This document shows, in pieces, positions 1-64,000 of a DNA stretch of 64,000 nt (within the stretch, counting starts at the first letter, position 1; every line of letters begins with the position of its first letter). The notes under the pieces were generated by a model. The model did no database searches. It had not been told where the DNA came from and saw nothing but the letters and a program-made list of their open reading frames with translations. Source of the stretch: Streptomyces phaeolivaceus (GTDB lineage Bacteria > Actinomycetota > Actinomycetes > Streptomycetales > Streptomycetaceae); NCBI RefSeq assembly GCF_009184865.1, contig NZ_CP045096.1:3348001-3412000 (forward strand), read 5' to 3'. The translations under genes were made by a program, and so were the position numbers.

Positions 1-1211
1 ATCTGCCCCGCCAGGGACTCTTCCTCGGATGACTGGGTGCGGTGTGCCTCATCGACCAGCACGATGATGTTGCGGCGGGTCGACAGGTTCTTGCCGGCGT
101 CGGCGAACTTGTGGACAGTCGTGGAGATGACGCCGCGCACATCGTCAGCCAGCAGGGAACGCAACTCCTTGCTGGTGGAGGGCTGGTGGAAGTAGGCGTC
201 GCCCATCGCGGAGGTGAATACCCCGGAGGTTTGCCGCACGAGCTGGGTTCGGTCCGAGAGCAAGATAATCGTGGGCGACTCGGTGCGGGTGTCAGCCAGC
301 AACAGCGAAGCAGCGAACACCATCAGCAGCGTCTTCCCGCTGCCTTGGTGGTGCCAGACCAGACCCTTCTTGCCGTCGGCCAGGACCCGCCTGTGGATCA
401 GATGGGCGGCCTCCATCTGTGGATAGCGGGGCAGGTACTTCTTGTCCGCCCCGCCCCCAGAGGTGTCGAAGAGGGCGAAGTTGGCGAGCATGTCCAGGAC
501 CGTGGCCGGGTTGAGCAGCAACTCGACGGAGCGCTGCACGTCGGCCTGCCCGGACAGGTTCTCGTCGTCGTCAGTGGATCGGAACGGCTGCCACAGGTTC
601 AGGGGCGCACCAGCGGCACCGAACCGCAGCTTCAGCCCGTCGGAGGCGACAGCGAAGACATTGGGGGTGAAGAACCACGGGTATTCGGTGGCGTACACGT
701 CGTTGATCTCGCGTGCGGCGTCGGCCCATCCGGACTTAGCGGTCGGTGACTTCACCTCTACGACAACGAGGGGCAGGCCATTGGCCCAGTACACGAGATC
801 GAACCGGCGGGGGGTCTTGCCGGGGATGGTTATGGTCACCTCGTCCGACACGACCAGGGTGTTGGTGGTCGGGTGCTCGAAATCGATGACCTTCAAGGCG
901 TGCCACACGCCGTCGGAGCCCCGGAACTCCTTGTGCCCTCGCAGCAGTTCCAGCACCTGCTCGTTGGCTCGCACCAGTCCGCCTTCGACGGCGTTGACCG
1001 TGGCGATGATCTCCTCGACCACGGCGTCCATGTCGAACCCGTCGATCACCTCAGGGTTGAGCCGGACGATGGCGTCCCGCAGCTGGCCGGCGAGCACCGT
1101 TTGTGTCGTCTCACGCGGTAGCGACCTGCCCGCTGTAAAGCCCCAGCCCATGGGCAGAGACCAATGGATCATTAGGTTCTGGAACTCACGCTCGCGAATT
1201 CCCTTCGCCAC
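1..1211 (-). CDS. hsdR: Type I restriction enzyme, R subunit (HsdR), N-terminal 403 residues
   Basis: This is the motor/nuclease subunit of a type I restriction-modification complex; it cleaves and translocates DNA lacking host methylation. The GTG start at 1211 lies just past the hsdS stop, and the frame is open to the window edge, so the rest lies outside. Visible motifs are the nuclease core with an E-V-K triplet (VVVEVKSPT, about residue 150), Walker A HHQGSGKT (about residue 290) and the DEAH box LVDEAHR (about residue 385). Their order and spacing fit HsdR, which is usually about 1000 residues. It is the third gene of hsdM-hsdS-hsdR. Confidence 0.95.
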   Translation of the reverse strand, partial: MAKGIREREFQNLMIHWSLPMGWGFTAGRSLPRETTQTVLAGQLRDAIVRLNPEVIDGFDMDAVVEEIIATVNAVEGGLVRANEQVLELLRGHKEFRGSDGVWHALKVIDFEHPTTNTLVVSDEVTITIPGKTPRRFDLVYWANGLPLVVVEVKSPTAKSGWADAAREINDVYATEYPWFFTPNVFAVASDGLKLRFGAAGAPLNLWQPFRSTDDDENLSGQADVQRSVELLLNPATVLDMLANFALFDTSGGGADKKYLPRYPQMEAAHLIHRRVLADGKKGLVWHHQGSGKTLLMVFAASLLLADTRTESPTIILLSDRTQLVRQTSGVFTSAMGDAYFHQPSTSKELRSLLADDVRGVISTTVHKFADAGKNLSTRRNIIVLVDEAHRTQSSEEESLAGQ

Positions 1212-1214
1212 GGC

Positions 1215-2510
1215 TCAGACCCCCTGCTCGACGGACTCGATGTTGATGGTGATGCTCTGGTCCAGCAGGCCCGACACCAGGCTTGCGCGGGTTGCTCGAA
1301 GGCTGCGTGCCTGGCCCCGAAGGGATTCCATTGTCTCCGCGACGGCCCCGATACGCCCCGCCCAATCCTGCTGGACGGCCACCGGGACATCCGGGACGGG
1401 GAATCTGCTGAGGGTCGCGCGGTTAATGGAGGCGATCCCGGTCGTCTGGGTGCCGAATGTCTCGAACCACTCCCGACCGAAGGTATTACCCCAAGCCGAC
1501 AAGAAATGCGGGTCGAAGCGTCGATCGGTGACTCGGACCCTAAAAACGTGATTCTGGTGAATACAGTCGGGAATCTGATCCTCCCAGACATGGCCTCGAC
1601 CAAGCTTATCCTTGTCCCCGCCCTCGTTCATCAGCACGTCGCCCGATTGCAGTCGAAGCTTGTCCGCCTTCGCCCGGGTGGTCTTGATCATCGCCACCTC
1701 GGACAAATTCAGATGGCGCCGATGGACGTTCGCAACACGCAGATAGGGCACCTCCACAAGGTCCGGCTGATCAAGGTCCTTCTTGTTCTTTGTGAGACCT
1801 CCCGAGATGTCGCAGAACGACGCCAATGGGGCCATCGCCACGTCACCAAATACTGTCACCATCTCCCGTCCCAGCGCCCACCAAAGCTCATCGAGCACGT
1901 CAGCCTCGGCTTCCAGTGCGACGATCTGGGCGTCCACAGAATCGAGCACTTCGACGATCCGCGCTTGCACCTCGCGGGGTGGGATTGGGAGTTGGATCTG
2001 CAAGAGTTGCTCTGGGTTGAGACGCTTGCGCCGTTGAACCGTCCCGCTCACCCGGTTCTTCATTTCTGCCCACAGGCGCGGTGAACGGCAGACGTGCCTC
2101 ATCCAGTCGGGCATCAGTTCTGGGCCAAGCGTGAACGTCGGGAACTCATTACTGGCGACGAATCCATCGAATTCGGCAGGTACTACGGCGATCGGACCTT
2201 CCCATGCGGTCAATTTGCGCATCACAACCTGGTCGGCGCGCAGCACGTTCATTGCTGCGTACTCTGTATCTCCGCCGTCGAGTTCACCTTTAGCGACAAC
2301 CCCCTTTCCTGCATTCAGGACCCCGGCCAGGCGGTAAGTAGTTGCCGGCTTCATCGGTGTGCGCTGGATGTCGAGGCGCATCACCTCCCCGAGCAGACGA
2401 AGCGGATAGCCGTCACTCATCGAAGCCCTCGATCCCTGCGGCGGAACGGCTACCTTGCGGGGAACAGAGGTCTCCAGGTCACCGAGGCTGATCTGCTGCC
2501 AGTCACTCAT
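1215..2510 (-). CDS. hsdS: Type I restriction enzyme, specificity subunit (HsdS)
   Basis: This subunit chooses the DNA target of the type I complex through two target-recognition domains. At 431 residues it has the family length. A helical spacer (EVQARIVEVLDSVDAQI, about residue 187) sits between the two domains and a similar helix (MESLRGQARSLRATRASLV) closes the protein. The ATG at 2510 overlaps the hsdM stop (ATGAGTGA). A second start with an almost identical upstream context lies at 2420, 90 bp further in, because about 29 bp is duplicated (see the repeat entry). The N-terminal 30 residues may therefore be a late addition. Confidence 0.92.
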   Translation of the reverse strand: MSDWQQISLGDLETSVPRKVAVPPQGSRASMSDGYPLRLLGEVMRLDIQRTPMKPATTYRLAGVLNAGKGVVAKGELDGGDTEYAAMNVLRADQVVMRKLTAWEGPIAVVPAEFDGFVASNEFPTFTLGPELMPDWMRHVCRSPRLWAEMKNRVSGTVQRRKRLNPEQLLQIQLPIPPREVQARIVEVLDSVDAQIVALEAEADVLDELWWALGREMVTVFGDVAMAPLASFCDISGGLTKNKKDLDQPDLVEVPYLRVANVHRRHLNLSEVAMIKTTRAKADKLRLQSGDVLMNEGGDKDKLGRGHVWEDQIPDCIHQNHVFRVRVTDRRFDPHFLSAWGNTFGREWFETFGTQTTGIASINRATLSRFPVPDVPVAVQQDWAGRIGAVAETMESLRGQARSLRATRASLVSGLLDQSITINIESVEQGV

Positions 2511-2530
2511 CAAAGCCCTCGATCCCTGCT
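2412..2530. repeat. 29-bp direct repeat 90 bp apart at the hsdM/hsdS junction
   Basis: Positions 2412-2440 and 2502-2530 match with one mismatch (2422 against 2512). The copy at 2502 holds the hsdM stop overlapping the hsdS start; the copy at 2412 gives a second in-frame ATG (2420) with the same sequence before it. The offset of 90 bp is a multiple of three, so hsdS stays open through both. This looks like an in-frame tandem duplication whose intervening sequence has since diverged. Confidence 0.85.
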
Positions 2531-4074
2531 GCAGAGAGGACCGCGAGCATGCGCTGCTCGGTCTTTTGACGCTCGGCCCGGGCGATGTTGTAGGCGTCGA
2601 TGAGGGTGCCGAGGTCCTCCCGCTCGGCCGCGGCCTGCTTGATGTAGCGGCCGATGTTGAGGTCGTACCCGTTGGCCACGACCTCGGTGATCGGGACGAA
2701 TCGCGCCGACAGACCGCCCTCTCCGTCGGAGGCCACCGGGGTGCCGTCGCCCTCCAAGTCCGAGTGGTAGGCGGTCACCGTGTCGGCGATGTCCGCGTCC
2801 GTGAGGATGTTGCGATTCTTGGCCTTGGTGAACCGGTGGGAGGCGTCGATGAACAGCACACCGTCCTGCCGCTGTTCGACCTTGGTGCCGGGCGCACGGA
2901 ACACCAGGATCGCTGTGGGGATGGAGGTTGAATAGAAGAGGTTCGCAGGCAGGCCAATCACCGCTTCAAGCAGGTCGTCGTCGAGAACGCGCTTGCGAAT
3001 GGCTGCTTCCTGGCCGCCTCGAAAGAGGACGCCGTGGGGCAGGACGACGCCGGCGCGGCCCTTCTTCGAGTCCATGCTGGCGATCATGTGCTGCACGAAT
3101 GCCCAGTCCGCCGAAGACTGTGGGGCAACCCCGCCGATGGCGCGCGGGTCATTAGTCCAAGGCTTCCACTTCAGACTGTAGGGCGGGTTGGCGACGATCA
3201 CGTCGAACTGTTTGACGGACCCGTCCGGCTTCTTGAAGCGCGGGTCCCTTAGGGTGTCGCCGACCTCGACCTTGAACTCGGTCAGGTTGTGCATGAAGAG
3301 GTTCATGCGGGCCACACCCGCAGTATCTGTGACCGCCTCCTGCCCGTTCAGGCTGAGCGTGTATCCACGCTTGCCGCGGGCTTTCAGGAAGTTGGCGGAG
3401 GCGATGAGCATGCCGCCTGACCCACACGTCGGGTCGTACACCGACTCGTGATTCTTGGGGTCCAGAAGCTCGATGATCAGCTCGACGACCTCGCGCGGGG
3501 TGAAAAACTGGCCGGCACGGGTCCCGGACCCGTCGGAGAACCGCTTCAGCAGGTACTCGTACGCTCCCCCGAGCACGTCGTGAGACATATTGCCCTCGTG
3601 CATCTTGGGGGCGCGGTCCATCGTCCGCATGACCGACGCCAGCACCTCCCCGGGCAGCACTGCTTCCGAGGTCCAGATCATGGACCCGAACAGACGGGAG
3701 AACTTGTCAGGGTTGGCCGACTCGATGGCTTGGAGGGAAGCGCGAACCCGCTGTCCGAGGCCGTGCTGGGCGACGGTGGCGAGGATGGATGACCAAGAGG
3801 CGCGGCTCTCGGCGACGGTGCCAGGGAAGATGAAGGGGATCTTGAACGTCTGGTAGTTGCTGTACTCGACCTCGTCGGCTTCCTCGGCTGAGAGGTCGAG
3901 GTCCTCGTTCTCCTTGAGGAAGGTCTGGTGGGTGTGCTCCCAGGTATCCGACAGGTACTTCCAGAACATCAGAGGGAAGACGACCGAGGAGTACTGCGCT
4001 TCGGGCATCGCCACACGCAGCTCGTCGGCGGCGTCCCACAACCGGTTCTCGATCTCCTGCTGGGTCACTGCCAT
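2503..4074 (-). CDS. hsdM: Type I restriction enzyme, methyltransferase subunit (HsdM)
   Basis: This N6-adenine DNA methyltransferase subunit modifies host sites and forms the core of the HsdM2S/HsdR complex. It has 523 residues, normal for the family. An N-terminal helical bundle (EIENRLWDAADELR) precedes the SAM-binding motif VYDPTCGSGGML (about residue 213) and the catalytic NPPY (VIVANPPYSLKW, about residue 295). It is the first gene of the leftward hsdMSR operon and diverges from the pPIWI-RE operon, so the two defence systems share the 672-bp intergenic region. Confidence 0.96.
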   Translation of the reverse strand: MAVTQQEIENRLWDAADELRVAMPEAQYSSVVFPLMFWKYLSDTWEHTHQTFLKENEDLDLSAEEADEVEYSNYQTFKIPFIFPGTVAESRASWSSILATVAQHGLGQRVRASLQAIESANPDKFSRLFGSMIWTSEAVLPGEVLASVMRTMDRAPKMHEGNMSHDVLGGAYEYLLKRFSDGSGTRAGQFFTPREVVELIIELLDPKNHESVYDPTCGSGGMLIASANFLKARGKRGYTLSLNGQEAVTDTAGVARMNLFMHNLTEFKVEVGDTLRDPRFKKPDGSVKQFDVIVANPPYSLKWKPWTNDPRAIGGVAPQSSADWAFVQHMIASMDSKKGRAGVVLPHGVLFRGGQEAAIRKRVLDDDLLEAVIGLPANLFYSTSIPTAILVFRAPGTKVEQRQDGVLFIDASHRFTKAKNRNILTDADIADTVTAYHSDLEGDGTPVASDGEGGLSARFVPITEVVANGYDLNIGRYIKQAAAEREDLGTLIDAYNIARAERQKTEQRMLAVLSAAGIEGFDE

Positions 4075-4746
4075 CAGTCGGAGGTGTCCTTGCTCGTCAA
4101 AAGGTGGCGACCCGAAGGCCGTGAAATCCTGCTGGTCACCCTATTTAGGGCAGGTTCTGCATGTACACACCAGGCTTGGCCTGCCGGGTGAGCACACGCG
4201 GAGCGTCGCGCTGCCTGCGCGGGAGACCCACAGACGATATCCGCCTCCCGAGAACCACCAAAAAACGGCCTTCGGGACGCACCGCGCGGCGGCCTCGGGC
4301 ATATGCGCGCGAGCAGCCGACGGCACCCTGCACACCCCTCGTCGCCACTGCGAGGTTCGCCCGCCGGACCCCATCGCTCGAGAGCTGCCCGCACTAGACC
4401 TCCCAGGACGCAGCCCGATGGCTCGCTCCGATGTCATTTTCGGCTCGCGAGAGGCAGGGACCGTCATACGTAAGCTCATGCGGGCGACTCCGGAGACATC
4501 GGCAACAGTGCTGCTACATATCCCACCACGCACCACTGACAGCGCGGGCCGCAAGCGTTCCCCGGGGCCGAAGACAGAGCCGTATTCAGAGATCCCCATC
4601 GAAGAATCTCGCAGGCCGTAGCGACGCTGCCCACAGCGCCATCCGGCAGCGCCATCTGACGATAATCGAGATCATGAGCGAATCAATCGAATAACCATTC
4701 GAATCTTGAGGGGCGTTGTCAGTGCGGTCGGGTATACCGGTCGGCT
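4075..4746. other. Intergenic region between two divergent defence operons
   Basis: These 672 bp separate hsdM (leftward) from the pPIWI-RE operon (rightward), so both promoters should lie here. I see no convincing coding frame and no clear -35/-10 pair with normal spacing. A small inverted repeat CGAAT-AACC-ATTCG lies near 4686-4699, in a stretch more AT-rich than its surroundings, about 50 bp before the ATG at 4747; it could be an operator but nothing proves it. Confidence 0.5.
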
Positions 4747-6045
4747 ATGAGTGTTGCTCAGGAAGCGGCTGCGTCGGCCTCCGGCGGTACGCAGCCACCA
4801 TCGGTTGACGGCGACTTTCCAGATGATCACCGCCCGGCTGCTGCGGTCCCTGCATCGCGGGACCCCGGCCCCGGCGGAGAGAGAGACCCACGGACCGCTC
4901 AGGACGACTACCTGCTGGTGGAGCTGCTGTGTGCCGCGTTGGCGAAAATCCGCCTCGAACGACAGCGGGCTGGCGTTCAAGCCCGCTGTACGGATGGGTC
5001 GGGGCCATTGCCGCGTGCGTGGCGTGACGCACGGGGCCGCTTGTGGTGGAAGGCGCAGTCACTGGGCCTGGATGCGCCCGGCAATGACCTGGAACTGTTC
5101 GACTGGTGCCGTCGCCCGCTGGGATCGTGGCCTGTACCTCTGTCGCTCACCGAGGGCGATCTCGACGTGGTGCTGCTGGAGGGTGATGCCCTGTCTGAGT
5201 TTGCCGAGCAGGCGGCAGACCTGATCCAGCACGCTGACGTCGAGGCGGAGCTCGTTCAGAATCAGGTTTTTGCCGCCTTGATGCTGTGTGCACGGATGAA
5301 CGGTAAGGACGACGACGCTGTTCAGCGGGTCTACTGTCGCCTGCGGCGCCTGCTGATCGACCATCCGGTGCTCAGCGACCGCGAGGTCCAGGCGCTGGCG
5401 CGGGAACTCCCGGCAGCGGACTCCGACCATGACTCGTTCCTCGCGAAGTTCGTCCGCATCGCCTACGTCCACCACCCGGTTCAGGCACCGGGGAAGGTTC
5501 GCCTGCGGCGCTGTGCAGACTGCCGAAATCCGGTTGACGACGGGGCCGTTGGCTGTGGGGCTCCCGGCTGTACAGGGGTGCCAGAGCAGTACGAGGTGGC
5601 GTGTCTGGGCGCGTATTGGACCCAGCACCGGGCAACCCGCCAGTTCTTCCACGACCCTGGACTGCTGGAGGGACGGCTGCTGGACCACCTGGGCGAAATC
5701 GCCGACGGCACACTGTGCGTCGAGGACTGGCCGTGCCTGGACGCGTGGGATATGGCGTTGACGTTCAAGGCCCGGGAACCGGGTGCAGAGGCGGAGCGCT
5801 GGGCCGTCGACGCCAAGGACTGCTCAAGCCCAGCCCTACTCGCCCGGGGCTTTCGCTGCGATCCACGCGTGCCGGCACGGCGACACATCATCGTCATCCC
5901 CATGCACCGCCTCAGAACTCCCGGCTACGTGGCGGATCTGGAGCGTGAACTGCAGGGCCGCGTTTCCGGCGTCGAAGTCCTCGACGAGCAGACGTTCCTG
6001 CGGCAGGCCACCGTCCGTGCGCGTCAGGCAGGAGGAACGCGATGA
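4747..6045 (+). CDS. pPIWI-RE module restriction-endonuclease-like protein
   Basis: This is the first gene of a three-gene operon that I identify as the pPIWI-RE module; the partner family REase_pPIWI_RE is a predicted nuclease. The 432-residue protein has an acidic, low-complexity N-terminus, a helical middle region, a zinc-ribbon-like set of cysteines (C256, C259, C270, C275) and a C-terminal PD-(D/E)xK-type core with D335 and the triplet D355-A-K357 (WAVDAKD). The next gene starts inside its stop codon (ATGA), so translation is coupled. The nuclease assignment rests on this motif and on context. The exact target (DNA, RNA or R-loop) is not visible. Confidence 0.75.
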   Translation: MSVAQEAAASASGGTQPPSVDGDFPDDHRPAAAVPASRDPGPGGERDPRTAQDDYLLVELLCAALAKIRLERQRAGVQARCTDGSGPLPRAWRDARGRLWWKAQSLGLDAPGNDLELFDWCRRPLGSWPVPLSLTEGDLDVVLLEGDALSEFAEQAADLIQHADVEAELVQNQVFAALMLCARMNGKDDDAVQRVYCRLRRLLIDHPVLSDREVQALARELPAADSDHDSFLAKFVRIAYVHHPVQAPGKVRLRRCADCRNPVDDGAVGCGAPGCTGVPEQYEVACLGAYWTQHRATRQFFHDPGLLEGRLLDHLGEIADGTLCVEDWPCLDAWDMALTFKAREPGAEAERWAVDAKDCSSPALLARGFRCDPRVPARRHIIVIPMHRLRTPGYVADLERELQGRVSGVEVLDEQTFLRQATVRARQAGGTR

Positions 6046-9000
6046 GGGACACCCGCGCCTGGAGCAAGTCACTGGTTAAGGAACTGGCGGACGACAACGT
6101 GCGCCCCCTGCTCGGACCCCTCAGGCCGTGGGAGATCTGCGCGTTGGAAGTGGGCCTGTCGTTCCTGGACGACCATCTGCCCGGCCAGGGCGTCGGCGCG
6201 CTGTGGCCGGTTCTGTCCGGGTACATGCGCCTGGAGGAGGACCTGGGCCCGCAGCTCCGGACCCTGCGGGAGGTGATGGGCCCGCTTGCCAAGACCGGGA
6301 CCATGCGGGAGAAGCTCGATCAGTACGTGAAGCTGCCGGTACAGGTGCGGGGCTTCGAACCCTGCGACATGCTTGGCCACAAGCCGGAGTTGTCGACCGT
6401 GTTCACCCGGCGGTCCACCCCGTACGCCGCGGCCCGTCATGACCTCTACCGTCAGACGCTGCAGAAGATCGCCCCCTACCAGACGGCGTCCTCGTACCGG
6501 CCGGCGCCGCCGGGTTCGGTGTGTTCTTTCGAGCAGGCCGACGGCAGGCGGGAACAGATCCGCGTCCCCAAGACTCTCATCCCGGCGCCGGCACCCGCAG
6601 TACTGCCCGCAGCGGTCTCCCGAGTGCAGGAGCCCATCCCCCTCACGCAGGATGACTTCCAGTGGGCTGCCGAACAGATCGACAAACTCCTGGAAGCCCA
6701 CCCGGAGATCGAAAACCGGGACTTCGTGAAACGGTTCAAGCAGATGGAAGCCCTGCTGGCCGACCACGCCGAAGGTCGTCTCCTCGATCAGCAGTGGCGG
6801 ATGACCATTGACCGCCTGTGGCACGTGGTCGGCCTGATGAACAGCGGCAAGTCCACCCTGCTGGACCTGATCGCCTTCATCGTCGCCCGCCGCGGCGGCA
6901 AGGTCGGGTTCGTCCTCGCCTCCGGCAGTGACGTGTTCGCCAAAGTCAGCTTCCTGCAGGCCCTGGGCATCGATGCCGTGCCCATCTTCGGACGCACCCG
7001 GGAGGGCGTCCACAAGGACCGGTTCTGGCGCTCGCTCCTCCACGACGGCGAGACGGCCTTCCCCACGGGTCTGGACCCTGCCGCGGCGTTCGCCGACGAC
7101 CAGTGCTACCTGGAGGAGCTACGGCTGACCAGCAGGACCGACCGGGCCCCTCTGCCCCGCGAGGAACGGCCCTGCACAGGCCGGCTCACCGTCGCCGGCG
7201 AGAGCGGGCGTCGCGACTGCCCGCTTCTGTCCCGGTGTCCTTCGCATACGGCGGCACGCAAGGTTGCCGAAGCACAGGTGTGGGTGACGACCTCGGCGGG
7301 CCTGGCCTCAACGAGGATGCCTCAGTCCCATATTGAGGTCCGCGTCGCCGAAGCGGCACAGCACCACCTGTCTGTCCTGCTCGTCGACGAAGCCGACACC
7401 GTGCAGCAGCAATTCGACGACCGGTTCCTGCTGCACGAAATCCTTTCCCAGCCCGGCAGGGGCTGGAGTCACCGGGTAGGCGACCGCATCGGGCAGCGGC
7501 TGGAGCACTCCTGGTTCCTCGATCTGCTCGACCCGGAGGTGACGGCCGGCGACAAACACTTCCGTCGGCACGATCAGGCACTGACCGAGCTGTACCGGCT
7601 GGTCATCGCCTCTGGTGCGGACGCGCTGCACGACGTCATCGCCGAGGGACCGTTCACCGGCTACAGCCTCCTGCGGCGCTTGGCGCGCAGCCTTCACGGC
7701 CTGGGTGAACGGACTGACTTCGCGGACAAGGCTGAACAGGAAGAAGCCGCCGACTACTACTTCGAAGAGCACTTCGCCTCGGTGCTCTCCGCCCCGTTCC
7801 AGGCTCCTGCGGCGAACTGGGCCGAGCTGATCGAGGCGATGACGGCAGCCCACGACACTCATGTCTCGGCCCAGGAGGCCGCCGAGGCATGGATCACGAC
7901 GCACCAGCCCGCCATCGACGAGGCGAAGGTACGAGGCACGCTGGCGGAGTACGCACAACTGCTGCAGGCCGGGGTGTGGGCCGCGCGTATCACGACCTCG
8001 TTCTTCGAAGTTGCCCAACGGCTGCGCGCCATCGGCTCCTCCCCGATCGACGACGGGGAGGAGTTCTGGAGTCGGCAGCCGCCACGTGACCTGATGCCGT
8101 TCGTGCCCGAACAGGCTGCCGGAAACCTGATGGCACTTCAGTGGCAGCCCAACCCTGGTGGTGACAGCGGGTCGTTCAGCATCCTGTGGCTGCGCGGGGT
8201 CGGCCGCTGGCTGCTCTACCACCTTCATGATCTCCTGACAGCCGAGGGTATCGAGGGACCGCATGTCGTCCTTGCCTCCGCCACCAGCTGGATGCCCGCC
8301 TCACCCCGCTTCCACCTGGACGTGGCCCCGAACCTGGTACTACGGGAGCCGGCAAAGGCCAGGGCGGCGCTGAAGGAGAGCAAGATGTTCTTCCGGCCGC
8401 CGCGCTACGCCGACGGCCGCCCCGTCTTTATCTCGGGTACCGGCGGCGACCCCACTCGACATGCCCAGGCCCTGTGCACGGCCGCGGACTGGATCTGCAA
8501 CCCGGCCCCCGGTGCGCGCGATTCCCTGCTCCAGCAGGCCCGTCTGCGGCTGACCGACGACCGTCAGCAGGTCCTGTTCACCGTGCAGAGCACCCGCGAT
8601 GCCCAGACGGTCGCCGACTACATCAACCACAAGACGCCCTACACGGCCCTCCACGTCATCCGCGACGACGACCCGCCCACCCGGCACAGCATCCCAAGGC
8701 GCCGACTGCCCACCTTTGCCGCTTCCGGCGCCGACATCCTTGTTGCTGCCGAAGGCGCCGTCCAACGCGGCCACAACATCCTCAACGCCCGCCGCGTCGC
8801 CGCCCTGGGCGCGGTGTTCTACCTGGCCCGCATCCACCCACCCGCCGACGATGCCACCTTCCCGCTGTCCCTGCTCAGCCGCGAGGCGATGCGCCGCCTC
8901 CGCGACCCGATCGAGCTGGCCGACCCCTCGGTCGATCCCGTCGACCTCGCGCGCAAACTCCGCCACGGCGAACGCCGCCGATGGCAACAGCGGGTCGGAG

Positions 9001-9350
9001 AGCCGGTCCTGTTCTCCCGCCTGACCGACCCGGTCGAACACGCGGCGTTCGTCGGCAACTTCATCGTCCCGCTCCACCAGACGATCGGCCGCGGCATCCG
9101 CGGCAACGAACCGGTGCTGGTGTACCTCTGCGACGCCGCCTTCGCGCCCCGCACCGCCACGCTCGATGAAACCGCGGCCGACACTCCCCGCACGAGCGTG
9201 ATCGTCGCCGCCCAGCAACTCCTGCACGGCTGGCTCACCGATCCAGGCCCGACCGCCACCGCGGCACAGCGCCTCGACCATGAACTCGCCCACGCCTGCT
9301 GGGGCCTGGCCTCCCATCTCCTCGACAACATCGACTGGGGTCACCGCTGA
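6042..9350 (+). CDS. pPIWI-RE module DinG-like superfamily 2 helicase
   Basis: This large helicase (1102 residues) is the middle gene of the pPIWI-RE operon. Walker A is GLMNSGKST (K270), Walker B is LLVDEADTV (D449-E-A-D452), and motif VI near the end is QTIGRGIR. Four cysteines lie between the two Walker motifs (C355, C378, C393, C399), the arrangement of the iron-sulphur domain in DinG/XPD helicases. About 230 residues precede Walker A and may be the module-specific domain called pPIWI_RE_Z. It overlaps both neighbours by 1-4 bp, a strong sign of a stoichiometric complex. The likely role, from the family, is unwinding nucleic acid for the Argonaute-like partner. Confidence 0.8.
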   Translation: MRDTRAWSKSLVKELADDNVRPLLGPLRPWEICALEVGLSFLDDHLPGQGVGALWPVLSGYMRLEEDLGPQLRTLREVMGPLAKTGTMREKLDQYVKLPVQVRGFEPCDMLGHKPELSTVFTRRSTPYAAARHDLYRQTLQKIAPYQTASSYRPAPPGSVCSFEQADGRREQIRVPKTLIPAPAPAVLPAAVSRVQEPIPLTQDDFQWAAEQIDKLLEAHPEIENRDFVKRFKQMEALLADHAEGRLLDQQWRMTIDRLWHVVGLMNSGKSTLLDLIAFIVARRGGKVGFVLASGSDVFAKVSFLQALGIDAVPIFGRTREGVHKDRFWRSLLHDGETAFPTGLDPAAAFADDQCYLEELRLTSRTDRAPLPREERPCTGRLTVAGESGRRDCPLLSRCPSHTAARKVAEAQVWVTTSAGLASTRMPQSHIEVRVAEAAQHHLSVLLVDEADTVQQQFDDRFLLHEILSQPGRGWSHRVGDRIGQRLEHSWFLDLLDPEVTAGDKHFRRHDQALTELYRLVIASGADALHDVIAEGPFTGYSLLRRLARSLHGLGERTDFADKAEQEEAADYYFEEHFASVLSAPFQAPAANWAELIEAMTAAHDTHVSAQEAAEAWITTHQPAIDEAKVRGTLAEYAQLLQAGVWAARITTSFFEVAQRLRAIGSSPIDDGEEFWSRQPPRDLMPFVPEQAAGNLMALQWQPNPGGDSGSFSILWLRGVGRWLLYHLHDLLTAEGIEGPHVVLASATSWMPASPRFHLDVAPNLVLREPAKARAALKESKMFFRPPRYADGRPVFISGTGGDPTRHAQALCTAADWICNPAPGARDSLLQQARLRLTDDRQQVLFTVQSTRDAQTVADYINHKTPYTALHVIRDDDPPTRHSIPRRRLPTFAASGADILVAAEGAVQRGHNILNARRVAALGAVFYLARIHPPADDATFPLSLLSREAMRRLRDPIELADPSVDPVDLARKLRHGERRRWQQRVGEPVLFSRLTDPVEHAAFVGNFIVPLHQTIGRGIRGNEPVLVYLCDAAFAPRTATLDETAADTPRTSVIVAAQQLLHGWLTDPGPTATAAQRLDHELAHACWGLASHLLDNIDWGHR

Positions 9351-11992
9351 TGCCCGCCTACCGCGCCACCCAGGCCACCGTGCTCACCTTCGCCCCCGGG
9401 GCCAGCTGGCCCGTCACCGGCTACCGCGCGACCTGCCCACCCGGGATGCTCAACGTCCTCCAGGCCGCCTGGGAGGCCCGCCCCGGCCGCCGAAAGCGCA
9501 ACGGACCCGACAACCTGCCCACCAAGTCACTGAAGGACTTGATCACCCTCATCGACCCGGAGATCACCTCCGTGCACTGGGACCCTCGCCATCCGGCCTG
9601 GCTGCGTGCGCGAACCGAGATCGACCCGGACCTGCTGCTGATCGCGCTGTCGGCATGGGCCTCCGCTCACGTGGCGCCTCACGTGCCGGACACCGACTGG
9701 TACGGCCGTCTCGAAGGCGCCGGCCAGTTCAAATGGATCCCCGAAGACCTCGACCTCGCCCAGCACGGCCTCCACCCCAACGGCACCGCCAACCCTCCCG
9801 CGCACGTCTTCGACCTCCTGCCCAGCCTCGTCGCCGAACATCTCACCACCACCGACCTTCAGCTCCTGGGCCACCACCGTGACCTGCGGCTCGGCCCCAC
9901 CCAGGCCGACGGCCGCCGAACCCTGCACCTCGGCCAACCGGAGATCCTCATCGATGAAGACGGCGCAGTCGGAGCCAGCGTGGACGTCCTCACCCTCCAC
10001 CTGGAAACTGTGCCGGGCGTTCCCGAAGTCCACCTCCACGTCGACCTGGGTATGACCCGCTTCGCGACGAACGCGCTCGACTACATCCCCCGCCGCGGAA
10101 ACGGCGACCCCACCGCCAGCGTCCTGCTCTCCGCCAAGGAAGGCTTCATCCACCGCCGCGAACGTCCCATGCTCCTGCAGAGCTCCGTCACCATCCGCCG
10201 CCGCGGACAGGACACCTCCTGGACCTGGCAGCCGGGCGTCACCAGTATCCTCGCCCGCCTCACCCACCACGAGCCACCCAGCCTCGACGAACTGCGCGCC
10301 GCCCCTGGAAACGCGGCGGGACAGCCCTTCGCCGCCCATCTCGTCCACAGCAGCGGCATGACCTACCGCCATCCGGACCAGGACGGCGCCCCGCCGGCTC
10401 GTGCCACCCACGACCACCCCGTCGGCCACGGCTACCAGCCCCGCGACCACATGGAGGCCCTCACTCAGGTCGCCCGACAGCTGGAGGACAAGGGGCTGGT
10501 CCCCCTGATGCCCAGCCCCAAGGCACGGACCCGTTCGAAGACACGCCTGCCGATGCAGCTGCCCGGCTCCCCCACATACGAACTCGAAGTCTGGGCCTCC
10601 TCCGACCGCACGTGGCAAGGTCTACAGACAGCCGCCGCCGACAAACTCGGCCTGACTCCCGCCACCCCAACAGCGGCGTGCGCCAGCTTCACCGGACCGA
10701 TCAACCTCACCCTCCACCGCCACGACCCGCAAGACCTGACCGCCGGTCTGCCGCGCTCCACCGAGTCAGACCCGGCAGCCCGGCGGGCCGCCTACGAAGC
10801 CAGCGAGGCCGAACGCACGGCGCGAATCACCCGTGCATTCCCCCGCCTCGCCCACCCCACCGCCTGCATCGTGGAGATGGAAGGCGCGGCCTACTTCTCC
10901 CGCACACACCAGCGCGACCCCAAAACCCTCTTCAAGAAAGTCCTCCCGAGCCTGCGCCGCAACGTCCAGGGCCTACGCCCCATCCCGCCGGCCAACACCA
11001 ATTCCAGCAAAGCAGCCCTCGCTAAACGCTTCCCCGGCACCGACTTCGCGACCACCGACATCGAGCGCGCCGCTTCCGCCCTCCGGGACGCCCTCCGCCA
11101 GGCCGGTCACCTGCCCAAACTCCACGCCCCACCCGGCATCGAAGGCCCCTTCGAGCTGATCACCGTCTGGCTCGCCCCCGCCGGCGAGCGGATGCTCGTG
11201 CCCATGCTGATCCGTCAGCACACCCACGAGGAGTCCACGGCACAGCTCATGACGACGACCGGCAGCCCCACCGAGCGCCCCATGCCACTGACCACCCTGC
11301 CGGAAGCACTCGTGGCCGGCCGCGGACGCGTGCCCCGTACCGCTCGCGCGGCCCTCGCCGAATTCCTCACCAATGCTCTGTCGCTCGACTCCACCGTCAA
11401 CCGCCTGCTGCTCGTACGCCGCGCCCGGACGAGCGACAAGGACATCTGGCCCTGGCTACAGGACAGCCGGATCACCTTCGACCAGCTCGTGTTGCCGGGC
11501 ATCGACATCACGGCCCCCAACGCGGATCCAGACCGCCGTAAGCCCGGCGACCAGCCGGGCCTGCGCATCATCCGGCTACGCGAGCGCAGCGATCGCTCTG
11601 CAGTGCCCAGAGCTTTCGGTGTCACCCAGGAAATGGCCAGCGCCGGCGACGACACCGACGAACTGATCCCCGTCACCCGGCACGGGCGATTCTCCGGCCT
11701 GGTCGAAGTCGGGGAACGCTCCTTCTGGGGCATCAACCCGCGCCCCGATCAGAACCAGACCCCTCTCACGCTCACCAAGTTCGACCCGGCCCAGACCGCC
11801 AACCGGACCTGGACCTGCTCCAACCCCACCTCCCTGGAGATCGTGCCCGCCTTCCTCCAGGACGGCGACAACCCAGCCGACTGGGCCATGTACGTCCACG
11901 CCCAACGACGCTTCCACGCCCACACCAACATCGCCACCACCTGGCCCGCCATCGTCCACCTCGCCGAACTGATGGAGGAATACATCGTCTGA
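9350..11992 (+). CDS. pPIWI-RE protein (prokaryotic Argonaute-like, MID and RNase H-like domains)
   Basis: The 880-residue third gene of the operon starts in the helicase stop codon (TGATG). The N-terminal half would hold the X and MID-like domains of the family. From about residue 505 an RNase H-like PIWI fold is suggested by the strand CIVEMEGAAYFSR followed by the family-like RDPK, and by a C-terminal segment MYVHAQRRFHAHTN (about residues 847-860) before HLAELMEEYIV, where the family keeps its characteristic arginine. pPIWI-RE proteins were defined computationally by Burroughs, Iyer and Aravind as Argonaute relatives encoded with a helicase and a nuclease. I cannot tell whether this copy is catalytically active. 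Confidence 0.75.
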   Translation: MPAYRATQATVLTFAPGASWPVTGYRATCPPGMLNVLQAAWEARPGRRKRNGPDNLPTKSLKDLITLIDPEITSVHWDPRHPAWLRARTEIDPDLLLIALSAWASAHVAPHVPDTDWYGRLEGAGQFKWIPEDLDLAQHGLHPNGTANPPAHVFDLLPSLVAEHLTTTDLQLLGHHRDLRLGPTQADGRRTLHLGQPEILIDEDGAVGASVDVLTLHLETVPGVPEVHLHVDLGMTRFATNALDYIPRRGNGDPTASVLLSAKEGFIHRRERPMLLQSSVTIRRRGQDTSWTWQPGVTSILARLTHHEPPSLDELRAAPGNAAGQPFAAHLVHSSGMTYRHPDQDGAPPARATHDHPVGHGYQPRDHMEALTQVARQLEDKGLVPLMPSPKARTRSKTRLPMQLPGSPTYELEVWASSDRTWQGLQTAAADKLGLTPATPTAACASFTGPINLTLHRHDPQDLTAGLPRSTESDPAARRAAYEASEAERTARITRAFPRLAHPTACIVEMEGAAYFSRTHQRDPKTLFKKVLPSLRRNVQGLRPIPPANTNSSKAALAKRFPGTDFATTDIERAASALRDALRQAGHLPKLHAPPGIEGPFELITVWLAPAGERMLVPMLIRQHTHEESTAQLMTTTGSPTERPMPLTTLPEALVAGRGRVPRTARAALAEFLTNALSLDSTVNRLLLVRRARTSDKDIWPWLQDSRITFDQLVLPGIDITAPNADPDRRKPGDQPGLRIIRLRERSDRSAVPRAFGVTQEMASAGDDTDELIPVTRHGRFSGLVEVGERSFWGINPRPDQNQTPLTLTKFDPAQTANRTWTCSNPTSLEIVPAFLQDGDNPADWAMYVHAQRRFHAHTNIATTWPAIVHLAELMEEYIV

Positions 11993-12035
11993 TCGGCCAG
12001 CCCATGCCACTGCTGACTGGTCAGGTCACACGCGC

Positions 12036-12065
12036 TAGCCGGATGGGTCGGAGGCCATCCGGCTA
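12036..12065. terminator. Hairpin after the pPIWI-RE operon
   Basis: A perfect 11-bp stem (TAGCCGGATGG at 12036-12046 with its complement at 12055-12065, 8-nt loop) lies 44 bp after the operon stop and between it and the convergent TniQ-like gene. There is no T-tract. It is a plausible two-way terminator. Confidence 0.55.
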
Positions 12066-12176
12066 CGCGTCACCGCACCCAGATAGATTCCGCCGCACTC
12101 CGCCCAGATAGGGATGGCGGGTTCCTCGGCGGGCCGTTGTCGGCACCGTACGAACCGCAGCGGCCATTGTCCTGTG

Positions 12177-13193
12177 TCACCGAGCCGTCCCTGACGCAGT
12201 CGCTTTGACCTGCGGCGAGGAATCTTGAGTGGCGAAGTGGCCGTGACCCGCGGGTGTCGCCGTTCGGAGATGTGGAGAGTCTTCGCCAATGGATCTTGCC
12301 GGATGGTGAGGATGCTTGGCGAGTGCTGCTGCGGCGAGTTCGATGGCGTCGGGGTAGATCGAGGCGTGTGCGTGTGCGTCGAGGTCGGTCGGGATGCCGC
12401 GCTGGTGATTGTGGGTCTGCAGTGCGAGGCGCCGGTATCGCCAGTGGTGAGGGACGGCGGCTGGGGAGTCCGGCCAGGGCGGGACGGTTTCGACCGCGGT
12501 TTGGTGGGCGAGGGTGAGTTGCTGGGGTGTGAAGCGGCGTAGGAGGCGGTTCGCCCGGTGTTGAGCGGTGGTGATCTCGGGGCATATGGAGAGGTCGAGG
12601 TGGGGTTCTCCGAGATCGCTGAGCCAGATTCCGTGCCGCGTGCAGACCTTGTGGTGAACCGGGAGGTGGACGGGGACGGGCTGGCGGATACCGAGGCGGG
12701 CAGTGCACTGGTGGCAGGCGGTCGTGGCCCGGACGGGGCCTTCGTCGGTGCCGAACGCGGGGAGTGCGTGAGCCAGGCCGGCGGGAGTGGTGCCGGTGAG
12801 ACGAGCGAGTTCGTGCAGGGCCTGGGTGGCTGCGGGGGCGAGCATATGGTGCTGGGCTCGGTCGTCGAGGTTGTTGGTCTTCGTGGAGAACCAGGTGGGC
12901 AGTACTGCCAGGACCTCGGTGACTGTGAGGTGGTTGGCCTGGGCGATCCGGGCCAGGTAGGAGTTGAGGGTTTCTCCTGCGATCGGGGCGACTCGCTGTG
13001 GCAGCACCGGTGTCCGCTCCGACCTGAGGGCGAGCGTGCGGGATATCCCGGATGGGACCTGGTCAGGGTCCTCCTGCGAGTTGGTTTCCTGGCGGTCGGC
13101 CGGGACCAGCAGGTGGCGTCGGCGGTCCAGCTCGCGGTAGAAGGTTCTCTGGCTTCCCTCGAAGCCGAGGTCGGCAACTTCCTTGAACAGGAC
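12177..13193 (-). pseudogene. TniQ-like transposition protein, cut upstream by an IS3 element
   Basis: TniQ proteins help choose targets for Tn7/Tn5053-like transposons. A frame from the GTG at 13007 to the stop at 12177 encodes 276 residues that start with the TniQ-type LPQRVAPIAGETLNSYL and contain a zinc-finger-like CHQC followed by the VCTRHGIWL block. The same frame stays open upstream to the IS end at 13193 and includes an HTH-like segment (LFKEVADLGFEGSQRTFY). The original 5' end, or an upstream fused gene, has therefore been removed by the insertion. No TniA, TniB or transposase partner is in view, so it is probably a remnant. Confidence 0.65.
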
Positions 13194-13220
13194 TGAACCG
13201 CCCCGGGTTCGGTAGAGATC

Positions 13221-14150
13221 TCAGATTGTGGTTGTGACCTGGGGTTTCGTGGATTCCTTGTAGTGATTGGCCTCGTACTCGGCGGGTGGAACGTGGCCTA
13301 TCTCACCGTGGAGTCGGCGGTGGTTGTACCAGTCGGCCCACTCGGCGGTGGCCAACTCGACCTGGGAGAGCGACTTCCAGGGACGCTGGGGTTTGATCAG
13401 CTCGGTCTTGTACAGGCCGATCGTCGACTCCATCAGGGCGTTGTCGTACGCATCCCCGACTGATCCAATACTCGCCGCGATGCCGGCCGCGTCGAGGTGT
13501 TCGGCGAGGCGGAACGACGTGTACTGCGACCCGGCATCGGAGTGGTGGATCAGCTGCCCCGGAGTGTGCCGGCGGTCCTCGCGGTCACGCTGCCACAGGG
13601 CCATCTCCAGTGCATCCAGGACGAGTTGGGTCTCCTTGGAGGCGGAGGCGGACCAGCCGACGATGCGCCGGGAGAACGTGTCCACGACGAAGGCGACGTA
13701 GACGACACCGCTCCAGGCGGCGACATGCGTGAAGTCGGCGACCCAGCAGCGGTTCGGGGCACGGGCGACGAAGTCGCGGTCGAGAAGGTCCGGGGCCCGC
13801 CCGGCGGCCGGATCGGTGATCGTCGTGATCACCTTCCTGCCGCGGACGGCGCCGGTGATGCCGAGTTCGCGCATCAGACGCTCGATGGTGCAGCGGGCCA
13901 CCATATGTCCCTGCCGGTTCAGCTCGCGCCATATCTTCCGGGCCCCGTAGACACGGTAGTTGGACGTGTAGACCTCCTGGATCCGTTCTTTGAGTTCCTC
14001 ATCGCGCACGGAACGGGCGGAGGGAGTTTCAAGGCGTTTCTTGTGGGCGTAATACGTGGAAGGGGCGATCTTGCAGTCGTGCTCGGTGAGCGTCCTGCAG
14101 ATCGGCTCGACGCCGCCGAAGCGGTCCCGGTGCTCGTCGATGAACGCTAC
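13221..14150 (-). CDS. IS3-family transposase OrfB (DDE catalytic part)
   Basis: This is the integrase-core half of an IS3 transposase. The rve/DDE residues are in VADFTHVAAW (D), LIHHSDAGSQYTS (D) and ALMESTIGLYKTELI (E), followed by the typical YNHRRLHGEIGHVPP. The first ATG in frame is at 14009, but family sequence (FIDEHRDRFGGVEPIC) extends up to about 14150 without a start codon. The full product must therefore come from a -1 frameshift out of orfA, as in other IS3 elements. All the catalytic residues appear to be intact. Confidence 0.93.
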   Translation of the reverse strand, partial: VAFIDEHRDRFGGVEPICRTLTEHDCKIAPSTYYAHKKRLETPSARSVRDEELKERIQEVYTSNYRVYGARKIWRELNRQGHMVARCTIERLMRELGITGAVRGRKVITTITDPAAGRAPDLLDRDFVARAPNRCWVADFTHVAAWSGVVYVAFVVDTFSRRIVGWSASASKETQLVLDALEMALWQRDREDRRHTPGQLIHHSDAGSQYTSFRLAEHLDAAGIAASIGSVGDAYDNALMESTIGLYKTELIKPQRPWKSLSQVELATAEWADWYNHRRLHGEIGHVPPAEYEANHYKESTKPQVTTTI

Positions 14151-14473
14151 GAGCGTGTGTGTGGCCGGTCGAGCTCGGCCGCGAAGAAACTCGCCGCGGC
14201 CTTCAGGATCTCGTTGGCCCGCTTGAGTTCGGCGTTCTCCTTCTTCAACGCCTTGAGCTGGGCGGACTCCTCCGTCGTCATCCCCGGACGCTGGCCACCG
14301 TCGATCTCGTGCTGCTTCACCCAGTTCCGCAGCGTCTCGCGCGAGCCGATGTCGAGCTTCTCTGCCACCGCCTGCAAGGCGGCCGTCTCGGTCGGATAGC
14401 CGTCGCGCACCTCGGCGACCATGCGCACCGCACGACGGCGGAGCTCAAGCGGGTAACGGGAAGGTCGTGCCAT
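14147..14473 (-). CDS. IS3-family transposase OrfA (HTH and leucine zipper part)
   Basis: The 108-residue protein binds the IS ends. It opens with a typical OrfA helix-turn-helix (RYPLELRRRAVRMVAEV ... GSRETLRNWVKQHE) and ends with a coiled coil (LKALKKENAELKRANEILK). It overlaps the start of the orfB frame, where frameshifting would join the two. Confidence 0.92.
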   Translation of the reverse strand: MARPSRYPLELRRRAVRMVAEVRDGYPTETAALQAVAEKLDIGSRETLRNWVKQHEIDGGQRPGMTTEESAQLKALKKENAELKRANEILKAAASFFAAELDRPHTRS

Positions 14474-14523
14474 GACTCGATCCTTTCATGAAATCGAGTC
14501 TCCATTCGAGCCGGGGCGGTTCA

Positions 14524-14919
14524 CACAAGCCGGGCCGGGAGCCGTATTGGGTGACGGTCGGCGGTGGTGTGGAAGCCGACGACAGAACCATCGAGGCGGC
14601 CCTGCACCGCGAGGTGTACGAGGAACTCGGCGGCACAGTGGGCCGCGCTGAACTCGTCTACCTGATCACCGACGAACTCGACGACGGCATCGGCATCCAG
14701 CACATCTTCGCCGCAAACCTGGTGTCGATGGACCTGACCGCGCGGACCGGCACGGAGTTCAGCAAGCCAGAGCGGGGAGGCTACGAGGTGGTCCGGGTGC
14801 CGTTCACAGCGGAAGCTGTCGACGAACTCCACCTGATGCCACCGCAGTTGGCTGAGTTCATCACCGCCAACGTGGACGCACTCGTCTCCGTGCTCGACAC
14901 GCCGATCCGCGAGGCTTGA
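14524..14919 (+). pseudogene. NUDIX hydrolase, 5' end removed by the IS
   Basis: NUDIX enzymes hydrolyse nucleoside diphosphates linked to another group. The remaining 130 or so residues start at PGREPYWVTVGGG, the usual first strand, and contain the NUDIX box ending REVYEELGG. The first glutamate of the box appears as R or D, so the motif is not perfect. The first 20-30 residues of the family are missing, replaced by IS sequence. An ATG inside the IS end (14488) is in frame, so a hybrid protein could be made, but I see no ribosome-binding site for it. Confidence 0.75.
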
Positions 14920-14943
14920 GACGGTCCCGTGTCCCCTGGTTTA

Positions 14944-15591
14944 TCACGTCGTGCCGATGGCAAAGTTGATCGCTGAGGAGACGCCGCTGGCAACGTGGGT
15001 GGGCCGGTATGAGTCCTCGGGCCACGGCCTGCCGCCCGACACCCACACGCTTCGAAGACCGAGCCCGTTTGCGCCTCCGATGTCGGCATGCGGCGAATCG
15101 CCGATCATCCAGGCGCCGGAGAGGGGGACTCCGACGACTTGAGCCGCCGCGTGGAAGATCTCCGGGTCCGGCTTCCTATGACCAATGTGTTCGGAGATCA
15201 CCCAGCCCTGTACGAGCCGTTCGAGCCCGGTGTTGCGGATTTTCGCTTCTTGCTGCACGGTGCGGCCGTTGGTGACAATCACGCAGGTCCAGCCATCGGT
15301 GAGCGCCTTCGTGAGCGCCTCGCGGGTGGTCTTGGCCAAAACGACGCGATCAGCGGCGCCACGATCGAGAAGCGTTCGGATAGCGGTCTCAGGAAGCGCC
15401 GTCCCGTAGCGGTCCGCCATGGCCTCTGCGACAGCCGGTTTGGGTGTGTAGCCGCTCGCGTCGAGGGTCATCAGCCATTCGATGTCGGTTTTGGGCAGTG
15501 CATGCTCCGCCAGGAGTGCGGTGGCCGCGGCCCGGAAGGCGGCGTCGCGGTCTACCAATGTGTTGTCGAGATCCAGCATCAGCAACGGCAT
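14944..15591 (-). CDS. HAD-family hydrolase (phosphatase-like)
   Basis: This is a 215-residue haloacid-dehalogenase-superfamily enzyme, most likely a small-molecule phosphatase. All four motifs are present: MLDLDNTLVD (I, nucleophile Asp), VIVTNG (II), the lysine of GHRKPDPEIF (III) and WMIGDSPHADI (IV). A helical cap lies between motifs I and II. I place the start at ATG 15591, just before the first motif. An ATG at 15615 is possible; the frame runs further upstream but looks non-coding there. The gene is convergent with the NUDIX remnant. Confidence 0.88.
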   Translation of the reverse strand: MPLLMLDLDNTLVDRDAAFRAAATALLAEHALPKTDIEWLMTLDASGYTPKPAVAEAMADRYGTALPETAIRTLLDRGAADRVVLAKTTREALTKALTDGWTCVIVTNGRTVQQEAKIRNTGLERLVQGWVISEHIGHRKPDPEIFHAAAQVVGVPLSGAWMIGDSPHADIGGANGLGLRSVWVSGGRPWPEDSYRPTHVASGVSSAINFAIGTT

Positions 15592-16180
15592 GACCGGCAG
15601 TAGACCACGAGCCATAACCTCCGGGCAGGTGGGTTTCCCGGCTGCGATCCGCGTGATCTCAAGATGAACCAACGTAGGTGGTCGCGCCCGGACTGGCCTT
15701 CGAACCGGACCGACGTCAGTGCGAGAGCCGGGCATCCACGAGTTGGCGCACGATGAGTACTCCGTCCCGGAGCCACTCGACGAGTTTGGCCGGCCTGCCT
15801 CCGGGCGCTCGGCCCTGCCCCGAGTACGACCTAGCCGACGCACCGTCGACTGACCGCATCGGTCGGCACGGTCAGTGACGGCTTCGGTCCGCTCCGGTAG
15901 CCCGATGGCTCAGGGACGGTGCGGACGGGCATTGCAGGCCGCGGCACCGAAGCACCGCTGCCGATTGCGGCGAGCTGATGACAGACCTCGGGTAGGTGAA
16001 CGCAGCCTGCTTCGAAGCGAGGCAACATAGCGCGGGATCGCCGGTTGGCCAAACCGGCGATCCCTCGCATCATTGATGGTCCACCGCCACTACCTGCCCC
16101 CTACGTCGGAAGGCACGATCGCCACCACATCCACAGCGGCCCAGTCCCGCACCCGATGACGTCACAGACGCGATGGGCGA
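15592..16180. other. Intergenic region without a recognised gene
   Basis: These 589 bp lie between the HAD gene (leftward) and the 3' end of the DUF5655 gene. I see no family-like frame. The one clear structure is a strong hairpin at 16034-16064 (separate entry). Confidence 0.5.
16034..16064. terminator. Strong hairpin downstream of the DUF5655 gene
   Basis: A perfect 13-bp stem (GGGATCGCCGGTT, 16034-16046, complement 16052-16064) with the loop GGCCA. It lies about 117 bp past the stop of the leftward gene at 16181. There is no T-tract, so termination is likely but unproven. Confidence 0.55.
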
Positions 16181-17071
16181 TTACGCCGCCGCCCAGCTCG
16201 CGCGGAAGAGGTCCACAGCCCGCTCCACGTCCCGCTCGGAGCGCAACTGCACCTCCAGATCGCCCGTACCGTGGTGGCCGACCTCCGTCACATCCCGGGT
16301 GAAGCCGGGAATGAGGTCGACCTCTTTGGGGTCGGCCTTGAGGTAGACGAGGAGCTTGGTCTTCTGTGGCGGGCAGACGCACGCGAAGTTCCGCAGGCGC
16401 TGATACGCCCGGTACTGCTTGCGCTGCACCCGGCTGACGCCGTCCCCGAGGCCGAGCAGCACCTCATCGACCGCCTCAGCCAGCTTGGTCAGCGCCCCGC
16501 CCTGCGCGCGGACAGGCGGCAGCCCGGCCGCGCCCCGGCGCGGCCGTCTGACGGTCGGCGTCCGGCCGGTGACGGAAGCTACGGTCTCAAGGCCGATCAG
16601 GTCCCTGCCGAAGAACCGGTAGCGGACCAGGTCGATGCTGCGTCTGTGCTCGCGTACGGCGTGCGCGTCGTAGCGGGTGAAGTCGCCGGCGACACAGATC
16701 AACCTCGGTGCACTCCACAGCACCTGGGACGCGGCCGATACCCCGAGCCGGTCGCGGACCAGGTGCCGGAAGGCGTCCCTGTGCGCCATCAGCCACGCCA
16801 TGTAATACAGGCCCTGATTGACCACGCCGGCCGCGGTGCCGCGCTTGAACTCCACGACCACCGGCGCCCCGTTCTCGTCGAGCCCCAGCGAATCGATCCG
16901 GCCGCCGTCAGCACAGTCGATGACGTACTCGCTCGCCAGGAGCCGTACCCCCAGCATCGTCTCCATGTGCGCCTCGACGAGGCCCTGCACATCCGCCTCG
17001 ACCTCGGCAAGACGCGGCGCGACCTCCGTCACGCCGCCATTCGTCGTGTGGAACAGCTTCAGGCCCGACAC
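16181..17071 (-). CDS. Nuclease-fold protein with C-terminal DUF5655 domain
   Basis: The 296-residue protein has an N-terminal PD-(D/E)xK-like core (RIDSLGLDENGAPVVVEFKRG: D, then E-x-K, near residues 59-76) and a C-terminal DUF5655 domain with the recognisable stretches YQRLRNFACVCPP, LLVYLKADP and GFTRDVTEVGHHGTGDLEV. This combination is common in actinobacteria; its function is unknown, possibly nucleic acid processing. It is the last chromosomal gene before attL and is read away from the prophage. Confidence 0.8.
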   Translation of the reverse strand: MSGLKLFHTTNGGVTEVAPRLAEVEADVQGLVEAHMETMLGVRLLASEYVIDCADGGRIDSLGLDENGAPVVVEFKRGTAAGVVNQGLYYMAWLMAHRDAFRHLVRDRLGVSAASQVLWSAPRLICVAGDFTRYDAHAVREHRRSIDLVRYRFFGRDLIGLETVASVTGRTPTVRRPRRGAAGLPPVRAQGGALTKLAEAVDEVLLGLGDGVSRVQRKQYRAYQRLRNFACVCPPQKTKLLVYLKADPKEVDLIPGFTRDVTEVGHHGTGDLEVQLRSERDVERAVDLFRASWAAA

Positions 17072-17312
17072 CTTCCCCTCCTCGGCTCAAAGATCGAGAA
17101 CGCAGGAGAGGGGTAGATCTATTTCCGCGCGGGCGCACCGAACAGGTGAGGAGATGTGAGACGGTGACCACCTGGCCCAGTCGGGAACCCCTGCATCCCA
17201 TCCGTCCCAGAGGTGCCCTCATCCCACATACGTCCCACAAAACCCCTGACAGCGTGTCAGTGAGGAAGAAAGTGGCAGGTCAAAGCACCTGCCGACGAGA
17301 TGCGCCAGGCGC

Positions 17313-17355
17313 CTTCTAAGCGCTTGGCCGCAGGTTCGAGTCCTGCCGGGGGCGC
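17313..17355 (+). repeat. attL: tRNA-Arg(UCU) 3' half, 43-bp core
   Basis: The core starts CTTCTAAGCGCTTGG and ends CCTGCCGGGGGCGC, identical to 60430-60472. It reads as the anticodon loop (anticodon TCT), variable region, T-arm (GCAGG...CCTGC) and 3' acceptor strand of a tRNA-Arg. On this side the bases before the core (GGCGC) still pair with the anticodon stem. No GCCCCCG 5' acceptor strand is present upstream, so the tRNA is not whole here. Confidence 0.9.
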
Positions 17356-17366
17356 AAACACCCTCT

Positions 17367-17395
17367 GACCTCACCTTTTAAGGCGAGGTCTTTTT
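17367..17395 (+). terminator. Intrinsic terminator just after attL
   Basis: GACCTCACC (17367-17375) pairs with GGCGAGGTC (17382-17390) across a TTTTAA loop and is followed by five Ts. It lies 12 bp past the att core, as a tRNA terminator would. The phage probably carries it to restore a tRNA 3' end on integration. Confidence 0.75.
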
Positions 17396-17510
17396 CATGT
17401 CGACCGCGCACAGCGGTATTTCGCCAAGCGCTTCACCCATCTCCCGAATCGGCGTACCGTCTTACTCAACCCCGGAGATCACCACCGCCTCCCCTGGGGT
17501 CACGGCCATT

Positions 17511-17530
17511 CGCATACTCGAATAGAGACG
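17511..17530. promoter_or_regulatory. Repressor operator-like site O1 before the integrase
   Basis: The core CATACTCGAAT (17513-17523) is identical to that of O4 at 19885-19895; the outer arms are weaker. It ends about 10 bp before the integrase start, so the repressor could control integrase expression. Confidence 0.55.
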
Positions 17531-17540
17531 GGAGTGGGCA

Positions 17541-18494
17541 TTGAGCGACCAGCCTGCCTACGACATCGCCCCCCTCGCCGCGTCCTGGCTCCGTTCCCTC
17601 AGGGCACAGGGCCTGAGCGAGAACACGCAGCGGATCTACCGCACAGCAGCCGAGGGCCTCGCCGGTTTCCTCCGCGAGTACGAGCCCACCGACGACCATC
17701 CGCGGCTGGCGCCCACCGAGCTGGAGGGGGACGAGGGTCTGCACCGCGAGCACATCGAGGCGTACATCATCGCCCTGCGGAAGAGGACCAGTCCGGGCAA
17801 CGCGCACCAGCACTACCGGTCGCTGCGCCGGTTCTTCAACTGGTGTGTGGATGAGGAGGAGATGGACCGCTCCCCCATGCGCACGATGAAGCCGCCGGAG
17901 GTCCCCGAGGTGGAGGTGCCGATCATCCCGGACGACTCCCTGCGGAAGCTGCTGAAGCAGTGCGAGGGGAAGGACTACAAGGCCCGCCGGGACACGGCGA
18001 TCATCATGCTGTTCCTCGACGCGGGCCCGCGGCTGTCCGAGCTGACGGAGCGGACGGTGGGCGATCTGGACCTGGACCAGATGGTGATGCGCGTCCTCGG
18101 CAAGGGCGGCCGCCACCGGTCCATCCCGTTCGGCCGGAAGACGACTCAGGCCCTGGACCGGTACCTGCGGGCGTACGCGAAGCACCGCAGCCGGGCGCTG
18201 GAGAGCGACGATGCTCTGTGGTGGAGCGTCAAGCGCGGGTCGCGGCTGACGATCTGGGGTGTCGGCACGATGGTGGAGAACCGCTGCAAGGAGGCCGGCC
18301 TGCCGCACATCCACCCGCACCAGTTCCGTCACACGTTCGCGCACCAGTGGATGGTGGAGGACGGAGGGGAGACGGACCTCATGCGGATCGCGGGGTGGAG
18401 GTCGCGGTCGATGGTGGCCCGCTACGGTTCGTCGGCCGGCGCCGAGCGGGCGCGGATGGCGCACAAGAGGCTGAGCCCCGGCGACCGGTTGTAG
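17541..18494 (+). CDS. int: Phage tyrosine integrase
   Basis: This site-specific recombinase integrates the phage at tRNA-Arg. The 317-residue protein has an N-terminal SAM-like core-binding domain ([20 protein letters not shown]) and a C-terminal catalytic domain with R164 (GPRLSEL), H260-x-x-R263 (HQFRHTF) and nucleophile Y295 (VARYGSS). The second histidine position holds W (AGWRS), which the family tolerates. The start is TTG 17541 behind GGGAGTGGG. The gene lies next to attL and is read into the prophage. Confidence 0.94.
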
Positions 18495-18512
18495 GCCGCC
18501 GGGTTGCTCGTG

Positions 18513-18785
18513 TCAGCAGTCGAGGCCGTGCTCCGTATGGGGTGCGGCCTCGCGGGCTTCCTCGGTGGCTGCGCCGTGCTCTCGGATGTCGTTGCGTGAC
18601 CAGCGCTCGGTTTCGACCGCCTCCTGGAAGATGGCCTGAAGGCCCGCCGCGATGGCGTCTGGAGGCCAGGAGAAGTCGATGGCCAGTTCGTACCTGTCGA
18701 GGCCGTCTCTGACCGCGACTGGGGTCTCCCCTTTCAAGTCGGCAGCTTCGACGTGGACCTCGTACATCGCGGGTGACTCTGCCAT
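18513..18785 (-). CDS. Prophage hypothetical protein
   Basis: A 90-residue acidic protein of unknown function between the integrase and the repressor, on the repressor strand. I prefer ATG 18785 (MAESPAMYEVHVEA) to the longer frame because a GGGGG run precedes it. A short perfect hairpin (CCCGC-GTGT-GCGGG) lies just upstream. Its position would suit a lysogeny accessory gene or a recombination directionality factor, but no excisionase-like HTH is visible. Confidence 0.6.
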   Translation of the reverse strand: MAESPAMYEVHVEAADLKGETPVAVRDGLDRYELAIDFSWPPDAIAAGLQAIFQEAVETERWSRNDIREHGAATEEAREAAPHTEHGLDC

Positions 18786-18939
18786 CCGACCCCCATTCCC
18801 GCGTGTGCGGGCAGCGTTAGCTAGCACACGCGTTCGAACCGCGCGAGGTTCGATCACTCTACGCGAGAGGTCGCAATATGGTGGTCACCTAATGGGGTGA
18901 ATGTGAAACGCACCGTGAGTAAGAATCTTCATTCGGTTC

Positions 18940-19371
18940 CTACTCCTTGGTCGCGCGCCGCCTGCGAAGCTCCTGGAAGAAGGCTCGCACAGCGGGCATA
19001 TCGTCAGGCGTCACACCTTCAGCGCGGGCCACCTGGATCACCTCTCCTGCCACCAACTCATCATCACCCTGGGTGAGTTCGCCCGCATCCCACCCTGTGT
19101 ACTCGCGGGCAGCAGCGGCCTTCACTCGGCGCACATCGATGCCGAACCCAGCGAGGCCGGCCGCGACAGCGCGGACGAGCCGCTTGTTCATCTTGACCCC
19201 CCGCCCCGCAGCGATGCTCCAGAGCAGGTTTGCGCTCGGCTTGTAGCCGCTCTCCGGGTCGACGCTGCGGTCGGCGAGCTGCTCGAACGTGATCTTCGCC
19301 CCTCGGCCGGGGCCCTTTCCTGCGTACTGGCTGACGAGGTCGGCCAGCGTCTCGGCGTCCCGAGTGCTCAT
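18940..19371 (-). CDS. Probable phage immunity repressor (HTH protein)
   Basis: The 143-residue DNA-binding protein is read leftwards, opposite to the early genes. ATG 19371 has a good AAGGAG ten bases upstream, so the longer upstream frame is not used. The N-terminal part (ITFEQLADRSVDPESGYKPS ... GVKMNKRLVRAVAAGL) looks like an XRE-type HTH of the Streptomyces phage/plasmid kind. Four related palindromes lie around it (O1-O4), two of them between it and the rightward gene at 19646. That is the layout of a lysis/lysogeny switch. The repressor role is inferred from this layout. Confidence 0.7.
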   Translation of the reverse strand: MSTRDAETLADLVSQYAGKGPGRGAKITFEQLADRSVDPESGYKPSANLLWSIAAGRGVKMNKRLVRAVAAGLAGFGIDVRRVKAAAAREYTGWDAGELTQGDDELVAGEVIQVARAEGVTPDDMPAVRAFFQELRRRRATKE

Positions 19372-19462
19372 GCGGAGGTCTCCTTGTGGGGGGCGACGGC
19401 TCGGGTGGCGTCGGCTCCACCCGGCGGGGGCCCGACGCCCCAACAGGCCCCATTGTCCACAA

Positions 19463-19480
19463 CCCCATACGCGAACGGGG
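19463..19480. promoter_or_regulatory. Operator-like palindrome O2
   Basis: CCCCATACGCGAACGGGG is a near-palindrome (7 of 9 half-site pairs) in the repressor-early intergenic region, 92 bp upstream of the repressor start. It shares the CCCCAT...GGGG frame with O3 and O4. Confidence 0.65.
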
Positions 19481-19558
19481 ACATGGCCTGCAAAGATCGG
19501 CCCAAAACAGGCGCCCGTGTGTACACACAAGGGGCGCATGGGGCGCACTGAACTAGAC

Positions 19559-19594
19559 GGAGCGCTGTGCTAGACATCCCGGGAGCGCTGTGCT
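19559..19594 (+). repeat. 13-bp direct repeat with 23-bp period before the early operon
   Basis: GGAGCGCTGTGCT occurs at 19559-19571 and again at 19582-19594, just upstream of O3. CTAGAC occurs twice in the same stretch. The repeats may be activator sites or remains of a duplicated promoter. Confidence 0.6.
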
Positions 19595-19602
19595 TAGCTA
19601 TG

Positions 19603-19630
19603 GCCATCCCCATTCGCGAATGGGGATGGC
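19603..19630. promoter_or_regulatory. Operator O3: perfect 28-bp palindrome
   Basis: Each half reads GCCATCCCCATTCG, and 19617-19630 is its exact complement. It ends 15 bp before the start of the rightward gene at 19646. It is the most symmetrical of the four sites and the best candidate for the main repressor operator. Confidence 0.8.
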
Positions 19631-19645
19631 ACTACCGGAGGCCCT

Positions 19646-20038
19646 GTGTCGGACAGATACCGCGTGCACGACGGCGAACTGCTTCACCGTCTGATGAAGC
19701 AGCCGCTACCGGGGGGCGTGGTCCACACGGTCAGATCCCTGGCCTGCGCGACCGGCGTCTCGTACAGCAAGATCCAGAAACTCGTGAAAGAGGAGCGCCC
19801 CACCGTCTCGGAGCCGGAGGCCGACGCGATCGCGGCGGCTGTCCAGGCCCGACGCCGGGCTCTTTTTTCGCACGATCCATCCCCATACTCGAATGGGGAT
19901 GACGAAGGGAGGAATAGCCATGGACCCCACGGAGAGGTCGCTTCGAGCCAGCCTCGCGGCCCACACGAGTTGGGCGAACACGCTCGACCCGGCGAGTCGG
20001 ACGGCGAAGGCGCGAGCCGCGGCGAACGGCCGGTTTGA
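19646..20038 (+). CDS. First rightward early gene, small HTH protein (Cro/Xis-like)
   Basis: GTG 19646 follows GGAGG. The first 75 residues look real and hold an HTH-like segment (VRSLACATGVSYSKIQKLV). They would bind DNA, like a Cro or excisionase protein in this position. The remaining 55 residues are odd: the frame passes through a terminator-like hairpin (19847-19868), operator O4 and 119 bp of the next gene. The true 3' end may therefore be earlier, for instance after slippage at the T-run, or the frame may have lost its stop. Confidence 0.6.
   Translation: MSDRYRVHDGELLHRLMKQPLPGGVVHTVRSLACATGVSYSKIQKLVKEERPTVSEPEADAIAAAVQARRRALFSHDPSPYSNGDDEGRNSHGPHGEVASSQPRGPHELGEHARPGESDGEGASRGERPV
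19847..19868 (+). terminator. Terminator-like hairpin inside the first early gene
   Basis: GCCCG (19847-19851) pairs with CGGGC (19856-19860) and is followed by TCTTTTTT. It lies 10 bp before O4 and 52 bp before the ATG at 19920. It could attenuate transcription entering the early operon. Confidence 0.6.
19878..19901. promoter_or_regulatory. Operator-like palindrome O4
   Basis: CATCCCCATACT (19878-19889) and CGAATGGGGATG (19890-19901) pair at 10 of 12 positions. The outer eight bases on each side match O3. It is placed between the attenuator-like hairpin and the gene at 19920. Confidence 0.75.
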
Positions 20039-20195
20039 GAAGCAGGCGCGGGAGCTGCACCCAGACGCGACGGAGGAGCAGATCGCCCGCGCGGCTCAGC
20101 ACCTGCGGTCGGCGCACTTCTCGCGGCTGGCGCTCCAGGCCGCCGCCGCACGGCGTGTGAACGCTGCAGCGAAGCGCCGCATGAAGGCCGCCTGA
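19920..20195 (+). CDS. Early prophage protein, unknown function
   Basis: A 91-residue, Ala/Arg-rich, mostly helical protein. I chose ATG 19920 (MDPTERSLRASLAAHTSW) because GGGAGG lies seven bases upstream; a GTG-type start at 19893 lies inside operator O4 and is unlikely. O4 immediately upstream suggests direct repressor control. Confidence 0.75.
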   Translation: MDPTERSLRASLAAHTSWANTLDPASRTAKARAAANGRFEKQARELHPDATEEQIARAAQHLRSAHFSRLALQAAAARRVNAAAKRRMKAA

Positions 20196-20289
20196 TCCAT
20201 CCCTGAACGCGCCGAAGGGCCGCCCGACTTGCCCGTCCTGGCGACCCGACGACCGGCGACCCCACACAACAGAGAAAGCAGAGGTCACC

Positions 20290-20676
20290 GTGACCGCACA
20301 GATTACCGAACCGACCGCGCAGCCCGCGGCTTACGGCCCCGAACGGTGGGCGCGTACGACGCTGGCCGATCAGCGGCAGGCGCTGAGCGCGCTGGACCGG
20401 ATCTTCGGGCTGCACCCGAACCTGCCCGCCATGCACATCGCCCTGCACTACGTCTCGCCGGAGTCGGTGGACGTGCAGGCGCAGTCCTGGCCCGCGCTGG
20501 AGGCGTGGCGGGTGGCGTTGAACGTCGCGCCGTCCGAGGTGCTGCCGGGGAACTGCGCCGAGGAGCGGGCGCACTTGCAGTTCACGACCATGGTCGACGG
20601 CGTGCCCGTGCGGGTGTGGATGATGGGCGACCTGGCGCAGGACGTCGACGAGATCTCCTCGGCGGTGTCGGCGTGA
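20290..20676 (+). CDS. Early prophage hypothetical protein
   Basis: A 128-residue protein starting at GTG 20290 behind GCAGAGG. No family is recognised. The body is predicted to mix helix and strand (LDRIFGLHPNLPAMHIALHY). Its stop overlaps the start of the next gene (GTGA), the first of a long chain of such overlaps, so it begins a translationally coupled early operon. Confidence 0.75.
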   Translation: MTAQITEPTAQPAAYGPERWARTTLADQRQALSALDRIFGLHPNLPAMHIALHYVSPESVDVQAQSWPALEAWRVALNVAPSEVLPGNCAEERAHLQFTTMVDGVPVRVWMMGDLAQDVDEISSAVSA

Positions 20677-21455
20677 GCGCCGCGGCGAGGGTCGCGCATG
20701 CGGCCGAGACGATCCGGGCCCGCTGGGAGCAGCGGACCGTGGAGAGCCCGCAGGTGGAGGCGGCTCAGGCGCTGGAGGACGCGGGGCTGCTGATGTCGCC
20801 GGAGGCTGCTGCTCGCACTGGGCACCTCGCGGCGACGCTCGTGGCGCGGACGCAGGATCTCATGACCGCTGAAGCCCGTATCGGCGAGTTGGAGGCGGAG
20901 CGGCACTCGACGAACGAGTCCCTGTCCGAGGCGGCTGAGCAGCTGCGCGTGGACCGGGACCGGATCGCCGAGCTGGAGGCCCAGCGCGCGGCGCTGGCCG
21001 AGCGGCTTCGCGCGGGCCAGCAGTGGCAGCGAGGGCGTAACCCGGAGCTGGTCAGCGAGAGCTACGTCTCGCCGTCGGAGCTGCGGAACATCTTCGGCGT
21101 CAAGCTGACCGCCCCTTGGGACGAGCCCGACTACGACCCGTGCCACCCGTGCGGCTGCCCGAAGCGGTTCGACCGTCACGCCGACGGCTGCCCGGCCGCC
21201 CTCCGCGCCGAGGACGTCGTCGACCTCACCACCCTCGCCCCCGCGCAGGAAGCCAACGCCCGGCACAACCCGACGTTCCAGACGATCGAGCTGGACCTGA
21301 CGGCCACCAAGGAGCAGTGGGCGGCCTGGCAGAAGGCGCTGGAGGTCGACCTCGCGCGGACGACGAACCGCGGTGGTCTCGTGACCTCGCACGCGAAGTG
21401 GCGTGGCGTCCCCGTGGTGGTCCGCTGCTGGTTCGCCGAGGGCGGTGCGGAGTGA
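20673..21455 (+). CDS. Coiled-coil early protein with Cys-rich insert
   Basis: Starting at GTG 20673, inside the previous stop, this 260-residue protein has a long coiled coil in its first half (AEARIGELEAERHSTNESLS, AELEAQRAALAERLRAG) and a cysteine cluster (CHPCGCPKRFDRHADGC) in the middle that may bind zinc. The C-terminal 70 residues are compact (TIELDLTATKEQWAAWQKAL). No known family is recognised. It lies directly upstream of the recT-like gene. Confidence 0.75.
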   Translation: MSAAARVAHAAETIRARWEQRTVESPQVEAAQALEDAGLLMSPEAAARTGHLAATLVARTQDLMTAEARIGELEAERHSTNESLSEAAEQLRVDRDRIAELEAQRAALAERLRAGQQWQRGRNPELVSESYVSPSELRNIFGVKLTAPWDEPDYDPCHPCGCPKRFDRHADGCPAALRAEDVVDLTTLAPAQEANARHNPTFQTIELDLTATKEQWAAWQKALEVDLARTTNRGGLVTSHAKWRGVPVVVRCWFAEGGAE

Positions 21456-21676
21456 CCGGCCTCGACTGGGTGTTCTGCGCCCACGTGCTCCTCGCCTTGG
21501 CGCTCGCCCTCGGCTGGCTCGACGCACCCACGCTCCTCGCCCGCCGCCTGCGCCGTCCGGCCGCCCCGGTGCGGGGTGCGTCGGAGATCCGGCACCCGGC
21601 CATGCAGGCGACCCGCGCCTATCTCACCGCACACCCGCTGCCCCGGCAGCGCACCAGGAAGGACGGCCGCCCGTGA
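21452..21676 (+). CDS. Small membrane protein
   Basis: A 74-residue protein (GTG 21452) with one hydrophobic N-terminal segment (VFCAHVLLALALALGWL), followed by a basic tail. It overlaps both neighbours by 4 bp. Function unknown. Confidence 0.7.
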   Translation: MTGLDWVFCAHVLLALALALGWLDAPTLLARRLRRPAAPVRGASEIRHPAMQATRAYLTAHPLPRQRTRKDGRP

Positions 21677-22764
21677 GCGCCGAACTCGTCAAGCACCAGA
21701 ACACGACCCCCGCCACCCTCGACGGCGCCGTCCGCTTCGCCCAACTCCTCGCCGACGCTGACCTCCTCCCCCGCCAGTTCATCGGCAAGCCCGCCAACGT
21801 CCTCTACGCCGTCGAGTACGGCCGGACCCTCGGCATCACCCCCGTGGCCGCCATCACCGGCATCCACGTCATCGAGGGCAAGCCGTCCGCCTCCTCCGGC
21901 CTGATCGGCGGCCTCGTCCGCAAGGCCGGCCACAAGCTCCGGGTGAAGAGCGACGGCATGTCCTGGGCCACCGCGCAGATCGTCCGCGCCGACGACCCCG
22001 AGTTCACCTACGAGTGCACGTGGAACCTCCAGCGTGCCGAGCAGGCCGGGTTGCTCCAGATCAAGGACGGCAAGCCCTTCGCCCGGGACAGGAACGGGAA
22101 GCCCGCGACGTGGGAGAAGTACACGGCCGCGATGCTGAAGGCGCGTGCGATCACCGAGGTGGCTCGGGACGCGTGTGAGGACGTGCTGTTCGGGTTGCAC
22201 TACACGCCTGAGGAGTTGGGCGCGAACGTCAACGCCGACGGCGAGGTCGTCGAGGCGGACGTGCAGCAGCTGCGCCGTGTGCAGCCGGGCGAGGCCGACC
22301 AGTGGACCACGCCGGAGCAGGGCGGGGAGTTCGAGCCGCACGCCGCCGCGCAGGCCCTGGCAGTCCGGGCCTCCGAGGTCAAGACGCGCACCGAGGTCAC
22401 CGCGATCGTCAACGAGGCCAGGGACTCCGTGCCCTCCGACGCGCGGATCAAGGCCCCCGACACCGGCGAGCAGGACGGTCTGCGCGAGTACCTGACCCGC
22501 TGTTGGAAGGCGCTCCCGGCGGAGGACAAGCCGGGCGCGGGCGGGGAGTCCGGCGAGATCGTCGAGACCGGCCCGAGCATCCACGGCAGCCAGGCCGACG
22601 CCGACGCGGCCACCGCCGAGAAGCAGCTCCGCGCCGCCGCCCAGGCCGCCGGGCTCACCAACCTCGACGAGGAGTTCGAGAAGAGCTACGGCCTCCCGAT
22701 CGACATGGCCGGCGCCCAGCAGCTCCGCGAGATGACCGCGATCCTCACCGGCTCCGCCGCCTGA
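21673..22764 (+). CDS. recT: RecT-like single-strand annealing protein
   Basis: RecT-family proteins pair complementary single strands during phage recombination. The 363-residue protein (GTG 21673) shows the family core: NVLYAVEYGRTLGITPVAAI, IHVIEGKPSASSGLIGGLVR, GHKLRVKSDG, and the region KYTAAMLKARAITEVARDAC before LFGLHYTPEELGA. A 3'-5' exonuclease gene lies two genes downstream, so the pair may act like RecE/RecT, although the exonuclease here is of the DEDD type rather than RecE. Confidence 0.85.
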   Translation: MSAELVKHQNTTPATLDGAVRFAQLLADADLLPRQFIGKPANVLYAVEYGRTLGITPVAAITGIHVIEGKPSASSGLIGGLVRKAGHKLRVKSDGMSWATAQIVRADDPEFTYECTWNLQRAEQAGLLQIKDGKPFARDRNGKPATWEKYTAAMLKARAITEVARDACEDVLFGLHYTPEELGANVNADGEVVEADVQQLRRVQPGEADQWTTPEQGGEFEPHAAAQALAVRASEVKTRTEVTAIVNEARDSVPSDARIKAPDTGEQDGLREYLTRCWKALPAEDKPGAGGESGEIVETGPSIHGSQADADAATAEKQLRAAAQAAGLTNLDEEFEKSYGLPIDMAGAQQLREMTAILTGSAA

Positions 22765-22783
22765 TCCCACCACCCGCACCACT

Positions 22784-22814
22784 GGGGCGCCCCTGCCCAA
22801 ATCAGGGGCGCCCC
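22784..22814. terminator. GC hairpin between recT and the next gene
   Basis: A perfect 12-bp stem (GGGGCGCCCCTG, 22784-22795, complement 22803-22814) with loop CCCAAAT. There is no T-tract. It may mark an mRNA end or protect the recT transcript. Confidence 0.5.
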
Positions 22815-22830
22815 GCCCAAGGAGTAGCAC

Positions 22831-23502
22831 ATGAGCCTCAAGGACACCGCCCGCAGCGCGGCGATCCTCTCCACCCTCCACACGGCCATCGGCGACCAGC
22901 TGAAGGACGCGAAGAAGGAACTGGAGGCCGGGCTGAAGACGGCCAAGGCCGAGACCGGCACCCAGAAGATCAGCCTCACCCTCGACGACGGCGGACCGGA
23001 CATCGGCAGCGTCAGCCTCGTCCAGCCCAAGGCCGCCGCCGCCGTCACCGACCCCGACAAGTTCACCGAGTGGGTGCGCGAGAACTACAGCGGCGAGATC
23101 AAGCGCCAGCTCGTCACCACAGTGCAGCCCGGGTTCCAGAAGAAGATCCTCGACCAGATCACGGCGGCCGGTGTCGCCGAGTGGGCGGACCCGGAGACGG
23201 GCGTGATCCACGAGGTGCCGGGTGTCGAGATGCAGGGCCGGGCGGCTCACACGCGGATGACGATCCCGGACGCCGGTAAGACCGCGATCGCCGAGGCCTG
23301 GCGGGAGGGGCGTCTCGCTGCGGCGCTGCCGGGCCTGGCCCCTGCCGCGATCGAGGCCGGTGAGGGCGACGCCGCGAAGCTGCGGCAGCGTCTCGCCGAG
23401 CTGGAGGAGCGCGACGCGTGGCTGTCCTCGCTGGAGGCCGCCGGCGTCGACAACTGGGAGGGCTACGACAGCGCCCGCGAGATCCACGGCGGTGGCAAGT
23501 GA
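22831..23502 (+). CDS. Early prophage protein, unknown function
   Basis: A 223-residue protein starting at ATG 22831 behind AAGGAG. The first half (TARSAAILSTLHTAIGDQLK) is helical, and a coiled coil lies near the C-terminus (AAKLRQRLAELEERDAWLSS). Its position between recT and an exonuclease suggests a recombination accessory factor. Nothing recognisable ties it to a family. Confidence 0.75.
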   Translation: MSLKDTARSAAILSTLHTAIGDQLKDAKKELEAGLKTAKAETGTQKISLTLDDGGPDIGSVSLVQPKAAAAVTDPDKFTEWVRENYSGEIKRQLVTTVQPGFQKKILDQITAAGVAEWADPETGVIHEVPGVEMQGRAAHTRMTIPDAGKTAIAEAWREGRLAAALPGLAPAAIEAGEGDAAKLRQRLAELEERDAWLSSLEAAGVDNWEGYDSAREIHGGGK

Positions 23503-24224
23503 AGTACCTCGACTCCCGCCGCATCGGCTGGGACACGGAGACCACATCCACCAACCCGGTCGAAGCCCGCATCATCACCGCCGCCATCGTCGCCCGTGGG
23601 GGCGACCGACCGGAACGCGTGCAGACGTGGCTCATCAACCCCGGAGTGCCGATCCCGCCGGAGACCACGGCCATCCACGGCATCGACGACCAGATCGCCC
23701 AGGAGCGCGGCCAGGACCCGAAGACCGAGCTGGACGTGATCGCGTCCACGCTGGTGAACTGCCTGCGGTACGGCATGCCGACCGTCGCGTTCAACACCGC
23801 GTACGACTGGTCCGTCCTGCACTACGAGCTGCTGCGGCACGGCCTGCCGACGATGGCGGACCGGCTCGGTGGTCAGACGCCGTACCCGCTGCTGGACGCC
23901 CTGGTGCTGGACAAGCAGGCCGACAAGTACCGCAAGGGCTCCCGCAAGTTGCAGGCGGTCGCCGCCCACTACGGCGTCCACCTGGAGAACTGGCACAACG
24001 CCGAGGCGGACGCGATCGCCGCGCTCGGTATCGCGGACGCCTTGTACGAGCGGAACCCGCGGCTCGACGGCTACGACCCGCAGCGCCTGTACCTGGCTCA
24101 GCAGGCGTGGCGCGAGGAGCAGCAGAAGGGGCTCCAGGCCCACCTCCGGAAGACCTCGCCGTCGGCGTACTGCGCGCCGGAGTGGCCGCTGGTTCTGGCT
24201 CAGCAGGACGGGAGCACGTCATGA
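23499..24224 (+). CDS. DEDD 3'-5' exonuclease (DnaQ/RNase T fold)
   Basis: The 241-residue nuclease (GTG 23499, overlapping the previous stop) has the exonuclease motifs in order: GWDTETTS (D-x-E, motif I), FNTAYDWSVL (motif II) and HNAEADAIAAL (motif III, H-x4-D). Such enzymes digest single-stranded DNA or RNA from 3' ends. Beside RecT it probably prepares single strands or trims recombination intermediates. Confidence 0.87.
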   Translation: MKYLDSRRIGWDTETTSTNPVEARIITAAIVARGGDRPERVQTWLINPGVPIPPETTAIHGIDDQIAQERGQDPKTELDVIASTLVNCLRYGMPTVAFNTAYDWSVLHYELLRHGLPTMADRLGGQTPYPLLDALVLDKQADKYRKGSRKLQAVAAHYGVHLENWHNAEADAIAALGIADALYERNPRLDGYDPQRLYLAQQAWREEQQKGLQAHLRKTSPSAYCAPEWPLVLAQQDGSTS

Positions 24225-24571
24225 AGATCGTCAGCGGCGCGAAGCACGCCCGCCTCCAGGACCGTTGCGACCGCCTCGTCCGCGAAGCCGCCGACCAGCA
24301 GGCCATCATCAGCCGCCAGGCCACCGAAATCGCCCGGCTCCGCGCCCAGTTCCCCAACGCCTCCGAGGAGGACATCGCCGCGTGGGAGGCCCGCGCCAAG
24401 GCCCACGACACCTGGAAGCCCCCGGTCGGCCGGGACGCTTGGGAGGCGCGGCCGGTCGATGGCGCCTCCGGGCGACCGTTGCATCCTGCGGCTGAGCTGC
24501 GGCGGGCGCTGGACCGCTGCCGGAAGTTGCAGGCCCTCCTCGACGGCCGGGGCACGGGCGGTGCGTCGTGA
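24221..24571 (+). CDS. Coiled-coil early protein
   Basis: A 116-residue protein (ATG 24221, ATGA overlap) with a helical N-terminus (DRLVREAADQQAIISRQATE). Family not recognised. It is co-translated with the exonuclease. Confidence 0.7.
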   Translation: MKIVSGAKHARLQDRCDRLVREAADQQAIISRQATEIARLRAQFPNASEEDIAAWEARAKAHDTWKPPVGRDAWEARPVDGASGRPLHPAAELRRALDRCRKLQALLDGRGTGGAS

Positions 24572-24843
24572 GCTTCTGCCTCGCCCTGATCGCCGCGGCT
24601 GCCCTCATGGTCGGCGGGTCCGCGATCCTGCTCCGCCCGGAGCCGACGCGCGGCAGGCACTGCCGGCGGCGGGTGCTTCTCGCCCGGCCGGTCGACGCGC
24701 TGGAGAAGACGTCGGCTCTGTGCTCGACGGAGGGCCGGGTGACGCCTCACGCGCGGGTGCGGATCACGGGCCAGTTCGTGTGCATGGACTGCCGGAACCC
24801 GAGCCGTGACCCGGCCTCGTACGAGGAGGCTCCCCATGCCTGA
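24568..24843 (+). CDS. Small protein with N-terminal membrane segment and CxxC
   Basis: A 91-residue protein with a hydrophobic N-terminus (LALIAAAALMVGGSAILL), then a C-terminal part with CMDC and one more cysteine that could form a metal site. GTG start inside the previous stop. Function unknown. Confidence 0.65.
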   Translation: MSFCLALIAAAALMVGGSAILLRPEPTRGRHCRRRVLLARPVDALEKTSALCSTEGRVTPHARVRITGQFVCMDCRNPSRDPASYEEAPHA

Positions 24844-25132
24844 ACTCACCGACGCCCAACTCACCCAGCTCATCAAGGACATCGGCCTCAAGCGGCCCCG
24901 CGGCGGCAGCGAACGCAAGCCGATCAACCACGGCACCTTCCGGGGCGCCCGGCAGCACCGATACCGCAAGGAGCCGCTGTGCCAGCCCTGCCAGAACGCC
25001 GAGAACGCCTACCAGCGTGAGCGGAACGCCAAGGGGCTGCGGAAGAAGGCCGCCCCGAAGCCGAAGGTGTATCTCACCGAGGAGGAGTGGCAGGCCCGCG
25101 TCGCCGCTCGCCAGAGTGGTGGTGCCCAGTGA
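24836..25132 (+). CDS. Small CxxC finger protein
   Basis: A 98-residue basic protein (ATG 24836). Its middle part (RYRKEPLCQPCQNAENAYQ) is clearly related to the tail of the WhiB-like protein at 26147 (HRKDRTEPCADCRNANTAY). The two phage genes thus share a small CxxC-centred module, perhaps a DNA- or protein-binding finger. Confidence 0.75.
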   Translation: MPELTDAQLTQLIKDIGLKRPRGGSERKPINHGTFRGARQHRYRKEPLCQPCQNAENAYQRERNAKGLRKKAAPKPKVYLTEEEWQARVAARQSGGAQ

Positions 25133-25731
25133 CCGCCCCCACACTGTTCGACTCCGAGGTTCCGGCCGCCACAGGGGCGGCCGGGCCCCGGCCCCTCTAC
25201 CGCGTCGCCGGACTCGACATCAGCCTCACCGGCACCGGCGTCGCCACCCTCGGCGGCACCACCTGCATCCGCACCAAGGGCCGCCGCGCCGACACCATCC
25301 CCGTCCGGCACCAGCGGCAGCAGCACATCGTCACCCGCGTCCTCGAAGAGGTCGGCACCGTCGACCTCGCATGCGTCGAAGGACCCTCGCACGCCTCCAT
25401 GGGCCAGGCCGGGCACCACGACCTGTCCGGCCTGTGGTGGCGGATCGTCGGCGCCCTGTGCGAGCGGGAGATCCCGGTCGCCGTCGTCCCGCCGATGTCC
25501 CGCGCCAAGTACGCGACGGGCAAGGGCAACTCGCGGAAGGCCGCCGTCCTCGATGCCGCGCAGAAGCGGTACGGGGCGATCCTCCCGAACGACAACGAGG
25601 CCGACGCGCTGATCCTCCGGGCGATGGGCCTGGAGTGGCTCGGGCAGGCGCTGGCGGAGGTTCCGGACGGGCATCGTGCGGCGCTGGCCGGCGTGCAGTG
25701 GCCCGACCGCGAGGCGGTGACCACGCGATGA
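25129..25731 (+). CDS. RuvC-like Holliday junction resolvase
   Basis: RuvC-fold endonucleases cut branched DNA during recombination or before packaging. The 200-residue protein (GTG 25129) carries acidic residues in the right places: D in VAGLDISLTGTGVA, E in DLACVEGPSH, and the C-terminal pair in DNEADALILRAMG. It belongs with the exonuclease and RecT in a recombination block. Confidence 0.8.
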   Translation: MTAPTLFDSEVPAATGAAGPRPLYRVAGLDISLTGTGVATLGGTTCIRTKGRRADTIPVRHQRQQHIVTRVLEEVGTVDLACVEGPSHASMGQAGHHDLSGLWWRIVGALCEREIPVAVVPPMSRAKYATGKGNSRKAAVLDAAQKRYGAILPNDNEADALILRAMGLEWLGQALAEVPDGHRAALAGVQWPDREAVTTR

Positions 25732-26150
25732 CCCCCGACCAGGCCGCCTGGGTCCGCGAGCACGTGTGGCCCGCTCTGTGGCTGCGGAAGTTCGTCAGCT
25801 TCCCCGAGCCGTTCCAGCACTGCGACTGCCAGCGCCCGCCGACGCTGGCCTGCCAGGCCGGCCGACACCGGGCATGCCTCACCGGCGAGTTCCTCGCCCC
25901 CGAAACCGTGATCCAGAACAGCCGCCTGATCCCGGCGACGTTTCCCGAGGCGTACTTGCACCGCACGCCGGAGGACCGCAACGGGCGTCGGTTGATGTAC
26001 GGCAGGAACAAGCTGGCCTGGGTGTGGCTGACCGGGGTGCGGTGCCGCGAGATGTGCGCGTGTTCCTGCCACCTGGCGGCCCCGGTCCCGACCTTGACGA
26101 CGGTCGCGGAATCCGTGCAGCTCGGGCTGTTCGAGGCGGTGACCCGATGA
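25728..26150 (+). CDS. DUF6248-like prophage protein
   Basis: A 140-residue cysteine-rich protein (ATG 25728) that starts WVREHVWPALWLRKF and contains CDCQ, CQAG and CREMCACSCH. I recall similar Streptomyces proteins under DUF6248. No function is known. The cysteines suggest metal binding. Confidence 0.6.
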   Translation: MTPDQAAWVREHVWPALWLRKFVSFPEPFQHCDCQRPPTLACQAGRHRACLTGEFLAPETVIQNSRLIPATFPEAYLHRTPEDRNGRRLMYGRNKLAWVWLTGVRCREMCACSCHLAAPVPTLTTVAESVQLGLFEAVTR

Positions 26151-26602
26151 GCCGCGCCTCCGCCCACGGCCTCAGCAGCCCCCGCGCCGACGACTGGACC
26201 GTCCAAGCCCTCTGCGCCGACTCGTCGTACGAAGACATCCGCGACGACCTGTGGTTCGCACCCGCATCCCGGAAAGACGCCGTCGACGAGGCCCGGTTCA
26301 TCTGCCACCAGTGCCCCGTCCGCGACGCCTGCCTCACCGACGCGCTCACCCTCGAAGGCGCCGCACACCGATCCGAGCGGCACGGAATCCGGGGCGGCCT
26401 CACCGGTTCTCAGCGGCGAAGGCGCTACGAGAAGACCCTCCAGGGCCCGAAACGCCCGCCCGCCAAGTGCGGTACCCGTTCCGGCTACCAGAAGCACCGG
26501 AAGGACCGCACGGAGCCCTGCGCCGACTGCCGCAACGCCAACACCGCGTATCACCAGCGGCGCGCGGTCGTGCCGCCGAAGACCACCCGGATCGCGGCAT
26601 GA
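26147..26602 (+). CDS. WhiB-like transcription regulator, phage-encoded
   Basis: Wbl proteins bind a 4Fe-4S cluster through four cysteines and partner the main sigma factor. The 151-residue protein has them as ALC, ICHQC and DAC, followed by the G-rich turn GIRGGLTGSQRR (G[I/V]xGG) and a basic stretch. After the Wbl domain comes an extra CxxC tail shared with the protein at 24836. Phage Wbl proteins, such as that of mycobacteriophage TM4, can alter host division and exclude other phages; here that is a possibility only. Confidence 0.87.
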   Translation: MSRASAHGLSSPRADDWTVQALCADSSYEDIRDDLWFAPASRKDAVDEARFICHQCPVRDACLTDALTLEGAAHRSERHGIRGGLTGSQRRRRYEKTLQGPKRPPAKCGTRSGYQKHRKDRTEPCADCRNANTAYHQRRAVVPPKTTRIAA

Positions 26603-26787
26603 GCGCCCGCTGGTACGGCGGCCTCCACATCCGCGGCCTCGACCGAGACCAGACCCCCATCACAGACCTCTACTGCACCGCCTGCCACCACCACGAACGC
26701 GTCACCGGCCGGGCGAAGGTCACCGACTACCTGCGTGCGAACCCCCTCAGCGAACACCGCGCCAGGTGCACCCCCACGACCACCTGA
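26599..26787 (+). CDS. Small zinc-finger-like protein
   Basis: A 62-residue protein (ATG 26599) with CTACHHHERV and a further C at the end. It is probably a metal-binding finger. It is co-translated with the Wbl gene. Confidence 0.65.
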   Translation: MSARWYGGLHIRGLDRDQTPITDLYCTACHHHERVTGRAKVTDYLRANPLSEHRARCTPTTT

Positions 26788-26818
26788 AACCGGCAGCCGG
26801 ACCCCCACCGGCCGCCGC

Positions 26819-26854
26819 CGGGCCCGCCCCACTTCCCCCCGAGGGGCGGGCCCG
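26819..26854. terminator. GC hairpin in the early operon
   Basis: A perfect 12-bp stem (CGGGCCCGCCCC, 26819-26830, complement 26843-26854) with a 12-nt loop, in the first real gap after a run of overlapping genes. No T-tract. Confidence 0.5.
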
Positions 26855-26891
26855 GACCAACCGACCAGCACCACCAGCAGAAAGGCACACC

Positions 26892-27257
26892 GTGACCGTC
26901 CAGCCCGACACCGGCGAAATCCAGCAAGCACCCGTCGCCGCATTCCTCGCCCGCCACCTCAACGGCCGCACCGACGAGGAACTCTCCACCGAGTTCCACA
27001 CCCTCCTCGACGCCGTCCGCGCCCACGGCAAGAAGGGCTCCATGACGATCACCATCGTCGTCGACCCCCCGGCCAACGGCGTCGAATCCGCCCCCATGCC
27101 CATCGGCATCGAGTCCGCCGTCAAGGCCCCCAAGCCCACCCCGGTCAAGTCCCTCTACTTCCTCGACAACGACGGCATGCCCGTCCGCGAGGACCCCCGG
27201 CAGACCCAGCTCGACTTCCGCACCGCCCCCACCACCACCGACTACAAGGACGCCTGA
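26892..27257 (+). CDS. Early prophage hypothetical protein
   Basis: A 121-residue acidic protein starting at GTG 26892 (VTVQPDTGEIQQAPVAAF). The first 45 residues resemble short regulatory segments in other actinophage proteins (FLARHLNGRTDEELSTEF). It precedes the DUF2303 gene by two bases. Function unknown. Confidence 0.7.
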   Translation: MTVQPDTGEIQQAPVAAFLARHLNGRTDEELSTEFHTLLDAVRAHGKKGSMTITIVVDPPANGVESAPMPIGIESAVKAPKPTPVKSLYFLDNDGMPVREDPRQTQLDFRTAPTTTDYKDA

Positions 27258-27259
27258 CC

Positions 27260-28096
27260 ATGACCACCAGCTACACCAGCGCCCTCGCCAAGGACCTCGA
27301 CGGCGTTCAGTCCGTCATCGACATCGCCCAGCAGGCTGCCGAGCCGGCCGAGCTGGAGCCCGGCAGCGTCTACGCCTTCGTCACCCCGCGCGGTGTCGAG
27401 CAGGTTGACCTGACCGGCGATCGGTACAAGGACCAGCCCAGCCGGAAGCACGGCACCACCGTCGTCCGCGACGCCGTCTCCTTCCTCGCCTACTGGACCA
27501 AGCACAGCGACCCCGCCAGCGAGATCTACGCCGACGCCGAGAAACTCACCGTCACCGCCGTCCTCGACGCCCACCTCGCCAGCGCCGCACGCTGGGGCGG
27601 CCACCGCCTCCACCTCGCCCTCCGCGAGACCGAAACCTGGAAGCAGTGGATGCGCTGCGACGGACACCTCCTCTCCCAGGACGCGTTCGCCGAGTTCCTC
27701 GAAGACCACCTCCCCGAACTCCTGGAGCCCTCGGCCGCCGAGATGCTGGAAATCGCCCAGTCCTTCCAGGCCGCCGTCAAGGTCGACTTCCAGTCCGCGA
27801 CCCGACTGAGCAACGGCCAGCGGCAGTTCCAGTACGTCGAGACCCAGACCTCGAAGGCCGGCCAGAAGGGACAGCTCGCCGTCCCCGAGGCGTTCACGAT
27901 CGGCCTGGTGCCGTTCGAGGGCTCGGAGGGCTACAAGCTCACCGCCCGGCTCCGGCACCGGATCACCCCCGACGGCCTGAAGCTCGGCTTCAAGCTGGAG
28001 CGCCCCGACGACGTCCGCAAGACCGCGTTCGCCGACGTCGTCAAGGCAATCGGCCAGGAGATCAACACCCCGGTCCTGAACGGGACCCCGGCCTGA
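27260..28096 (+). CDS. DUF2303 family prophage protein
   Basis: A 278-residue protein (ATG 27260) typical of DUF2303 proteins in phage replication/recombination blocks: TVVRDAVSFLAYWTKHSD, VTAVLDAHLASAARWGGHRL, WMRCDGHLLSQDAFAEFLED, and a C-terminal strand-rich part ending FADVVKAIGQEI. The biochemical role is not established; it is usually near recombination or replication genes, as here. Confidence 0.82.
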   Translation: MTTSYTSALAKDLDGVQSVIDIAQQAAEPAELEPGSVYAFVTPRGVEQVDLTGDRYKDQPSRKHGTTVVRDAVSFLAYWTKHSDPASEIYADAEKLTVTAVLDAHLASAARWGGHRLHLALRETETWKQWMRCDGHLLSQDAFAEFLEDHLPELLEPSAAEMLEIAQSFQAAVKVDFQSATRLSNGQRQFQYVETQTSKAGQKGQLAVPEAFTIGLVPFEGSEGYKLTARLRHRITPDGLKLGFKLERPDDVRKTAFADVVKAIGQEINTPVLNGTPA

Positions 28097-28392
28097 TGGC
28101 CGCCCGGACGCGGGGCGGCGCCGACTCCCGCTGCCCCGCGTGCCGGGCCCCCGTCATCACCCAGCTCGTCGGCCAGCGAGCCGCCCTCAATGTGACCGCC
28201 GACCTCACCCCGCTCACACCCGCACAGCAGACGGAACTCCGGGAACCCAACCGGCTCATCTGGTGCCTGCTCACCAACAGCCTCGGCCAACACCGCCTCA
28301 CCTGGGCCACCGGCCACCCGCCTGACTGCGCCCGCGGTGACCACGTCACCGAACACCGCTGCCCGCCCGCCGAACCCACCACGCTCTTCTGA
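28096..28392 (+). CDS. Cysteine-containing small protein
   Basis: A 98-residue protein (ATG 28096, TGATG overlap) with CPAC near the start and two cysteines near the end, so a zinc-ribbon-like fold is possible. It precedes the helicase gene. Confidence 0.65.
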   Translation: MAARTRGGADSRCPACRAPVITQLVGQRAALNVTADLTPLTPAQQTELREPNRLIWCLLTNSLGQHRLTWATGHPPDCARGDHVTEHRCPPAEPTTLF

Positions 28393-28405
28393 GGGAGACC
28401 GCCCC

Positions 28406-30205
28406 GTGGACAACGTCCGCCACATGAACCGCGACACGGCGGACCAGGACGGCCCCAAGCGCACCAGCCCCCACGACGCCGAGGCCGAGAACTGGGTCGC
28501 CGGCGTCATCATGCACAGCCGCATCGCCTACCTGGAGTGCACCGAGGTCCTCGACCGCGAGGACATCTACCAACCGGCCGTCCGCCTCATCTGGGACGTC
28601 GTCGGCCAGATGGTCGCCGAGCAGAAGCAGCTCCACCCCATCACCGTCCGCGCCGAGATCGAGAAGCAGAAGCGACTCCGCGAGGTCGACAACGGGCTCC
28701 TCCTCAACCGGCTCGGCGCCCAGACCATCGACCCGCTGATGGCGCAGGCTTTCGCCGAGCGGATCGCCGAGATCGCCAAGGTCCGCCGCCACGACGAGCA
28801 CGCCAACCGCGTCAAGACCGAGATCGCCCGCGGTGCGACCGCCGAGGAACTCGACAAGCTCGACGAGCAGCACCGCCAGTACGAAGACCGCCGCGCCACC
28901 ACCGGCCACGGCCCCTCCCATCTCACCGCCGCGTTCCTCGACTGGAACCCCTTCTTCGCCACCAACTTCGGCGCCGTCGAACTCCTCCCCGGCAAGCTCC
29001 TCGCCCCCGGCCAGCAGATCACCATCGTCGGCGACGGGAAGGCCGGCAAGAGCCTCCTCGTGCAGGAGTGGCTGTGGCGCATGGCCACCGGACAGTCCTT
29101 CCTCGGCGACCGCCCCCAGCCGTCGATCCCGCTGCTGTACGTCGACGCCGAGAACGGCCACCAGGACATTCAGGAACGGTTCCTGTCTTACGGTGCCGGG
29201 CCCGGACGTATGGGCCTGATGACGTACGCGTCGTTCCCCCCGCTGCGCCCCTTGGACACTGCGGGCGGCGGCGCCGATCTGATGGCCATGGTCCGCGAGA
29301 GCGGCGCCCAGCTCGTCTGCCTCGACACCGTCTCCCGGTTCATCAGCGGGCCCGAGAACGACGCCGACACCTGGCTGTCGCTGTACCGGCACACCCTCCT
29401 CCCGCTGAAGCGGGCCGGGATCGCCTCCGTGCGCTTGGACCACCTCGGCAAGGACGGCGAGCGCGGCGCCCGCGGCTCGTCGGCGAAGACTCAGGACGTC
29501 GACCACGTGTGGGAGTTGCGCGCCCAGGGCGGCGGCGTCGTGGTCCTGAAGCGGACCCACACCCGTACCGGGATCGGCCCGGACGCGTTCGTGCTCGTGC
29601 GGCAGGCGCAGAAGGACGGCGACCGCTACCGGCCCGGCTGCACCCGGCACGTCCTCATGGAGTTCGACCGCATGGAGCCCGTGGCGGAGGGCTCGGTGGA
29701 GTGGCTGGTGCAGAAGATCGACGACCTCGGGTTGCCGAACGACGCCGGGAATCCGAGGACGATCGCGGCCCTCGCGCACGCCGGAATCAAGATCGGCAAG
29801 GACAAGATCGCGACCGCAGTCCGCAACCGGAAAAACCGGGACAACTTGGGTTCCCCGGAAACCTTCCCCGAGACCTTCCCCGACGGGGTTCCCGGGGAAC
29901 GTTCCCCGGGAACCTCCCCGGAAATCACAAAACCGCAGGTCAAACATTCCCCGGGAACCTCGCGGGAACCTTCCCCCGGCCCAGGTTCCCCCCCTTCCCC
30001 CCCACCGAAGGTGGGGGAAGGGGAGGGAGCACCCGCCGCAGAGGCTCCAGAACAGCCCCTCTGCACCGTCTGCCACACCCCCCTCACCGGCTACCGACTC
30101 GACCGCGGCTACACCACACACCTCGCCTGCGACCCCGAAACCGGCAGCCACCCCGACAGGCCCCAACACCCCACCACCGACGACGCCGAGAGGAACAGCG
30201 CATGA
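28406..30205 (+). CDS. Replicative helicase-like ATPase (DnaB N-domain plus RecA-like core)
   Basis: The 599-residue protein (GTG 28406 behind GAGGGAGA) is probably the phage replication ATPase. An N-terminal DnaB-type domain (DAEAENWVAGVIMHSRIAY) is followed by a RepA/RadA-like ATPase with Walker A VGDGKAGKSLLVQ (K215) and Walker B-like LVCLDTVSRF. The C-terminal part is a Pro/Gly/Ser-rich linker encoded by a dense set of DNA repeats (29849-30000) and a last CxxC segment (CTVCHTPLTGY). The linker DNA is the best candidate for a replication origin. Confidence 0.82.
   Translation: MDNVRHMNRDTADQDGPKRTSPHDAEAENWVAGVIMHSRIAYLECTEVLDREDIYQPAVRLIWDVVGQMVAEQKQLHPITVRAEIEKQKRLREVDNGLLLNRLGAQTIDPLMAQAFAERIAEIAKVRRHDEHANRVKTEIARGATAEELDKLDEQHRQYEDRRATTGHGPSHLTAAFLDWNPFFATNFGAVELLPGKLLAPGQQITIVGDGKAGKSLLVQEWLWRMATGQSFLGDRPQPSIPLLYVDAENGHQDIQERFLSYGAGPGRMGLMTYASFPPLRPLDTAGGGADLMAMVRESGAQLVCLDTVSRFISGPENDADTWLSLYRHTLLPLKRAGIASVRLDHLGKDGERGARGSSAKTQDVDHVWELRAQGGGVVVLKRTHTRTGIGPDAFVLVRQAQKDGDRYRPGCTRHVLMEFDRMEPVAEGSVEWLVQKIDDLGLPNDAGNPRTIAALAHAGIKIGKDKIATAVRNRKNRDNLGSPETFPETFPDGVPGERSPGTSPEITKPQVKHSPGTSREPSPGPGSPPSPPPKVGEGEGAPAAEAPEQPLCTVCHTPLTGYRLDRGYTTHLACDPETGSHPDRPQHPTTDDAERNSA
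29849..30000 (+). repeat. Iteron-like TTCCCCGGGAA repeats inside the helicase gene
   Basis: At least seven full or partial copies of a TTCCCCGG(G)AAC type motif occur here, several as palindromes (GTTCCCGGGGAAC, GTTCCCCGGGAAC). A short AT-richer stretch lies between them (29923-29948, AATCACAAAACCGC...). Clustered palindromic iterons plus an AT-rich patch within a replication gene match the pattern of many phage origins. No initiator was identified other than the host gene of the repeats. Confidence 0.65.
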
Positions 30206-30597
30206 CCATGCCCGCCCGCACCCACACCCCCGACCGAACCAACCCCGACGGCACCACCACCATCAAGATGCAGCGCGCCTGCAACGGCTGCGGCACCCAG
30301 CTCGGCGACGTCACCGACCAGGAGATGGCCCGAGGGATCAACGGGCTCCCACTACCCGACGTCCGCAAGGAATGCCCCACCTGCGGACCCACCGCACCCG
30401 AACCCCGCTGCCTGCCCATGACCACCGTCAACGGCGACAAGGCGTGCCTGGACGGGCAGTGCGACCACAGCGTCGAGCCAGGCGCCGACTACTGCACGAA
30501 CACCGACAAGCACACGGCCTGCCTCACCCACTCGACCATCCACAGCAGCGGCGCCATCACCCACGCCGAACCCTGGCCCTGCCAGCACACCACCTGA
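30202..30597 (+). CDS. Cysteine-rich prophage protein
   Basis: A 131-residue protein with paired cysteines (CNGCGTQLGD, CPTCGP) forming a zinc ribbon and four more cysteines in the C-terminal half. ATG 30202 overlaps the helicase stop. Function unknown; proteins like this are common in Streptomyces phages. Confidence 0.7.
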   Translation: MTMPARTHTPDRTNPDGTTTIKMQRACNGCGTQLGDVTDQEMARGINGLPLPDVRKECPTCGPTAPEPRCLPMTTVNGDKACLDGQCDHSVEPGADYCTNTDKHTACLTHSTIHSSGAITHAEPWPCQHTT

Positions 30598-30612
30598 CCC
30601 AGGAGCGCCCTC

Positions 30613-30936
30613 ATGCCACGCACCACAGCCGACACCGTCACCCCCGAAACCGCCGAAGAACTCCGCGCCCTCCACGCCATCGCCCGCACCGTCAACGGCA
30701 ACACCCCCCTCAACCACCCCTCCCGCAAGACCAACATCGAGTTCACCGAAGCCCTCGCCGCCCTCATCGAGCAGGGCGTCACCGTCTACCGGCTCGCGAA
30801 AGTCCTCGGCGTCGGCCACCGGAGCGTCTACAACCGCCTCGCACGCCACGGCTACCGCAAGCCCGCCCCCTCGCAGGCCGGGTTCCGCTATCGCGGCGTC
30901 ACGACGCATCCCAGCCGCAGACAGAGCGAGCCCTGA
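30613..30936 (+). CDS. HTH protein
   Basis: A 107-residue protein (ATG 30613 behind AGGAG) with a clear helix-turn-helix (VTVYRLAKVLGVGHRSVYNRL) in its second half. It may regulate prophage transcription or bind the nearby repeats. Confidence 0.75.
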   Translation: MPRTTADTVTPETAEELRALHAIARTVNGNTPLNHPSRKTNIEFTEALAALIEQGVTVYRLAKVLGVGHRSVYNRLARHGYRKPAPSQAGFRYRGVTTHPSRRQSEP

Positions 30937-30989
30937 CAGCCGCCGGTCATCCGGTTCCGCCAGCCCACGCGCACAAACAGGACGTGATC

Positions 30990-31766
30990 ATGACCAACCC
31001 GCCCGACACCATCCCCGACCAGATCACCATCACCCGGTCCGACCTCGCCGCGATCCTCGCCCACCACGCCGACGTGATCGCCGCCCAGTTTCGGGCCGTC
31101 TCGCCCTGGCAGCGGGCCGCCGCGCAGCAGCTCGACGAGCACGCGCACGCGCTGACCGCCGACAAGGAGACGCCAGCCGTCGCCGAACTCCTCGACTCGG
31201 CGCTGTCCTGCCCCATCGACCAGCCGCCGGCCGTGTGGGTCGACGGCGACCCGCTCATGTGGGCCATCGCCCAGGCGGTGCACGCCCGGTGTGAGACCGG
31301 TGATGGGGGGATCGTGCACGACGACCCCCGCACCATCGCCGCCGCTGCTGTTGCTGGCGCCCGGTCGTTGGTCCTCCGCGAGGGAGCCGACGCGGTGTTC
31401 GCGCTGGACTACGACGCGATGGTCGGCGAGGAGGGCGACGAGAACCTCGGCAGCATGCGGGAAGCGTGGGACCTCGGCACGGTCCACGGCTCCGAGTTGC
31501 TGCGCCGCATGGCCGACGAGCAGCCGACCGCGACCAAGCCCGAGCCCACCGACCGGGGCGACGTGCTGCGCGAGGCCGAGGCGGAGGCCGAGCGCCAGCT
31601 GGCGACGGTGCAGCGCGTCCGCCACGTTCTGGAGTTGGAGCCCGTCCTGAACCGCACCGCCCTGGAGTACCGAGGGCTGATCATTTCCGCGCTCATGGCC
31701 GACGAGGCGCAGCAGCCGGAGACCGATCCCGCCGCCGGGGTGCGGCAGGACGGGGCGCAGCCGTGA
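30990..31766 (+). CDS. Prophage hypothetical protein
   Basis: A 258-residue acidic, largely helical protein starting at ATG 30990. The N-terminus (ITITRSDLAAILAHHADVIA) and a coiled coil near the end (REAEAEAERQLATVQRVRHVL) are the only visible features. Unknown function. Confidence 0.7.
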   Translation: MTNPPDTIPDQITITRSDLAAILAHHADVIAAQFRAVSPWQRAAAQQLDEHAHALTADKETPAVAELLDSALSCPIDQPPAVWVDGDPLMWAIAQAVHARCETGDGGIVHDDPRTIAAAAVAGARSLVLREGADAVFALDYDAMVGEEGDENLGSMREAWDLGTVHGSELLRRMADEQPTATKPEPTDRGDVLREAEAEAERQLATVQRVRHVLELEPVLNRTALEYRGLIISALMADEAQQPETDPAAGVRQDGAQP

Positions 31767-31981
31767 CCTACCTGCTCACCGCGCTCCTGGCGCTCGCCGT
31801 CGGCTGGTGCTGGGGCCACCTCACCGCCCGCGTCGTGCACGTGCCGGTCGGCGCCACGGCCGCCCAGGACGAGACCGCGCTCTGTGCCGCCGACGAGCAG
31901 CTGCTCGGCGAATGGTCCGCCCACCTCGACCAGCTGACCGCCCCGTTCGACCCCGACACCACGAAGGACGACACCCCATGA
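31763..31981 (+). CDS. Small membrane protein
   Basis: A 72-residue protein (GTG 31763) with one N-terminal transmembrane segment (YLLTALLALAVGWCWG) and an acidic cytoplasmic tail. Overlaps both neighbours. Confidence 0.7.
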   Translation: MTYLLTALLALAVGWCWGHLTARVVHVPVGATAAQDETALCAADEQLLGEWSAHLDQLTAPFDPDTTKDDTP

Positions 31982-32724
31982 GCGACCACGAGCCCGACAC
32001 CTGCCGCTCCGTTGAGATCGACGGGGAGCTGATCCGCGTGCGCGGCGCAGCTGAGATGAGCGACGAGAGCCGTGCCGCGCTCGCCGAGGTGATCGGCGCG
32101 GCCAAGCGGAAGATCGCCGCCGAGCACCCGGGGCGCCTGACCGTCGACACGATCAACAGCGACCAACTCGACGCCCTCCAGCTCAAGGCCGCGCGCATGG
32201 AGCACGCGACCAAGCAGGCCGCCGAACTCAGCGTGCGCCTGGAGGACACCGAGCGCGAGCGAGACGGGGCGTACCGCGAACGCGCCCACCTCGTCGCCCT
32301 CCTCGCCGCCATGACCGACGGCGCAGTTCTCGCCCCGGCCCTCGACCTCGACGAACCCGGCTGGTGGATCGCCTACCTCAACATCGGCGGCCGACAGGCC
32401 TCCTGGCACATCAGCCCCCGGGACGCCACGCTCTTCGGCCACGTAGAGCACGTGACCGTGGACGACGCACGCGCGCAGTGGGACGGCCACACGACCGAGG
32501 AGAAGTACGCGGGCATCGCTGCGCACACAGCTGAGCTGGAGAAGACCGTGCGCGTGGTCGCTGCTCTGCACCAGTCCGCCGAGCAGAACGTGAGCCGCGT
32601 CATCGACCTGTACGAGCAGTGGGTGAAGGCCGGGCCGCCGCCCCTCGGCACGTCCGTGTCCCGATGGTGGGACGCCCGCCTCGTCGAGCTGCACGCCGCC
32701 CTCGACGAGCCCAAGGAGAGCTGA
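31978..32724 (+). CDS. WDGH-domain prophage protein
   Basis: The 248-residue protein has a coiled coil in the middle (ERERDGAYRERAHLVALLAA), a folded part with WWIAYLNIGGRQASWHIS, and then AQWDGHTTEEKY, the motif for which the WDGH domain is named. It is common in actinophages but its function is unknown. Confidence 0.75.
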   Translation: MSDHEPDTCRSVEIDGELIRVRGAAEMSDESRAALAEVIGAAKRKIAAEHPGRLTVDTINSDQLDALQLKAARMEHATKQAAELSVRLEDTERERDGAYRERAHLVALLAAMTDGAVLAPALDLDEPGWWIAYLNIGGRQASWHISPRDATLFGHVEHVTVDDARAQWDGHTTEEKYAGIAAHTAELEKTVRVVAALHQSAEQNVSRVIDLYEQWVKAGPPPLGTSVSRWWDARLVELHAALDEPKES

Positions 32725-32727
32725 CCC

Positions 32728-32997
32728 ATGGCCGACACCCTGCCGCCGTTCTCCGGCGACACCACCACTTGCCCCAAGTGCAGCCACACCCAAGCCGTCA
32801 CCCGCCACAAGGCAGCAGGCGAGCCAGGCTCACGCGACCCGATCACGTTCGGCCGATCACCCAAGGGGGAGCGCCTGGAACGCGAGTGCTGGCGCTGCGA
32901 CTTCGTGTGGGACGAAGCGCTGAACCCGCCGGTCGAGGAGGGGGAGCCGGACTCCGCCGAGTCGCCGTACTTCGCGAACCTGCCCGACCAGCCCTGA
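32728..32997 (+). CDS. Zinc-ribbon protein
   Basis: An 89-residue protein with CPKCSH and CWRCDF, a classical four-cysteine ribbon. ATG 32728 lies three bases after the previous stop. Function unknown. Confidence 0.75.
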   Translation: MADTLPPFSGDTTTCPKCSHTQAVTRHKAAGEPGSRDPITFGRSPKGERLERECWRCDFVWDEALNPPVEEGEPDSAESPYFANLPDQP

Positions 32998-33005
32998 ACA
33001 CACGG

Positions 33006-33047
33006 CAGGGGCGCGCCTCACGTCTGGCCAGACCGGCGCGCCCCCTG
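33006..33047. terminator. GC hairpin in the early operon
   Basis: CAGGGGCGCGCC (33006-33017) pairs with GGCGCGCCCCCTG (33035-33047), with a 17-nt loop and one bulge. No T-tract. It is one of several such hairpins in gaps of the early block. Confidence 0.5.
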
Positions 33048-33083
33048 GTGCTGATCACCGTACCTCGCACCACGGGAGCCACG

Positions 33084-33878
33084 ATGACCACCACCGCCGA
33101 ACACCTCACCCTCGTCATCCGCCACTGGCCCGACCTCCAAGAGGCCCTCGGCGGCAGGTCCGCACCCACCTGGCCCCCCGCCGGCCGCATGAACGACCAC
33201 CTCCGCACCCTCGACCAGGCCGACGACGAGCACGACGAGACCCACGCGCAGCAGCTCGCCACCCTCCGCGCCCCCGACGGCCGGACGATCGGCTACCGCT
33301 GCACCCACTGCGGCGACGTAGACCCGGGCCACTCCCACCCGGTCGGCGACGAGCGGGACCCGGCCCAGATCGGCGAACGCCCCATCCCCATCCGGCTGCA
33401 CATCCACGAGACCATGCGCATCGTCCGCACCGCCCTCGCCGACTGCGCAGACCAGACCGCGAGCAGCGTCCAACGCCCGGTCATGGGGCTGCTGCCGGAG
33501 GGCTACCCGAAGGCCGACCGCGTGCGGCGCGAACTCCTCGTCATGCAGGAACGCCGCGACCCCCGTCGCTGGTCCTGGGCGAGCGCCCGGCCCGACGCCC
33601 CGCTCACCGCCCTCTGGCTCCTCGGCCGCGTCCAAGGCGCGCCTGGTCCGTTCCGCCCGCTCACCGGCCCCCAACTCGACCACATCGGCAGCGTCGCCCG
33701 TAGCTGCGCCATGCGTGTCGAGGACGCCCTCGACGTCGGCGAACGCCGCGCCACCCTCGCCCGCCCATGCCCGACCTGCGGCGGCCAGCTGCACCTCCAC
33801 GGAGGCGCCGGCGCACTGCCCGTCGCCCGCTGCACGGCCTGCGGGCACGTCTGGTCGGGGCAGGCCGCCGTCGCCTGA
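33084..33878 (+). CDS. Prophage protein with two cysteine pairs
   Basis: A 264-residue protein (ATG 33084). One metal-site-like segment is CTHCGDVDPGHSH, and a zinc ribbon (CPTCGGQLHLHG ... CTACGHVW) closes it. Between them lies a helical region (RLHIHETMRIVRTALADCAD). Similar proteins occur in other Streptomyces prophages at the end of the early block. Function unknown. Confidence 0.72.
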   Translation: MTTTAEHLTLVIRHWPDLQEALGGRSAPTWPPAGRMNDHLRTLDQADDEHDETHAQQLATLRAPDGRTIGYRCTHCGDVDPGHSHPVGDERDPAQIGERPIPIRLHIHETMRIVRTALADCADQTASSVQRPVMGLLPEGYPKADRVRRELLVMQERRDPRRWSWASARPDAPLTALWLLGRVQGAPGPFRPLTGPQLDHIGSVARSCAMRVEDALDVGERRATLARPCPTCGGQLHLHGGAGALPVARCTACGHVWSGQAAVA

Positions 33879-33887
33879 ACACGACGA

Positions 33888-33911
33888 AGCCCCCGACCAC
33901 GGTCGGGGGCT
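33888..33911. terminator. Two-way terminator between convergent genes
   Basis: AGCCCCCGACC (33888-33898) and GGTCGGGGGCT (33901-33911) form a near-perfect hairpin between the rightward gene ending at 33878 and the leftward gene ending at 33925. It closes the early transcription unit. Confidence 0.8.
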
Positions 33912-33924
33912 CTCGCATGCCCGG

Positions 33925-34215
33925 CTACTCCTCGGCCTTCGCCTTCCTGCCCCGCTCCCCAGCCTCGATCTGCTGCACCCGCGCCAGCGAGATCCCCAAC
34001 GTCTTCGCGATCTGCCGGTAACTGACCTTCTGCGCCCGCATCGCGACCACCGCCTCCTGCCGGATCTCCCGCAGCCGCGACCCTTGCACCGGCCACGCGG
34101 CCAGCATCTGACCGGCCCTCTTCGCCCGCTCGGCCGGGTCCTCCAACGCTTCCAGCGAGTCGACGACATCTGTCACGAGCCGCACCTCCTCCTCATCGCC
34201 CGGCTGATCGGCCAC
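33925..34215 (-). CDS. HTH regulator, leftward (sigma-like/XRE type)
   Basis: A 96-residue protein starting at GTG 34215 behind GGGAG. The C-terminal helix-turn-helix (VSYRQIAKTLGISLARVQQI) resembles both XRE repressors and the sigma region 4 fold. It is alone on the minus strand in the middle of the prophage, with repeated operator-like sites directly over its promoter (34253-34302), so it probably regulates itself and the rightward genes beyond. Confidence 0.8.
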   Translation of the reverse strand: MADQPGDEEEVRLVTDVVDSLEALEDPAERAKRAGQMLAAWPVQGSRLREIRQEAVVAMRAQKVSYRQIAKTLGISLARVQQIEAGERGRKAKAEE

Positions 34216-34252
34216 GGCCGCTCCCTTCCCATTCCGGGAGCACGACGCTTGC

Positions 34253-34302
34253 CACCGTATAGCGCCCGCTGTACGGTGACAATCGTCCGCTGTACGGCGG
34301 AC
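34253..34302. promoter_or_regulatory. Promoter and operator cluster (TGTACGG sites)
   Basis: An inverted repeat CACCGTATAGCG (34253-34264) / CGCTGTACGGTG (34267-34278) is followed by GTCCGC-TGTACG-GCGGAC (34285-34302). CCGCTGTACGG occurs at 34266 and 34287, exactly 21 bp apart, which is two helical turns. On the minus strand a -35-like TTGTCA (34282-34277) and a -10-like TATACG (34261-34256) with a 15-bp spacer lie within these sites, upstream of the regulator at 34215. Confidence 0.65.
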
Positions 34303-34333
34303 TGAGCGCGTGCCCTGCGCTCGCCAACAGAAC

Positions 34334-34367
34334 GGCCCCAGCGGGAGGTGCGAACTCCTGCTGGGGC
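34334..34367 (+). terminator. Hairpin upstream of the small-gene cluster
   Basis: A 14-bp stem with one mismatch (GGCCCCAGCGGGAG, 34334-34347, pairing with 34354-34367). No T-tract. It lies in the leader before the gene at 34399 and could be a terminator or an mRNA-stabilising element. Confidence 0.5.
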
Positions 34368-34398
34368 CAGCCACCACCTGAGTGACCAGGAGTGACCC

Positions 34399-34563
34399 AT
34401 GGCCCACCGTACCGATCAGCCCCCGGCGCAGCACAGCCCCGAGCCCCCGCGCGAGAACCCGATCTTCCGGCAGCCCGCCACCGTCGCCACCTGCCGCGCC
34501 GACTACGAGGCCGCCGCCGACATCCGCGCCCGCCTCGACCAGCAGATCAAGGCCCGCCGCTGA
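34399..34563 (+). CDS. Short prophage protein, 54 residues
   Basis: ATG 34399 behind CAGGAG begins a short frame (MAHRTDQPPAQHSPEPP ... ARLDQQIKARR) whose stop overlaps the next start (TGATG). The tight coupling and RBS support it as a gene despite its size. Function unknown. Confidence 0.65.
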   Translation: MAHRTDQPPAQHSPEPPRENPIFRQPATVATCRADYEAAADIRARLDQQIKARR

Positions 34564-34754
34564 TGGGCCTGTTCAGCCGCGCGCAGAGCAGCCGCGCCTA
34601 CCCGGCCGCTGGCCTCACCGTCACCGGACGCGCCGACCGCTTCCGCCGAGCCAAGACCAGCGGCGCCCGCGAAGCCGACCGCGCTGGTCAGGCGTGGGAG
34701 GACCGCGACCGGCAGCAGGACCGCCGAGGCCGCTGGTACCGCCCCGCCCGCTGA
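34563..34754 (+). CDS. Short basic prophage protein
   Basis: A 63-residue, Arg-rich protein (MGLFSRAQSSRAYPAAG ... DRRGRWYRPAR) starting in the previous stop codon. It may bind nucleic acid; nothing more can be said. Confidence 0.65.
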   Translation: MGLFSRAQSSRAYPAAGLTVTGRADRFRRAKTSGAREADRAGQAWEDRDRQQDRRGRWYRPAR

Positions 34755-34764
34755 GGAGACCACG

Positions 34765-34920
34765 TTGAGCATCGGCATGATCCGCTACCGCGTCGAAGAC
34801 CCCGACGGCCGTTTCCTCGACGAGTTCAGCACCAACGCGCCGGACTTCGCCGAGGAGCGCATCGACCGCATTCGGAAGTACGTCCCTGGCCTCACCGTCA
34901 CCGAGACCCCGGACGACTGA
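34765..34920 (+). CDS. Short acidic prophage protein, 51 residues
   Basis: TTG 34765 follows GAGGAGACCACG, a good RBS at normal distance; ATG 34777 is an alternative. The product (IRYRVEDPDGRFLDEF ... VTETPDD) is acidic. It is the last of three tightly packed small genes before the Spd-like cluster. Confidence 0.55.
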   Translation: MSIGMIRYRVEDPDGRFLDEFSTNAPDFAEERIDRIRKYVPGLTVTETPDD

Positions 34921-34932
34921 CCCACCAGACCG

Positions 34933-34970
34933 CCGCGCCCCGAGCGACCATCCCCCCGCTCGGGGCGCGG
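34933..34970. terminator. GC hairpin before the Spd-like cluster
   Basis: A perfect 13-bp stem (CCGCGCCCCGAGC, 34933-34945, complement 34958-34970) with a 12-nt loop, 13 bp after the preceding stop. No T-tract. Confidence 0.55.
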
Positions 34971-34991
34971 CCCCGCTCCCGGAGAAGCACC

Positions 34992-35825
34992 GTGAAGACC
35001 CGCAAGATCGAGCGGACCCGCCTCGTCCCCCACACCGTCGACGGTGAGACCGAACTCGTCCTCGACCGCGAGCTCGTCGAGGTCCCCGCACCCCCACGCG
35101 ACTGGGACCACATGGTGCGCGTCGCCGTCACCGTCGGCGCCTGCATCCTCGTCACCGCGTCCCTCGCCTGGACGACCGCCAGCATCGGCGACCTCCTCGC
35201 CGCCGTCACCATCAGCGTCGTCGCCTACGCCGCAGCCGTCGCATTCGACGCCTCATGGATCATGTGCATGGGCGTCGAGTGGCTGCTCCGCTACGACCCC
35301 GAACGCGCCAAGGCTGCGAAGAAGGCCGGCCGGTGGGCGCTCGCCGTGTCCATGGGCGCCGTCTTCGCCCACGGCTACGTCAGCGGCGACTGGATCACCG
35401 GCATCGTCGGCGCCGTCGTCTCCGCGCTCGCCAAGGGCGGCTGGTCCATGGCCATGCGCGTGCACGCCCGCCCCCTCGACGACCGCACCCAGCAGTGGGT
35501 TGCGAAGCGGCGCGCGGCCGTCGACGGACAGCTCGCGATGATCCCGATCCGCCGCGAACTCCAGCGCGGGCAGGCCGTCGTCGACGCCGAGCAGCGCAGC
35601 CTCACCACGGATTCCGGATCCGCCGGATCCACGGATCCGGACCAGTCCGGATCCGGGAATCCGCCCCCGCCGCCCACCGGCCCGATGACCGTGAAGGACG
35701 CAGTCCGGACCGCGAAGGACTCCGGGATCACCGATCCGGACGCCGTCCTGCGCTACGTCCACCAGGTCGCCGACGCCAACGCCAAGCCGGAGACCGTCGC
35801 CCGCTACCTCCGGCTGGCCGGCTGA
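34992..35825 (+). CDS. Spd/DUF2637-like membrane protein
   Basis: The 277-residue protein has about four membrane segments (VAVTVGACILVTASLAW, LLAAVTISVVAYAAAVAF, ALAVSMGAVFAHGYV, ITGIVGAVVSALAKGGW). The layout (FDASWIMCMGVEWLLRYDP, then FAHGYVSGDW, then ALAKG) resembles DUF2637 and Spd proteins of Streptomyces conjugative elements, which help plasmid spread. The C-terminal part is a Ser/Gly linker encoded by GGATCC-like repeats and a final helical domain. It heads a four-gene coupled membrane cluster. Its role in a phage is not known. Confidence 0.65.
   Translation: MKTRKIERTRLVPHTVDGETELVLDRELVEVPAPPRDWDHMVRVAVTVGACILVTASLAWTTASIGDLLAAVTISVVAYAAAVAFDASWIMCMGVEWLLRYDPERAKAAKKAGRWALAVSMGAVFAHGYVSGDWITGIVGAVVSALAKGGWSMAMRVHARPLDDRTQQWVAKRRAAVDGQLAMIPIRRELQRGQAVVDAEQRSLTTDSGSAGSTDPDQSGSGNPPPPPTGPMTVKDAVRTAKDSGITDPDAVLRYVHQVADANAKPETVARYLRLAG
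35611..35667 (+). repeat. Dense GGATCC/TCCGGA repeats in a linker
   Basis: The Ser/Gly linker of the Spd-like protein is built from CCGGATCC, ACGGATCCGG and CAGTCCGGATCCGG units, using the codons GGA and TCC that the surrounding genes rarely choose. Very similar units recur in the scaffold gene (43845-43994). Confidence 0.65.
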
Positions 35826-36454
35826 TGAACGCGCAGCCGTCGCCCGGCGGTGACGAGCTGCGCGCCCGCGCCTACCTCCGCCGCCTCCGCGTACGCCCCC
35901 TCGGCCACCAGGAGCACCCCATGCCCGACGAGATCCTCCCCACCCGCATCATCCCCGCCGGCGTCCCCCTGCCCGCCCGGCCGCCCGAGCCCGGCGAGAC
36001 CCCGCCCTGGCGCCCGCCACCCCCCGGTCCGCCAGCCCCACCGGCCGACCCCTGGCCACCGCCCGCGCCACCGCCCGGCCCTCTCGAGGTCCGCGTCACC
36101 GTCGACCTCGCACCCGTCCCCGAGCCCGAGCCGGAGCCCGGCCTCCTCGCCCGCCTGTGGGACTGGCTCGTCACCTGGCGAATGATCTCCGCGATCCTCG
36201 CCGCACTTCTGCCCTGGGCCGCCGGACGCAGCCCCGTCGGGATCTGGTCCCACACCGTTCACCAGGCCCGCATCGAGGCCAGCATCGGCGCCGCCTACGT
36301 CATCGCCCTCGTCGCGCTCGCCGCAGCGTGGGGCCTCGACCGGCGCACCGGCCGCTGGCTGCCCCGCTTCCTCCTCGTCACCGCCAGCCTCGGCGCCCTC
36401 GGCGTCCTGCACTGGTACGACCCGATCACAGCACTTACTGGAGTCCTCCTGTGA
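35825..36454 (+). CDS. Proline-rich membrane protein
   Basis: A 209-residue protein (ATG 35825, TGATG overlap) with a long Pro-rich N-terminal half (residues about 40-95) and then two or three membrane segments (MISAILAALLPWAAG, AAYVIALVALAAAWGL, FLLVTASLGALGVL). It is the second gene of the Spd-like cluster; Pro-rich segments followed by membrane helices are also seen in plasmid spread proteins. Confidence 0.65.
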   Translation: MNAQPSPGGDELRARAYLRRLRVRPLGHQEHPMPDEILPTRIIPAGVPLPARPPEPGETPPWRPPPPGPPAPPADPWPPPAPPPGPLEVRVTVDLAPVPEPEPEPGLLARLWDWLVTWRMISAILAALLPWAAGRSPVGIWSHTVHQARIEASIGAAYVIALVALAAAWGLDRRTGRWLPRFLLVTASLGALGVLHWYDPITALTGVLL

Positions 36455-36963
36455 CCGCCACCACCACACTCACCCTCGGCGGCCTCCTCGCCGCCCTGAT
36501 CATCCTGATCGCGAACCTCTACCCCTGGTGGACCGGCCCCCGCGAGATGAAGCAACTCGCCTCCTTTGGGAAGGGTTTCGGCGCTGCCGCGTGCGCCGCC
36601 GCCTGCCCCGGCGGCATCCTCGGATGGGCCCACGCCCGCTCCGGCGCCCTCGGCAACGGCGCCGGCGAGCGCGCAGGGCAGGCCCTCACTGGCGCGGACG
36701 CCTCCTCCGGCCTCACCTCCGGCCAGCTCGTCGGCCTCGGCGCCACGGGCGCGGTCGTCGTCGTCATCGCTGTCACCCTCGTCGTCCTCTCGTACAAGGC
36801 CGCAGGCAAGAAGGACAAGAAGCGCATCCTCGGAGGCGCCTACGTCGGCTCCACCCTCTGCCTCACCGCGGGGATGGCCGGCGCGCTCGCCTGGCTGCCC
36901 AGCGCCCTCAACGCCACCGGCGACGGGGTCCGCGCGCTGTTCGAGGGCACGGGCATCCTGTGA
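36451..36963 (+). CDS. Multi-pass membrane protein (Spd-like)
   Basis: A 170-residue protein (GTG 36451) with four hydrophobic segments (LGGLLAALIILIANLY, AAACAAACPGGILGWA, LGATGAVVVVIAVTLVVL, LCLTAGMAGALAWL). It is the third gene of the coupled cluster. No enzyme motif is visible. Confidence 0.65.
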   Translation: MTATTTLTLGGLLAALIILIANLYPWWTGPREMKQLASFGKGFGAAACAAACPGGILGWAHARSGALGNGAGERAGQALTGADASSGLTSGQLVGLGATGAVVVVIAVTLVVLSYKAAGKKDKKRILGGAYVGSTLCLTAGMAGALAWLPSALNATGDGVRALFEGTGIL

Positions 36964-37550
36964 CCCGCCTCGCCCGCGCTGCCGGGCGCCTCTCCGTCGG
37001 CTCCCGCGCGTACGGCCGCCGCCTCGCCTCCCGCGCGGCCGCCTGGTGCGCGCGCGGCCGCCGCGACGACCTGACCGGCTGGCGCGCAGCCCTCGGCATC
37101 GTCGTACGGGTCGCGCTGCTCATGCTCGGCGCGTACGTCCTCGCCCGGATGGTGCGCGCCCTGCCCGCCCTGATGTGGCTCCTCACCGGCTGGTGGACCA
37201 TCGCCTCCTGGCGCGCGGGCAAGCCCCCCGCCGAGCCCGCCGAGGAGACCCCGCAGTCGGCCCCGGCAGAGGCTGGCGTGGAGGCCGTCCGCACCCTCCT
37301 CCTCACCGTCATGGGGGAGGCAGACCGGGTGCACCTGCGGACCGTCCTCGCCCACCTCCATGACCACGGGCAGTGGGAGGGCCGTACGGTGTCCGATCTG
37401 CGCGCGCATCTGGAGCTGCTGGGCATTCCCCACGACCGCGGCGTGAAGGTGGGCCGCACCCCGACCTGGGGGGTGCGCCGGAGGGATCTCGAAGCCCCTT
37501 CCCCGGTCGAGGCGCAGGAGACGTCTCCCGCCCCGTCTACCGCCGCTTGA
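36960..37550 (+). CDS. Membrane protein with C-terminal winged-helix-like domain
   Basis: A 196-residue protein (GTG 36960). Two hydrophobic segments (IVVRVALLMLGAYVLARM, LPALMWLLTGWWTIASW) are followed by a soluble domain (VRTLLLTVMGEADRVHLRTV ... LRAHLELLGIPHDRGVK) that looks like a DNA-binding winged helix. This part would face the cytoplasm and could bind the direct repeats that lie over and after its 3' end (37535-37612), an inference from position only. Confidence 0.65.
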   Translation: MTRLARAAGRLSVGSRAYGRRLASRAAAWCARGRRDDLTGWRAALGIVVRVALLMLGAYVLARMVRALPALMWLLTGWWTIASWRAGKPPAEPAEETPQSAPAEAGVEAVRTLLLTVMGEADRVHLRTVLAHLHDHGQWEGRTVSDLRAHLELLGIPHDRGVKVGRTPTWGVRRRDLEAPSPVEAQETSPAPSTAA

Positions 37551-37612
37551 CCTGCACGTCTACCGCCCCATCTACCGCCATCTCCCGGCCGTCTACCGGC
37601 TCATCTACCCCC
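37535..37612 (+). repeat. Helically phased TCTACCGCC direct repeats
   Basis: Five copies of (G/A)TCTACCGCC or close variants start at 37535, 37558, 37570, 37591 and 37603, spaced 23, 12, 21 and 12 bp, i.e. near one or two helical turns. The first is in the end of the membrane gene, the rest in the gap before 37644. They look like binding sites for one protein along one DNA face, as in iterons or the clt loci of Streptomyces plasmids. Confidence 0.7.
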
Positions 37613-37643
37613 GAATGTCAGACCCAGAGAGGACACTTCACCC

Positions 37644-37916
37644 ATGGCCACCCGCACCTTCACCCCCGAGCAACTCGAAGAGTTCGACGTCCCGTACACC
37701 AACCTCCACGACGAGCAGGTCGACTCCCGCCGCTGGGCCGACACCCGACGCTGCGTCTTCCGTGCGCCCGACGACGGCAAGACCTACGAGGTCACCTACC
37801 AGGTCCCCGCGACGGAGCACCAGGAGTGCGACACCTGGTTCGACCAGGACCAGATCACGGCGGCCGAGGTCGAGCAGGTACCGGTGACCGTCATGCAGTG
37901 GAAGCCCTGCACCTAG
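37644..37916 (+). CDS. Prophage hypothetical protein
   Basis: A 90-residue acidic protein (ATG 37644) with a predicted small beta-rich fold (RRCVFRAPDDGKTYEVTYQV). It is not coupled to the upstream cluster. Unknown function. Confidence 0.7.
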   Translation: MATRTFTPEQLEEFDVPYTNLHDEQVDSRRWADTRRCVFRAPDDGKTYEVTYQVPATEHQECDTWFDQDQITAAEVEQVPVTVMQWKPCT

Positions 37917-38028
37917 TTGCAAAAACGGCCCTGATCCCTGACCATGGGCCTCACGTCCGGCGTGCCCGGACCCTCTTGCTACCGGTTGAGGATTGCCGGC
38001 GCCGTACCCGGGAGTCGCGCCCCGGATA

Positions 38029-38061
38029 GGAAGCCCCGGACCGCCCAGGCCCGGGGCTTCC
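38029..38061 (+). terminator. Strong terminator-like hairpin
   Basis: GGAAGCCCCGG (38029-38039) pairs perfectly with CCGGGGCTTCC (38051-38061); GCCTTTCC follows. It separates the upstream genes from the moron promoter. Confidence 0.7.
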
Positions 38062-38128
38062 GCCTTTCCCCAGGCACAGGAGAGCTCCGTGAAGCCCTGA
38101 CCATCTGTCACAGATCAGTCCCAGCGTC

Positions 38129-38156
38129 TTCACACGCCCCATACATCCACTAGATT
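38129..38156 (+). promoter_or_regulatory. Vegetative promoter for the moron gene
   Basis: TTCACA (38129-38134) and TAGATT (38151-38156) are spaced by 16 bp and are close to the main Streptomyces sigma factor consensus. Transcription would start near 38163, about 30 bases before ATG 38193. Confidence 0.7.
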
Positions 38157-38192
38157 CACCCCTCACGCACAAAGCACGCCGTGGGGGGCGCA

Positions 38193-38849
38193 ATGAACCA
38201 GCAGTACCCGCAACAACCGCAACAGCCCGGGTGGGGACAGCAGCCGCAACAGCACCCGCACCAGCCCGGATGGGGCGCACCGCCCCCGCCGCCGAAGAAG
38301 ACCCCCGTCGGCATGATCGTCGGCCTCGGATGCCTCGGCGTCGTCGTCCTCCTCGTCATCATCGGCGCCCTCGGAGCCGTCGTCGGCAACGACAACACGG
38401 CCAGCAGCAAGGGCACCTCAGTCAGCACCGACGACAAGAACGTCGAGGCCGAGAAGAAGGACGACACCCCCGCCGCCGAGGACAAGCCGGCCGAGGAGCC
38501 CGCCAAGGAGGAAGCGGCCCCTGAGCCGGACGTGAAGATCGTCGCGAAGAAGACCGCCTTCACTCCGACCATCCTCGCCACCGGCAGCAACTACACCAGC
38601 GTCAAGGTGACCGTCACGAACAACAGCGACGACACGATCAGCGTCAACGTCCTGTACTTCGAGATCACCGACAGCAAGGGCACCAAGCACTCTGCTGAAC
38701 TCGGCGTCGACGAGAACCAGATCGACACCGTGGACCTGGCCCCCGGTGAGAACGTGTCCGGCGCGATCACGAGCAAGGGCAAGTTCACCGCCAAGCACGT
38801 GACGTACACGCAGTTCCTCGAAGACCCTGTGCGGGTTGCCGTGTCCTGA
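38193..38849 (+). CDS. Moron: membrane-anchored DUF4352-like protein
   Basis: A 218-residue protein: Gln/Pro-rich cytoplasmic start (MNQQYPQQPQQPGWGQQ), one membrane helix (MIVGLGCLGVVVLLVIIGAL), a charged Glu/Lys/Pro stalk and an outer beta-sandwich (KVTVTNNSDDTISVNVLYF ... AELGVDENQIDTVDLAPGE) of the DUF4352 kind. ATG 38193 follows GTGGGGGG. The gene has its own promoter and terminator between early and late blocks, so it is likely to be expressed in the lysogen. A surface role such as superinfection exclusion is an inference. Confidence 0.78.
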   Translation: MNQQYPQQPQQPGWGQQPQQHPHQPGWGAPPPPPKKTPVGMIVGLGCLGVVVLLVIIGALGAVVGNDNTASSKGTSVSTDDKNVEAEKKDDTPAAEDKPAEEPAKEEAAPEPDVKIVAKKTAFTPTILATGSNYTSVKVTVTNNSDDTISVNVLYFEITDSKGTKHSAELGVDENQIDTVDLAPGENVSGAITSKGKFTAKHVTYTQFLEDPVRVAVS

Positions 38850-38870
38850 CCGGCACCGCACCACCTGACT

Positions 38871-38909
38871 GGCCCGGCCGCCCACCCCGTGCGGTCGGGC
38901 CTTCCGTTT
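38871..38909 (+). terminator. Terminator after the moron gene
   Basis: An 11-bp stem (GGCCCGGCCGC, 38871-38881, pairing with GCGGTCGGGCC, 38891-38901) is followed by TTCCGTTT. It closes the moron unit just before the terminase genes. Confidence 0.7.
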
Positions 38910-38924
38910 GCCCGGGAGGTGACC

Positions 38925-39470
38925 GTGCCGAACCAGAACACCAACCCGGTCACCGATGAAGACCGCGCCAACATCATCCGCCTCCACGGACAGGGCCTCG
39001 GCCGCAACGCCATCGCCCGCCAAGTCGGCCGCGCCCAACGCACCGTCTCCGTCATCTGCGCCGAAGAAGGCCTCGTCTTCGACACGTCGATGACCGAGGA
39101 CGCCACCCGCGCCCGCGTCGCCCAGCTCGCCGCACTGCGTGCTGACACCGCCGTCGACCTCCACCTCGATGCGATGAGGCTGACGCAGCAGATGTGGGAG
39201 CCCGCGACGATCTACAACTTCGGCGGCAAGGACAACACCTACCGCGACAAGCACGTCGACGAGCCGCCCTCCGGCGACAAGAAGAACCTCATGGCCGCGG
39301 CCGGCATCGCCCTGGAGAAGTCCCTCAAGCTCGTCCCGCCGGCCGATGACTCTGGCGTCGAGGACGCGCAGTCGGTCCTCGGCGCGCTCATGGTCGGGCT
39401 GAAGGCGGCGTACGACCAGGCGAAGAGCGAGGAGGCAGGCGGCGAGGAGGCGGAAGGTGAGTCTCCTTGA
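38925..39470 (+). CDS. terS: Small terminase subunit
   Basis: Small terminases bind phage DNA ends for packaging. The 181-residue protein has an N-terminal HTH (ANIIRLHGQGLGRNAIARQV then GRAQRTVSVICAEEG) and a helical oligomerisation part. GTG 38925 follows GGGAGGTGACC; GTG 38919 lies in the RBS itself. The gene overlaps the large terminase by 14 bp, and that position decides the assignment. Confidence 0.82.
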   Translation: MPNQNTNPVTDEDRANIIRLHGQGLGRNAIARQVGRAQRTVSVICAEEGLVFDTSMTEDATRARVAQLAALRADTAVDLHLDAMRLTQQMWEPATIYNFGGKDNTYRDKHVDEPPSGDKKNLMAAAGIALEKSLKLVPPADDSGVEDAQSVLGALMVGLKAAYDQAKSEEAGGEEAEGESP

Positions 39471-40734
39471 TGCGCTGCCACTGTCCCGTAAGCAGATCAT
39501 CTCCATCGTCGAGGCCGAGGCGCGCGTCAACGCCTGGGAGGGCTCAGTCCGCAGCGGCAAGACGATCGCCTCGCTGATCTGCTGGCTGGCCTTCGTCAGG
39601 AATGCCCCGCGCGGTGGCGAGCTGGTCATGGTGGGCCGCACCCGCGACTCGCTGTACCGGAACGTGATCCAGCCGCTCACCAACCCGGAGATCTTCGGGA
39701 AGCTGTCGAAGCAGATCCAGTACAACCCAGGTGCACCGATCGCGATCATCATGGGCCGTGTCGTTCACGTCCTCGGCGCCAACGACGCGAAAGCCGAACC
39801 CAAAGTCAGGGGCATGACCTGCGCCGGCGCGTACGTCGATGAGGCGACGACGCTGCCCAAGCTGTTCTTCGATCAGCTCCTCGCCCGCTGCTCCGTGAAG
39901 GGCGCCAAGCTCTTCACCACGACCAACCCCGACAACCCGGCGCACTGGTTCCGCAAGGAGTACCTGAAGAGGCCGGCCGAAACGGGCCTGCGGTCCTGGC
40001 ACTTCACCCTCGACGACAACCCGTACCTCGACCCGCAGTACGTCGCCTTCCTCAAAAGCACGTACACCGGGCTGTTCTACCGGCGGAACATCCTCGGGCA
40101 CTGGGTGCAGGCCGAGGGCGCCATCTACGACTGCTTCGACGAGGAACGGCACGTCGTCAAGACGCTCCCGCCGATGGCCCGCTGGCTGTGCGACGCGATC
40201 GACTACGGCACGACCAACCCGTACGCCGACCTCCTCATCGGCCTCGGAACGGACAAACGGCTGTACGTCGCCTCGGAGTATCGGTGGGACTCGCGCGCGG
40301 AGCGGCGGAAGAAGACCGACGTCGAGTACAGCCAGGCCCGCAAGCGCTGGCTCGCCGCGGTGCCGCACCCGCAGACCAACGTCATCGGCGTCCAGCCGGA
40401 GTGGACCGTCGTGGACCCGTCCGCTGCCTCGTACGTCGAGCAGCTGCACCGCGACGGCGTCCACGGCGTCACCCCCGCCGACAACACCGTCGTCGACGGC
40501 ATCCGCACGGTCGCGTCCCTCATCGCTGCCGGCCGCCTCCTCGTCCACGAGTCCGCGCGCGGGCTGATCGAGGAGATCCCCGGCTACAGCTGGGACGACG
40601 AGAAAGCTGAGAAGGGCGAGGACGTCCCGATCAAGCTCGACGACCACTCCTGTGACGCGCTCAGGTACGGCGTCCGTACGACTGAGGCCCTGTGGCGGCC
40701 ACACATTCCGATGCTCCTGGAGGTGGCCGCGTAA
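39457..40734 (+). CDS. terL: Large terminase subunit (PBSX-like)
   Basis: This is the ATPase and nuclease that packages DNA into the head. The 425-residue protein has Walker A GSVRSGKT (about residue 29), Walker B-like AGAYVDEATTLP and nuclease acidic residues around AIDYGTTNPYADLLIG and LDDHSCDALRYGV. The order fits the PBSX/SPP1 type. GTG 39457. It heads the late operon. Confidence 0.94.
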   Translation: MSLLDALPLSRKQIISIVEAEARVNAWEGSVRSGKTIASLICWLAFVRNAPRGGELVMVGRTRDSLYRNVIQPLTNPEIFGKLSKQIQYNPGAPIAIIMGRVVHVLGANDAKAEPKVRGMTCAGAYVDEATTLPKLFFDQLLARCSVKGAKLFTTTNPDNPAHWFRKEYLKRPAETGLRSWHFTLDDNPYLDPQYVAFLKSTYTGLFYRRNILGHWVQAEGAIYDCFDEERHVVKTLPPMARWLCDAIDYGTTNPYADLLIGLGTDKRLYVASEYRWDSRAERRKKTDVEYSQARKRWLAAVPHPQTNVIGVQPEWTVVDPSAASYVEQLHRDGVHGVTPADNTVVDGIRTVASLIAAGRLLVHESARGLIEEIPGYSWDDEKAEKGEDVPIKLDDHSCDALRYGVRTTEALWRPHIPMLLEVAA

Positions 40735-40934
40735 TGCCCGGCACGCTCGCCATTCCGATCTACCTCCGGATCGGCAACGGCACCGAGACAGAGGTTGGCC
40801 AAGTCGTCCTCGACCTCGAAGGGGACGGCACGGTCACCATGACCACCACCGACATCGCCGAGGCGCTGCGTGCGACCGCAGACGCCATCGAGGCCAGCGC
40901 GAAGGAGGCGGCCGATGCCTCTCCCGACGGCTGA
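40734..40934 (+). CDS. Small protein between terminase and portal
   Basis: A 66-residue acidic protein (ATG 40734, overlapping the terL stop). The C-terminal helix (IAEALRATADAIEASAKEAA) overlaps the portal start by 20 bp. Its function is unknown; small genes often sit at this place. Confidence 0.65.
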   Translation: MPGTLAIPIYLRIGNGTETEVGQVVLDLEGDGTVTMTTTDIAEALRATADAIEASAKEAADASPDG

Positions 40935-42507
40935 CACCCCGTGGCCGCCCACCGACGAGCGCGTGCTGCATGCCCTCGCCGACTGGGATGCCTGGTACGC
41001 CTCCGACCCCGACCGGCTGGAGGCCCGGTATACCGGCCGCGGCTACCGCGATGTCGTCAACCGGCCGGCGCAGCACCGCGGCGGCGTCGTCGGCCGCCTC
41101 GCCCGCTGGTTCTGGGGCAACCCCACCCCCGAGGGCGAGAAGCGCGACAAGCTCCACGTGCCGTTGGCCGGGGACATCGCCCGTACGAGCAGCGAGCTGC
41201 TGTTCTCCGAGCCCCCGAAACTCCTCGCCCCCGAGGGCTCCGGTGAGGCGACGCAGCAGGCCCTCGACGCGCTCATGGAGGACGGCCTCCAGCCCACCCT
41301 CCTCGAAGCCGGGGAGATCTGCGCCGCGCTCGGCGGCGCGTACCTGCGCGTGGTCTGGGACGAGGACGTGTCGGACCGGCCGTGGATCGACACCGTGGCC
41401 GCCGACCGGGCCGTCCCCGAGTTCCGGTACGGGCGCCTCGTCGCTGTCACCTTCTGGACCGTCCTGGAATCCGAGGGCGTCAACGACAACCGGGTGTTCC
41501 GGCACCTGGAGCGTCACGAGCGCGGCCGGATCTTCCACGGCCTGTACGAGGGCTCGACGATCAGCCTCGGCGCGGCCCGGCCGCTCGTCGACCACCCTGA
41601 GACCGCGCCGTTCGCCACCGAGGTGGACGCCGAGGGCGGCATCGACACCGGCGCGCCCGACCACCTCACGGCCGCGTACGTGCCCAACGTCCGGCCCGCC
41701 CGCGCCTGGAGGCACATCCCGACCGCCGCCTACTGGGGGCAGAGCGACTTCCAGGGCATCGAAGGCATCATGGACGCCCTCGACGAGACCTACAGCTCGT
41801 GGATGCGGGACGTACAGAACGGCAAGGGCCGCATCATCGTCGCCCAGTCCATGCTGGAGTCCCTCGGCCCCGGCCAGGGCGCCGCATGGTCCGAGGAGCG
41901 GCGGGTCTACACCGGCCTGAGCATGCTCCCGCGCCCGGGCGACCCGAACCCGATCACGGACGTCCAGTTCGAGATCCGCGTCACCGAGCACCGGGACACC
42001 TGCCAGGCACTGCTTGAGCAGGGCGTCCGACAGGCGGGCTACTCCGCTTCGACGTTCGGCGAGGGCGACGGGCAAGCCGTCACCGCGACGGAGATCCGGG
42101 CCCGCAACCGGCGGTCGATGACGACCAAGGGCCGCAAGGGCATGTACTGGGACCCGGGGATCGCCAGCATCAGCTCGGCCTACCTAGCGGTGCTGGCCGG
42201 GCCCCGGTTTCGGGTGGCGGGGCTGGTCGCGGAGCCGCCGAAGGTGGAGTTCCAGGACTCCATCATGGAGGGGCCCCGGGAACTCGCTGAGACCGCCGAG
42301 CTGCTCGCGCGGGCCATGGCCGCCTCCCGGGAGACCCTCGTACAGATGGTCCACCCCGACTGGGACGACACCCAGGTGAAGGCGGAAGTGGCCCGGCTGA
42401 AGGACGAATCGGCGATGGCCGACCCGGTCCTGACCGGCGCCGAAGGACCCGGAGGCGGGTTCCCGGCCGCCAGCGCCGAGGACGAGGGCGCCACCGGGGA
42501 GGAGTAG
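40915..42507 (+). CDS. Portal protein
   Basis: The portal is the 12-fold ring through which DNA enters the capsid and to which the tail attaches. The 530-residue protein shows the portal pattern: RDKLHVPLAGDIARTSSELL, GEICAALGGAYLRVVWDED, GVNDNRVFRHLERHERGRIF, and the C-terminal QAVTATEIRARNRRSMTTKG. It is placed between the terminase and the minor capsid protein, as in other siphoviruses. Confidence 0.9.
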   Translation: MPLPTADTPWPPTDERVLHALADWDAWYASDPDRLEARYTGRGYRDVVNRPAQHRGGVVGRLARWFWGNPTPEGEKRDKLHVPLAGDIARTSSELLFSEPPKLLAPEGSGEATQQALDALMEDGLQPTLLEAGEICAALGGAYLRVVWDEDVSDRPWIDTVAADRAVPEFRYGRLVAVTFWTVLESEGVNDNRVFRHLERHERGRIFHGLYEGSTISLGAARPLVDHPETAPFATEVDAEGGIDTGAPDHLTAAYVPNVRPARAWRHIPTAAYWGQSDFQGIEGIMDALDETYSSWMRDVQNGKGRIIVAQSMLESLGPGQGAAWSEERRVYTGLSMLPRPGDPNPITDVQFEIRVTEHRDTCQALLEQGVRQAGYSASTFGEGDGQAVTATEIRARNRRSMTTKGRKGMYWDPGIASISSAYLAVLAGPRFRVAGLVAEPPKVEFQDSIMEGPRELAETAELLARAMAASRETLVQMVHPDWDDTQVKAEVARLKDESAMADPVLTGAEGPGGGFPAASAEDEGATGEE

Positions 42508-42510
42508 CCG

Positions 42511-43650
42511 ATGCCGGTCTCCCCCGCGATGGCGGAGAACCTCGCCCACGAGGTTGCTCACCTCTACGAGGACGCCGAGGCCGCACTCCTCGAACGCATC
42601 GCCAAGGCCCTGGAGGCAGACCTCGACTCACCCCGCTGGGCCGAACTGAAGCTCGCCGCGATCGGCAACCTCCGCACGGCCGTGGAAACGGTCACCGACG
42701 CGCTCCAGACCGACACCGACGGAGCCGTACGCCGCGCGCTGATCGAGGCTTACAACCGCGGTCGTCAGGCGGCCGTCGCCGAGCTGGGCGCGCTGGACAT
42801 CGGCCGCGAGCTGGTGGCCCGCGACGCCCTGCCGAACGCGCCGGCTGTGGACCGGCTGGCCGCGAGCATGGCGCAGGACACCCGGCCGGTGTACGCCCGG
42901 ATCACGCGCGCGATCGTGGACGGGTACCGGCGGGTGGTCGCGCGGGCGTCCGGGAACGTGCTGCTCGGCACGATGACCCGCCGTGACGCCGCTCAGCGGG
43001 CCCTCGATCAGTTCGCCGCCCGCGGTGTCACGGCCTTCACGGACAGCTCTAGCCGGAACTGGGAGATGGCGTCCTACGCCGAGATGGCGGTCCGCTCCGT
43101 CACCGCTCGCGCCGCGGTCGACGGGCACGTGGACGCGCTCGGAGAGATCGGCGTGGGACTGGTCATCGTCTCGGACGCCCCACTGGAGTGCCCGCTCTGT
43201 CGGCAGTGGGAGGGCGAGATCCTCACGCTGTCCGGGCAGTCCGGACCGCACACGATCCGCGCGGAGCACACGATCCAGCCGTCCGGACTGTTCGCCCCGA
43301 CCCGCACGGTGGCGGTCCATGTGGCCGGGTCGCTCGTGGAGGCGCGGGCCGCTGGGCTGTTCCACCCGAACTGCCGGCACAGCCTCGCTGCGTACCTGCC
43401 CGGCGTGACCGCCCGGCCGCCGCACCATGCGACGCCGGGCACGACGTACGAGGACACGCAGCGGCAACGGGAGATCGAGCGGCACATCCGGAAGTGGAAG
43501 CGGACTCAGGCCGCCGCGATGGACGAGGCCGCTCGCCGCCGCGCGGGCGCGTACATCCGGAAGTGGCAGGCCGCCCAGCGCGAGCACGTCGCCGCGCACC
43601 CTGACCTTCGCCGCAAGCCTCAGCGCGAGCAGATCGGTGCTGCGCGCTGA
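42511..43650 (+). CDS. Minor capsid protein (phage minor capsid 2 type)
   Basis: The 379-residue protein follows the portal and matches minor capsid/head morphogenesis proteins. It begins with a helical part (VAHLYEDAEAALLERIAKAL) and later has the typical RSVTARAAVDGHVDALGEIG, then CPLCRQWEGEILTLSG and HPNCRHSLAAYLPG, whose Cys and His may bind a metal. The C-terminal end is highly basic (IERHIRKWKRTQAAAMDEA). Confidence 0.85.
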   Translation: MPVSPAMAENLAHEVAHLYEDAEAALLERIAKALEADLDSPRWAELKLAAIGNLRTAVETVTDALQTDTDGAVRRALIEAYNRGRQAAVAELGALDIGRELVARDALPNAPAVDRLAASMAQDTRPVYARITRAIVDGYRRVVARASGNVLLGTMTRRDAAQRALDQFAARGVTAFTDSSSRNWEMASYAEMAVRSVTARAAVDGHVDALGEIGVGLVIVSDAPLECPLCRQWEGEILTLSGQSGPHTIRAEHTIQPSGLFAPTRTVAVHVAGSLVEARAAGLFHPNCRHSLAAYLPGVTARPPHHATPGTTYEDTQRQREIERHIRKWKRTQAAAMDEAARRRAGAYIRKWQAAQREHVAAHPDLRRKPQREQIGAAR

Positions 43651-43713
43651 CCCACGAGTTTCCCGGCACCCGCCGCACGGCGACCGCCGGACAATCCCGC
43701 ACGGGAGATCACC

Positions 43714-44487
43714 ATGCAGGTCCCTTTCAGGCGGTCGCACTTCAGGCATCCTCTGGCAACGCACGCAGCGCTGGGAGTGCTTGGCCGCCACCACGACGGC
43801 TCGCCGCTCTACGCCATCGCGGATGGCAACGGCGTGGCCGAAGGCGGCTCCGGATCCGGGTCCAGCGGACAGGCCGGATCTGAGGCTCAGAGCCAGTCCG
43901 GACAGAGCGGAGACGGCACGGCCGGTGAAGGCTCTGGCCAGGAAGGACAGCAGTCCGGACAGCGATCCGGGCAGTCCGGATCGGGCTCCGGAGACGGCGA
44001 CAGCACCGACTGGAAGGCGCTCGCCCGCCAGTGGGAGAAGCGCGCCAAGGACAACAAGGGCGCGGCTGACGAGTTGGCCACGCTCAAGGCGTCCCAGATG
44101 AGCGACCAAGAGAAGGCGGTCGCTGAGGCAGAGACGCGGGGCCGTACGGCCGCCGCCCTCGAACACGGCAAGGAACTGGCCGCGTCGCGCTTCGAAGCCG
44201 CCGCCGCCAAAGCAGGCGTGAACCTCGGCGACGCCACCGACCTGATCGACACCGCACGGTTCGTCGACAAGGACGGCAAGGTCGACAACGACGCCATCAC
44301 GGCCGCCGTGAAGAAGCTCGCCAAGCTCGCCCCCAAGGGCGCCGGCCGTTCCGGCGGCGACATGGGCGGCGGCAGCGGCTCCGGCGACCAGGGCGCATCC
44401 CTCGACAAGCAGATCGAGGAGGCCACACGCAAGCGGAACTTCCCCGAAGTCGTACGACTCAAGCGGCTCAAGGCCGCACAAACCTGA
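43714..44487 (+). CDS. Capsid scaffold protein
   Basis: Scaffolds guide capsid assembly and leave afterwards. The 257-residue protein has a Ser/Gly/Gln-rich repeated region (about residues 45-90), then a charged helical part (WKALARQWEKRAKDNKGAAD, DQEKAVAEAETRGRTAAALE) and a basic C-terminal hook (RNFPEVVRLKRLKAAQT) suited to capsid binding. It lies directly before the major capsid gene. The linker is made of TCCGGA-type DNA repeats. Confidence 0.82.
   Translation: MQVPFRRSHFRHPLATHAALGVLGRHHDGSPLYAIADGNGVAEGGSGSGSSGQAGSEAQSQSGQSGDGTAGEGSGQEGQQSGQRSGQSGSGSGDGDSTDWKALARQWEKRAKDNKGAADELATLKASQMSDQEKAVAEAETRGRTAAALEHGKELAASRFEAAAAKAGVNLGDATDLIDTARFVDKDGKVDNDAITAAVKKLAKLAPKGAGRSGGDMGGGSGSGDQGASLDKQIEEATRKRNFPEVVRLKRLKAAQT
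43845..43994 (+). repeat. TCCGGA-rich repeats in the scaffold gene
   Basis: CAGTCCGGACAG, CCGGATCCGGG and CAGTCCGGATCGGG units recur over about 150 bp and encode SGQ/SGS runs. They match units in the linker of the Spd-like gene (35611-35667), 8 kb away. Confidence 0.65.
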
Positions 44488-44501
44488 ACTGAGGAGGCAC
44501 C

Positions 44502-45710
44502 ATGGCCGGCATCACCGGGATGGGCACCACCTTCAACCTTCCCAACTACGCGGGCGAACTCTTCGCGATCACGCCGGAGGAGACCCCGTTCCTGTCGGCC
44601 ATCGGCGGCCTCACCGGCGGTGGCATGACCACGTCGCAGGAGTTCGAGTGGCAGACCTCCGACCTGCGCGACCCGGCGCAGCGCACGAAGGTGGAGGGCG
44701 CGACCGCGCCGACTGCCGAGGAGCGGGTGCGGGCGAACGTCCGCAACGTCGTGCAGATCCACCAGGAGAAGGTCTCCGTTTCCTACACCAAGCAGGCTGC
44801 GGTGGGCGCGCTGGCGACGCCCGGCGCGGCGCCGTTCCGGGGGGTGAACGGGGAGAACCCGGTCGCCAACGAGATGGACTGGCAGGTCGCGCAGGCGCTG
44901 AAGTCGGTGGCCCTGGACGTGAACTACTCGTTCCTCAACGGCGAGTTCGCGAACCCGACGACGAACGCCACCGCCCGGAAGACCCGGGGCATCCTGGAGG
45001 CCATCACCACGAACCGCATCTCGCGGGGCACCACGGTGACCGGAGCCTCCTCGGCGACGGACACGATCACGTCGACGGGTCACGGCCTGTCGGACGGCAA
45101 CAAGATCGTGTTCCGGGACACCGGTGACGCCACCGGCATCATCGCCGGGCGCGTGTACTACGTGGACGCGGTCGACGCGAACACCTTCAAGGTGTCGGCG
45201 TCCAGCGGCGGCGCGGCCATCACCCTGGGCACATCCTCGGGGATCTCCTACACCGTCCCCTGGTCGACGGCCCTGACCACCCTCCACGTCGACGACATGC
45301 TCCAGCTCGCCTACGACAACGGCGGGATCAGCGAGCAGGAGACCGCGACCCTCGTGACGAACTCGATCCAGAAGCGGGCGATCACGAAGGCCTACGCGGA
45401 CGCGTACGGCAAGGCGGTCCTCATCACCGAGGCCAGCCGCACCGTCGGCGGCGTCAGCGTTCAGACCATCGAGACCGACTTCGGGCGGCTCAACATCATG
45501 ATGGACCGGCACATGCCGCAGGACTCGATCCTGGTGGCCTCGCTGGAGCAGCTGATGCCGGTCATGCTCAACATCCCCGGCAAGGGCGTCATGTTCGAGG
45601 AGGACCTGGCGAAGACCGGCGCCTCGGACGAGAAGCAGCTGTACGGCGAGATCGGCCTGAAGTACGGCAACGAGCGCGCCCACGCGGTCCAGACCGGTCT
45701 GGTGATCTGA
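44502..45710 (+). CDS. Major capsid protein (SU10-like, HK97 fold)
   Basis: The main shell protein, 402 residues. It starts with AGITGMGTTFNLPNYAGELF and has the family stretches EETPFLSAIGGLTGG, FEWQTSDLRDP, VSVSYTKQAAVGAL, and at the end LNIMMDRHMPQDSILVASLE and QLYGEIGLKYGNERAHA. Between about residues 178 and 252 an extra beta-rich domain is inserted (ITSTGHGLSDGNKIVF ... RVYYVDAVDANTFKVSA). It probably projects from the capsid surface. A strong GAGG RBS precedes ATG 44502. Confidence 0.92.
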   Translation: MAGITGMGTTFNLPNYAGELFAITPEETPFLSAIGGLTGGGMTTSQEFEWQTSDLRDPAQRTKVEGATAPTAEERVRANVRNVVQIHQEKVSVSYTKQAAVGALATPGAAPFRGVNGENPVANEMDWQVAQALKSVALDVNYSFLNGEFANPTTNATARKTRGILEAITTNRISRGTTVTGASSATDTITSTGHGLSDGNKIVFRDTGDATGIIAGRVYYVDAVDANTFKVSASSGGAAITLGTSSGISYTVPWSTALTTLHVDDMLQLAYDNGGISEQETATLVTNSIQKRAITKAYADAYGKAVLITEASRTVGGVSVQTIETDFGRLNIMMDRHMPQDSILVASLEQLMPVMLNIPGKGVMFEEDLAKTGASDEKQLYGEIGLKYGNERAHAVQTGLVI

Positions 45711-45711
45711 C

Positions 45712-46023
45712 GTGGCGGTCTACGAGCGGGGCTCCGGCCCCCACATCGCTGAGCGGGTGGCGCCGGTGCTGGGCAGTCCGGAGGCTGAGCGGTACGCCAC
45801 TCTCGCGGCCGATCCGGGGTCGGGCTGGCGGTGCGTCAAGGCCGACCCGGAGGAGGGTGGGAAGCAGCCCCCGCCTGAGCGACCGACGAAGGCGGCGGTC
45901 AAGGACGAGTGGGTGGCCTACGCGCGCTCGCGGGCGAAGGACTCGGACGAGGAGGCCGCGATCGACGGCCTCACCAAGGACGAGCTGATCGAGAAGTACG
46001 GCGGAGAGGGTGACGGGGCATGA
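45712..46023 (+). CDS. Small head protein with SAP-like C-terminus
   Basis: A 103-residue protein (GTG 45712), charged, with a C-terminal KAAVKDEWVAYARSRAKD and LTKDELIEKYG, which resembles short DNA- or capsid-binding helix pairs seen after the capsid gene in other phages. Exact role unknown. Confidence 0.7.
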   Translation: MAVYERGSGPHIAERVAPVLGSPEAERYATLAADPGSGWRCVKADPEEGGKQPPPERPTKAAVKDEWVAYARSRAKDSDEEAAIDGLTKDELIEKYGGEGDGA

Positions 46024-46523
46024 CGCTGAGCACGAGCCTGAGCCTGAGCCTGAGGAGCACGCTCTCCTCAGCTCTGGACCTCGTCACCCCGCAGGCGCCT
46101 CTGGACTACTCGGCGTCGGTCGCCCTGGCGTCGGGTGTGGGCGCGAACCAGGCGGACAAGATCTTCGCCGACACGAGGACGCTCGCCGCGTCCGCGACGG
46201 AGGATCTGGACTTGGCCGGCGTTCTGTCGGACCCGCTCGGGGCAGCGCTGACGTTCGCCCGGGTCAAGGCGGTGCTGATCCGGGCGGCGGCCGGGAATAC
46301 GAACAACGTGCAGGTCACCAGGCCCGCGTCGAACGGCGTCCCGCTGTTCCTCGCGGCCGGGGACGGCCTCGCGGTTCGGCCCGGCGGTCTGTTCCTGTGG
46401 GTGGCGCCGGACGCGACCGGCGTCGCGGTCACCGCGGGCACCGGGGACCTGCTGACGCTCACCAACTCGGCCGGGTCCACGTCGGTGACGTACGACGTCG
46501 TCATCATCGGCGCGAGCGCGTAA
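46020..46523 (+). CDS. Structural protein, possible head decoration
   Basis: A 167-residue beta-rich protein (ATG 46020) located between capsid and connectors. Its C-terminal half (GLAVRPGGLFLWVAPDATGV, LLTLTNSAGSTSVTYDVVI) looks like a jelly-roll. Position and composition suggest decoration or capsid stabilisation; I recognise no family. Confidence 0.6.
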   Translation: MTLSTSLSLSLRSTLSSALDLVTPQAPLDYSASVALASGVGANQADKIFADTRTLAASATEDLDLAGVLSDPLGAALTFARVKAVLIRAAAGNTNNVQVTRPASNGVPLFLAAGDGLAVRPGGLFLWVAPDATGVAVTAGTGDLLTLTNSAGSTSVTYDVVIIGASA

Positions 46524-46534
46524 GGGGGTGCCCG

Positions 46535-46951
46535 GTGGCCAGGATCTACGCGACGTCGGCGGAGTACACGGCGTACACCGGGCAGACCCCGCCCTCGGAC
46601 ATCGACCAGCAGCTGGCGGACGCCTCGCGGATGCTGGAGGCGCAGGTGTTCCGGCTGTGCTGGTACGAGGTCGACGAAGACGGCTACCCGTCCAACGCAA
46701 CGGTGCGGTCGGCGTTCTCGGACGCCGTCTGTGCTCAGGCGCAGTGGTGGGACGAGCTGGGGGACTCGACGGGGGCGGCCGGGGTCGGCTGGGGCACCGT
46801 CAAGCTGGGCTCGGCGCAGATGTCCCGGTCGGTCACGGCCACCTCGGGTGGCGCCTCGGCGGCCCGGGAGATTGCCCCGAAGGCGATGGATGCGCTGCTC
46901 TCCATGGACCTGACCCCAGACATCTTCCGCATGGGGATGGTGACCTCGTGA
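46535..46951 (+). CDS. Head-tail connector (adaptor-like)
   Basis: A 138-residue, mostly helical protein with the gp6/gp15-like outline (YATSAEYTAYTGQTPPSDID, DASRMLEAQVFRLCWYEVD, AFSDAVCAQAQWWDELGD). GTG 46535 follows GGGGGTG. It is the first connector gene after the capsid block. Confidence 0.78.
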   Translation: MARIYATSAEYTAYTGQTPPSDIDQQLADASRMLEAQVFRLCWYEVDEDGYPSNATVRSAFSDAVCAQAQWWDELGDSTGAAGVGWGTVKLGSAQMSRSVTATSGGASAAREIAPKAMDALLSMDLTPDIFRMGMVTS

Positions 46952-47268
46952 AGCTGCCTGGGATGTGGCTCCAGCATCAGGTGACCGTCGAGCCGTACGG
47001 CGGCCCGTCGGGCTCCAGGGGCCCGAAGTTCGAGGCCCCGGTGGCGGTGCGGTGCTTCCTGGAGGAGAAGAACCGCATGGTCCGCGCGAAGGACGGCAAC
47101 GAAGTGGTCTCCTCGGCCACGTTCTACTGCCGCCTGGACGCGGTCGACGCCGTCCCGGAGTCGCGGGTGACGCTGCCGGACGGCCGGGTCACCACCGTGC
47201 TCGTGCAGGCCCGCCACGAGGGCGGGAAGCTCCCGCTCCCGGACCATCTGGAGGTGAGTCTCCAGTGA
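46948..47268 (+). CDS. Head closure/head-tail joining protein
   Basis: A 106-residue beta-rich protein (GTG 46948) of the gp16/gpFII stopper type by position and look (QHQVTVEPYGGPSG, SSATFYCRLDAVDAVPE, LPDGRVTTVLVQARHEGG). It overlaps both neighbours by 4 bp. Confidence 0.75.
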   Translation: MKLPGMWLQHQVTVEPYGGPSGSRGPKFEAPVAVRCFLEEKNRMVRAKDGNEVVSSATFYCRLDAVDAVPESRVTLPDGRVTTVLVQARHEGGKLPLPDHLEVSLQ

Positions 47269-47618
47269 GCGTCTACACCCGCTTCACCCCCGGCAACGCC
47301 CAGCGGCTGTGGACCACCCGTGGGCGCAGGCTTGCCGAGGAGGGTCTCCGCCGGGGCCTGGAGCACGTCCTCGGCGAGTCGCAGAAGATCGTGCCGCTGG
47401 AGGAGGGCACCCTGCGCCGCTCCGGGAAGGTGACCGTGAACGGCATGGAGGGCGCGGTCTCCTACGACACTCCGTACGCGAAGCGGCAGCACGAAGAGCT
47501 GACCTGGCGCCACCTCCCCGGCCGGTCCGCCAAGTACCTGGAGATCCCGTTCAACCGGGAGCGGGACGTCGTCCTCCGCATGATGCAGGTCGACCTCCGG
47601 AGGTGGTTCCGTGGCTGA
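47265..47618 (+). CDS. HK97 gp10-like connector/tail-completion protein
   Basis: A 117-residue protein (GTG 47265) with the family-like ESQKIVPLEEGTLRRSGKV and ISY-type stretch AVSYDTPYAKRQHEEL, then PFNRERDVVLRMM. Such proteins complete the tail or join it to the head. Confidence 0.8.
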   Translation: MSVYTRFTPGNAQRLWTTRGRRLAEEGLRRGLEHVLGESQKIVPLEEGTLRRSGKVTVNGMEGAVSYDTPYAKRQHEELTWRHLPGRSAKYLEIPFNRERDVVLRMMQVDLRRWFRG

Positions 47619-48033
47619 CTTCCTCGACGGCATCGCCCGCCACCTTGACGCCCTGAGCCTGCTCACCTACGACCCCGAAGGCGCCGGCGGGGACACCTTC
47701 CTCGACGACATGCCCTCGGGGCCCGACACGGCGGTGGCGATCACCAGCTACCAGGCTGGCGCGGAGCCGGACTCGCTGCTGCCGTACGACGAGCCCCGCA
47801 TCCAGGTCCGCACCCGCGACACGGACCCCACGGCCGCTCGTACGCGGTGCGCGGCGATCTACGGCGAGCTGCACGGCCTCGGGCCGGTCACGCTGCCGGA
47901 CGGGACCCTGCTGATCCTGTGCGTGGCGCTCCAGGGCGGCCCGACAGCGATCGGCAAGGACCAGAACGGCCGCATGGAGTACGTCGCGAACTTCCGCGCC
48001 GAACACCTCAACGTCACAGCCCACCGCGGCTGA
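47611..48033 (+). CDS. Tail terminator-like protein
   Basis: A 140-residue protein (GTG 47611) just before the tail tube gene. The fold pattern (DTAVAITSYQAGAEPDSLLP, PRIQVRTRDTDPTAARTRC, YVANFRAEHLNV) fits tail terminators, which stop tube growth and bind the connector. Confidence 0.76.
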   Translation: MADFLDGIARHLDALSLLTYDPEGAGGDTFLDDMPSGPDTAVAITSYQAGAEPDSLLPYDEPRIQVRTRDTDPTAARTRCAAIYGELHGLGPVTLPDGTLLILCVALQGGPTAIGKDQNGRMEYVANFRAEHLNVTAHRG

Positions 48034-48050
48034 CCCCACCCCACCTTCCG

Positions 48051-48073
48051 GCCCGCTGCTCCTCGCTGCGGGC
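48051..48073 (+). terminator. Hairpin before the tail tube gene
   Basis: GCCCGC (48051-48056) pairs with GCGGGC (48068-48073), followed by ATTTCG. It could lower read-through into, or adjust the level of, the abundant tail tube mRNA. Confidence 0.45.
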
Positions 48074-48096
48074 ATTTCGTCATGCCTGGAGGAGCT

Positions 48097-48573
48097 ATGC
48101 CGGCAGTCAAGTACAACGCTCGCGACGTCCGATTCCAGATCGAGGACTTCAACAACCCGGGGACCTGGACCGAGTTCAGGACCGCCAAGAACGGCTCAGG
48201 TGAGGGCGGCATCAACACCTTCACCAAGGGCCACGCCTACGAGGCCGCCGACACCACCACGTTCGGCAGCGACGGGCGCGCGGAGACCCAGAACATGCAG
48301 GAAGGCAAGACGCTCGGCCTGCAAGGCTTCCGCATGAAGGACCCGATCACCGGAGCCCTCGACCCGGCCATGGCGCTCGCGGAGGCGCAGGCCGGACGCC
48401 TCGGCGTCGACTCCCTCGTCGGCTTCCGCTTCGCCGCCCCCGGCGACACCGTATGGACGGTCTGGCCGGACGCCACCTTCCAGCTCGGCGAGGAGGGCGG
48501 CGGCAACAACGACAAGGTCACCTGGGCCTGCACCGTGACCCGCTCCGGCGCTGAGACCACGGCGGCCATCTGA
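48097..48573 (+). CDS. Major tail tube protein
   Basis: Forms the tail tube. The 158-residue protein starts at ATG 48097 behind GGAGGAG (a strong RBS, as expected for an abundant protein). Typical stretches are VRFQIEDFNNPGTWTEF, FGSDGRAETQNMQEGKTLGL and FQLGEEGGGNNDKVTWACTV. The tail chaperone gene begins at its stop. Confidence 0.86.
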   Translation: MPAVKYNARDVRFQIEDFNNPGTWTEFRTAKNGSGEGGINTFTKGHAYEAADTTTFGSDGRAETQNMQEGKTLGLQGFRMKDPITGALDPAMALAEAQAGRLGVDSLVGFRFAAPGDTVWTVWPDATFQLGEEGGGNNDKVTWACTVTRSGAETTAAI

Positions 48574-49052
48574 TGACCGCCCGCAAGACGCCCGTGCGGG
48601 GCGAAGAGTCCTGGGACGACTTCTGGGCCGAAGTCTCCCGAGGGCGCACGGAGACGATCCGCGGCATCGCGGTCCCAGTACCCACCGACATGCCGATGGT
48701 CGTCACCCGGCGCATCGAGGAACTACGGGAGTCCTCCGCGCTGGAGGACATCCAGGAGCTGATCGGGCTCCTCTTCGGCACCGATGTGCTGGACCAGTGG
48801 ATCGAGGCAGGGATGGGCCTCAGGGAGTTCCAGGTCGTCATGACCTGGGGCCTCGCCCACGCCTCCGGTAACCCGCTCACCCACCGCGAGGCCTTCGATC
48901 TCGTCGAGCAGGGTGCGGGCGCGGGAAAACAGCTGGGCCCGAAGGGGCCGAACCGAGCCGCACGGAGATCGCAGTCCGCCGCTGGTGGTGGGCGATCGAA
49001 GCGGACTTCCAGCGCGAGTACGGCTACGGCCCGCAAGACATCGCGCACCTAG
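48573..49052 (+). CDS. Tail assembly chaperone, short form (gpG-like)
   Basis: The zero-frame product is 159 residues, helical in the middle (EELRESSALEDIQELIGLLF, WGLAHASGNPLTHREAFD). It shares its first 119 residues with the frameshifted form and ends in a low-complexity tail. The ATG overlaps the tail tube stop. The short form is normally the more abundant one. Confidence 0.85.
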   Translation: MTARKTPVRGEESWDDFWAEVSRGRTETIRGIAVPVPTDMPMVVTRRIEELRESSALEDIQELIGLLFGTDVLDQWIEAGMGLREFQVVMTWGLAHASGNPLTHREAFDLVEQGAGAGKQLGPKGPNRAARRSQSAAGGGRSKRTSSASTATARKTSRT

Positions 49053-49177
49053 GCCGCCGCCGCTTCCACAACCTGCTCCGCGGCCTCTCCCCGGACGCGG
49101 TGTTCCGCCGGGTCGCGGGCGACTTCATCTCGATCGTCGACGACCCGGACCAGGTGCGCGCGGCACTGCACAGCTAA
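48573..49177 (+). CDS. Tail assembly chaperone, frameshifted long form (gpGT-like)
   Basis: The two chaperone products help the tape measure protein fold while the tube assembles. A -1 shift at GGGAAAA (48923-48929) would move ribosomes from the short frame into one that continues to the TAA at 49175, giving about 201 residues. The added C-terminus (RRWWWAIEADFQREYGYGPQ, DIAHLGRRRFHNLLRGL) looks like folded protein, unlike the basic, low-complexity end of the short form. Its location between tail tube and tape measure is the standard one. Confidence 0.82.
48923..48929 (+). promoter_or_regulatory. -1 frameshift slippery site GGGAAAA
   Basis: In the zero frame the site reads G-GGA-AAA, the exact X-XXY-YYZ pattern for -1 slippage, and the -1 frame is open from here to 49177 with protein-like sequence. 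No stable downstream hairpin was checked by folding. Confidence 0.85.
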
Positions 49178-49196
49178 CTGAAGAGGGGGTGCCCCG

Positions 49197-51827
49197 GTGT
49201 CGGACGCCCTCACGGTCGGCGAACTCGTCGGCTTCATCCGCGCGGACGACAGCGGAATGCGCCGCGGCCTGGCCAACAGCCAGCTCCGCATGCGCGGCTT
49301 CCAGGTCGACACCGAAGGCCGACTGAGGGATCTGCGCGGCCGGTTCGTCAACGAGTCGCAGGTCATGGCCATGTCCCTCCGGGACGACCTGACCGGCGCC
49401 ATCACGGTGGCGAACAACGCCACCAACCAGTTCACCCGCGACGCCAACGGCCGACTCCGCGACCTCCAAGGCCGGTTCGTCCGCACCGGCGAAGCCGCCC
49501 GCCAGATGGGCGACAACACCCGCACCGCCCTGCGCGGAGCCAGCAGCGAAGGCGACCGGTTCGCCGGCGTCCTCGGCCGGATCGTGGGCGCGGCCGGCGG
49601 GCTCGCCCGGGTGGCGGCTGGGGCGGCTCCGATCGCGGGGGCTATCGGGGCGGCGCTGCCGCTGGCGGCCGCGCTGGTGGCGACGCTCCAGAACATCGCC
49701 CCCGCGGCTGGTGTCGGTGCGACGGCTCTGCTGGCGATGCAGCAGGCGTCGGGCGTGGTCAAGCTGGCGGCTGTCGGGATGGGCGATGCCCTGTCGGCGG
49801 CGCTGGACCCGGCGAAGGCGCAGGAGTTCGAAGAGGCGCTCGCCAAGCTGTCTCCCGAGGCGAAGCAGTTCGCCCTCGCGGTGAAGGAGGCGGCACCGGC
49901 CCTCCGCGACCTCCAGCAGGACGTCCAGAACCGCGTGTTCCGCGGCCTCGCCGAGGACCTGGAGCGCGCGGGCGCCGCCGCTCTGCCGGTCGTACGGCGG
50001 GAGCTGCTGGCCACGGCGGGCGCCGTGAACCTGATGGGCAAGGGCGTCATCGACGCCGCCAAGAACCTGGCGGAAGACGGCACGCTCGGCAAGGCGATGG
50101 GCTCCGCCTCGAAGGGCCTGCTCAACCTGTCCTTCATCCCTGGGATCGTCGCGACGGCGCTCGGTCAGGTCGCCGCAGCGGCCGGGCCGTCGTTCGAGCG
50201 GCTGACGGAGAAGGCCGGGGACGCCGCGTTCCGGATCGGCGACAAGCTGGGCGAGGCGTTCGAGTCCGGCGCCATGGAGCGGGCGATCGAGGACGCGATC
50301 GACCTGATCGGCGACCTCTTCGACGTCGTCGGCAACGTCGGCTCCATCTTCGGCAGCATCTTCGAGGCCGCAGACGTTTCCGGCGGGGGCCTGATCGGCA
50401 CCCTCAAGACGATCACCGAGGCGCTGGACGAGGCGTTCGCGTCCGAGCCGGTGCAGGCGGGGCTCTCGGCGCTGTTCGAGACCGTGGCGAAGCTGGCATC
50501 GACAGCGGCGCCGCTCCTCGGCCAGGCGCTGGGGGTGCTGGGCCCGGTCCTAGAGGCGCTAGGCCCCCCCGCCCAGCGGCTGATCGAGGCGCTCGGCGAG
50601 GCCCTCGCCCCGGTCATCGAGGCCCTGGAACCGGTCCTGGTGACGGCCGCCGAGGCGGTCGGCGCACTCGTCGACGCCGCGCTGCCGCTGCTGCCGGTCG
50701 TCGGGGAACTCGCGGCGGCACTGCTGCCCGCGCTGACCCCGCTGCTGGAGGCCTGCGTCACCGTCTTTGAGGCCCTGGCTCCGGTGATCGAGGAGACCGC
50801 CGGGATCCTCATGGACACCCTGGCGCCGATCCTGGAGAACCTGCCGGGGATCATCGAGCCGCTCGCGGAGATCCTCGCCACGACGCTCGTCGCGGGCATC
50901 ACGATCCTCGGCGAGCTGATCGAGGAACTCGGGCCCACGCTGGTAACCCTGGGCGAGGCGTTCGGCGAACTCCTGGTGGCCGTCGCACCGCTGCTGGAGA
51001 TGATTGCCCAGCTCGTCGCCGAGGGCCTGGCGGCGATGATGCCCGTCATCGAGGAACTGATCCCGGTCATCGCGGCACTCGCCGTGATGCTGGGCGGCTT
51101 CCTCGCCGACGTCATCTCCGGCGTCATGGTGCCGGTCCTTCAAGCCGTGATCGCGCTGCTCCAGGGCGATTTCTCGGGGGCCTGGGAGTACGCGAAGCAA
51201 GCCGTCATCAACGCCGGGCTGGCCGTCATCTCGGCCGTCACCGGCATGGCGTCGGGGGTCTTCGACGGTGTCCGGCGGGCGATCAGCCACCTGGCCAGCA
51301 TGCCGGGTCAGGCCGTGGGCGTCCTCGGCAACCTCGGCGGGCTCCTGATGTCCGCTGGATCGTCGCTGATCCAGGGGTTCATCGACGGCATCATGAGCCG
51401 TCTCGCGGATGTGGCGTCCGCCGCCTCGTCGGTGGTCAGCGCGGCGCGGGACTACTTCCCCTTCAGCCCCGCCAAGAAGGGCCCGTTCTCGGGCAGGGGC
51501 TACAGCGTCTACTCCGGCCGGGCCCTGGTGACCGACTTCGCCAGGGGCATGGAGGCCGCGATGCCGAGCGTCCGCTCTGCCCTCGACGGGATGCCGGGCC
51601 TCGGTCCGGTCCTGGGCGGCCTGGGGATCGGCGGGGGTCTGGCGCTGCCGGGCGAGCTGTCCATGGCGGGCCTGGGGAGTCTCGGTACGCCAGGCGCCCA
51701 GGCCGTGGACGTCAACGTGCGCCTGCGTGTCGATGGCAGCGACGAGACCCTCCTACGGATGGTGCGCGGCTGGGTGGACATTGAGGGCGGCGGCGACGTG
51801 CAGACCGCACTCGGAAAGGCGGTGTGA
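49197..51827 (+). CDS. Tape measure protein
   Basis: This is the longest tail gene apart from the tip. The 876-residue protein sets tail length (about 130 nm by the usual 1.5 Angstrom per residue). It starts at GTG 49197 and has a repeated N-terminal element (GRLRDLRGRFVNESQ and GRLRDLQGRFVRTG), then long hydrophobic and Ala/Leu-rich helical segments (PIAGAIGAALPLAAALVATL, LLPVVGELAAALLPALTPLL) and a C-terminal PFSPAKKGPFSGRGYSVYSG typical of tape measures. Confidence 0.93.
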   Translation: MSDALTVGELVGFIRADDSGMRRGLANSQLRMRGFQVDTEGRLRDLRGRFVNESQVMAMSLRDDLTGAITVANNATNQFTRDANGRLRDLQGRFVRTGEAARQMGDNTRTALRGASSEGDRFAGVLGRIVGAAGGLARVAAGAAPIAGAIGAALPLAAALVATLQNIAPAAGVGATALLAMQQASGVVKLAAVGMGDALSAALDPAKAQEFEEALAKLSPEAKQFALAVKEAAPALRDLQQDVQNRVFRGLAEDLERAGAAALPVVRRELLATAGAVNLMGKGVIDAAKNLAEDGTLGKAMGSASKGLLNLSFIPGIVATALGQVAAAAGPSFERLTEKAGDAAFRIGDKLGEAFESGAMERAIEDAIDLIGDLFDVVGNVGSIFGSIFEAADVSGGGLIGTLKTITEALDEAFASEPVQAGLSALFETVAKLASTAAPLLGQALGVLGPVLEALGPPAQRLIEALGEALAPVIEALEPVLVTAAEAVGALVDAALPLLPVVGELAAALLPALTPLLEACVTVFEALAPVIEETAGILMDTLAPILENLPGIIEPLAEILATTLVAGITILGELIEELGPTLVTLGEAFGELLVAVAPLLEMIAQLVAEGLAAMMPVIEELIPVIAALAVMLGGFLADVISGVMVPVLQAVIALLQGDFSGAWEYAKQAVINAGLAVISAVTGMASGVFDGVRRAISHLASMPGQAVGVLGNLGGLLMSAGSSLIQGFIDGIMSRLADVASAASSVVSAARDYFPFSPAKKGPFSGRGYSVYSGRALVTDFARGMEAAMPSVRSALDGMPGLGPVLGGLGIGGGLALPGELSMAGLGSLGTPGAQAVDVNVRLRVDGSDETLLRMVRGWVDIEGGGDVQTALGKAV

Positions 51828-53209
51828 CCGTGGCCTACCCGTGGGTGCTGGTGGAGCTGCTGCTGGGCGGCGTGTGGGTGGACATCACGAACGACGTCTA
51901 CGTGCGCGGCCGGATCACCATCACGCGCGGCCGGAAGGACCGCGCATCCCGGCCGTCGCCGTCCCGGTGCCGGTTCTACCTGAAGAACAATGCGCAGGTG
52001 CGGGCCCGGTACTCGCCGGTCAACCCGACGGGCGAGTACTACGGGCTGCTGCTGCCGAACACGGTCTGCCGGGTGAGCGTGAATCCGAACGGCACGCAGC
52101 TGTACCGCTTCTGCGGGGTGATCCCGGACTTCGTGCTGGAGCGGCACTCCACCGACAACGACCGCTGGGTCTCGGTCGACGCGTTCGGGCTGGTGTACGC
52201 CCTCCAGGGCGGCAACCCGCCCGCCTACGACGCCATGCGGCGCTTCATGGCACTCCAGACCCCGCGCGCGTACTGGCCGCTGACCGACGGCGAGGAGGCC
52301 GGACATGCACTGGAGGTCGCCACCGGCGCTCAGCCGGTGCGTGCGGTCGGCGAGTCCGGCTCGTTCTACCAGGGCCAGCCGAACTGGGGCTCCGGCAAGC
52401 TCGCGCCGTGGCTGGAGCCGGTGGTGGGCCTGCCGAACGGCAAGGTCGGCATGCTCACCGCCCCCATCAGCATGGCCGCCGACGAGGGCGGCTGGTCCTT
52501 CGACCACGTCCGTAGCGGCCCCGGGAACGCCGACTACTGGGACTACCGCGACATTGGCGCCGGGAACAACGACGACCAACGCGTCACCATGCTCACGGGC
52601 GTCGACCCCGCCTTCAACTCCTTCTCCGTCAGCATCCGCATCGAACGGGAGACCGGCGGCCTCGCGGACACCCTCGTCGCCGACGTCACCGCGCCACAGC
52701 TGTTCAACAACGACGCCCCCCACCACATCCGCCTCTCCGTGGCCACCGCAGGCGGCGGCGCGAACACGCTGGTGCAGCTGCACATCGACGGCGTCCCCCA
52801 GCTCGGCGCGACGACGGTCCTGAACGTCGCCTACCGGCCCCTGAACAGCGTCACGTTCGGCTGGGACCAGTCCGACGCCCCCTCCGGCAGCAACTTCACC
52901 ACCGGGCATTGGGCGTACTGGGGCGCCAACCCGCCGGACGCCCTCGACTGCTACAAGGCCCTCCTCGGCCACACCGGGGAACGTGCCGGCCGCCGCGTCG
53001 AGCGGCTGTGTGACGAGAGCGGGATCCCGCTGCGGGTGATCGGTGACCTGGACGGCACTCCGCTGATGGGCCCGCAGCGCGCCGACAACCTGATGAGTCT
53101 GCTGGAGGCGGCGATCGCGGTGGACGGCGGCACGCTGACGGACGCGACGGACGAGCTGGCGCTGGAGTACCGGACGAACCGCTCGAAGTACAGCCAGGGG
53201 GTCTCGTGA
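51824..53209 (+). CDS. Minor tail protein, N-terminal half, with lectin-like insert
   Basis: A 461-residue tail-tip protein (GTG 51824). The N-terminal 150 residues (VLVELLLGGVWVDITNDVYV, YYGLLLPNTVCRVSVNPNG, RFCGVIPDFVLERH) look like distal tail/baseplate proteins. A LamG-like domain follows (AYWPLTDGEEAGHALEV ... VQLHIDGVPQLGATT). It stops at DELALEYRTNRSKYSQGVS, where related one-piece minor tail proteins as I remember them carry on into the segment now found 419 residues into the next gene. So this is probably the front half of a split protein. Confidence 0.82.
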   Translation: MTVAYPWVLVELLLGGVWVDITNDVYVRGRITITRGRKDRASRPSPSRCRFYLKNNAQVRARYSPVNPTGEYYGLLLPNTVCRVSVNPNGTQLYRFCGVIPDFVLERHSTDNDRWVSVDAFGLVYALQGGNPPAYDAMRRFMALQTPRAYWPLTDGEEAGHALEVATGAQPVRAVGESGSFYQGQPNWGSGKLAPWLEPVVGLPNGKVGMLTAPISMAADEGGWSFDHVRSGPGNADYWDYRDIGAGNNDDQRVTMLTGVDPAFNSFSVSIRIERETGGLADTLVADVTAPQLFNNDAPHHIRLSVATAGGGANTLVQLHIDGVPQLGATTVLNVAYRPLNSVTFGWDQSDAPSGSNFTTGHWAYWGANPPDALDCYKALLGHTGERAGRRVERLCDESGIPLRVIGDLDGTPLMGPQRADNLMSLLEAAIAVDGGTLTDATDELALEYRTNRSKYSQGVS

Positions 53210-56200
53210 GCGTGACGCACGTGTGGGTCGGGGCGACTACGCACACCAGCGCCTGGGTGCGCGGGAAGGTCACCGGGACGTCGACCCGGCTGGCTGTGTC
53301 GCTCGCCTCATCGCTGTCGGCGCCGGCGTACTTCGGCCCGGTCGTGCCCACGGCCGACGGCATCGCCTCGTTGCAGGCGACGGGGCTTCAGCCGGGGGTG
53401 CGGTACTACTACGCCCTGGAGGATGACGGCGTCCTCGACACAACGTTCTCGGGGACGTTCCGCACGCATCCGGTCGCGGCCGGAGAGCGCGCGAGCTTCA
53501 CCTTCGGAGCGGCCGGGGACGCGGGACTGACCGGCGCGCCGGACGACTCGTACATCACCTCGGCGGTCTCCAACAACCCGGTGTTCGACACGATGCGCGC
53601 GCAGTCGGCCGCGCAGGACTGGCTGTTCTTCAGCCATCTCGGGGACCTGCACTACCGGAACATCGCCGTCGCGACCGCCGCGACCTACCGCACCGCGTAC
53701 GACGACAACCTGACGTTCAACGGCACCCTCGGCGCGAACGCCCGGCAGGGCCGGTTCTTCCGCGACACTGCGATGACCTACGTCTGGGATGATCACGACT
53801 ACGGCCCAAACAACTCGGACAGGACCGCCACCGGCAACGCGACCGCGAACTCCGTGTACCGGGAGAGGGTGCCCCACTACACGCTGCCGTCGGCGTCCAC
53901 CATCAACCAGAGCTGGCAGGTGGGAAGGATCCTCTTCGTCGCCTCCGACGTCCGCTCCGCGCGCGACCCGAACAGCGACCCGCAGTCGCCGACGAAGACC
54001 ATGCTGGGCTCGGCTCAGAAGACGTGGATGGAGAACCTCCTCGCGGCCAACGCGGGCGGCGCCGAGGCCCTCGTGTGGATCACCCCATCGCGGTGGCTCG
54101 CCGACGGCACCGGCACCGACACCTGGAACTCGTTCCTCCACGAACGCGACCAGCTCATCGAGATGTTCGGCGACACAGGCTGGCTCGACCGCATGATCCA
54201 GCTCACCGCCGACCAGCACAACCTGTCCCTCTGCTCCGGCCCCGGCAACCCCTGGGGCGGATTCCCGGTCTACATGTTCGCCAGCATGGACAGCGACTAC
54301 AGCACCCTGGACCCGCTGTACGACCTCGGCGCCGTCGCCGGCCGCCAGCAGTACGGCACCGTGCAGGTCCGAGACCGCGGGCACACCATCGAGTTCGAAG
54401 GCACCGGATGGATCAACGGCGTCCCGTGGCGGTCCCACACGGCGTACGCACACATCGGCAACCCGATCCTCGCCCTGGACTACGCGACCCACCTGAAGGC
54501 GCCGTTCCGGCCGAGCGTGGGCGTCGACGGCACCGTCAACGACGTCACCGCGGCACGGCAGGACGGCGGAGAGGCCCGCGTGTTCGAGGCCGACGGCCCG
54601 CGCGGCACGAACACGGTCGGCAGCTACCCGGACTCCGTCACCGTCCAGGTTGCCTCAGACGACCAGCTCGCCGACCAGGCCAGCTGGAGAGTCCACCTCG
54701 GCACCAGCCCCGACGCCCGGATCCCCGAGGTCCACGTCGACCTCGCCAAGGCCGGGAACACCGGAGCGGTCGCGGACGCGGTGGCCGGCGCCTCCCTCGG
54801 CAACAAGCTGAACATCACCCACCCGCCGGAGGATCTCCCGCCGGACGACGTGGAGCTGATCGTCGAGGGGTACAGCGAGCGGATCGGCGAGCACGAATGG
54901 GCGTGGCAGGCCAACACGACGCCCGGCCGGCCGTGGGACGTGCTGGAGATCGCGCAGGACCGCGGGGCTGGGGACGTCGTCGAGGACTTCGAGGACGCGA
55001 CCCTCAACGTCGTCGTCACGAACGGCGGGTCGCTGCCGTGGCTGCGGACGAACGCCCAGTTCCATGCTGGGGCGTGGTCGTTCCGCTCGGGGGCGATCAG
55101 CAACAACCAGACGTCCGACGCAGTCGTGACCGTGCCTGCGGGGGCGTCCACGCTGACGTTCTGGTATCGGACCTCCTCGGAGTCGGCTGGCGCCGGATTC
55201 GAGGGTGACCGGCTGCTCGTGCTGGTCGACGGCGTGCAGGTGCTGCGGGCTCAGGGCGCGACCGGGTGGACGCAGTTCACGGTGAGCGTGGCGTCGACCA
55301 GCGCGGTGACGTTCCGATACATCAAGGACAACAGCGCGGCGTCCGGCGAGGACGCGGTGTACATCGACGACATGGCGTTCACTGTGCCGCTGTCCTACCT
55401 GGCCGGTCCGGACCGGCCGAACCGGTGGGACACCTCCCGCAGTCTGCTGGTGAACGCGGTCACGGCCGCAGCGACCCAGTTCGTCGTGCACACGCCGCCG
55501 GACGGAATTCGGGACCGGGCGCCGTGGATCCAGTCCAGTGGGATCACTGCCCTGTTCCCCGGTCACTTCCCCGTCGACCTGGCGCTCGGCGGGGAGGTCG
55601 TCCGCTGCACCGCGTGCACGCCGTCCTCCCTGGACCAGTTCGGCCGTTCGGCGTCGTCCGGGTGGGGCTCGGCGACCGTGGGCGGTGCCTGGTCGACGTC
55701 GGGCGGCTCGGCGTCGGACTACGACGTGAACGGCTCGGTCGGCCGGCACTCGCACGGCACGAGGAATGTTTTCCGGATCACGTCGCTGAACTCGCTGTCG
55801 CTGGCCGACGTGGAGGTGAGGGCGAGCATCACCCTGCCGGTGGTGCCGACGGGCGACACGATGTCGGCGTTCCTCCTGGCCAGGGGCGATATTGCGGCCG
55901 GGTCGTACTACTTCGCTCGGCTGCTCGTGAGCACGGCGAGCACGGTGCAGCTCAGCATCCGCAAGCGCCTGCCCGCTGAGACGCTTCTCGCGACCGCGCC
56001 GCACACCCTGCCGTTCACTGCGGGGGCGACGTACAAGGTGCGGCTCCAGATCGAGGGGACGACGGTCCGGGCGAAGGCGTGGCCGGTGGCTGGGATCGAG
56101 CCGGAGGATTGGGAGGTGTCGGTTACCGATACGAGCCTGGCGAGCGGGGTGGTGGGCTGCGGTTCGTTCATCACGACCGGCAACACGAACGTCCTGCCGG

Positions 56201-56334
56201 TCGTCTTCAGCTTCGACGAGTTCGAGGTTTTTCCGCAGGTGATGACTGTGCGGAGGGCCATCAACGGCGTGGAGAAGCCGCACGCGGCCGGGGCTCCGGT
56301 CTCGCTGGCTCAACCGGCCCCGCTGGGCCTGTAG
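53206..56334 (+). CDS. Tail-tip protein: PhoD-like metallophosphatase fused to the second half of the minor tail protein
   Basis: A 1042-residue protein (GTG 53206, overlapping the previous stop). Residues 1-85 are a fibronectin-like lead-in and about 86-410 a PhoD-type phosphodiesterase/phosphatase: LGDLHYRNI (146-150 GDLHY), YVWDDHDYGPNNSDR (W194-G200), VASDVRSARDP, WITPSRW and LTADQHN (D336, H338). From about N419 (PILALDYATHLKAPFRPS) the sequence reads as the second half of the minor tail protein. Two beta-sandwich, carbohydrate-binding-like domains follow. PhoD enzymes can cut teichoic acid or phospholipid esters, so a cell-wall depolymerase in the tail is likely; this is an inference. 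Confidence 0.8.
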   Translation: MSVTHVWVGATTHTSAWVRGKVTGTSTRLAVSLASSLSAPAYFGPVVPTADGIASLQATGLQPGVRYYYALEDDGVLDTTFSGTFRTHPVAAGERASFTFGAAGDAGLTGAPDDSYITSAVSNNPVFDTMRAQSAAQDWLFFSHLGDLHYRNIAVATAATYRTAYDDNLTFNGTLGANARQGRFFRDTAMTYVWDDHDYGPNNSDRTATGNATANSVYRERVPHYTLPSASTINQSWQVGRILFVASDVRSARDPNSDPQSPTKTMLGSAQKTWMENLLAANAGGAEALVWITPSRWLADGTGTDTWNSFLHERDQLIEMFGDTGWLDRMIQLTADQHNLSLCSGPGNPWGGFPVYMFASMDSDYSTLDPLYDLGAVAGRQQYGTVQVRDRGHTIEFEGTGWINGVPWRSHTAYAHIGNPILALDYATHLKAPFRPSVGVDGTVNDVTAARQDGGEARVFEADGPRGTNTVGSYPDSVTVQVASDDQLADQASWRVHLGTSPDARIPEVHVDLAKAGNTGAVADAVAGASLGNKLNITHPPEDLPPDDVELIVEGYSERIGEHEWAWQANTTPGRPWDVLEIAQDRGAGDVVEDFEDATLNVVVTNGGSLPWLRTNAQFHAGAWSFRSGAISNNQTSDAVVTVPAGASTLTFWYRTSSESAGAGFEGDRLLVLVDGVQVLRAQGATGWTQFTVSVASTSAVTFRYIKDNSAASGEDAVYIDDMAFTVPLSYLAGPDRPNRWDTSRSLLVNAVTAAATQFVVHTPPDGIRDRAPWIQSSGITALFPGHFPVDLALGGEVVRCTACTPSSLDQFGRSASSGWGSATVGGAWSTSGGSASDYDVNGSVGRHSHGTRNVFRITSLNSLSLADVEVRASITLPVVPTGDTMSAFLLARGDIAAGSYYFARLLVSTASTVQLSIRKRLPAETLLATAPHTLPFTAGATYKVRLQIEGTTVRAKAWPVAGIEPEDWEVSVTDTSLASGVVGCGSFITTGNTNVLPVVFSFDEFEVFPQVMTVRRAINGVEKPHAAGAPVSLAQPAPLGL

Positions 56335-56346
56335 GAGGGAGGGTTC

Positions 56347-56874
56347 GTGCCGAATCCGTACGTGTACGCGGGGCAGATCGCGACGGCTGATCAGTGGAAT
56401 GCGGGCGTCCCGCGCATGGTGACGCAGGAGAACGACCAGACGGTCAACTCCGGCAGCACGGGGACGACGCTGGTCAACAGCGAGGTCACCGCGCAGTTGG
56501 AGCCGAACGCGCTGTACAAGTACGAGCTGTTCCTCTCGTACTCGGCTGATGGGGCGGCCGATTTCAAGTGGGCGTGGTCGCTCAGTGGGATGCTGATCTG
56601 TTCGTTCTCGCTGGCCAACGCGGCGTCGCTGTCGACGGCGTCGGTGAACGATGGCGGGTCGGTGATCATGCGGCGTGCTGCTGCGACGACGAACCGGATC
56701 GCGGGCGGCTCGGGGGCGGCGAACTTCCACTCGGCGTACGACTTCGGGACGCTTCAGACGGATGCGGCGCCGGGGCCGATCACGCTCCAGTTCGCGCAGA
56801 ACACGAGCAGCGCGAACGACACGATCCTGCGGGGCGGGAACCAGACGCGGTTCCTTTACCAGAGGATCCGCTGA
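56347..56874 (+). CDS. Tail fibre/receptor-binding-like protein
   Basis: A 175-residue beta-rich protein (GTG 56347 behind GGAGGGAGG). The N-terminus (NPYVYAGQIATADQWNAGVP) is typical of actinophage tail proteins placed after the tip; the rest (LYKYELFLSYSADGAADFKW) suggests a jelly-roll. Receptor binding is inferred from position. Confidence 0.75.
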   Translation: MPNPYVYAGQIATADQWNAGVPRMVTQENDQTVNSGSTGTTLVNSEVTAQLEPNALYKYELFLSYSADGAADFKWAWSLSGMLICSFSLANAASLSTASVNDGGSVIMRRAAATTNRIAGGSGAANFHSAYDFGTLQTDAAPGPITLQFAQNTSSANDTILRGGNQTRFLYQRIR

Positions 56875-56891
56875 CCTTTCCCCACCACCGT

Positions 56892-56918
56892 GCCCCGTGC
56901 CGTCTGGCCGGGGCTTTT
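56892..56918 (+). terminator. Terminator-like hairpin after the tail genes
   Basis: GCCCCG (56892-56897) pairs with CGGGGC (56909-56914), followed by TTTTCC. It divides the tail genes from the lysis genes. Confidence 0.6.
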
Positions 56919-56937
56919 CCATGCCCTGGAGGCACCC

Positions 56938-57273
56938 ATGAAGCCGTCCATCGGACGCATCGTCCACTACACGCTCAGCGGGCAGGACGCCGAAGCCATC
57001 AACCGGCGCCGCCGCGACTCCCAGGCGTTCCGCAGCAACTTCTCCGGCCCCTCAGGCCCGGGAGACGCTGGCGCGGACGGTCACGTCGCCCACGTCGGCA
57101 ACCACGCCCAGGAGGGCGACGTCTACCCGGCGATGATCGTCCGCATCTTCGGCGAGACTCCCGAGTCGGCGGTCAACCTCCAGGTGTCCCTGGACGGCAA
57201 CGACGTCTTCTGGGCGACCTCGCGGACGCTCGGCGAAGGCCCGTCCTACTGGGCATGGCCGGAGCGTGTGTGA
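56938..57273 (+). CDS. Small tail or lysis-cassette protein
   Basis: A 111-residue protein starting at ATG 56938 behind CTGGAGG; frames starting earlier lie over the terminator. It begins KPSIGRIVHYTLSGQDAEAI and has HVAHVGNHAQEGDVYPAMIV. This protein is common next to endolysins in Streptomyces phages. Function unknown. Confidence 0.75.
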   Translation: MKPSIGRIVHYTLSGQDAEAINRRRRDSQAFRSNFSGPSGPGDAGADGHVAHVGNHAQEGDVYPAMIVRIFGETPESAVNLQVSLDGNDVFWATSRTLGEGPSYWAWPERV

Positions 57274-58169
57274 TGCCCGAACTCTGGATGCCCGGCGCCC
57301 AGCGCCTCGACATCGGCGACCACGCGCCCACCGACGGCGGCCCGCCCAAGGCCATAGGCCACATCACCTGGGACGTCAACGCCACCGCGAAGGCCCCGAA
57401 GGACCTCGTGCCGTACGAGCGGCTGCGGAGCTACTTCTCCGGCGGCGGGAAGTCGGCGGCCCCGCACGTGCTGTGGGACCCGTTCACCGGCCGCATCGTC
57501 CAGTTCCTGCCCGCGAACTCGCGCTCCAAGAGCCTCGCCGACGAGGCTGGCGGCACCCGTACGAACCGGGCCGGGAAGGTCGTCCTCCAGGTGGAGGCGC
57601 TGTTCTTCCCGCACTGCCGGGTCGACGGGAAGGCGTACGCGAGGCTCACGGACACCCCGTGCGAGGGCTGGGCGGAGCTGAACGCGTGGGTGCGCTCGTG
57701 GGGCGTGCCGGACACCTGGCCGATGGGCAGGCCGGTCGATTTCACGTCGCGGCGCAGCGAGTCCGTGTGGCGGGAGCAGGCGGGCTGGTACGCGCACGCG
57801 CACGTCCCGGAGAACGACCACCAAGACCCGGGCTCGTGGCCTGCGTTCGTGGGGGCGCCGCCTTCCGAGCCGGGCACCGGGCGGCCGGTGGTCGACCTGT
57901 CCGAGCTGCTGAAGGCCGCGAAGACGGACCCGCCGAAGAAGGGCACCCCCGTCTCGTACCCGGACGTGCGGGTCGTCGAGGACGCCCTCGTGAAGGAAGG
58001 CCTCCTCGCGAAGAGCCTCGCCGACGGGCACTTCGGCACCGCCACCCAGGCCGCCTACGGCCTGTGGCAGATGCGCTGCGGCTGGTCCGGCAAGGCCGCC
58101 GACGGCCTCCCCGGCGTCGCATCGCTCACCAAGCTCGGCAAGCGCCGCGGCTTCGACGTCAAGGAGTAG
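57273..58169 (+). CDS. Endolysin (amidase-like, with peptidoglycan-binding domain)
   Basis: This enzyme cuts the cell wall at the end of infection. The 298-residue protein starts at ATG 57273 in the previous stop. Its catalytic part (ITWDVNATAKAPKDLVPYER, APHVLWDPFTGRIVQFLPA, KVVLQVEALFFPHCR, GWYAHAHVPENDHQDPGSW) follows the amidase-like actinophage endolysins with His residues at the metal positions. A C-terminal PG_binding_1 domain follows (VRVVEDALVKEGLLAKSLAD, FGTATQAAYGLWQMRCGW). No signal peptide is present, so it needs the holin. Confidence 0.87.
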   Translation: MPELWMPGAQRLDIGDHAPTDGGPPKAIGHITWDVNATAKAPKDLVPYERLRSYFSGGGKSAAPHVLWDPFTGRIVQFLPANSRSKSLADEAGGTRTNRAGKVVLQVEALFFPHCRVDGKAYARLTDTPCEGWAELNAWVRSWGVPDTWPMGRPVDFTSRRSESVWREQAGWYAHAHVPENDHQDPGSWPAFVGAPPSEPGTGRPVVDLSELLKAAKTDPPKKGTPVSYPDVRVVEDALVKEGLLAKSLADGHFGTATQAAYGLWQMRCGWSGKAADGLPGVASLTKLGKRRGFDVKE

Positions 58170-58172
58170 CCC

Positions 58173-58403
58173 ATGGCCAGCAAGTTCGTACTCGACCTCG
58201 CCGAGCGCGCGGGCTGGACCGGCGCCGAGGCCGCCCTCGGCCTGGTCGTCGTCGACCTCGCCAATGTGCCGGTCTGGTGGGCCGCTCCGGTCGCGCTGGT
58301 GGCCGCGTCGGCGAAGTCGTGGGTGGCGAAGCACCTCGGCCGAAAGGGCACCGCCTCCACGCTGCCAGCCGAGAGGGACCCGGCGTCGGGGGCTATAGCG
58401 TGA
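58173..58403 (+). CDS. Holin
   Basis: A 76-residue protein with two hydrophobic segments (AEAALGLVVVDLANVPVWW, APVALVAASAKSWVAKHL) and a charged tail, placed right after the endolysin. It resembles r1t-type holins that time pore formation in the membrane. Confidence 0.8.
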   Translation: MASKFVLDLAERAGWTGAEAALGLVVVDLANVPVWWAAPVALVAASAKSWVAKHLGRKGTASTLPAERDPASGAIA

Positions 58404-58699
58404 CGGCCCCCCAGGACCCTGGCGTCTACATCAGCTCGGCACAGATGTACCAGGAGATGAGATCACTGCACGACGTCGTCACCCGGGTCGACTCCAAACT
58501 CGACGCGCTCGCTGGCCAGGCCGTACAGATCAACGACCACGAGAACAGGCTCAGGTCGCTGGAGGCCATGCCCAAGACGACCGACATCGAGCCGCGGGTA
58601 GCGACCTTGGAGCGGAGCCGCTGGCCGTTGCCGTCCGTCGCGGCTGCCACGGCGCTGGGCGCGTTGGGTGTGGCTCTGTGGCAGGCCGTCGGCCGATGA
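58400..58699 (+). CDS. Second lysis-associated membrane protein
   Basis: A 99-residue protein (GTG 58400, 4-bp overlap) with an N-terminal coiled coil (EMRSLHDVVTRVDSKLDALA) and one C-terminal membrane segment (SVAAATALGALGVALWQA). Proteins of this shape often accompany holins and may act as an antiholin or anchor. Confidence 0.75.
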   Translation: MTAPQDPGVYISSAQMYQEMRSLHDVVTRVDSKLDALAGQAVQINDHENRLRSLEAMPKTTDIEPRVATLERSRWPLPSVAAATALGALGVALWQAVGR

Positions 58700-58719
58700 G
58701 ACCCCGGTGGTGCGGGATT

Positions 58720-58757
58720 GCCCCCTGTCTGGCCTACGGGCCGGGCGGGGGGCCTTT
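58720..58757. terminator. Branched GC-rich terminator at the end of the late operon
   Basis: GCCCCC (58720-58725) pairs with GGGGGC (58748-58753), with an inner GGCC...GGCC hairpin; CTTTCG follows. It lies between the last late gene and the convergent GntR gene. Confidence 0.6.
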
Positions 58758-58759
58758 CG

Positions 58760-58996
58760 TCATGCCTGCGGCAGCTCAGTGACGAACGTCCCCACCCCCG
58801 GCTGCATCTGCGCCAGCCCCGCCGCCCGCAGCTCCGTCAACACCCTGCGCGCCGTCATCTGCGCCACCCCGAACTCGCCCTGCAACGCCAACACGCCCGG
58901 CAACTGCGACCCTGGCGGATACGTCCCATCGGCGATCCGCTCCTCGATGACCGCGTACATCTGCCGCCATCGCGGTACGTCCGGCTCCCACTCCAT
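58760..58996 (-). CDS. Small GntR-type regulator
   Basis: A 78-residue protein that is just the winged helix of the GntR family (WRQMYAVIEERIADGTYPPG, GVLALQGEFGVAQMTARRVL, LRAAGLAQMQPGVGTFV) without an effector domain. It is read leftwards against the late operon. GntR proteins such as KorSA keep integrative Streptomyces elements silent. Its promoter region holds three CCTAG repeats. Confidence 0.86.
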   Translation of the reverse strand: MEWEPDVPRWRQMYAVIEERIADGTYPPGSQLPGVLALQGEFGVAQMTARRVLTELRAAGLAQMQPGVGTFVTELPQA

Positions 58997-59050
58997 GATC
59001 GTGACGCTAGGTTCGATAGCCTCACTCAGCGAGACGAGAGAGCTTGGTTC

Positions 59051-59075
59051 GCCTAGCGGGCCTAGCTACCTAGGT
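59051..59075. promoter_or_regulatory. Three CCTAG repeats with 9-bp period (GntR operator candidate)
   Basis: GCCTAGC at 59051 and 59060 and ACCTAGGT at 59068 lie in the 150-bp gap between the leftward GntR gene and the rightward gene at 59147. CTAG is rare in such GC-rich DNA, so three close copies stand out. Confidence 0.6.
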
Positions 59076-59146
59076 CTACGCTGCACAGAGAACACCCCCG
59101 CACCGTGCGACCGGCCGGGGGTATGGACGACTGATGTGGAGTCGAC

Positions 59147-59350
59147 ATGGCGAACACTACGCGCCCGGCCGCCACCACCGACAGGCCTCCCGCGCGGCGG
59201 TACTGCTCGTGGCACCAGGGCTACGACCGCACCGTCCGCCTCGTACAAATCACCGCCGACCAGGGCTCCGGCACCGGCACCCCCGACCTGTACGCCTGCG
59301 CCCCCTGCCGCACCGCCTACGACCTCACCCCCATCCAGGGCCACGCGTGA
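59147..59350 (+). CDS. Small cysteine-containing prophage protein
   Basis: A 67-residue protein (ATG 59147) with CSWHQGYDRTVRLVQI and CAPC, probably one zinc site. It is the first of three coupled small genes divergent from GntR. Confidence 0.7.
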   Translation: MANTTRPAATTDRPPARRYCSWHQGYDRTVRLVQITADQGSGTGTPDLYACAPCRTAYDLTPIQGHA

Positions 59351-59538
59351 CCGCCCGGACGCTGCCCACCGTCTGGCAGCTGACCCCCGGCCAGCGCGAC
59401 GCCACCCGCTGCGTCTGGTGCAGCACCCCCCTCGACCACAACGCGGTTCACGCCGGGATAGCCGTCGGCTACTGGGGCGCCCACAACCGATCCGTCGGCG
59501 TCTACGCCTGCCCCACCTGCCACGGAGGAGCGAAGTGA
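59347..59538 (+). CDS. Small zinc-ribbon protein
   Basis: A 63-residue protein (GTG 59347, overlapping the previous stop) with CVWC and CPTC, a clear zinc ribbon. Function unknown. Confidence 0.7.
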   Translation: MTARTLPTVWQLTPGQRDATRCVWCSTPLDHNAVHAGIAVGYWGAHNRSVGVYACPTCHGGAK

Positions 59539-59714
59539 AGCCGAAGCAGCCGAAGGTCATCCCCGCCAAGGACATCCCGCCCGCACCCCGAGGCATCGCC
59601 GGTTACTGCTGGGCCGAGCACCCTAAGACGCTCGTCCACTGCACCGAGCCCATCGGCCATGAGGCGTGGAACCCCGAGCACTACCACCCGTACACCAAGA
59701 CCACCTGGCGCTAG
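59535..59714 (+). CDS. Small prophage protein
   Basis: A 59-residue protein (GTG 59535 behind GGAGGAG) with two Cys and several His (GYCWAEHPKTLVHCTEPIGH), which may bind a metal. Its end overlaps the convergent XRE gene by 4 bp. Confidence 0.65.
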   Translation: MKPKQPKVIPAKDIPPAPRGIAGYCWAEHPKTLVHCTEPIGHEAWNPEHYHPYTKTTWR

Positions 59715-60088
59715 TCCGGTCTCCCTGGTGCCGGTCCTCGGATATCGCCGGCGCCCGGGGTGGCCGCCCCGCTATCAGTGCCGTAAGGGGCGGCCTGGGT
59801 GGGCCCGCCGCACTCGTCCCCCGTCGCGGCGGCGGGCCCATCCACCACGAAGCTCAGGTTCGCGCCGAGAACGCGTTCAATCCGCAGCAGCGTCGACAGA
59901 CGGGCGTCCCGCTGTCCCCGCTCCAGCTCGGAGTACTGAGAGCGGTCCATGCCAGCCCGGAGTGCCAGTTGCTCCTGAGTGAGGCCAACGTGGTGCCGGG
60001 CATCGCGGAGCCGATTCCCGAAGGCCTGTCGCCGCTCGTCGAGCTGGCTGCGGTCGGGGGGCGGGGCAGGCATGGGCATCTTGCCCAA
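59711..60088 (-). CDS. XRE-family HTH regulator
   Basis: A 125-residue protein with a well-formed XRE domain (FGNRLRDARHHVGLTQEQLA, RAGMDRSQYSELERGQRD, LLRIERVLGANLSF) and a disordered Gly/Pro tail. Start at ATG 60088 or 60076. It is the last gene before attR and is read inwards. It may be a second repressor, acting alone or with the GntR protein. Confidence 0.85.
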   Translation of the reverse strand: MGKMPMPAPPPDRSQLDERRQAFGNRLRDARHHVGLTQEQLALRAGMDRSQYSELERGQRDARLSTLLRIERVLGANLSFVVDGPAAATGDECGGPTQAAPYGTDSGAATPGAGDIRGPAPGRPD

Positions 60089-60429
60089 CTTGGCCGCTTC
60101 TGATCATGGAGTCTGTAGGCGAATTCGCCCTCAAATTTCAGGCGAGGACGGCAGAATCACCAGGCACCCGCTTGCCCTTGTCGGCGTGGGGCGGGCGGTC
60201 CGAACGGGCGCACGGTACGGGCCCTCGCGCGAGGTACTCATCCGTCCAGATGGCGGAGCCGTGCGTCTTGCCGCCCCGGGCCCCTACAGTGGGCTCGGGG
60301 CGGCGCTCGTTTGCTGGGCGCCGAGTCTCCGCCAATCTCCCCACGAACATTGACCAAGCGCCTCACCTAAGTTTGGTTATCGGCTACCTGCAAAAACACC
60401 AGGTGAGCACAGCGCTTAACCCCGAACAT
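60089..60429. other. Gap between the last prophage gene and attR
   Basis: These 341 bp have no family-like coding frame. An imperfect inverted repeat ACCTG...CAGGT lies near 60386-60404, about 25 bp before the att core, and could be an integrase arm site. Confidence 0.45.
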
Positions 60430-60472
60430 CTTCTAAGCGCTTGGCCGCAGGTTCGAGTCCTGCCGGGGGCGC
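60430..60472 (+). repeat. attR: tRNA-Arg(UCU) 3' half, 43-bp core
   Basis: Identical to attL (17313-17355). Here the bases before the core (AACAT) do not pair with the anticodon stem, so this copy is a 3' fragment only. After the core come CCATTTTTT, giving a T-run but not a clear terminator hairpin. Confidence 0.9.
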
Positions 60473-60874
60473 CCATTTTTTGCAGGTCAGAGCCACTTTC
60501 CAGCCCTTCACGAGATCACCTACGGGGGGCTTTCCCATTGCCCTGAGCGGCTCTTTGACCCTATTTGCACCCTCACATCAGACTCCCCGTCCCGCATACG
60601 TCCCCCGCTTCGGGAGTCGTCGCCCCATGGTCCGCCCTCATCTGCGAGCAGGTCGTGACTGATCAGAGCCATTCTGACGGTCCATCGGAAAGATGCGGAG
60701 CAGGCACCGAAGTGGCGCCCACCCCGTCCCCTGAGCGCTCTGGCGAGGTACCCGCCTCCTGGCTTGATCTCTTGCTCGCCAGGCCACAGCGGAGGGGCGC
60801 GGCCAGTGCATTCGGCCCACTCCAGGTGCAACGTCCGCAACGAGAGCGGTTGTTGAGGAACGCAAGAGGGAACC
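60473..60874. other. Non-coding flank right of attR
   Basis: These 402 bp show no recognisable gene. GCAGGTCAGAGC at 60482-60493 nearly repeats GCAGGTCAAAGC at 17275-17286 left of attL. Confidence 0.45.
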
Positions 60875-61070
60875 ATGACCAGAGCATGGACGGTCTGTGG
60901 GGGCCGGTTCGGGGAGCGCGAAGAACAAGCGCTGGACGAAGGCCTGGTGATCGCCGGTGTCGGGGACCCGCTCTCACACTCTTGTCCCGATGAGGCGTTC
61001 GGCACCGTGGACCGCTGGAAGCACCAACTGCGGCTGTCCATCACGATGGAGATCGGAGACCTCGTCATGG
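60875..61070 (+). pseudogene. Fragment of an Mrr-like restriction protein (N-terminus)
   Basis: ATG 60875 begins TRAWTVCGGRFGEREEQALD and continues EGLVIAGVGDPL, the typical N-terminal domain of Mrr-like type IV restriction proteins, then skips to MEIGDLVMVPHPG, with sequence missing between. After about 61070 the frame no longer looks coding and the Fic frame takes over. So only a deleted 5' fragment remains. Confidence 0.65.
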
Positions 61071-61937
61071 TGCCTCATCCAGGCCCTCGCCGACGCCGGA
61101 GGCGACTTCCGCTACGACGCCGGCCTGCTCAACGGCCTGCACTTCATGCTTCAGGGCCACCACCTCGACAAACGCCCCGGCCGCTGGCGCGACGGGCCCG
61201 TCTACGTCACCAGCCCCGACGACCCTCTGGTCCCGGCCTATACCGCTCCGGACCAGACGGACGTCCCCGCGTTGATGTCGGAGTTCATCGACTGGCTCAA
61301 TGAGGGCGACCTCGACGCCCCGGTCCACGTGCGCGCGTCGATGGCCCACCTCAACCTCGTCAAGATCCACCCGTGGAAGGACGGGAACGGGCGCATGTCC
61401 CGAGCGCTCTCCACCCTTGTGTTCTCCCGCGAGGCCCTGATGCCGCCCGAGTTCTCGTCCATCGAGGAGTGGCTCGGACGGGGCCAGAACACTTACGCCT
61501 ACTACCAGGTCCTGGAGGACGTAGGCGGTCCGCTCTGGAGTCCGGAGCGGGATACACGCCCCTGGATCCGGTTCTGCCTCACCGCCCACCACCGCCAGGC
61601 GCAGCAGGCCCAGCGGCGCTTCGACGTGATGTCCCGCACCTGGACCCGCCTGGTCGAAGCCGTCGAACCAACGGGCCTGGACGAGCGCGTCGTCCACGCC
61701 CTGCTGCCCGCCTTCTCGGACGCGAAGGTCCGCCGCACGGTCTACCAGCAGGACGCCGACCTCAGCGACCAGCAGGCCATCCGCGACATCCGAGAGCTCG
61801 TCGCCCGCGGCTGGCTCGCCCCTCACGGCAAGGGCCGCGCCCGCTACTACGCACCCGGTCCGCCCATGGATCCAGTCCGCGAAGAGGTCCGCCAGTCCAT
61901 GGAGCCGTATGCAGACCCGTACAGACGGAAACGGTGA
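61071..61937 (+). pseudogene. Fic-domain protein, 5'-truncated
   Basis: Fic proteins transfer AMP or related groups to target proteins. The frame is clearly Fic from ALADAGGDFRYDAGLLNGLH on, with the active-site motif VKIHPWKDGNGRMSR and a C-terminal winged helix (LSDQQAIRDIRELVARGWLA). About 80 N-terminal residues of the family are missing and the upstream frame belongs to the Mrr fragment. The catalytic core is whole, so an activity cannot be excluded, but there is no proper start. Confidence 0.75.
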
Positions 61938-62126
61938 CCCGCCCCCCTCGCACACCTGCCCGTAATAGCGAACCTGCCGGTCAGCGGCGGTTCCGCCCTC
62001 GTTGTCAGTGACGCCTTCTACCGTGCCGAGGAGCTGAAGCGGCGGCGTCTGGAGCGGACGCGCAGACCCGGAGCCCACGGCAAGCGTTCAATTTCGCCGG
62101 TCATCCCGCTTATGTCCTGATCACAC

Positions 62127-62145
62127 TTGATAGTGAACCTATCAA
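62127..62145. promoter_or_regulatory. AT-rich inverted repeat upstream of a small secreted protein
   Basis: TTGATAG (62127-62133) and CTATCAA (62139-62145) form a perfect 7-bp inverted repeat with spacer TGAAC, 73 bp before the start at 62219. It stands out as AT-rich and may be an operator. Confidence 0.5.
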
Positions 62146-62218
62146 AATCCAGCAACTGGCAGCGGGAGAGCCAAGTTGTCCCAGGTGCTCATCAAGAGAT
62201 CACCAGAAGGGGACCATT

Positions 62219-62479
62219 TTGGCCACGCAGTACTTCGCGCGCCTCCTCACGGTCCTGGCCACCGCCGGCGCACTCGTCCTCACCACTCCGACCGGAGCGC
62301 ACGCCACCGCGATCGGCTCAACTCCCGTGCGCACCTTCGAATACAGCCTGGGTGGCGTAACCATGAAGGTCCCGACCGGGTGCATGTTCACACACATCAT
62401 CCGGGGCGGCGGGAGGAAGATCACCTACCAGAACGCAGGTGTGGACTGCGCCTTCGTGGCCGCGCTGAGCAGCGGCTGA
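62219..62479 (+). CDS. Small secreted protein
   Basis: An 86-residue protein starting at TTG 62219 behind AGAAGGGG. The N-terminus is a Sec signal peptide (FARLLTVLATAGALVLTTPT, cleavage likely after AHA). The mature part of about 55 residues has two cysteines (GCMF, DCAF) that may form a disulphide. No family recognised. Confidence 0.7.
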   Translation: MATQYFARLLTVLATAGALVLTTPTGAHATAIGSTPVRTFEYSLGGVTMKVPTGCMFTHIIRGGGRKITYQNAGVDCAFVAALSSG

Positions 62480-62590
62480 GGAACAACTCTCCCCAGACCC
62501 TGCCTCGTTATGGGAAGGCGTGCGCCCACCTCCACGTCAATGGAGTCAGGCGCGTGAGCCAGTGCCACCACATCACGAAGTGAGTCACCC

Positions 62591-62836
62591 ATGATCGAGC
62601 AGCAGAACGGCGAGAACTCCGAGCGGGTTCCCGAATCCCGGCGCCGTCGGATCGAGATCGCCGCGTTCCTCGCGGGAGTGACTGTCACGCTCGCCTTCTT
62701 CGCTTTCCTTCCGGGACTTCCCCATGTCATCGACTGGGGAGCCATCCTCCTGTCCCTGCTCATGGGTGGGCTCGCCCGGTGGGGGTGCCGGACCTGGCTG
62801 ACAAGGGCAGCCCGGAAGCAGACCAGGAGCAGGTGA
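62591..62836 (+). CDS. Small two-helix membrane protein
   Basis: An 81-residue protein (ATG 62591) with a charged N-terminus (RVPESRRRRIEIA), two membrane segments (AAFLAGVTVTLAFFAFLPG, IDWGAILLSLLMGGLA) and a basic tail. Unknown function. Confidence 0.65.
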   Translation: MIEQQNGENSERVPESRRRRIEIAAFLAGVTVTLAFFAFLPGLPHVIDWGAILLSLLMGGLARWGCRTWLTRAARKQTRSR

Positions 62837-63169
62837 AGTCCGAAGGACAGCGGTCGTCAGCCCCGGCCCGATCGCCCCGAACTCCCGCGCCGACGCCGTC
62901 ACGGCGTCGGCGCGCGTCACCGGCGGAGCATCTCGAACGGGTCGCCGTGCGTGAGTCGGCTCAAGGACTGCCCGAGGTGGTTCGGATCGTTCGTGGTCGG
63001 GTCGGAACCCGCGTCGTGATCTTGGTCGCCGAGATCGACCGGAAGCACACTCCCGTTCGGGAAGGGTGATCCCCCCGGCGAACGCCGTGACCCCCGGTGC
63101 GCGGGCGCGTTGAAGGGGCGTGCGGCCACGAAGTGGGGGTCGTGCTCACCGATCAAGAAGGAGAACGTG
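62837..63169. other. Intergenic region upstream of the chaplin gene
   Basis: These 333 bp hold one strong hairpin (62886-62914: a perfect stem starting CGCGCCGACGCCG with loop TCA) that may end the upstream gene, and presumably the chaplin promoter. I see no convincing gene. No clear sigma factor consensus could be placed. Confidence 0.5.
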
Positions 63170-63457
63170 ATGTCTCGCATCGCGAAGGCAGCCGTCGTCA
63201 CGCTCGGCACGTCCGCCGTTGTGCTCGGCGGCGCCGGCCTGGCCGCGGCGGACGCGGGCGCCGAGGGCAAGGCCGTCGGTTCCCCGGGCGTCCTGTCGGG
63301 CAACGTCGTCCAGGTCCCCGTCAACGTGCCGGTCAACGTGTGCGGGAACACGATCAACGTCGTCGGCCTGCTCAACCCGGCCTTCGGCAACGTCTGCGTC
63401 AACAAGAGCCACGACAGCCACAAGGGCAACCCCGGCCCGTCCGGCTACGGCCACTGA
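63170..63457 (+). CDS. Short chaplin (hydrophobic aerial-hypha surface protein)
   Basis: Chaplins assemble into amyloid films that let aerial hyphae leave water. The 95-residue protein starts at ATG 63170 behind AAGGAGAAC, has a signal peptide (KAAVVTLGTSAVVLGGAGLA, cut near AAA-D) and one chaplin domain: GSPGVLSGNVVQVPVNVPVN, then CGNTINVVGLLNPAFGNVC with the two conserved cysteines. A His/Gly-rich tail follows. It lacks a sortase signal, so it is a short chaplin. Confidence 0.93.
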   Translation: MSRIAKAAVVTLGTSAVVLGGAGLAAADAGAEGKAVGSPGVLSGNVVQVPVNVPVNVCGNTINVVGLLNPAFGNVCVNKSHDSHKGNPGPSGYGH

Positions 63458-63547
63458 CGAGGCCGACACCCCGAGCGGCACGCGGTACCCGGCCCGTGGC
63501 TCACAGCAGCGACAGCGGCAGCAGGAGCAGCGGCACAGTTTGACGAG

Positions 63548-63577
63548 AAGCCCCCGGCGGTTCACCGTCGGGGGCTT
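63548..63577. terminator. Two-way terminator between chaplin and tyrosinase
   Basis: AAGCCCCCGGCGG (63548-63560) pairs with CCGTCGGGGGCTT (63565-63577), one G-T pair and a 4-nt loop. It lies between two convergent genes. Confidence 0.8.
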
Positions 63578-63635
63578 GTCTCGCTCTCGGGAACGGCTCT
63601 GGGGAACGGCTCTCGGGAACCGCTCCAGGGAACCG

Positions 63636-64000
63636 CTACGCGTACCGGTACACGTTCCCGATCTCCTCCAGCGCCCCCGGAGTCACATTCCAGGGCGGCA
63701 TCCGCTCGTCGCGCGCGACGACCCGCCCGCGCTGCGCGTCACCCCGTGCCGGCGGCTTGGCCGGCAGATAGCGCGCGCCCCGGTGCCGCCGCTGCCAGAG
63801 CGTCCACTGCAGGTCGACGAAGGCGTGGTGCAGCCAGAAGACGGGGTCGTTGACGGAGGCGCCGCCGACCATGTGCCCGCCGACCCACCGGTGCACCCGA
63901 TTGTGGTTGAGCCAGGAGCCGTTGCCGGTCCCCTGCCCCCACCCTTCGAGCCGGTTGCGGAAACCCCCGCGGGTGACGGAGTTCCAGGGGGCCTTGTCGT
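63636..64000 (-). CDS. Tyrosinase, C-terminal part (window cuts the 5' end)
   Basis: Tyrosinase is a two-copper enzyme that oxidises phenols to quinones and leads to melanin. About 121 residues are visible: NRLEGWGQGTGN, then the second copper site NHNRVHRWVGGHMVGG and NDPVFWLHHAFVDLQWTLWQ with its three histidines, then RRHRGARYLPAKPP, and the end GALEEIGNVYRYA. This ending and the RHRGARYLP form are slightly different from the extracellular MelC2 I know, so it may be the second, MelD2-type enzyme. Confidence 0.9.
   Translation of the reverse strand, partial: DKAPWNSVTRGGFRNRLEGWGQGTGNGSWLNHNRVHRWVGGHMVGGASVNDPVFWLHHAFVDLQWTLWQRRHRGARYLPAKPPARGDAQRGRVVARDERMPPWNVTPGALEEIGNVYRYA

Follow-up and report, generated by a model that had tools for sequence, protein, structure and literature searches.

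A predicted gp27-type siphophage tail hub divided into two chains by an inserted PhoD-type phosphodiesterase domain

Phosphodiesterases are encoded in the tail modules of enterococcal phages, where GDPD enzymes are thought to act on teichoic acids, and a GDPD-bearing baseplate in Lactobacillus phage Ld17 is cited in the same work (PMC10194240). Another family is PhoD, whose exemplars have teichoic acids and phospholipids as presumed substrates, using Cys or Asp, Asp and Tyr as iron ligands, DD, NN and D at the calcium sites, and a His; the variable iron-site ligand is Cys in B. subtilis PhoD and Asp in purple acid phosphatases (PAPs), whose divalent metal site is His2 Asp1 Asn1, and a second PhoD subfamily with Asp at the iron site is mentioned (PMC4223295). 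As recently as 2025, the role of phage genes annotated as alkaline phosphatase D / purple acid phosphatase was called unknown (PMC12352085). For Thermobifida phage P1312, the authors suggested in 2015 that ORF22, which they took as secreted and for which they predicted a signal peptide, hydrolyses teichoic acids, and they observed that the N-terminus of phiSASD1 gp38 resembles ORF21 and its C-terminus the CBM region of ORF22 (PMC4569894). LC-MS/MS of P1312 virions found 24 of 93 predicted proteins, with neither ORF21 nor ORF22 among them, and also missed the tail-assigned ORF13 and ORF15-18 (PMC4569894 Table 1), indicating that the proteomics was shallow.

We analysed a 64,000-nucleotide stretch, hereafter the window, of the 10.2-Mb genome of Streptomyces phaeolivaceus, in which a sequence-only reading had proposed that a PhoD-like metallophosphatase interrupts a tail protein. 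Gene positions and translations agree with its coordinates, 4-base overlap and motifs: chain A ends in SKYSQGVS, and chain B carries GDLHY at residue 146, WDDHDYGPNNSD at 194, LTADQHN at 333 and PILALDY at 420. The two adjacent genes are coupled as proposed, the GTG start of the second lying within the TGA stop of the first (Table 1). Both match the same family, phrog_5313, and their matches meet at profile position 793, indicating that the split is not a chance arrangement. Upstream of the split hub, PHROGs identified minor head protein, major capsid, tail assembly chaperone and tape measure families, and this gene context, along with the predicted fold, supports the proposed tail location. 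Chains A and B are each 100% identical in the IMG/VR contig IMGVR_UViG_2896938458_000002. Within the major capsid gene (window 44502-45710), residues about 177-246 match the tail-fibre or unknown families phrog_7765, 9370 and 4711. These families also have matches near the beginning of the gene that precedes PhoD in one viral locus (L155), and the capsid segment is possibly a surface-binding domain. Elsewhere in the window, an ORF at 60957-61937 carries the motif HPWKDGNGR, which we take to be typical of Fic proteins, and an ORF at 63110-63457 encodes a small secreted-looking protein that presumably resembles a chaplin of Streptomyces aerial hyphae.

Table 1. Features of the predicted split hub and its neighbours (window coordinates)
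Feature	Coordinates	Strand	Basis and remarks
Tape measure protein gene	49197..51827	+	phrog_305, E 1.7e-75; immediately upstream of chain A gene, 4-base overlap
Chain A, predicted N-terminal half of gp27-type tail hub, 461 aa	51824..53209	+	residues 94-460 match phrog_5313 profile 439-793, E 2.3e-92; one-piece relatives
Lectin-like domain in chain A	52241..52975	+	residues about 140-384; limits projected from one-piece model via BLAST matches
GTGA overlap, hub split point	53206..53209	+	chain B GTG start within chain A TGA stop
Chain B gene, 1042 aa, GTG start	53206..56334	+	overlaps chain A stop
PhoD/PAP-type metallophosphoesterase domain, insert	53206..54462	+	chain B residues 1-419
D105, Fe-site ligand position	53518..53520	+	Asp in 121/121 among the matches listed; Cys in 17/17 cellular rows
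D147 and Y150 (GDxxY), iron ligand positions	53644..53655	+	121/121 among the matches listed; assigned by motif order
D195, D196, N202, N203 (WDDHDYGPNN), calcium-site ligand positions	53788..53814	+	motif order; first three kept in 121/121 and N203 as N or D in 120/121 among the matches listed
D336 and H338 (ADxH), ligand positions	54211..54219	+	121/121 among the matches listed
Predicted C-terminal hub half	54463..54960	+	chain B residues 420 to about 585; residues 420-840 match phrog_5313 profile 793-1049, E 3.5e-62
Beta-sandwich, probably CBM4_9-like	55015..55383	+	chain B residues about 604-726; strands in model
CBM66-like beta-sandwich	55621..56235	+	chain B residues about 806-1010
Next tail-module gene	56347..56874	+	phrog_24062 (family without assigned function), E 8e-43

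Undivided relatives locate the insertion closely. The one-piece set comprised the 90 public-database proteins without PhoD among the 120 matches listed of 255; BLAST matches covered both sides of the junction in 87 of these 90, with one side missing in three, and for 82 of these 87 the projected gap lay between -1 and +1 residues, supporting the proposal that PhoD entered the tail protein at one point. The other five gaps were -6, 11, 21, 21 and 23, and for the last three the HSP begins at query residue 328. Because these 87 listed relatives span both sides, the two genes cannot be called always separate and unrelated; forms with and without the insert were both found, the undivided hub occurring also in phages Yara, Dubu and phiSASD1 and in another prophage of the same host genome. 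That genome holds an undivided prophage-type hub gene without the enzyme (L041 4143-7271; G000:C2:7842000-7854000) and the remnant of another PhoD-hub prophage (L040 5455-8681; G000:C2:2828000-2842000), in which an N-terminal part unlike chain B is joined to the last part of PhoD and the hub, the C-terminal end lying in another frame.

The structure predicted for a one-piece relative shows a gp27/gp44-type hub fold continuous across the split point, consistent with a C-terminal part that completes the fold begun by chain A. Foldseek searches with the one-piece hub returned mostly lectin and multi-domain matches, and the VIA structure comparison was clearer, many of its lower rows still being lectin-fold matches. 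Taking the junctions and the model together, the hub of a siphophage tail, a gp27/gp44-type ring located at its tip, has almost certainly been split by insertion of a PhoD-type phosphodiesterase. A further insertion, about 200 residues long and located close to hub residue 90 (chain A residues about 70-115), is absent from 23 of 23 split hubs compared besides the window's own chain A, and present in 90 of 90 one-piece hubs listed. It is also absent from two of six intact hubs that neighbour a free PhoD gene, and we therefore rejected the idea that PhoD replaces the first lectin. Its loss may instead be one historical event, given these two exceptions and the appearance of the split hubs as one lineage.

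The PhoD insert has a PhoD/PAP fold with the N-terminal beta domain present, and carries the metal-ligand set of the PhoD family (an Fe3+/2 Ca2+ phosphodiesterase), matched by motif order. On this motif-level reading the purple acid phosphatase set His2 Asp1 Asn1 is absent, its place being taken by the Asp-rich PhoD-type WDDHD and ADxH; D336 and H338 are paired with an Asp and a His of B. subtilis PhoD (2yeq) in a weak alignment. The intact PhoD-type active site that had been read from the window thus stood up to the alignment, the ligands being kept rather than lost (120-121 of 121 among the matches listed), and the enzyme is very likely active. Structure models likewise bear out the predicted placement of a lectin-like domain in the first half of the hub and two beta-sandwiches in the second. 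In a one-piece model (P0181), residues about 344-564 match lectin-type folds, and PF02018 is annotated in several chain B homologues, a Pfam search of the window's chain B itself not finding it.

The enzyme also occurs in other genomic settings. A second viral scan gave 78 loci of four kinds, with PHROGs run on chosen ones. Class I is the split hub with the PhoD insert, and class II carries PhoD as the N-terminal part of a fusion with about 400 residues of a different minor tail protein, which matched phrog_1885 or 1887 where a tested locus gave a match and no family in L166. In class III a free PhoD gene stands just after an intact hub (L162, L163, L165, L168, L173 and L177); the junction in L162 is unbroken (YRTAASRYNQ-AATLGLTYG), and there is a 4-base overlap between its PhoD gene and the hub stop. 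Class IV comprises other, mostly large proteins, two of which (L186 and L194) end in tail-fibre families. We considered class II as a second split hub and rejected it: PHROGs found no missing hub half in seven upstream genes of L154, L172 and L200, profile comparison failed to match the C-terminal part to the one-piece hub (probability 0.1-0.2%), and comparison with solved structures gave nothing meaningful. We can only guess that the class II tail part is a hub in its own right. One gene upstream in L200 matches the lectin region of phrog_5313.

A quick tree with SH-aLRT support was built for PhoD from 71 chosen rows, and a hub tree from 64 chosen rows. The PhoD domains of split hubs formed one supported group (100, 19 rows) and those beside intact hubs another (100, 5 rows), the latter joining class II in a larger group (99, 38 of 71 rows). 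In the hub tree the split hubs lay on one side of a weakly supported branch (71/20), hinting weakly at a single split of the hub. One locus (L147) shares 79% identity with the window in the PhoD domain and 40% in chain A and lies elsewhere in the hub tree, suggesting that the cartridge was probably exchanged between hubs. An alignment scan of genome contigs gave at least 80 loci; 79 of the listed matches lie within query residues 1-435, the exception being L055, which covers most of the query (1-829). Counting the window's own, 3 of 392 genomes of the genus have PhoD at E 1e-60 or better, and P1312 is the one named phage among 50,697 phage records to cover at least 80% of chain B.

To compare the gene arrangement we assembled 24 class I loci from Streptomyces prophages, Nocardiopsis and Thermobifida phage P1312: the window, P1312, G093, Nocardiopsis lucentensis, G332 and 19 IMG/VR contigs. 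At 95% identity in both chains these represent 20 distinct loci (near-copies P1312/L145/L148, G093/L050 and L046/L053), and L045, which equals the window, and L146 and L151, which resemble L145 and L055, were left out. In a subset comprising Nocardiopsis and near relatives (P1312, L047, L048, L055, L145 and L148), the N-terminus of chain A is about 200 residues longer. Chain A lies directly upstream of chain B and is closed by a stop in all 24 loci, and the first in-frame start of chain B falls between 4 bases before and 10 bases after the end of that stop. A programmed frameshift or stop readthrough yielding one continuous hub of 1.5 kilo-residues might draw on the 12 loci in which chain B is in frame 2 (-1), nine of them, including the window, with overlapping genes. 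Against this, frames 1 and 0 occur in seven and five further loci (9, 6 and 5 for frames 2, 1 and 0 among the distinct loci), gaps reach 10 bases, and the enzyme is preceded by a hub part in none of the 120 homologues listed of 235, fusions of that size being within the search length limits. With the second gene found in each of the three frames, we rejected a programmed frameshift, and a continuous product of either kind is extremely improbable; the frames point instead to a hub made as two chains.

Start positions and selection bear on the same question. The start residue is that of the window in 115 homologues among the matches listed (best 120 of 235). Matches resembling a ribosome-binding site before chain B are only modestly enriched: 10 of 24 loci have at least five consensus bases (background triplets: 59 of 426), and 20 of 24 have at least four (background: 215 of 426); the window itself has no such match by this test. 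Between the window and L144, dN/dS was 0.21 for chain A, 0.22 for PhoD and 0.24 for the C-terminal hub half, and between L150 and L174 it was 0.15-0.20, values that speak for purifying selection on the split hub in both pairs. For the window and L136, chain A (58% identity) gave 0.68, the C-terminal hub half 0.38 and PhoD 0.21; the high values, which may reflect domain exchange, count against purifying selection for that pair. A pseudogene or sequencing split was rejected in view of the 24 of 24 loci that share the arrangement together with the ratios of about 0.2 (window-L144) and 0.15-0.20 (L150-L174).

Taking these observations together, we give a probability of roughly 0.6 to the reading that the locus encodes a two-chain hub carrying an enzyme that cuts a phosphodiester polymer of the wall during adsorption. 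Chains A and B would be translated in tandem and reassemble into one hub, present in three copies per virion if it is trimeric as in gp27; each copy would display an enzyme tethered only at its C-terminus and held at the cell surface by the neighbouring lectin-like domains. The enzyme might then hydrolyse teichoic acid or a similar wall phosphodiester during adsorption, and this hydrolysis could allow the hub to reach the membrane. A place in the virion tail is supported by the order of the genes and by the enzyme's fusion with a hub half, and the shallow P1312 LC-MS/MS, which did not detect ORF22, speaks against it. Tail-protein fusions, the lack of an evident signal peptide, lectin-like neighbours and kept ligands all favour an enzyme that belongs to the virion and acts on the cell envelope, and its presence in the virion appears highly probable. 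A teichoic-acid or other wall-phosphodiester target is plausible, and that the substrate is indeed a wall phosphodiester stands at about even odds.

The same architecture, with lectin-like domains adjoining the enzyme, would suit a receptor-destroying or release enzyme that frees virions from wall debris or unproductive sites, and the sequence does not separate adsorption from release; the central position in the hub rather than in a peripheral fibre would suggest penetration, and we regard release as unlikely. Phospholipase D-like action on phospholipid head groups, exerted when the hub meets the membrane, finds a precedent in Streptomyces chromofuscus phospholipase D, a PhoD-family exemplar, yet that enzyme and B. 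subtilis PhoD have a Cys iron ligand (PMC4223295) where the window's family has Asp (121 of 121 listed). This weak argument is joined by another, the lectin-like neighbours pointing to glycans, and we consider action on the membrane decidedly unlikely. A secreted, wall-anchored protein acting outside the virion in superinfection exclusion, DNA degradation or phosphate scavenging, the first two of which the P1312 authors considered for secreted ORF22, would fit the signal peptide they predicted and the absence of ORF22 from the virion proteins they found (PMC4569894). A signal peptide on chain B is supported by neither hydropathy nor the structure model: over the first 40 residues, the highest mean hydropathy of any 12-residue stretch is 0.53 in P1312 ORF22 and 1.1 in the window, a mean of 2.0 being reached by three of 120 homologues among the matches listed, and residues 1-60 are confidently modelled as strands of the N-terminal domain. 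The enzyme is moreover fused to a hub half in class I loci whose contig reaches that far, and secretion is very unlikely.

Beyond this locus, we tentatively propose, at somewhat less than even odds, that actinophage tail hubs carry the Fe/Ca phosphodiesterase as an exchangeable cartridge, whose insertion would force the hub gene to split and produce a natural two-chain hub complemented in every virion, and which would open wall teichoic or related phosphate polymers before DNA entry, recurring as a free gene, as an N-terminal minor-tail fusion and inside large fibre-like proteins. If so, the PhoD cartridge would represent a general and overlooked class of Gram-positive phage entry enzyme. The split hub is a clean natural case of a divided virus tail part, and may show how such phages cut through the host wall. 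It offers a clean view of a central, symmetric virion component before and after it took in an enzyme, related phages still having the one-piece, split and free-neighbour forms; if such a hub still assembles from its two chains, it would reveal a tail-tip site tolerating large cargo with a free N-terminus, and phage genes of the alkaline phosphatase D / purple acid phosphatase type would gain a testable function.

The notion that a tail-borne PhoD would be a new kind of depolymerase goes too far, because GDPD phosphodiesterases of tails and baseplates are known (PMC10194240), making tail-borne phosphodiesterases an established kind, and the P1312 authors had already put forward teichoic-acid hydrolysis for the homologue (PMC4569894). 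The GDPD baseplates of Ld17 and the enterococcal phages share with the window a tail-borne phosphodiesterase and a putative teichoic-acid target, but belong to another catalytic family and fold, the enterococcal GDPD being free, accompanied by a membrane domain or fused to BppU (PMC10194240). Microbacterium phage Rowlf gp26 resembles the window's enzyme as a PAP-like phage gene (PMC12352085). In another Microbacterium phage, Phinky, the matching gene 36 lies between the major tail protein and head-to-tail adaptor genes rather than in a hub. Compared with B. subtilis PhoD (2yeq), the insert has Asp for Cys at the iron site, shows no evident signal peptide and is fused to a tail hub. Relative to other gp27/gp44-type hubs (T4 gp27, Mu gp44 and the VgrG base), the window's predicted hub bears lectin-like domains in its loops and has its chain cut in two by the enzyme. 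The nearest likeness is P1312 ORF21/ORF22 (KT021004), with the same split hub, the same PhoD insert and a 4-base overlap, ORF22 being 42% identical to chain B over its full length. A glycosyl/glycerophosphate transferase gene lies a few genes after the P1312 PhoD gene (L006 13071-14066), a possible link to teichoic-acid chemistry. The authors' account of ORF22 presents a secreted protein with a signal peptide and does not describe insertion into a hub (PMC4569894), and the open-licence literature searched yielded no description of a PhoD domain inserted in a tail hub. What is new here is the recognition of a gp27-type hub as the exact place of the insertion, the persistence of the two-gene form in different hosts, the relatives with an empty site and the ligand test.
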